DNA of 20,381 nucleotides from a virus: positions 1 through 20,381 of the IMG/VR virus record IMGVR_UViG_3300009528_000156; one strand, 5' to 3'. Shown here one piece after another: positions 1 to 20,381 of the stretch (its first letter is position 1; the number at the start of each line of letters is the position of its first letter). The notes beneath the pieces were generated by a model. That model had not been told where the DNA came from, ran no database searches, and saw nothing but the letters and a program-made list of their open reading frames with translations. Position numbers and translations under genes: made by a program.

Positions 1-2
1 AA

Positions 3-401
3 CCCCGTCAGTTCGTTCGAGCGCATTCGGGGTGGTATCTGTGCCGCTATAATCGTGAAGATAAGATGCGATTGACCGGCAAGAATCGTTATCAAGATAT
101 GGATATTGATTACGTAGCACGGACAATTTCGATCAATCGGACGGAATCGTTGGACTGTTCGTTTGAAGATTATGTTGACAATCGAATTGTTTTACCATTT
201 AATTATCAGAGCTTAGATAATGGTGACTTTGTAAAACAGATGTGTATGCCGACTCGATTGCGACAGGAGAGACCAGATGGAACGTTTCGGCATATCTGGA
301 CGAAAGGAGAAGATCACCATCGACATGCCGATAACTACGAGGCTATAGCGGCAAGGATTTCTGCCGGATCGAGCAATATGATAACGGTGGTGGAGATATG
401 A
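3..401 (+). CDS. terL: Terminase large subunit, C-terminal end (partial)
   Basis: The reading frame is open from the left edge of the window, so the first methionine at 66 is internal and the real start lies upstream. The visible 132 residues look like the end of the nuclease domain and C-terminal tail of a phage terminase large subunit, the ATP-driven motor that packages DNA into the prohead through the portal. Supporting signs are an aromatic-rich WYLCRYNRED stretch, a short beta-strand region ending in a LPFNY element, and the histidine-rich DHHRHADNYEAIA segment near the end. That segment resembles the 'D-H-x-x-x-A-x-N-Y' helix that closes many TerL proteins. The portal gene lies downstream after three small genes, which is the usual order. 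The ATPase motifs are outside the window, so the call rests on the C-terminal pattern plus context. The stop overlaps the next start (ATGA). Confidence 0.68.
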   Translation, partial: PRQFVRAHSGWYLCRYNREDKMRLTGKNRYQDMDIDYVARTISINRTESLDCSFEDYVDNRIVLPFNYQSLDNGDFVKQMCMPTRLRQERPDGTFRHIWTKGEDHHRHADNYEAIAARISAGSSNMITVVEI

Positions 402-643
402 AAAGATTTAAGTATGTTCTTCAATCAATGACCGCAATTATGGTCGGTACAAAAGTTGTGCTCAAAGATAAACCCGAAGTTGAATCTGAGCACATGACTG
501 GCATCATGGGCACTGTAGTGAGTTGTGAAGTTGACCCGGAGTTGTCCAAAGCCTATCTCGTAACGATTGATGTCAAGCGGCCATTCTGTCTTATAACTCC
601 AGAAGGTGCCATAATGTCTGAAGCATGGATGGTGGAGGTATGA
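398..643 (+). CDS. Small hypothetical protein, beta-rich
   Basis: This 81-residue protein starts at an ATG overlapping the terminase stop as ATGA, so it is probably translated by coupling. I do not recognise a family. From about residue 16 on, the alternating hydrophobic pattern (VGTKVVL, GIMGTVVSCEV, AYLVTIDV, EAWMVEV) predicts five or so short beta strands, as in a small beta-barrel such as SH3-like folds. The first 15 residues look less structured, and the internal ATG codons at 428 and 437 are alternative starts. Its place between terminase and portal is where many siphoviruses keep small accessory genes of unknown function. No signal peptide or membrane segment is evident. Confidence 0.6.
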   Translation: MKRFKYVLQSMTAIMVGTKVVLKDKPEVESEHMTGIMGTVVSCEVDPELSKAYLVTIDVKRPFCLITPEGAIMSEAWMVEV

Positions 644-837
644 GAATAGTAAATAAAACAATGGAGAAGATGAATCCTATCCAAGTAATTCCTTATCTAC
701 ATTCACTCTTTGCCAAGAGATTCAATGATATTTGCCCTTTTTGTAGTCAATATGAAGATCGGCGAATACCAGCACATCGACAAAATGATGTATGCCCACA
801 AACAGGATTGACTGAAAGTGAAATGTGGGAAGGATGA
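640..837 (+). CDS. Small protein with a possible zinc-binding Cys/His cluster
   Basis: I chose the ATG at 640 because it overlaps the previous stop as ATGA and is preceded by GGTGGAGG (630-637). A longer in-frame start at 625 exists but adds only MDGGG, which is the translated ribosome-binding site itself. The 65-residue product has a helical N-terminal half (residues 10-30) followed by CPFC at about residues 36-39, a histidine about ten residues later and a further cysteine after VNDV-type spacing. That layout is compatible with one zinc site. No family is recognised. The gene sits between terminase and portal. A zinc-ribbon helper of packaging or transcription is possible but is only inference. 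Confidence 0.55.
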   Translation: MRIVNKTMEKMNPIQVIPYLHSLFAKRFNDICPFCSQYEDRRIPAHRQNDVCPQTGLTESEMWEG

Positions 838-840
838 ACA

Positions 841-984
841 ATGAAAGAATATCCTGTCTTTCTTGAAGATGGTATGTCGTGGGGCTATATCGAATATCGA
901 TGTATCGCCGGAGGACCGCTTGAAATAATCGATGAAAAATTTACAGTAACTTATCTTGAGGCCAGGGATAGTCATGTGGAGTGA
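841..984 (+). CDS. Very small hypothetical protein coupled to the portal gene
   Basis: A 47-codon reading frame begins at the ATG at 841, three bases after the preceding stop. GGAAGGA (828-834) lies upstream as a plausible Shine-Dalgarno sequence. It ends at TGA 982-984, which overlaps the GTG start of the portal gene at 981 (GTGA). The product begins MKEYPVFLEDG and ends LEARDSHVE. The DNA encoding LEAR is the first exact copy of the TTGAGGCCAGGG repeat found at other head-gene junctions. No domain is recognised. It may be a real small protein or mainly a translational coupler for the portal. Tight packing on both sides and an intact frame favour translation. Confidence 0.45.
   Translation: MKEYPVFLEDGMSWGYIEYRCIAGGPLEIIDEKFTVTYLEARDSHVE
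956..967 (+). repeat. Junction repeat TTGAGGCCAGGG, copy 1 (before portal)
   Basis: Exact 12-base copy 13 bases upstream of the portal GTG. It is read in the 841-984 frame as part of LEAR. Identical copies lie at 3747-3758 and 4009-4020, with a degenerate copy at 4543-4554. The AGGG end could act as a weak Shine-Dalgarno sequence for the GTG at 981. Confidence 0.6.
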
Positions 985-3152
985 CATTAAAAGATAGAAT
1001 TCTAACTGGCCTTGCTCATAGATTAGAATCATATTTCAAGAAGTCTAATCCGGTCGGCCCCCTTACACTCTCTATCCCCTTACATACGGGTGCACAGCCG
1101 GAGCAGTTTGATTCGACTACACATTTGGCGGTCTACCTGACTGATGTGTGGTGCTATGCCTGTATGCGAGCAATCGCCGAATGGGTATCTGAGATTCCTC
1201 TGATATTGCAAAAGAAAACAACGGTAGATGGAGAGCTACAATGGATTACTCTTAGCGAGCATCCCTTGATTGATTTGTTGGCTCGTCCCAATGCAGATAC
1301 ACCCTTTCCTGAATTACTAAATCGTTGGGTGCTTTCATTGTTAGCTACTGGCAATGGTTATATGCTCTATACCCCCGAAGATAAAGAACTCTGGAATTGC
1401 AAAAGTAGCTTCGTTAAAGTTAAAGCCAACGAATTTGGTCAGATCACAGGCTACCATATAGCTAATAGAGGCCAATCATTTGATCTTGAATCGGCACAAG
1501 TTATCCATGTTCGACTTGCCAATCCAACAGGGGATTACTATGGAGTTCCACCTTCTCAAATTGTTCGCAATACCATCCTTACTCGCCTCTATTTGAGTGG
1601 ATATATCAAGAATTTCTTTCTTAACAATGCTCTGATGGGAACTACATTTTCTACTGAACATGGACTTACTAAGGAGGAAAAGGAAAAAATCCGTAAGGAA
1701 ATCAAGAGACTTTACGGTGGTCATGGTAAGGCATTTGCCACTGCTATTCTTGATCATGGAGCCAAACTTGATCGCATCTCTCACAATATCAAAGACCTTA
1801 TGCCCGATGTCCTTTACAAGCTCATGCGTGAGGAAATTATTGCCGCCTATGGTCTGACTCATATTATGATCAGTGTCATGGATGATATGTCTTACGCTAA
1901 CGCCAAAATAGCTCGCCGAGTCTTCATTGAAAATCGGGGGCTACCGATTCTTCGTCTTTTGGAATCGGTATTGAATCTGCAATTGACCTCACAATTTGAT
2001 AAGGATATTCGTCTCTATTTTGATCGAACAAAAATACCTGCACTCCAAGAAGATGAGAATGAAAAAAGCAAACGTATAGTCGAACAATACAAATCACAAT
2101 TGATCACGCTGAATGAAGGTCGAGGACAACTTGGTTACGAACCCGATCCTGAAGGTGACGAATATTTCTCCGGGCCAGCAGCGGGTGGCTTCGGAATGGC
2201 AAATAGCGGTGCGGGCGAGGGTAAGGGTGGCGGAACGCCTGGCCTCGGCGTTGCTCATTTATCACGCTTTGGCTATGTACAAAGCAATAACGATAACCCT
2301 CGCTCAATCCGCTGGAAATTACATGATCGCAAAATTACATCACTTGAGAGACGGTTCGTCCGCTTAATGAATCGCTTCTTTGACGAACAGCTTGATCGAA
2401 TTATTAAAGCGCTAAATGAATATACATCATCAGGTAAGCTCATGTCTCGATTGGGTTTATTAGTCAAAATCGATTTGCTGGATGACAAACCTGAACACAT
2501 ATTCAATATGGATATTGAAGATGTTGTATTGGTTGAAGCTACTACGCCGTTGATTCGACAATCTGTCTATGATGCCGGTCGAGCCGCCGTCAATGAGATC
2601 AATGTTCGATTGAGCTTCAATATTGATAATCCTGAAGTCCAAGTTATGATAACTCGTTTTGAGAATCGAATAAAAGATGTAAATAAAACCACTTATAACG
2701 AAATCAAAAAGATTTTCAAAGAGGGTTATGATGAGGGTGTAGGGATCGGCGAAATGGAGCGCCGCCTTCGGGACAAATTCAAGCAGTTTTCAAAGGTACG
2801 TTCGACTCGGATAGCCAAGACTGAAATCAATGGTATGGTAAACGGGGGGGCTATGGAAGGACACAAACAGGCTGGTGTCACACATAAAGAATGGATGTCG
2901 GCTTTTCTTCCTACATCCCGTCAGTGGCACATGGATGCTGATGGTGATGTCGTTCGCATAGATGAGGCATTTCAAATAGGAAGTAGTCGGATGATGTTTC
3001 CAGGCGACCCCAATGGGATGCCTGAAGATGTAATCAATTGTCATTGTACATACACAGCAGTAATGCGGGAGGAACAATATGGTAAAGATTTAGATGACGA
3101 TGGTCATCGTGATAATAGGTTAATAACAACTCGTGAAATTCATAATCTTTAA
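981..3152 (+). CDS. Portal protein fused to a MuF-like head morphogenesis domain
   Basis: The start is a GTG overlapping the previous stop (GTGA). Residues about 1-395 match the HK97-type portal family (Phage_portal, PF04860). Signs are the early WCYACMRAIAEWVSEIPL helix (57-74), ATGNGYMLY (122-130), and the clip and wing region ending with NEGRGQLGYEPDPEGD (378-393). Portals form the dodecameric DNA channel at one capsid vertex. A Gly/Ala/Ser-rich linker (about 397-425) follows, then a mostly helical region (about 440-600). Next comes a MuF-like domain (PF04233 type): RIAKTE (610-615), H650, FPGDP (673-677) and INCHC (685-689), in the usual order. MuF proteins are minor head proteins acting in head assembly or ejected with DNA. 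They are normally a separate gene next to the portal; here both are one 723-residue chain with no internal stop. The C-terminus is Asp/Arg-rich. Confidence 0.9.
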   Translation: MTLKDRILTGLAHRLESYFKKSNPVGPLTLSIPLHTGAQPEQFDSTTHLAVYLTDVWCYACMRAIAEWVSEIPLILQKKTTVDGELQWITLSEHPLIDLLARPNADTPFPELLNRWVLSLLATGNGYMLYTPEDKELWNCKSSFVKVKANEFGQITGYHIANRGQSFDLESAQVIHVRLANPTGDYYGVPPSQIVRNTILTRLYLSGYIKNFFLNNALMGTTFSTEHGLTKEEKEKIRKEIKRLYGGHGKAFATAILDHGAKLDRISHNIKDLMPDVLYKLMREEIIAAYGLTHIMISVMDDMSYANAKIARRVFIENRGLPILRLLESVLNLQLTSQFDKDIRLYFDRTKIPALQEDENEKSKRIVEQYKSQLITLNEGRGQLGYEPDPEGDEYFSGPAAGGFGMANSGAGEGKGGGTPGLGVAHLSRFGYVQSNNDNPRSIRWKLHDRKITSLERRFVRLMNRFFDEQLDRIIKALNEYTSSGKLMSRLGLLVKIDLLDDKPEHIFNMDIEDVVLVEATTPLIRQSVYDAGRAAVNEINVRLSFNIDNPEVQVMITRFENRIKDVNKTTYNEIKKIFKEGYDEGVGIGEMERRLRDKFKQFSKVRSTRIAKTEINGMVNGGAMEGHKQAGVTHKEWMSAFLPTSRQWHMDADGDVVRIDEAFQIGSSRMMFPGDPNGMPEDVINCHCTYTAVMREEQYGKDLDDDGHRDNRLITTREIHNL

Positions 3153-3164
3153 GGAGAATTGAAA

Positions 3165-3728
3165 ATGAGAAAACGAATTGCATTAGTAATTTCTCTGGCT
3201 GCGATTTTGATGTTCGCAATGATGGTTGGAGAACAAGATGTCACCAGTGCTGAAAAGCCTAAGGGCACAACGTACTCAAGCGCTTTTAATTGGACAGTGA
3301 TTATCGACAGTAGTGGTACTGGCATCGTCTATGACACTACCATAACCACCAGTGGCGGTGGCAAGATATTCTATTTTCGTGGTCTTGAAAATTATAGTTC
3401 GCTAAACGCAGCGATCTACGTTGAAGTGACCAGCTTGGATACTGGTGATGCCGCCGCCGATGTACCTGATACCACCAAAGACTCAATGTTGGTACAGATA
3501 TATGCTGGCTATGGAGGTACTTCATGGTATCGGAAGATATATCAGGATTCGCTTATGAAGGCATCATCGGCAGGAGATACGTTGTACATACCACTCTCTG
3601 ATTCTATAGGTGCGGCGGATCGAGTGTGGTTTGAATTCATTACATCAGTGGCAGATACTGATCATACTGTAGCAGCACAGAGTGCCGGTATTCACTATAA
3701 AACCACTGTCAGAATGGTTGCTAAATGA
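3165..3728 (+). CDS. Predicted exported protein between portal and protease genes
   Basis: I placed the start at the ATG at 3165 because AAGGAGA (3151-3157) sits eight bases upstream; a TTG at 3159 is in frame but badly spaced. The 187-residue product opens with a clear Sec-type signal peptide: MRKR, a hydrophobic core of about 17 residues (IALVISLAAILMFAMMV) and a polar region with probable cleavage after VTSA (about residue 29). The mature part is Ser/Thr/Asp/Gly-rich with alternating beta patterns and no cysteine, as in a beta-sandwich. The position between portal and prohead protease would suit a head protein or decoration protein, but those are cytoplasmic and lack signal peptides. An alternative is an envelope protein made late in infection, such as a superinfection-exclusion factor. 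No family recognised; function unknown. Its stop overlaps the start of an 18-codon leader frame. Confidence 0.75.
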   Translation: MRKRIALVISLAAILMFAMMVGEQDVTSAEKPKGTTYSSAFNWTVIIDSSGTGIVYDTTITTSGGGKIFYFRGLENYSSLNAAIYVEVTSLDTGDAAADVPDTTKDSMLVQIYAGYGGTSWYRKIYQDSLMKASSAGDTLYIPLSDSIGAADRVWFEFITSVADTDHTVAAQSAGIHYKTTVRMVAK

Positions 3729-3781
3729 TGAGTCCATTAGAACATATTGAGGCCAGGGTGGTTGCTATGAATGCCAGTTGA
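3725..3781 (+). CDS. Leader mini-ORF upstream of the protease-capsid gene
   Basis: An 18-codon frame starts at the ATG at 3725, overlapping the stop of the exported-protein gene (ATGA). It ends at TGA 3779-3781, just inside the next gene, whose ATG is at 3771 in another frame. The peptide is MMSPLEHIEARVVAMNAS, and the IEAR part is encoded by copy 2 of the junction repeat. Its likely role is to carry ribosomes across the gap to the 3771 start, which has only AGGGTGG as a Shine-Dalgarno-like sequence. It may also be the shrunken remnant of a former gene. A stable product is doubtful. Confidence 0.3.
   Translation: MMSPLEHIEARVVAMNAS
3747..3758 (+). repeat. Junction repeat TTGAGGCCAGGG, copy 2 (before protease-capsid gene)
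   Basis: Exact 12-base copy ending 12 bases before the ATG at 3771, nearly the same spacing as copy 1 to the portal start. It is read as IEAR in the 3725-3781 mini-ORF. The AGGG-TGG stretch may serve as ribosome-binding site for 3771. Confidence 0.6.
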
Positions 3782-6083
3782 AGAATCAGATGATTACATC
3801 GAATTTCGTGTAGCTGCTCCTTCTGCCTACGGCAAGATTGTAGGTAGCAAATGGCTCGATGAAAAGAAGAGTATCTTAGCACGAATTGCTAAGAAACGAG
3901 AAGGCTCCGGCACTCTCATATCTCATATTTTATTCAACAAAAAAAAGGGTTGGACAGAGAGCAAGGCCAAAAAATGGCTCAAGGATCACGATTACACGAT
4001 CAAATCTATTGAGGCCAGGGGAGATCATGCCATACCAATGGAATACAAATATCTTGTTGCACCTTTGTCTAAATCGGTTGAACAAGATTCTGATAATAAA
4101 TGGGAACTGATTATTGAGGCGATGGTATCCACGCCTGATGTAGATCGAGGTGGTGATGTTACATTGCCTACCGCTTTCGCCAAAACCATGCCGGAATTTA
4201 TGAAAAATCCGATTATGTTTTTCAACCACAATCCCATGCTGACCGTTGGGCAAGTTCTTGATTATAAGATTGGTGAGGACGGATTGTGGATTCGTGGTGG
4301 TATCGATGGCGGTACACAGGCAGGTAAAGAGACCGCCCACTTGATTCGTTCGAACATCATCAAATCAATGTCTTTTAGTTATCGGATTATCGAAGCTGAG
4401 GCTGGAAAAGATGGCGATCCTTTCACCATCAAAGAACTCGAAGTCTTTGAAATCGGGCCGGTATCTATTCCCATGAATACACAGGCTCTTATCGAAGCAG
4501 CTAAAGCTCAAAACATTGAACTAAAATCGTTAACAAGTTCCTCTGAGGCCGGGGGACAAATTACAGAAGGAGATCACGTCATGGAAGAAAAAGAAGTACG
4601 TGATATTGTAACTTCCTCTGTGACACCGGTCGTGGAGGATACTGAGAAACAAGGCGTCAAGATTAGTGAAGTCGGTAAGAGGATTGATGAGGTCGTCAAA
4701 CTTCAGACCGAACTGAAAGACGCAAGTGACAATGGCAAGAAAACCACCGGCGAACTCCGGGAATTGATCGACAAAATGACTGGAGAATTCAAGAAAGCCG
4801 TAGATGGTTTAACAACCGAAGTCACCAGAATTCAGAATCAGAAACGGATTGATACGATGGAGCCAATGGCAACATCAATGAAGGATTTGATTAAGATGGA
4901 GCCATTAGAGGTTCAACGTCTTTATCCTAAGAAGGCTGCGCTCGTAAATGAATTGCAAAAATCCAACGATAAAATTCTGATTCTGGATACACTCCTATCG
5001 GCGGCTTCTCATACTGCTGGCGGAAGTTATCACATGACTCCATTGGCTGAACGAATCAAATCGTTTGGTGAATTGGGGAAATTTGAGGAATTCCGAAAAG
5101 CCTTAGATACTGCAACTACAACCGAAGGCCTCGAGCTTGTACCGACAGAGTTGTCCGGTCAAATCAAAGAACTGATCCGAATCGAACTGAAGGTGGCAAA
5201 TCTCTTTGAAGAGCTTCCGATGCCGACCAAATCCTATGAAGTCCCGATTGAAACCGCTGATGTATTGGCTACTTTACAAGGCGAAAAGACCGCTATTGTA
5301 TCGACTTTTGATTCGACTGAACAAGACCCATTGAGTCACAAGTGTACTCTGACCGCTAAAAAGGCACGGGCACGTATTCAGGTTTCAGCAGAGTTGACTG
5401 AAGATGCTATCTTCCCAGTCATCCCTTGGCTAAATCGCCATGCCGCACGTGCCATCGCTCGCTCCGTAGATCGTGCCATCGTCAATGGTGATACCAGCAC
5501 AACGCATTTTGACACTGGTCATACTGTCGGTTCAAGCGATTTCCGTCGGGCCTGGAAAGGTCTGAGATATCATTACAACACCACTATCAAAGCTACACTT
5601 GGAGTGGATATCTCAGCTTTATCCGAAGACCTGCTGCGTGAAATTCGCCAAAATATGGGGAAGCATGGTATGTATCCCAACGATCTGGCTTGGCTTTCCA
5701 GCATCAAAGGATATCTCGGAGGTTTCTTGCGTAAGCTGGATCAAGTTCAAACTCTGGATAAATATGGGCCGAAAGCAGTCATCCTGAGCGGCGAACTCTC
5801 TAAGGTCGATGGTATCCCGAATATCGTGACGGAATTTATTGAGGATGTTCTGGATGCTGATGGTCTCTATACGGGTACTGGTAATGCAGCCTCAGAGATA
5901 TTGCTTGTTAATCGTTTGGCTTGGGTGCGAGGTAGCTATCGTGACATTACGTTGGCTATCGTTCCCGATCAAATCAATGACGTTTTTACGGTTGTTGCTT
6001 TCAAGCGATGCGATTTCCAACCCTTCTGGGTACCATCAACAACTGAAGTCGCCGTGAATGCTGGACATAACCTATGCTTCTAA
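3771..6083 (+). CDS. Prohead protease-major capsid protein polyprotein
   Basis: This single 770-residue frame joins three parts. Residues 1-82 form an accessory domain with EFRVAAPSAY near the start and KGWTESKAKKWLKDH (59-73), a helix often seen at the front of phage head proteases. Residues about 90-250 match a U35-type prohead protease (PF04586): TPDVDRGGDVTLPTAF (121-136), the histidine of FFNHNP (H153), the serine of KSMSFSY (S201) and the FEIGPVSIPMN strand. Residues 271-770 are an HK97-fold capsid protein. Its N-terminal part (271-360) is a charged, heptad-like delta/scaffold region, and the shell core is recognisable from GLELVPTELSGQI (about 453) onward. The protease would remove the delta region during maturation. 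M271 (4581) has its own Shine-Dalgarno sequence, so free capsid protein may also be made. A repeat copy lies at each domain junction. Confidence 0.9.
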   Translation: MPVEESDDYIEFRVAAPSAYGKIVGSKWLDEKKSILARIAKKREGSGTLISHILFNKKKGWTESKAKKWLKDHDYTIKSIEARGDHAIPMEYKYLVAPLSKSVEQDSDNKWELIIEAMVSTPDVDRGGDVTLPTAFAKTMPEFMKNPIMFFNHNPMLTVGQVLDYKIGEDGLWIRGGIDGGTQAGKETAHLIRSNIIKSMSFSYRIIEAEAGKDGDPFTIKELEVFEIGPVSIPMNTQALIEAAKAQNIELKSLTSSSEAGGQITEGDHVMEEKEVRDIVTSSVTPVVEDTEKQGVKISEVGKRIDEVVKLQTELKDASDNGKKTTGELRELIDKMTGEFKKAVDGLTTEVTRIQNQKRIDTMEPMATSMKDLIKMEPLEVQRLYPKKAALVNELQKSNDKILILDTLLSAASHTAGGSYHMTPLAERIKSFGELGKFEEFRKALDTATTTEGLELVPTELSGQIKELIRIELKVANLFEELPMPTKSYEVPIETADVLATLQGEKTAIVSTFDSTEQDPLSHKCTLTAKKARARIQVSAELTEDAIFPVIPWLNRHAARAIARSVDRAIVNGDTSTTHFDTGHTVGSSDFRRAWKGLRYHYNTTIKATLGVDISALSEDLLREIRQNMGKHGMYPNDLAWLSSIKGYLGGFLRKLDQVQTLDKYGPKAVILSGELSKVDGIPNIVTEFIEDVLDADGLYTGTGNAASEILLVNRLAWVRGSYRDITLAIVPDQINDVFTVVAFKRCDFQPFWVPSTTEVAVNAGHNLCF
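4009..4020 (+). repeat. Junction repeat TTGAGGCCAGGG, copy 3 (between accessory and protease domains)
   Basis: Exact 12-base copy inside the polyprotein frame, read as IEAR at residues 80-83, at the border between the accessory domain and the protease. GGGGAG followed by ATC and an ATG at 4027 looks like a ribosome-binding site and start, but that ATG is out of frame and its frame closes at 4110. The first in-frame ATG is 4038 (M90), about where a stand-alone prohead protease would begin. Confidence 0.55.
4543..4554 (+). repeat. Degenerate junction repeat (CTGAGGCCGGGG), copy 4 (between protease and capsid domains)
   Basis: Differs from the 12-base repeat at two positions and is read as SEAGG (about residues 258-262) in the polyprotein. 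It lies 26 bases before the internal capsid start at 4581. Its position at a domain junction parallels copy 3. Confidence 0.4.
4566..4583 (+). promoter_or_regulatory. Internal ribosome-binding site and in-frame start of the capsid domain
   Basis: AGAAGGAGATCACGTC precedes an ATG at 4581. The AAGGAG core is about nine bases upstream, one of the better Shine-Dalgarno matches in the window and better than that of the full-length start at 3771. The ATG is in frame (residue 271) and begins MEEKEVRDIV, exactly where a capsid precursor with its delta domain would start. It would yield a 500-residue capsid protein in excess over the protease fusion. Confidence 0.6.
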
Positions 6084-6104
6084 GGTCTGTATTGATGACA
6101 ATGT

Positions 6105-6131
6105 AGAGGCGAGGATAATATCTTTGCCTCT
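6105..6131 (+). promoter_or_regulatory. 12-bp hairpin between capsid gene and next gene
   Basis: AGAGGCGAGGAT (6105-6116) pairs fully with ATCTTTGCCTCT (6120-6131), counting two G-T pairs, around a three-base loop. No T-run follows, so it is not a classical intrinsic terminator. It may mark an mRNA processing or stability element that raises capsid mRNA over downstream messages, or a partial attenuator. TTGATG (6092-6097) and GATAAT (6114-6119), 16 bases apart, resemble a weak sigma-70 promoter overlapping the hairpin, which I do not claim. Confidence 0.5.
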
Positions 6132-6148
6132 TACTAAGGAGACGAATA

Positions 6149-6373
6149 ATGAAATTGATATTCAAAGCATCGAAAAAAACAAAACAATATAACGGTCTTT
6201 TTTCAGTAAAGGACGGAGAAGTTACACCGGATATTTCTGATATAGAAGCAAAGCGTCTGCTTGTATCTTGGCCTGATAACTTTTCTGAATTGATTGAAGC
6301 TCTAAAGACACAATCTAAGAAGTCCATAAAACCTGAAAAAGACAAGATGTTCAGGGGTGCAAAGGATAAATGA
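6149..6373 (+). CDS. Small head-region protein
   Basis: This 74-residue protein is preceded by TAAGGAGA (6135-6142) and follows the capsid hairpin. It is a basic protein with an N-terminal strand (MKLIFKAS), then a segment with DGEVTPDISDIEAKRLLVSWPDNF, and a Lys-rich tail. Short proteins with a 'G-E-V-x-D-...-A-x-x-L-I/L-...-F' pattern are common directly after capsid genes in siphoviruses, but their role is poorly known. The protein at 8772 has a similar short pattern. The stop overlaps the next start (ATGA at 6370), so it is coupled to the connector gene. Confidence 0.65.
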   Translation: MKLIFKASKKTKQYNGLFSVKDGEVTPDISDIEAKRLLVSWPDNFSELIEALKTQSKKSIKPEKDKMFRGAKDK

Positions 6374-6978
6374 ATTCTCCGGCTGACAATGCTCTCATCA
6401 CTTTTGATGAATACACTGAGCTAATCGGTATCGATAAGGAAAACGAAAACCTAAAGAAAGATCGGATTATAATATTCATCAATTCTGCCTCACAGCAGAT
6501 TGAAGATTATTGTGATCGGAAATTCGTAACACCATCGGTAGATATCGTTGAGATATTTGATGGTGATGGAGAATCAGAACATTTTGTCAAACATCGGCGC
6601 ATAGCAATAGATACAACTCCGAGTTTCGAATATCGGATAAGCGAAACTTGGACGGCCAATGATACGGGTTCCTACCCTATCACTTGGGACAACGACAAAG
6701 GCAAGATTTGGTTTACGAAATTCAACCGAACATTCTATCGAGGCAAAGCTAATTGGCGGGTATTGTACAAATATGGATGGATACAAACCAATGTGCCGGC
6801 AGATCTGAAATTGATTTGCGCTGAATTGGTGAAACGGGCGACTATGCTTTTGGATGGTAAGGAAGGTCTCGCCTCTGAATCTTTTGGTGATTCTACGACC
6901 AGCTATAATCTGTCAATGGCTTTGCCGGATAATATCAAAATGATACTCGATAAGTATCGGGCGGTGAGTGTTGGCTGA
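6370..6978 (+). CDS. Head-tail connector (gp6-like adaptor)
   Basis: This 202-residue protein follows the capsid gene and fits the head-tail connector/DNA-packaging adaptor group (HK97 gp6/SPP1 gp15-like), which forms a ring beneath the portal. The family signature is visible near the N-terminus: a helix followed by IIIFINSASQQIEDYCDRKF (about residues 34-53). A beta-rich middle follows with YPITWDNDKGKIWF and a YKYGW motif, then a C-terminal helix (VPADLKLICAELVKRATMLL). These elements and their order match the family, and the length is in its longer range. Translation is coupled to the preceding gene by ATGA. The next gene starts 11 bases before this stop. Confidence 0.75.
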   Translation: MNSPADNALITFDEYTELIGIDKENENLKKDRIIIFINSASQQIEDYCDRKFVTPSVDIVEIFDGDGESEHFVKHRRIAIDTTPSFEYRISETWTANDTGSYPITWDNDKGKIWFTKFNRTFYRGKANWRVLYKYGWIQTNVPADLKLICAELVKRATMLLDGKEGLASESFGDSTTSYNLSMALPDNIKMILDKYRAVSVG

Positions 6979-7399
6979 ACTAAGAATGACTATGAAGCCG
7001 AAACAGTCGATCAAGATCGGCAAACTGACACAAGAGATGCGACCTCGGTTAAAGCGAGGATTAGCAGAAGCTGGTAGTATTATCGAGAAGCAAATCAAAC
7101 AGCATTTATCAGGAGCTGGCTTCACACGTAATCCGATGAGGAGTAGTCCATATCCCGGCGTTCTCCATAATGTTCTACGATCATCAGTGCAGTTCAAATT
7201 AGAATCTGATGGTTTGACAGTTCATATCGGGCCAGGTGGGGCGGCCTCAGTCTATGCAACGATTCACGAGTTCGGAGGTATGGCCGGTCGTGGGTATAAA
7301 ACTCGTATTCCCGCCCGTCCCTATGTAGCTCCAGCATGGAAAAAGAAGGGTAAGGATGCTATTACCGCTATTCAGAGGGCAATAATGAGAGGGATATAG
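6968..7399 (+). CDS. HK97-gp10-like neck/tail completion protein
   Basis: The frame begins with GTG at 6968 and TTG at 6971, both overlapping the end of the connector gene. ATG codons at 6986 and 6992 are possible but lie within 21 bases and lack a clear Shine-Dalgarno sequence, so the exact start is uncertain. The protein (up to 143 residues) has a basic N-terminal helix (RPRLKRGLAEAGSIIEKQIK), then a strand region ending in YATIHEFGG, then the RIPARPYVAPAWKK segment and a final helix. 'H-E-F/Y-G-...-A/P-R-P-F/Y-...-P-A' is the hallmark of the HK97 gp10-like tail completion family, whose members help close the head-tail junction. Position between connector and terminator genes agrees. Confidence 0.8.
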   Translation: MLAELRMTMKPKQSIKIGKLTQEMRPRLKRGLAEAGSIIEKQIKQHLSGAGFTRNPMRSSPYPGVLHNVLRSSVQFKLESDGLTVHIGPGGAASVYATIHEFGGMAGRGYKTRIPARPYVAPAWKKKGKDAITAIQRAIMRGI

Positions 7400-7852
7400 A
7401 TGAGTATTCGGGCGACCATACTCGATAATCTTGAGATAGTTCTTAAGGCGATTCAGGATAATGCCAGCTATGAGACCGCAATAGCTGAAGTCAGTCGTTT
7501 TGATGAGAATGTCTTGACTCTTGGACAACATCAATTCCCTCTTGTTATGATTGTAGATGCAGGGCCGGAGATTCTGGTTGTGCAGGATGACACTCATTAC
7601 CATTATCTCATGGATGTGACCATGATCGGACTTGTCAAAAGCGGGACAGTGCTTGATTTACAAACTGACTTGAACAAGCTGATTTCTACACTCAAACAAT
7701 TTATTGATAGCGATCCGAACTTAGGCACTAATGTCATGCGGTTTCGGTTCGTTGGTCTCGATAGTAATGCCTATGAGACAAAGACAGAGAAGATCGGCAG
7801 CACAGTCATCGGTACTCAGATTCGGTACTGGTGCACGGCAGGAGGATTTTGA
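7400..7852 (+). CDS. Tail terminator-like protein, first copy
   Basis: The ATG at 7400 follows the previous TAG directly, with GAGAGGGA (7387-7394) as a Shine-Dalgarno-like sequence. The 150-residue protein has an N-terminal helix (RATILDNLEIVLKAIQ), a strand (FPLVMIVDAGPEIL), a YLMDVTMIGLVKSG strand pair, a long helix (LQTDLNKLISTLKQFI) and a final strand pair (GTQIRYWCTAGGF). This alpha/beta layout is that of phage tail terminator or neck proteins (lambda gpU/gp37-like), which cap the finished tail tube for joining to the head. The order after a gp10-like protein supports this. Assignment is by secondary-structure pattern and context rather than by strong motifs. Confidence 0.6.
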   Translation: MSIRATILDNLEIVLKAIQDNASYETAIAEVSRFDENVLTLGQHQFPLVMIVDAGPEILVVQDDTHYHYLMDVTMIGLVKSGTVLDLQTDLNKLISTLKQFIDSDPNLGTNVMRFRFVGLDSNAYETKTEKIGSTVIGTQIRYWCTAGGF

Positions 7853-7853
7853 T

Positions 7854-8039
7854 ATGGATATGTGTGAGTGGGTATGGGTGTGGGTGTATATTGTAATAGC
7901 CGAGGCAACACGTCTAATTGTGGCGATCTATCTCCTCGTTCGGAAAGAGAATCAATCCATACAGAAGATACCGATAACGATTACGGCAATAGATAAACGT
8001 CGACGTCCACCTAAGATTAGAGTAAACACCGGAAGATAA
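7854..8039 (+). CDS. Tiny membrane protein with basic tail
   Basis: A 61-codon frame starts at the ATG at 7854, two bases after the previous stop, with GGAGG (7841-7845) eight bases upstream; that spacing argues for real translation. The N-terminal half is one hydrophobic span (about residues 5-29) rich in Trp, Val and Ile, including WVWVWVYIVI. The C-terminal half is strongly basic (KRRRPPKIRV). A short N-terminus with an acidic residue and a basic C-tail predict a single-pass protein with its tail in the cytoplasm. It is unusual among neck genes. It could be a small holin-like or membrane-tethering protein, but I recognise no family. Confidence 0.55.
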   Translation: MDMCEWVWVWVYIVIAEATRLIVAIYLLVRKENQSIQKIPITITAIDKRRRPPKIRVNTGR

Positions 8040-8045
8040 ATTGTT

Positions 8046-8513
8046 ATGGTTGAAGTATTTAGTGAAGCCTGGATTGAAACAGCACGGGATAAGCTCTATG
8101 CGCTTCTGAATGCCCTGAAATCTACAATGTCTTCGGGTTACGATCCGACTTTCAGTTACCTACACGAACGACACACAGTCGCTAAATTGCTTCTGAATGC
8201 AGTCACAATTGATTTGGATGGAGTCATCGAGACTGATGCCGCCTGGAAGACTGATGTTGTGACACGCTACCTACTCACCTTCTCAATCCGTGTACATACT
8301 GCTTACGGTGATGAATTCTCAGACGGGCAGAAACAAGCACGACTTCTTGGTTCGATTAGCAACAAGCTCAAGGTTAACTATGATCTTGGAGATAGTTATC
8401 ATCTTGAAAACATAGGCACCATCACCGTCAATCAGTCCTTCGCCGAGACGGATACTTTCGGTGGTGAGATAAGCGTAATTGTAAGCGTAAATATTACACA
8501 TACTCAGGAGTAG
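8046..8513 (+). CDS. Tail terminator-like protein, second copy
   Basis: This 155-residue protein begins at the ATG at 8046, with GGAAG (8031-8035) as a weak ribosome-binding site. Its predicted layout repeats that of the 7400-7852 protein: N-terminal helix (ARDKLYALLNALKS), strands, a YLLTFSIRVHTAYG strand, a helix (KQARLLGSISNKL) and closing strands (GGEISVIVSVNITH). I infer the same tail terminator/tail-to-head joining fold, with weak sequence similarity. Siphoviruses usually have one terminator plus one structurally related completion protein, and the two genes here may fill those roles. It lies before the tail tube gene, separated by two small genes. Confidence 0.55.
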   Translation: MVEVFSEAWIETARDKLYALLNALKSTMSSGYDPTFSYLHERHTVAKLLLNAVTIDLDGVIETDAAWKTDVVTRYLLTFSIRVHTAYGDEFSDGQKQARLLGSISNKLKVNYDLGDSYHLENIGTITVNQSFAETDTFGGEISVIVSVNITHTQE

Positions 8514-8515
8514 AT

Positions 8516-8791
8516 ATGTCCTCTATTAAGATTCAAAACGAAATAAATACTACCTTTCTCTTGGGTAGCTATAATCCCATATCTCTATGTGTGGAAATTT
8601 GTATTTCAATGGAACTCCTAAAAGCTCTTGAGGGGCAGGCATTTCTGATTACATCCATTAAGCTATCAGATGAAAAGCACCATCCGATGCTTCCTAAGTA
8701 TCCTTTGAATACTAAAGATGAAAATAGCCCTCTCGCATGTGTAATTAAATTTAGAAGAATTGAGGTGAACAATGAAGATACAAGGACTTGA
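8516..8791 (+). CDS. Small hypothetical protein before tail tube gene
   Basis: The ATG at 8516 follows the previous TAG by two bases, with CAGGAG (8505-8510) just upstream. The 91-residue product shows alternating strand-like segments (TFLLGSY, ISLCVEICISM, FLITSIKL, LACVIKFRRIEV) and three cysteines, suggesting a small beta-rich fold. It has no signal peptide or membrane segment. It overlaps the next gene by 20 bases. I recognise no family. From its place between the terminator and tube genes a tail-assembly accessory role is possible. Confidence 0.5.
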   Translation: MSSIKIQNEINTTFLLGSYNPISLCVEICISMELLKALEGQAFLITSIKLSDEKHHPMLPKYPLNTKDENSPLACVIKFRRIEVNNEDTRT

Positions 8792-9005
8792 AGGTGCCAT
8801 CTGTTTTCGGGCAAGTGTGTTAGTCAAGAAGTATGGCATCTCAATCGAGAAGGCACGATCGTTAAAGACTGGAGAAACTGTCGATGTCGCTGCCGACAAA
8901 GCACGACGATTGATAGAAGATAGGTTAGCCGATCCAGTCGATACGTTTGTCGATGAATCCATAGTTACGACATCTGATGATGTCGACAAAACGGAGGATA
9001 TATAA
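8772..9005 (+). CDS. Small hypothetical protein coupled to the tail tube gene
   Basis: This 77-residue protein starts at the ATG at 8772, with GAGGTGA (8761-8767) upstream, inside the end of the preceding gene. Its middle reads TGETVDVAADKARRLIEDRLA, a pattern like that of small phage proteins in which a short strand is followed by an Ala/Leu/Ile helix; the post-capsid protein at 6149 carries a looser version. The C-terminus is acidic (TSDDVDKTEDI). Its stop directly abuts the tail tube ATG, so the two are probably coupled. Function unknown. Confidence 0.55.
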   Translation: MKIQGLEGAICFRASVLVKKYGISIEKARSLKTGETVDVAADKARRLIEDRLADPVDTFVDESIVTTSDDVDKTEDI

Positions 9006-10055
9006 ATGGCTATAGATATTAGAACACCAAAAGAAAAACGGTATGGAATTGTTGAGCAAGCGACATGGGGCACAATTATGGTCGATACCAGTGTCCTTGA
9101 TAATGGCACGACCAATAATGGTGTGCAACTCGACATCGATCCGTTTACAATCAATCCCGCAGTGAATATCCGTGAAGGCCGACAATCAATAGGTACTCGC
9201 CGACCGTTTAGTGGTTCTCGGACACATGACATGAAAAGAGTAGCACCACTGATTTCTCTACCGGCATTCGAAGCCAAAAAGGATGAACTTGATCTGTTCT
9301 TATATGCTATAATGCAATCTGTTGATGAATCAGATACAACCCCTTTTCTGAAGACCTATACGATCGCCGATACTCAACCGGATTTCAGTGCCGATGCCGG
9401 ATTCTTTATGACTTTCTGGGAGCGGTTCCCAGCTAGTAGCACAAGCCGTGTTATCAAGGATGTAATAGCTAAAGCCTTAACACTATCATGCGAACCCGGT
9501 GGACGATTGATGCTGGCTGGAGAACTTATCGGACGGGGTGCTATGGGACAGAATGCAAACCCTACGGGTGATTGGTCACGAGCGGATAGCGAAAATACGG
9601 ATTATTTCTTCTGGGAAGATATTACTCGTTTCACCTGTGATTTCGGTTCTGGTCCCGTTGATCTCCGGCCAAGCGGAGCTTTTGAATTCACATTAGCCCA
9701 TGATGCTCTGCCTTATGGCAATGATGGAACTGGTGAGTTCGAGATATTCGCCATTCGCAATTGGCAGCTTGGTCTGAAAATGATAATCGGTGACGATCTG
9801 ACAGCCGTTATCAGGAATCAATTTGAATCAGCGCATAAAGATGGTACGGTCTGTACCGTTGAGATCGGTTGGGGAACTGCTACACCAGCCGCTGATGGTG
9901 ATCTTGAAATCACCTGTGAAGTTCAATTCACTGATGTCGTTCCCGACAGCGCTGATATTTTGGGTATTGAGGTCACTGGACAAATCGTTACAGACCTTAT
10001 AACGGACAGTCCAATAACAATAATTTTGGTGAATACCGTAGATAGGACATGGTGA
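9006..10055 (+). CDS. Major tail tube protein
   Basis: The ATG at 9006 follows the preceding stop directly, and GGAGG (8995-8999) lies seven bases upstream, as expected for a highly expressed structural gene. The 349-residue protein is almost all beta. It opens with RYGIVEQATWGT and has an early NIREGRQSIGTRRPFSG loop region, aromatic strands (TFWERFP, YFFWEDITRFTCDF) and a repeated strand pattern to the end. This fits the long siphovirus tail tube proteins, which stack as hexameric rings around the tape measure. Position directly before a G/GT chaperone pair and the tape measure gene is the most decisive evidence. The size is above the usual 150-250 residues, so a C-terminal extra domain (about 240-349) is possible. 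Confidence 0.8.
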   Translation: MAIDIRTPKEKRYGIVEQATWGTIMVDTSVLDNGTTNNGVQLDIDPFTINPAVNIREGRQSIGTRRPFSGSRTHDMKRVAPLISLPAFEAKKDELDLFLYAIMQSVDESDTTPFLKTYTIADTQPDFSADAGFFMTFWERFPASSTSRVIKDVIAKALTLSCEPGGRLMLAGELIGRGAMGQNANPTGDWSRADSENTDYFFWEDITRFTCDFGSGPVDLRPSGAFEFTLAHDALPYGNDGTGEFEIFAIRNWQLGLKMIIGDDLTAVIRNQFESAHKDGTVCTVEIGWGTATPAADGDLEITCEVQFTDVVPDSADILGIEVTGQIVTDLITDSPITIILVNTVDRTW

Positions 10056-10058
10056 TTT

Positions 10059-10532
10059 ATGCCGTTAAGATTGATTGACCCGAATCACACGAAGATAATC
10101 GAGATTGCGGGAACGAAGATTCATATCCGCAGCATGACGGCTGGCCAGCAGATGCGATTGGGTTTGTTATGGCGACCTGAAAAAGTCATGGCTTCTGATG
10201 ACAAAGATAAATTGGCTACTGCATTCACGGAGAAGATGGTCGCCAATTATGAGCAAGTGGCGGAAGCGATAGCTCCAGCTATCGTCAAGATCGAAGGCTT
10301 TGAATCTCAGCCAATACTTGAAGTCCTTCTCAATATGGCGGACATCTCTGATTTTATGCAACTTATGACAGAGATAATGGAGTTCTCAAGTCTCTCGGAA
10401 TCCGAATCAAAAAACTTATCCTCCTCGTTGGATACCTCGGCAGCAATACCGGCGAGGAAAGGGAAAGACGGACAAGCTGTGAGTCATGCTTCAATCAAAA
10501 AGGACTCAAATGTTTCGGCGAAGACGAACTAA
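10059..10532 (+). CDS. Tail assembly chaperone, G-like (zero-frame product)
   Basis: The 157-residue protein begins with a small beta domain (KIIEIAGTKIHIRSMTAG), then a helical domain (about residues 45-115). This is the usual plan of siphovirus tail assembly chaperones, which bind the tape measure protein and recruit tube subunits. After residue 119 the sequence becomes Ser/Lys-rich and low in complexity, as expected for a zero-frame tail that overlaps a second coding frame. The slippery heptamer A AAA AAC at 10409-10415 spans the codons for K118 and N119. Ribosomes that slip back one base there would continue into the frame ending at 10882. It starts three bases after the tube gene; a clear Shine-Dalgarno sequence is lacking (AGGACATGGTG is nearest). 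Confidence 0.75.
   Translation: MPLRLIDPNHTKIIEIAGTKIHIRSMTAGQQMRLGLLWRPEKVMASDDKDKLATAFTEKMVANYEQVAEAIAPAIVKIEGFESQPILEVLLNMADISDFMQLMTEIMEFSSLSESESKNLSSSLDTSAAIPARKGKDGQAVSHASIKKDSNVSAKTN
10409..10415 (+). promoter_or_regulatory. Predicted -1 ribosomal frameshift site (A AAA AAC)
   Basis: The heptamer A|AAA|AAC is in the exact X|XXY|YYZ phase relative to the 10059 frame (TCA AAA AAC TTA). The -1 frame is open from 10352 to 10882, so slipping here gives a fusion of 119 + 155 = 274 residues. Six bases downstream, TCCTCG (10422-10427) can pair with CGAGGA (10453-10458), with an inner CGG/CCG pair, as a possible stimulatory hairpin. The geometry equals the lambda G/GT system. A GGGAAAG at 10461-10467 is out of phase and is not the site I favour. 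Confidence 0.75.
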
Positions 10533-10549
10533 CAGTACACGCCGTCAAC

Positions 10550-10882
10550 ATGCCGACGGTGAAAGTATATAAGAATGAATGGTTTAAAATTGTCGAAACA
10601 GCCAGAGCCGAACTTGGAGAACGGCTGCCGATCGATAGGGCACTCTGGTTATATTCCCTGTGTCCGGTGTCCCTATTTACTCCGTTGTCTATTGAACTAT
10701 GGAATCTGTACCAATGCCTTGAAGGAACGAAACGACTTAGAACACCAAGCGAATATTACACTCAGCCCGCAATTTGGAGCATGGGATGCCAAATCATTGA
10801 TCGGGAGCTGGCACGCATAGAACAGGAACGACAGAGAGATGGCGACAAGAAAAGAAAATATCAAGCTGACAATATCCGCTAA
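10550..10882 (+). CDS. Tail assembly chaperone, GT-like frameshift extension
   Basis: The ATG-defined frame is 110 residues, but it is open back to 10352, and the ATG at 10550 lacks any Shine-Dalgarno sequence. I therefore read it as the T part of a G-T fusion entered by -1 frameshifting at 10409-10415. In that reading 45 extra residues precede the ATG; they include SCESCFNQKGLKCF, a cysteine cluster that looks like selected coding sequence, unlike the zero-frame tail. The ATG-defined part is helical (VETARAELGERLPIDRALWLY; IIDRELARIEQERQ) with SIELWNLYQCLEG in the middle, and ends with a very basic tail. In lambda the T domain binds the tape measure protein. The last 44 bases overlap the tape measure gene. 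Confidence 0.7.
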   Translation: MPTVKVYKNEWFKIVETARAELGERLPIDRALWLYSLCPVSLFTPLSIELWNLYQCLEGTKRLRTPSEYYTQPAIWSMGCQIIDRELARIEQERQRDGDKKRKYQADNIR

Positions 10883-12602
10883 GGATAAAGCAAGCAGTAA
10901 GCTCAGTAGCGTTCAGAAAAAGATAATTGGTATCGGTGCGGCTTATCTCGGTTGGAAGGCTATCACAAGTATAATATCTGGTATTGTCCAAGCAGGAATT
11001 GAACACGAAAAAGTCTGGACGGATGTAGAGGCTTCTCTTAAACGTCACAATATTGCGGTAGAGTCGACCATAGGAAGCATCAAGAAATTCTCCGATGAGA
11101 TGCAGACGCTATCTGGTATCTCCGATGAAGTCATTGGTAAAGCGACTCAAACGTTCATTGATTATGGTCAGGATGCGGCAGGTGCAATGGATACCGTTCG
11201 TGTTGCTATGGATTTGGCTGCCGGTGGTAGCATGGATTTGATGGCTGCTGTTGATCTTCTTGCTAAGGCCTCTGTCGGATATACGGGGACATTATCTCGC
11301 TATGGTATTATCATCGATGAAAATATTCCCAAAGCCGAGAAGTTTGCGGCTGCTATTGAGCAGATCAATGAACGCTTCGGTGGAGCTGCTCAAGCCAGAG
11401 CGGAGACGATGGCAGTTAAAATGGCACTCGTGGGTCAGAAGTTCGGCGATCTCAAAGAGGAATTATTCAAGCTGTTTTCTCCGACTCTTTTCGTGGCGGT
11501 AGAAACTGCAATCAACTGGGTTAACAGTTTTATGACGGTCGTAGATAGTCTTCAAGATGTTGTGGATTCTCTCTCGGGTAAATTAGATTTCTTCAACCAA
11601 AATATGATGGATATTGGCGATAGTTCGAAGAATGTTTATAATGAGATTCTATTATTAAATGCCGAATTGGTGGAATTGGAATTACATGCAGCGACACTCA
11701 CCTATACTTCACTTGCTGATTTACGTTTCGGAATAGAAGATGTCGGAGCGGCGGCGACTGATGCGACAACTGTCATACAATATGGTCTGAATATGTCGAG
11801 AGGGGAATGGAAAAAGACTGCTGAAACAGTTAAAGAAACAGTAGATGAAATACGAGGACTAACGGATATACAAATCGAATTTCTATATAGTATTGTGAGA
11901 GCACATGAGGAAACATCTGAAGTTATAAAAACTAAAAGTAGAGAACTAACAGATGCACAAATTGAGTTTCTCTATGAAGTTCAAAGGGCACATGAGGAAA
12001 CGGCAAACACCGGAAAAGAAACAACACGAGATTTAACGGATGCACAAATAGAGATGATATACGATGCTGCCGTTATCATGACTTCTACTTTTGGCCATTT
12101 CGCTCATCGCATTGTCGAGGAAGGTTTTAACGCACACATAAAACTGCGTGACATATTCAAACGGATGGCCAAAGATTTCGCTCATTATTTTATCGATGCA
12201 GCCATGAAAGCATTGGCTGGATTTGTCGCTAAATTTTTGCTGACATTAGCGCTCTTTGATAGAGCCGCCAATGACCGTATGGCTATACAACAAGGACAAC
12301 ATTTTGCACAGTTTTTCAAGCAGGGTGTGATGAACGAAATGAATGGATATGCCTTTCCGACTATGCTTACGAGTAGCCCGATGCCTGCAATAGCCTTCGC
12401 CGGTGGTTCCAGAAGCCAATTCCCTTCTGCCGGAATACAAGTGACTGTGAATGTAAACGCACCTATTACATCGGATCAGTTCATAGATTTTGTCGTGCAT
12501 GATATGGCACCGATCATCGAACGTGCATCAGAATTGGGGCAGACCAGAATAGCTATTGAACCTTTTGTGCTGACTGGAGATAGCGGTGTCATCATTACTT
12601 AA
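10839..12602 (+). CDS. Tape measure protein
   Basis: The protein of 587 residues follows the G/GT pair, as the tape measure does in almost all siphoviruses. It sets tail length and travels down the tube during ejection. The N-terminus (ISAKDKASSKLSSVQKKI) has the classic opening of these proteins. A long helical body follows: MQTLSGISDEVIGKATQTFIDYG, then MDLAAGGSMDLMAAVDLLAKASVG and YGIIIDENIPKAEKF, all familiar tape measure elements. A repeat region at residues about 341-410 comes next, then a hydrophobic segment (AGFVAKFLLTLALF, about 455-470) and a Gly/Ser-rich C-terminus with VTVNVNAPITSDQF. At about 1.5 Angstrom per residue, 587 residues would fit a short tail near 90 nm. No lysozyme or peptidase domain is visible. 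GAGAG at 10832-10836 is the only nearby ribosome-binding signal. Confidence 0.88.
   Translation: MATRKENIKLTISAKDKASSKLSSVQKKIIGIGAAYLGWKAITSIISGIVQAGIEHEKVWTDVEASLKRHNIAVESTIGSIKKFSDEMQTLSGISDEVIGKATQTFIDYGQDAAGAMDTVRVAMDLAAGGSMDLMAAVDLLAKASVGYTGTLSRYGIIIDENIPKAEKFAAAIEQINERFGGAAQARAETMAVKMALVGQKFGDLKEELFKLFSPTLFVAVETAINWVNSFMTVVDSLQDVVDSLSGKLDFFNQNMMDIGDSSKNVYNEILLLNAELVELELHAATLTYTSLADLRFGIEDVGAAATDATTVIQYGLNMSRGEWKKTAETVKETVDEIRGLTDIQIEFLYSIVRAHEETSEVIKTKSRELTDAQIEFLYEVQRAHEETANTGKETTRDLTDAQIEMIYDAAVIMTSTFGHFAHRIVEEGFNAHIKLRDIFKRMAKDFAHYFIDAAMKALAGFVAKFLLTLALFDRAANDRMAIQQGQHFAQFFKQGVMNEMNGYAFPTMLTSSPMPAIAFAGGSRSQFPSAGIQVTVNVNAPITSDQFIDFVVHDMAPIIERASELGQTRIAIEPFVLTGDSGVIIT
11859..12065 (+). 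repeat. 87-bp tandem repeat inside the tape measure gene
   Basis: Two full units (11859-11945 and 11946-12032) and a partial third (from 12033) recur at exactly 87 bases, that is 29 codons. The protein units begin LTDIQIEFLY, LTDAQIEFLY and LTDAQIEMIY; the first two both contain RAHEET. Because the period is a multiple of three, gain or loss of a unit would lengthen or shorten the tail ruler without changing frame. The stretch is noticeably more A-rich than its flanks, with AGA and ATA codons. Confidence 0.85.
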
Positions 12603-13371
12603 ACTCTATACGACGGGAAGCATGGAGAAGGCCGTGTGTCTTAACGCAACATCCGAGGCTGCTGGTTATCCCAAAGAGAATGTCTTGGACAACAATCTTG
12701 ATACTTATTGGAAGCCGACCAGTAGTGGCGATAAATGGATCGACTTTGATCTCGGTGAAGATCAATTGATTGCGATGTTCATAGTATTTTTCAAGAATTA
12801 CAAATCTATTACGGATGGCGGTATAACAGCACGATGGTCAGACAATGGTAGTGATTGGACATATCAAACCCCCGGATTAGATGCGGCCGACATAACAACA
12901 CCACTGAGGGTACACAAATGGACTGCTATATCACATCGTTGGTGGAGTCTTAAAATCGCTGTTACTTCAGTCATAATCGAAGTGGCTGGAATTTGGTTTG
13001 GTCAATTATTCGATATTAATCAGGGAAATGAATATCCAGAAGCCGATGTTGACCGGTTCTATAATCGTATAGCACAATTACCCGGCGGACGGTTGGGAAT
13101 AGCTGGCATCAATAGAAACTCATCACGTGTAATTTCCCGCAATTATTTATTCTCTGGCGTGACTGAATTTGACAAGCTCCGCAATGCTTTCCTCGATAGT
13201 GCCGGTAGGCGATTCCCATTGGTTCTGAATGAAGGTTCTGCTCAAAGTGATGCTTTTTTGGTGCGTTTCGCCAATGATGAATTTGCCGAGAATGAAACGG
13301 ATTATCAACTGTTTCAACCATCAATATCCTTCGTTGAGTTGCCCTACATTGATAACGGAGATTCGTACTAA
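12586..13371 (+). CDS. Distal tail-type protein with discoidin-like (F5/8 type C) domain
   Basis: The start is the GTG at 12586, inside the end of the tape measure gene; a downstream ATG at 12622 is an alternative. The 261-residue protein follows the tape measure, the usual place for the distal tail protein that joins the tube to the hub. Residues about 15-150 match the F5/8 type C (discoidin) pattern: ATSEAAGYPKENVLDNNLDTYW (16-37), KWIDFDLGEDQLI, ITARWSDNGSDWTY and WTAISHRWWSLKI. Such domains are beta-sandwiches that often bind glycans. The second half (RFYNRIAQLPGGRLG, LFSGVTEFDKLRNAFLDS) resembles a distal tail ring domain. The stop overlaps the hub gene start as TAATG. A role in adsorption to surface sugars is inference. 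Confidence 0.7.
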   Translation: MSSLLKLYTTGSMEKAVCLNATSEAAGYPKENVLDNNLDTYWKPTSSGDKWIDFDLGEDQLIAMFIVFFKNYKSITDGGITARWSDNGSDWTYQTPGLDAADITTPLRVHKWTAISHRWWSLKIAVTSVIIEVAGIWFGQLFDINQGNEYPEADVDRFYNRIAQLPGGRLGIAGINRNSSRVISRNYLFSGVTEFDKLRNAFLDSAGRRFPLVLNEGSAQSDAFLVRFANDEFAENETDYQLFQPSISFVELPYIDNGDSY

Positions 13372-15488
13372 TGTTGACGACACCTTCAGCTTGGGAATCT
13401 TTTCAGTTCCGTACTGATGCTCGATATGCAATTATCGTAAAGCTGACTGATGGGATAGACACTTGGTATTTCGGGGATATGGAGATCGACTGGGGTGCAA
13501 TCCATGTTTATGGAATTTTGCTAAGTCATACAGGCATAGCTCACAAGATCGATGTTTTCTCCAAGAAATGGGCTGTGGGAGATTTTTCGGCGACATTTGC
13601 GAATCTTCCTTATCGTAATGTGTACGCCAACTGGTTTCGACCTTCTGATGATATAGTTTTCATTAGAAGTCGTGAAGCTACTGTGTATCTCTTGTGCGGT
13701 GAAAAGGCAACTGGCTTGAGTGATTGCCTTATACGGTTCAAAGGCTATGTGGAGGAAATACCAAAATTTGATGAAAACACGATAACGGTTAAAATCATAG
13801 ACCGGACGAATCAATTTGATTTTATTTTGCCCGATACTTACGTGACTGACATCTATACGTCTGGTGTACCAGAAGCATCTCAAGATAAACGTATTCCAAT
13901 TGTCTATGGTGAATTCAAACATGATTATACGGGAGATCAGTTAGGATTGACAAAAGGTATTCCTATCACTTATGATTTCCCCCCCAAATGTGTTTTTTCT
14001 AATCATATTCTGAAAGATTTTACGAAACTCTGGTATCAGCATCCTTCACTAAGAGACCCTGGTTATTATTATGGTGATGGACTTCTATTATTAGAAGATG
14101 ATAGTGATCGAGGGACATCCGAAGTTCCGAATGATGGTATCGAATATCATATCATTCCCGATACATCCGATACTCGTGGTTACGTTTTCAATAGTCAGGA
14201 GAAACCTACGGATGTAGCCAATGCCTATGATGCCGATGGTAGCACCTATGCCATAGTCAAAGACAACATAGACGATGATGGTACGGCAATGGAGGGCGAA
14301 GGCAGATTCGGTTTTGTTGAGGATAGAGCCATTGAAGATTTATTGAAGTTCGCTCTCGTAGAACCAGGTGGTGGCTATTGGGGTATTCGCTATAAGGCTG
14401 AAGCTCATAATGGCGCAAGTATATCAACTGCAACTGTTGCGATGTATTATAAGAGTGATGGTGAGACTGACACCGCTCATGGTGGCTGGGCTATGACACT
14501 CAACAATACTTTTCGCAATACTGCCACAACATCGAATACATTGGTTGTCGACGAGAAGAACAGATTCTATAAACTTGCCAGTTTCGCTGCCACTACTACA
14601 GGGGGGAATGGTTCTACCGATGACCAAAACCTTTTGGACATTATGGAATGTTGGCTTCGTATTCTGACTCCGAGTCCAGATATAATTGATTATTTGTGGG
14701 GCGAAATGACAGGACGCAAATTTGGCTCATGGATAGATATAGGCGGACGGGATGACAACTACGATGAAGGTGATTTGATCGAAGACCCCGCTTTCATTAT
14801 CGAATCTCTTTTGCGTGATGAAATAGGTTTGATAGATGCTCAAATTGATGAAGGCAGTTTTGATGATGCCGCCAATAGCAGCGTTAAAGCACGCATCAAT
14901 ATCACGAAAGCTGTTTCTGTCAATAGAATCATCCGGCAGCTATGTGAACAATCTACATTTGCATTTTTCTACTCTGCGGTGGACAAGGCGAAACTTATCC
15001 CACTGAATGAATCAAGTCCTGTCACAGATCGAACGATTCCTTTTTCACACATCAAACAGAATAGTTTGAAAGTTTCAGTATCGCATCCGAAAGTCAACAA
15101 ATTGATTGTAGAGAGTAGGTGGCAAGGACAAAAAAATAAGTATCAAGATATTGATGTAGTTGAGAATGGCGCTTCGCAAAGTGCTATCGGCATCAAAGAA
15201 TATTCAGTTAAATGGCCTAACATCGCCGGAACATCCAGAGAACATATTGCGAATCACTTAGTTGGTGACGGTGGCTCCCTATGGGCTTTTACAAAAACAG
15301 TTATTGAATTTGAAACTGCTGGTTTTATTAATGCAGATGTAGAGATTGGCGATTGGATCGAATTGGATGATGAGACATGGAACGCACAGCTAAAATCATA
15401 TGGAGCCTCATGGTCGGGGAAACAATTCCTTGTCACCGAGATCACGCAAAAACAAGACGGCACGAGAATCAAGGCGATAGCTATATAG
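13371..15488 (+). CDS. Tail hub / baseplate protein
   Basis: The 705-residue protein starts at an ATG overlapping the preceding stop (TAATG), with CGGAG at 13355-13359 upstream. Position and size fit the tail hub at the tip of siphovirus tails. The N-terminal third is beta-rich (WYFGDMEIDWGAIHVYG; LIRFKGYVEEIPKFDENTITVKIIDRT), like hub ring domains. The middle (about 225-445) has NAYDADGSTYA and a strand-rich stretch that may be an inserted jelly-roll carbohydrate-binding domain. The last third carries the hub pattern EDPAFIIESLLRDEIGL ... VNRIIRQLCEQSTFAFFYSAVDKAKLIPL (about 465-545) and closes with GDWIELDDE and FLVTEITQKQDGTRIKAIAI. No peptidase, lysozyme or coiled-coil extension is visible, so cell-wall digestion must be encoded elsewhere. 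Confidence 0.72.
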   Translation: MLTTPSAWESFQFRTDARYAIIVKLTDGIDTWYFGDMEIDWGAIHVYGILLSHTGIAHKIDVFSKKWAVGDFSATFANLPYRNVYANWFRPSDDIVFIRSREATVYLLCGEKATGLSDCLIRFKGYVEEIPKFDENTITVKIIDRTNQFDFILPDTYVTDIYTSGVPEASQDKRIPIVYGEFKHDYTGDQLGLTKGIPITYDFPPKCVFSNHILKDFTKLWYQHPSLRDPGYYYGDGLLLLEDDSDRGTSEVPNDGIEYHIIPDTSDTRGYVFNSQEKPTDVANAYDADGSTYAIVKDNIDDDGTAMEGEGRFGFVEDRAIEDLLKFALVEPGGGYWGIRYKAEAHNGASISTATVAMYYKSDGETDTAHGGWAMTLNNTFRNTATTSNTLVVDEKNRFYKLASFAATTTGGNGSTDDQNLLDIMECWLRILTPSPDIIDYLWGEMTGRKFGSWIDIGGRDDNYDEGDLIEDPAFIIESLLRDEIGLIDAQIDEGSFDDAANSSVKARINITKAVSVNRIIRQLCEQSTFAFFYSAVDKAKLIPLNESSPVTDRTIPFSHIKQNSLKVSVSHPKVNKLIVESRWQGQKNKYQDIDVVENGASQSAIGIKEYSVKWPNIAGTSREHIANHLVGDGGSLWAFTKTVIEFETAGFINADVEIGDWIELDDETWNAQLKSYGASWSGKQFLVTEITQKQDGTRIKAIAI

Positions 15489-15497
15489 GAGATAATC

Positions 15498-15791
15498 ATG
15501 TTGAACAAAAACGGGATATACAAGTTGGCTACACGAATACTTGCTGGTGCTCTCATCCTCTTTATCGGCTGGTTTGGGAATGAGGTTTGGAGCAAGCAGG
15601 AAACAACAAGTCAGACGAACGTTGAACAGGACGTTAGTCTGGGGGTGCTTCAGGAGCACATTGAGGCGGTCGATAAAACTGTCCAGCGAATAGAGAGCTG
15701 CTTGATAGAAGATCGAATCTACAGAAGACAGCGGGATTCGATTCTCATGGATGTGGCTATTAAAGTGAATCTCATGTTCGATGGTAGATGA
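15498..15791 (+). CDS. Membrane-anchored coiled-coil protein (possible lysis-module protein)
   Basis: The ATG at 15498 is well placed behind TAGGAGA (15486-15492). The 97-residue protein has one hydrophobic span (about residues 12-27, RILAGALILFIGWFG). A charged helical region (about 48-85, LGVLQEHIEAVDKTVQRIESCL) with heptad-like spacing follows. A single N-terminal anchor followed by a helical domain is the plan of inner-membrane spanins and of some holin-associated proteins, but no family motif is evident and no partner outer-membrane spanin or endolysin lies in the window. The stop overlaps the fibre gene start (ATGA at 15788). Membrane location is well supported; lysis role is only a possibility. 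Confidence 0.65.
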   Translation: MLNKNGIYKLATRILAGALILFIGWFGNEVWSKQETTSQTNVEQDVSLGVLQEHIEAVDKTVQRIESCLIEDRIYRRQRDSILMDVAIKVNLMFDGR

Positions 15792-18700
15792 ACGCTATGA
15801 AAAAGATTATTATATTTATTCTCTTAGTTCTATGTGGGAGTATATCCACAAATGCTCAAAGTATTCCCCGAATATTTTGGGATGACATTGATGATTCTAC
15901 GGTTGTCTTGCGATTCGGACGATACCGGATAGAATTGCAGGAAGGATCAGATATCCTTTGGATAAGTGCAGGAGGTCTTTATTGGGAATCTGCAACGGTC
16001 TTGGATTCAACTCTTTTTGATAGCATTCATGATGGGTTGGGACGGTTTTGTGCTTTAATAGATTCAGGTAGAATAATTGATTCCAGCCTTTCTCTCGATG
16101 ATTTGAACTGGGAGGGTGGCCTTACCGATAGCAGGATAGACAGTCTTGATCCCGATAAATTGGAACAAGATGGTGCCACAACCGGTCAACCACTTGAGTG
16201 GGACGGTAGTAAATGGGCACCGGGGACAGACAATACTGGGACTGCATCTTTAGAAGATGTGTTTAATTTCATGCACCCCGACATTTTCGATACGACTGGA
16301 TTCAACGATTCCATTGGGATAAAGGCTAACGGAATTACTGATGGGATGGTAACAGATGCTCTTACTGTCACAGGCTATGCACCTCTGGCTTCCCCAACTT
16401 TTACGACAGACATCACGACTCCGCTTGTAATTGGTGGAACGGCAACTACATCTGATTTGTCCCTAAAGACAACCTCTGGTGTCGGGGAAACTGGCGCTGA
16501 CATGCACTTTCTTGTGGGAAACAATGGTGCCACAGAAGCTATGACGATACTGAATAATGGGAATGTTGGAATTGGTACGATAAGTCCGAGTGAGAAGTTA
16601 GAAATTAATACAGGAAAACTTAAATTTTCAGGAGTAAGTCAAAGTGCGGGATGGCATTCCTACGAAATGGCAATGTTTCTGAACAGATTGACATTATCCG
16701 GTGATGTTTATTTCTTTAGTTCATCTTATTCTGGCAGTGAAGGTTTTATTTGGAACTCAACTAATAAGAGAATAGGTATTGGGACATCGGCACCAAAAAA
16801 TGCACTTGATGTGGAGGGTGCTGCGGTAATAGGGGCAGCATATTCTGGAACAAAAGTAGCACCAAGTAATGGTTTGTTAGTGCAAGGCACGGTAGGTATT
16901 AGTACGAACGTTCCACCCCAAGCCCTCTCAGTCGTGGGTAACATTGCTACGGGGGATACTGCTACGGGGGATGTTGACGTTTATCACTATTTCAGCACTA
17001 ACGGTTCTTGGACTACCGAGTATTTTAAGTGGGATGATGGCAATTCAAGGTTCGAGGTTAGTGATGATCTTGACGTGACGGGGAATATCACAGTGACAGG
17101 GACGGTGGACACGGTTGATGTGGGCGTTCTGGGGGCGACCGTACCTAAGATCACCGACGATACTACTGATTTTAAGACAGCCTTCGGCTGGGGCGACCAC
17201 TCAGCGCAAGGATACCTCAACACTCTCATCGGAGTCTTTGCCTACTTTGACCGGACATATTTTGACACCGTGATAGATGCCAGTGGTGACTCAATCGTCT
17301 GCATCTATTCGGACTCGACTGATCTGAGCATATTCGACACGGACGATCTGGCTGAGGGTTTTAACAAATACGATAAAGCATTGCCAGATAGCAGCGAATG
17401 GAGTGAGGCTTACGACAGCTCACAGGTAGGATACTTGAATCCGGCTGACGCCAATGTGGACACTGCCCACTGGAATGCCGCTTGGGTGTGGGGCGATCAT
17501 TCAGGGGAGGGATACATCACCAATTCTAAACTCAGTGATTCCAGTATAACACTGCTTAACGCAACGGCATGGCGATTGTTTTACAGCAATGCTACCACAA
17601 CGGCGATTCAGGAATTGGCTCTTGGGAGTGATGGGACTTACCTGAAATCCAATGGAGCCAGTTCAGCACCGACTTGGGCTACTCCTGGTGCCGGCTTATC
17701 TTACTGGACGGAATCGGATGACAACGATACTTCGGTGTTCACAGCAACAGCACCAAATACAACCGTCGGCTTTAGTGACAATCTGACGATGCAGGGAAAT
17801 GACATCATTGGAGTGGGGATGGTTGACGGCACCGATGTTTCTATGCTTAAGGACACTGTAGATGAATGGGACAACCGTGGTTATCCCGATGCTTCAACAA
17901 CAGAGAAGGGGATTGCTTCGTTTTCCTCTGGCAATTTTGACGTTACCAGTGGCGAGGTTTCGATTAAACTTGATGGTATTGATTATTTAGACATAAAAGC
18001 TGGTGCTGTTCGTGAATCTGAGCTTGCGACTAATGCGGTTACTCTCGGTAAAATGGCCGATAACTCTGTAGGATGTGATGAGCTTGGTGCAAATGTTGTC
18101 CATGAATCTGAGCTTGCCAGCATTGGTGATGTAGCCGTTGATGAAGATATTGTAACTTTTGAAGAAACCGGGAACAAATTTGAATACCATACGCCCGCAG
18201 AGTTAGGTTTAGCTGACACAAGTCGAATTTTGCTAACAGATAGAGCTGATACGAACACTGGTGGAATTGTAATGAGCGGTGCGAATATCTCAATGGCTGG
18301 GGCTGAGACAGTAGATGACATAGACATCTCAGAGTTCCATTCCGACTACGCTACGGACTCCATTAAGTTGTATGGTATTGAGTCTGGAGCTACCGCCGAC
18401 CAGACGGTTGTAGACTCGGCTCTAAAAGTTGACACGACTGCCTATACGAATGTCTGGGTGCATGAATCTGGGGATACAATGTCAGGCAATTTACATATGA
18501 ACGAAAATAAAGTTACTGGATTGCCGACGCCAGTGGATGATGGTGATGCAGCATCAAAAGGTTATGTCGATAGCAAAGGTATAGCTGATACTACTACACG
18601 GAGCCTATTCGTCAGTGGAACAATAGAAGGTACAGGTGAACTTGCAATGTGGAATTATCGACATGATCTTGATACGAGCCGTGTTTGGGCACCGAATGCT

Positions 18701-20269
18701 GATACGTTTGCTCTGATACCGATCCCTGAAGCCTGTTGGACATTGAATGATTCAAATAGATGGTGTGCTGGGCATCCTGGTGTGATTTTTGCTCCAATGG
18801 GCCGCTTAGGTTATCAAGAATGGATGGTTATGACTCCATTTGATGATAGCTGCAACGAAGATGTTTGTATTAGAGTTAAGAATGTAACAGATACAAGTTG
18901 GAACCTTTTTATCAGTGGTACAGATACCATAGCTGATCCTATTTTTGAAGAGAGTGATCTTGATGCAAGTTATTTGTCTGATCCTGATATGTTTTTTACG
19001 CATGATGGTAAAATTGGCATTTTGATGAGAGCAAAATATACACTTGGCGATAGCGTTAAAATATGGCTTGCCGTCAGTTCCGATGGTCTTAGTTGGGATA
19101 CAACCAGCATTCTCTCCGATAGTATTCTTGGCTTTGCTTCTGCCCACGAGTTTTTGTCACCTTCTATTATCCTTGATACTAATGGTACTTACACGATTTG
19201 GGCTGTTGAATCGAATGGTTATGCTGAAGGCGATGAGAATACAGTTGTAATGTATAAAGCACCTAAGTATGATAGTGGTTGGTATTTAATAGACACAGTT
19301 GATTGGGAGGCGCATAGTCCTGGTTTGGCTGATATATGGCATATAGATGTTTTACCTTATGGCCCTGATCAGTTAGTTGGTATTGTTTATGAATGTGACG
19401 AAGATGCGGGAGGTACGGGTACTCAACAAGGTGATTTATATTTGTCGCTTAGTTCGGATGGTGGAAATACTTGGACAACTCGGAATACACCCTTTTTAAG
19501 AGATGCTGGTTCTGGTTGTTGGGATGGCGATTATCTATATCGTGCCAGCGGTTATTGGATTGAAAGCGGTTCAAGAACACAAATGGCTCTTTACTACGGT
19601 GGCTTTGGTGGCGCAGGAAGCCATGATCGTCATACTGGATATACGGTGGTAACTTTTGGGGATACAACTCTTGCAGTTTACTATTGGAATCTTACTTATG
19701 ATTCAGTGCAGGCCTGGAAAAACAGTGCCCGCTTTATGGAGAATTCTGGCGACACAGTAACGGGACGTTATGATCTTGGTGGGGCAGTGCTGGAGATTCC
19801 GAACTCGGACAATCCAACTGTTGACGCTGATGGTGAAACCGCATGGGAAAATGATGACAACTGTCTTCGAACTTGGGATGGTTCAGCTAACAGAGCGATT
19901 TCGACAGTGAAATTCTTTTCGGCTACAATTTTCAATCCAGAGCTTGTGCAGGATACGATTGATGCTCTTGCCATTTTGCCAGTCGAACCTGAATGGGCAC
20001 CGTTTGGCATAAAGCTACTTGATGTTGGTATAAAGACTGATGCCGCTTCGACTTATTCTGTGAACTTTGAAGAGTGGACTTCGCCAACCGATGGCTCTCC
20101 ATCAACGATCGAGACTGTGGCGACATCGTCTTCTACAGAAGCCGAAGATGACGGCACTTTGACTGATAGTGATATTGCTGCCGGTAGCATCATCTATATT
20201 GACTTGCCCGACACAGATATAAAGATGCTTCAGGTATGGGGCACCTACTACATAGTTACCGGAGACTAA
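15788..20269 (+). CDS. Tail fibre/receptor-binding protein with signal peptide and Asp-box beta-propeller
   Basis: This 1493-residue protein is the largest gene here. The ATG at 15788 overlaps the preceding stop; a second in-frame ATG at 15797 gives MKKIIIFILLVL. Either start yields a Sec signal peptide with likely cleavage after STNA (A23). Three G-x-V/I-G-I-G/S-T repeats (near residues 258, 328 and 367) follow, then WGDHS at 468 and 568, RESELA/HESELA repeats, and the fibre motif GDTMSGNLHM (895-904) ending in KGYVD. Residues about 940-1300 form a probable beta-propeller of glycosidase or sialidase style with Asp boxes SSDGLSW (1097) and SSDGGNTW (1222). The C-terminus has LEIPNSDNPTVD and a beta-rich end domain. 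It probably binds or trims surface glycans. A signal peptide on a virion fibre is unexpected. Confidence 0.8.
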   Translation: MNAMKKIIIFILLVLCGSISTNAQSIPRIFWDDIDDSTVVLRFGRYRIELQEGSDILWISAGGLYWESATVLDSTLFDSIHDGLGRFCALIDSGRIIDSSLSLDDLNWEGGLTDSRIDSLDPDKLEQDGATTGQPLEWDGSKWAPGTDNTGTASLEDVFNFMHPDIFDTTGFNDSIGIKANGITDGMVTDALTVTGYAPLASPTFTTDITTPLVIGGTATTSDLSLKTTSGVGETGADMHFLVGNNGATEAMTILNNGNVGIGTISPSEKLEINTGKLKFSGVSQSAGWHSYEMAMFLNRLTLSGDVYFFSSSYSGSEGFIWNSTNKRIGIGTSAPKNALDVEGAAVIGAAYSGTKVAPSNGLLVQGTVGISTNVPPQALSVVGNIATGDTATGDVDVYHYFSTNGSWTTEYFKWDDGNSRFEVSDDLDVTGNITVTGTVDTVDVGVLGATVPKITDDTTDFKTAFGWGDHSAQGYLNTLIGVFAYFDRTYFDTVIDASGDSIVCIYSDSTDLSIFDTDDLAEGFNKYDKALPDSSEWSEAYDSSQVGYLNPADANVDTAHWNAAWVWGDHSGEGYITNSKLSDSSITLLNATAWRLFYSNATTTAIQELALGSDGTYLKSNGASSAPTWATPGAGLSYWTESDDNDTSVFTATAPNTTVGFSDNLTMQGNDIIGVGMVDGTDVSMLKDTVDEWDNRGYPDASTTEKGIASFSSGNFDVTSGEVSIKLDGIDYLDIKAGAVRESELATNAVTLGKMADNSVGCDELGANVVHESELASIGDVAVDEDIVTFEETGNKFEYHTPAELGLADTSRILLTDRADTNTGGIVMSGANISMAGAETVDDIDISEFHSDYATDSIKLYGIESGATADQTVVDSALKVDTTAYTNVWVHESGDTMSGNLHMNENKVTGLPTPVDDGDAASKGYVDSKGIADTTTRSLFVSGTIEGTGELAMWNYRHDLDTSRVWAPNADTFALIPIPEACWTLNDSNRWCAGHPGVIFAPMGRLGYQEWMVMTPFDDSCNEDVCIRVKNVTDTSWNLFISGTDTIADPIFEESDLDASYLSDPDMFFTHDGKIGILMRAKYTLGDSVKIWLAVSSDGLSWDTTSILSDSILGFASAHEFLSPSIILDTNGTYTIWAVESNGYAEGDENTVVMYKAPKYDSGWYLIDTVDWEAHSPGLADIWHIDVLPYGPDQLVGIVYECDEDAGGTGTQQGDLYLSLSSDGGNTWTTRNTPFLRDAGSGCWDGDYLYRASGYWIESGSRTQMALYYGGFGGAGSHDRHTGYTVVTFGDTTLAVYYWNLTYDSVQAWKNSARFMENSGDTVTGRYDLGGAVLEIPNSDNPTVDADGETAWENDDNCLRTWDGSANRAISTVKFFSATIFNPELVQDTIDALAILPVEPEWAPFGIKLLDVGIKTDAASTYSVNFEEWTSPTDGSPSTIETVATSSSTEAEDDGTLTDSDIAAGSIIYIDLPDTDIKMLQVWGTYYIVTGD
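17189..17515 (+). repeat. WGDHS fibre repeats 300 bp apart
   Basis: Codons for WGDHSAQGYL (from 17189) and WGDHSGEGYI (from 17489) start exactly 300 bases apart, meaning 100 residues. The DNA is diverged between them. Such WGDHS-x-x-GY units recur in tail fibres and probably mark equivalent turns of a trimeric shaft. Confidence 0.55.
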
Positions 20270-20270
20270 G

Positions 20271-20381
20271 ATGATGAAATACTTGTGGATATTACTTTTG
20301 TTGCTACCGATGACGGTATTTGCTAAACAGCCTGTCGGCTTCAAGCACTGGCAATTGGATGATACTACTTTCACCAAGCAA
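20271..20381 (+). CDS. Predicted exported protein (partial, runs off window end)
   Basis: An ATG at 20271 follows the fibre stop by one base, with GGAGA (20261-20265) upstream; the second ATG at 20274 has better spacing to it. The first 37 codons are visible and open to the window edge. They start MMKYLWILLLLLPMTVFA, a short Sec signal peptide with probable cleavage after VFA, followed by KQPVGFKHWQLDD. The mature part is too short to classify. It is the third signal-peptide gene of this cluster. A fibre-associated or envelope protein is possible. Confidence 0.6.
   Translation, partial: MMKYLWILLLLLPMTVFAKQPVGFKHWQLDDTTFTKQ

Follow-up and report, generated by a model that had tools for sequence, protein, structure and literature searches.

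Positions 10059-10882 of the viral DNA analysed here very probably encode a tail assembly chaperone pair of the G/GT type, in which a predicted −1 frameshift at the heptamer A_AAA_AAC, read from the sequence and its relatives, would join the short protein G to a longer G-T fusion. The window, i.e., the whole stretch of 20,381 bases, is a complete virus record assembled without an isolate and possibly represents only part of a genome. It carries a head-tail module composed of a portal fused to a MuF-like domain, a protease fused to the major capsid protein, a head-tail adaptor, a neck protein, a tail terminator, the tube, G, T, the tape measure, and minor tail proteins. The G/T pair thus sits between the tail tube and tape measure genes. 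In long-tailed dsDNA phages, the −1 frameshift between G and T is widely conserved; G binds the tape measure and T recruits the tube protein (PMC5009743). The features of the region, several of them shared with the nearest relatives of the window, L101 and L102, are the following:

9006..10055, + strand, tail tube protein (match to Pfam Phage_tube_2 at E=0.0011, short of the curated cut-off; homologues at the same position in L101 and L102)
10059..10532, + strand, G, putative tail assembly chaperone, zero frame, 157 aa (open reading frame; phrog_344; AlphaFold2 model; homologues in L101 and L102)
10409..10415, + strand, slippery heptamer A_AAA_AAC (exact zero-frame phase; same heptamer, also in phase, in every T relative found)
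10415..10882, + strand, T, −1 frame extension, 155 aa after the shift (homologous to L101 and L102 T from the first residue)
10422..10458, + strand, hairpin 10422-10431 / 10449-10458, likely frameshift stimulator (same place in L101 and L102)
10533..10549, + strand, gap from the G stop to the first T-frame ATG, without Shine-Dalgarno sequence (anti-SD scoring)
10839..12602, + strand, tape measure protein, 587 aa, overlapping the T 3′ end by 44 nt (phrog_991 tape measure, E=9e-7)
Junction peptide of the predicted G-T fusion: SESESKNLILLVGY

The initial annotation had read this region as a −1 frameshift producing a G-GT tail chaperone fusion, and this reading is supported by the homologous loci, by a T lacking a start, and by synteny. 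The heptamer that it placed at 10409-10415 is in exact slippery phase, the zero-frame codons being AAA (10410-10412) and AAC (10413-10415). Our check of the stop-free span also showed that the −1 frame is open from 10352 to 10882, and the two products have the announced lengths, i.e., 157 residues for the zero-frame ORF (10059-10532) and 274 residues for the G-T fusion, whose predicted junction joins ...SESESKN to LILLVGY. The overlap of 180 bases holds as a stop-free overlap; as a functional overlap, from the heptamer to the G stop, it amounts to 124 bases. Within G, the stop-free run of the −1 frame (10352-10532) reaches 60 codons and tops every run in the 15 other window genes compared (593 runs, of 9 codons on average and 55 at most). 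When the overlap was scored by codon usage, the −1 frame was not clearly favoured. In-phase slippery heptamers are by themselves common (12 in 20 window genes), and we therefore give weight only to the combination of features and to their conservation.

We propose that most ribosomes would translate G (157 aa) up to its stop at 10532 and that, in a minority of them, the tRNA-Lys and tRNA-Asn on AAA-AAC (10410-10415) would slip back by one base onto AAA-AAA. This slippage would be helped by the hairpin at 10422-10458, and the slipped ribosomes would read on in the −1 frame as far as 10882, producing the 274-aa G-T fusion. If the pair works as in lambda, the tape measure protein, encoded by the next gene, may be coated by many copies of G, and the few copies of G-T may recruit the tube subunits, encoded by the previous one. 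The slippage and its efficiency, like the roles as chaperones, are our inference; the heptamer and its phase, the open −1 frame, the position of the hairpin in three members, the homologous T without start, and the synteny come from sequence and comparison. The predicted frameshift, in an undescribed phage lineage, is well supported; its mechanism is a textbook one and the case ordinary in kind. As in lambda G/GT, the predicted −1 shift lies toward the 3′ end of a small gene flanked by the tube and tape measure genes and would yield a short G and a longer G-T. In lambda-type pairs, the fusion is a product of low frequency, the ratio of G to GT is critical for the assembly of the tail, and virions contain neither protein. 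In contrast to lambda, the window site is A_AAA_AAC, the window hairpin is clear, and the window G and T have no lambda-like family match.

When G or T alone was used as query, direct searches returned no relatives in viral contigs or phage genomes, because these two proteins evolve too fast; portal relatives were looked for in genome contigs and none were found. Relatives were reached only through capsid alignments, which led to L101 and L102. In these two loci, nearly all the tail-module genes tested are homologous to those of the window, and T aligns with the window T from the first residue at the shift site (tblastn E-values of 3e-16 and 9e-9), stands in the −1 frame relative to G, and follows an in-phase A_AAA_AAC. 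Profile searches added L112/L113, L110, L111, and L114/L116/L119. A further relative, L200, comes from a genome sharing its phylum with a candidate division GN15 MAG that has a capsid relative of its own; this locus lies in a bacterial genome, and its G stop, UGA, directly follows the heptamer. Altogether, A_AAA_AAC in phase with T at −1 was observed in the window and in seven distinct relatives (L101, L102, L112/L113, L110, L111, L114/L116/L119, and L200). For L114, L116, and L119, the script, open to any X_XXY_YYZ heptamer, found AAAAAAC in all three cases. Over the 101,023 codon positions of the long ORFs in these loci, A_AAA_AAC occurs in phase at a rate of 6.

Across these relatives, identity to the window is 17-35% for G and 11-33% for T, and, for the T of L110 and L111, position and motif argue for homology to the window T more than the score does (first-round E of 0.1-0.5). 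A long gene directly follows T in L101, L102, and all the profile-linked relatives except L112. In L101, L102, and L110, this gene has matches to tape measure profiles (at 5e-82 in L110). Hence, the alignment of homologues that had been suggested as a check showed that the relatives keep the heptamer, its phase, the shift direction of −1, and the order G-T-tape measure despite the divergence. Aligning eight G proteins left only three columns invariant, M1, K118, and N119, which correspond to the start methionine and the two slippery codons. The codon preceding the latter varies (TCA, GAA, GCA, AGA, TTA) and always ends in A. Given the amino acids and the codon use of each of seven loci, the joint chance of an A-ending codon followed by AAA and AAC is 10^-8.8, a figure which overstates independence, three of the seven loci being related to each other. 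Moreover, AAC represents only 6-9% of the Asn codons in L110, L111, and L114, yet it is kept at the site. This constraint on the heptamer beyond the amino acids suggests that it is the heptamer, rather than the protein, that is under selection. The shift site itself would be strongly selected, the slip codons being the only invariant part of G besides its start methionine.

Several other loci came up during this survey. EBPR siphovirus 6, considered as a relative on the basis of a tape-measure match, has no G/T pair at that place and was rejected. More distant loci present other candidate heptamers, i.e., AAAAAAA, CCCAAAG, CCCAAAC, and GGGAAAC. In related contigs (L144, L150, L153, L156-L158, L164, L170, L171, and L177), AAAAAAA is the putative heptamer just before a −1 overlap. 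In a distant phage (L008:8668-9362), a G/T-like pair has its T in the −1 frame after nine A's (AAAAAAAAAG), a run long enough for transcriptional slippage as an alternative. Finally, a tail module related to that of the window stands beside pntAB-like genes (L201:6724-12642) on a 3.7-Mb bacterial contig (G116) from the phylum of the GN15 MAG; no head module was seen on that side, and about 120 bases of its G region read N.

Downstream of the heptamer, the initial annotation had proposed a 6-bp stem at a distance of 6 bases (10422-10427 with 10453-10458). The stem is present at this spacing and proved to be longer: 10422-10431 pairs with 10449-10458, forming 10 bp, including two G-U pairs, with an energy of −15.2 kcal/mol. 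About 1% of the 45-nt windows in the record reach such an energy, and the 45-nt shuffling test gave a modest signal (z = −2.3; 5 of 200 shuffles as good); fold tests of 85 nt and 70 nt gave no significant z for the window. The L101 hairpin has 12 bp, a 6-nt spacing, and a z of −5.1, and that of L102 has 10 bp and a 5-nt spacer, so a hairpin is found at the same place in all three GC-rich members. No downstream hairpin was detected in the AT-rich relatives L110, L111, and L114, and it is therefore an accessory element, not a universal one. Between the window and L101, the hairpin arms show only pair-preserving differences, one pair being changed on both sides, a covariation which, with three sequences, would prove little. 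By eye, the loop GCAGC could also form a pseudoknot with GCTGT near 10476.

We then have to consider how else T could be produced. As first annotated, ATG 10550 has no Shine-Dalgarno sequence: among the 21 candidate starts scored, only this ATG and the in-frame GTG 10559 have no predicted pairing with the anti-SD of the 16S tail. It had also been described as the only ATG of the downstream frame; it is the first one, and the sequence contains another at 10781. It is very unlikely that T is a separate gene beginning at ATG 10550 (or at GTG 10559), possibly through ribosomes that re-initiate past the G stop, with the overlap and the heptamer being incidental. The ATG lies 17 nt past the G stop, a distance that permits termination-reinitiation; however, besides the absent Shine-Dalgarno sequence, the 45 T codons upstream of this ATG are homologous to L101 and L102 T and contain a conserved Cys, so that a start at 10550 would remove a conserved segment, and the 60-codon open overlap exceeds all others in the window. 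The relatives already contradict such an independent start: the first ATG, GTG, or TTG of T occurs 56, 65, 49, and 69 codons past the shift in L101, L102, L110, and L111, respectively, and a T lacking a start over 49-69 codons could hardly be made except by frameshifting. An automatic annotation would probably overlook the fusion and present T as an independent gene of 110 aa beginning at ATG 10550.

The same fusion would arise if the polymerase slipped on the A run and added a base to some mRNAs. Transcriptional slippage on A runs is known in bacteria, and runs of 6-7 A's exist at the site; however, such a run is short, the phase and the final C, which polymerase slippage does not require, are fixed in every relative, and the hairpin stands at the ribosomal spacing, and we consider this explanation highly improbable. 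A single gene split into two frames by an assembly indel could be imagined for a record assembled without an isolate and with a homopolymer at the junction, but it is already excluded, to near certainty, since contigs of other samples, assembled independently, and a bacterial genome show the same two-frame layout.

Coming back to ribosomal frameshifting, A_AAA_AAC is weak in E. coli, where it is much less shift-prone than A_AAA_AAG (PMC5009743), and the strict use of AAC rather than AAG in this lineage is a small oddity, mildly surprising. Both tRNA-Lys(CUU) and tRNA-Lys(UUU) are encoded in the genome holding L200, which belongs to the phylum of the GN15 MAG; the presence of tRNA-Lys(CUU) would remove the reason for the slipperiness of AAG in E. 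coli. Because this genome has both tRNA-Lys, and because AAC is kept where it is such a rare Asn codon, one may tentatively imagine, as a rather doubtful possibility, that the shift codon is tuned to the host tRNA set, AAC being kept since the tRNA-Lys(CUU) of the hosts makes AAG non-slippery; the tRNA data are those of the genome of L200.

Regarding the identity of the proteins, the window G matches the tail assembly chaperone family phrog_344 weakly (E=0.0017); neither G nor T has a confident match among curated families, and T matches no family. The G of L110 matches the tail assembly chaperone profile phrog_313 at E=1.5e-8. In the AlphaFold2 model of G, a mostly ordered domain extends to residue 118 and residues 119-157 are disordered, which places the shift at the domain end. 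The T model (pLDDT 61) was too poor for structure search. With G, Foldseek returned no PDB match at E <= 0.001, its first match being HK97 gp13 (2ob9; E 0.57, weak). The G model reached Z values of 5.0-5.9 for only three chains (2ob9, 3klu, and 5ir0), the next being at 3.2: HK97 gp13 (Z 5.0 over 86 residues, 4.2 Å), Bacillus subtilis YqbN (3klu; Z 5.9 over 91 residues, 4.6 Å), and 5ir0, a V. cholerae PICI-like protein of unknown function. At 9-12% identity to gp13 and YqbN, a fold relation of G to these two proteins is only suggested by the model. The BFVD matches of G are weak, and several of them are annotated as tail assembly chaperones. Taken together, the weak profile and fold matches, the position of the gene, and the stronger match of the L110 relative are consistent with the assignment of G as a predicted tail assembly chaperone.

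Among known systems, Bacillus phage Silence (KT001912) presents the same gene order, an annotated joined frameshift product for its tape measure chaperones gp16/gp17, and a homologous portal; in contrast, its shift heptamer is CCCAAAG, and the phage records yielded no match to the window G or T. The g-t pair of the haloarchaeal siphovirus HCTV-2 is described as using A_AAA_AAC as its shift site too (PMC5009743); its host is archaeal. The window adds a phage lineage to the known range of the G/GT frameshift: no isolate was found for it, its proteins have almost no detectable similarity to known chaperones, and relatives are present in genomes from the phylum of candidate division GN15.

Other observations concern the rest of the module. 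The head maturation protease and the major capsid protein form one 770-aa ORF (3771-6083; phrog_80, phrog_617/phrog_10); L021 has a similar 688-aa ORF, and in L068 the two ORFs are separate. The tail protein adjoining the tape measure (12586-13371) contains an F5/8 type C domain (Pfam E=1.7e-8) and has homologues in L101 and L102. Several proteins of the structural module start with apparent secretion signal peptides (3159-3728 and 15788-20269; e.g., MKMRKRIALVISLAAILMFAMMVGEQDVTSA; MNAMKKIIIFILLVLCGSISTNAQ), and similar signal-peptide-like starts, odd for phage virion proteins, are present in the related loci L021:7916-8554, L008:5071-5544, and L201.
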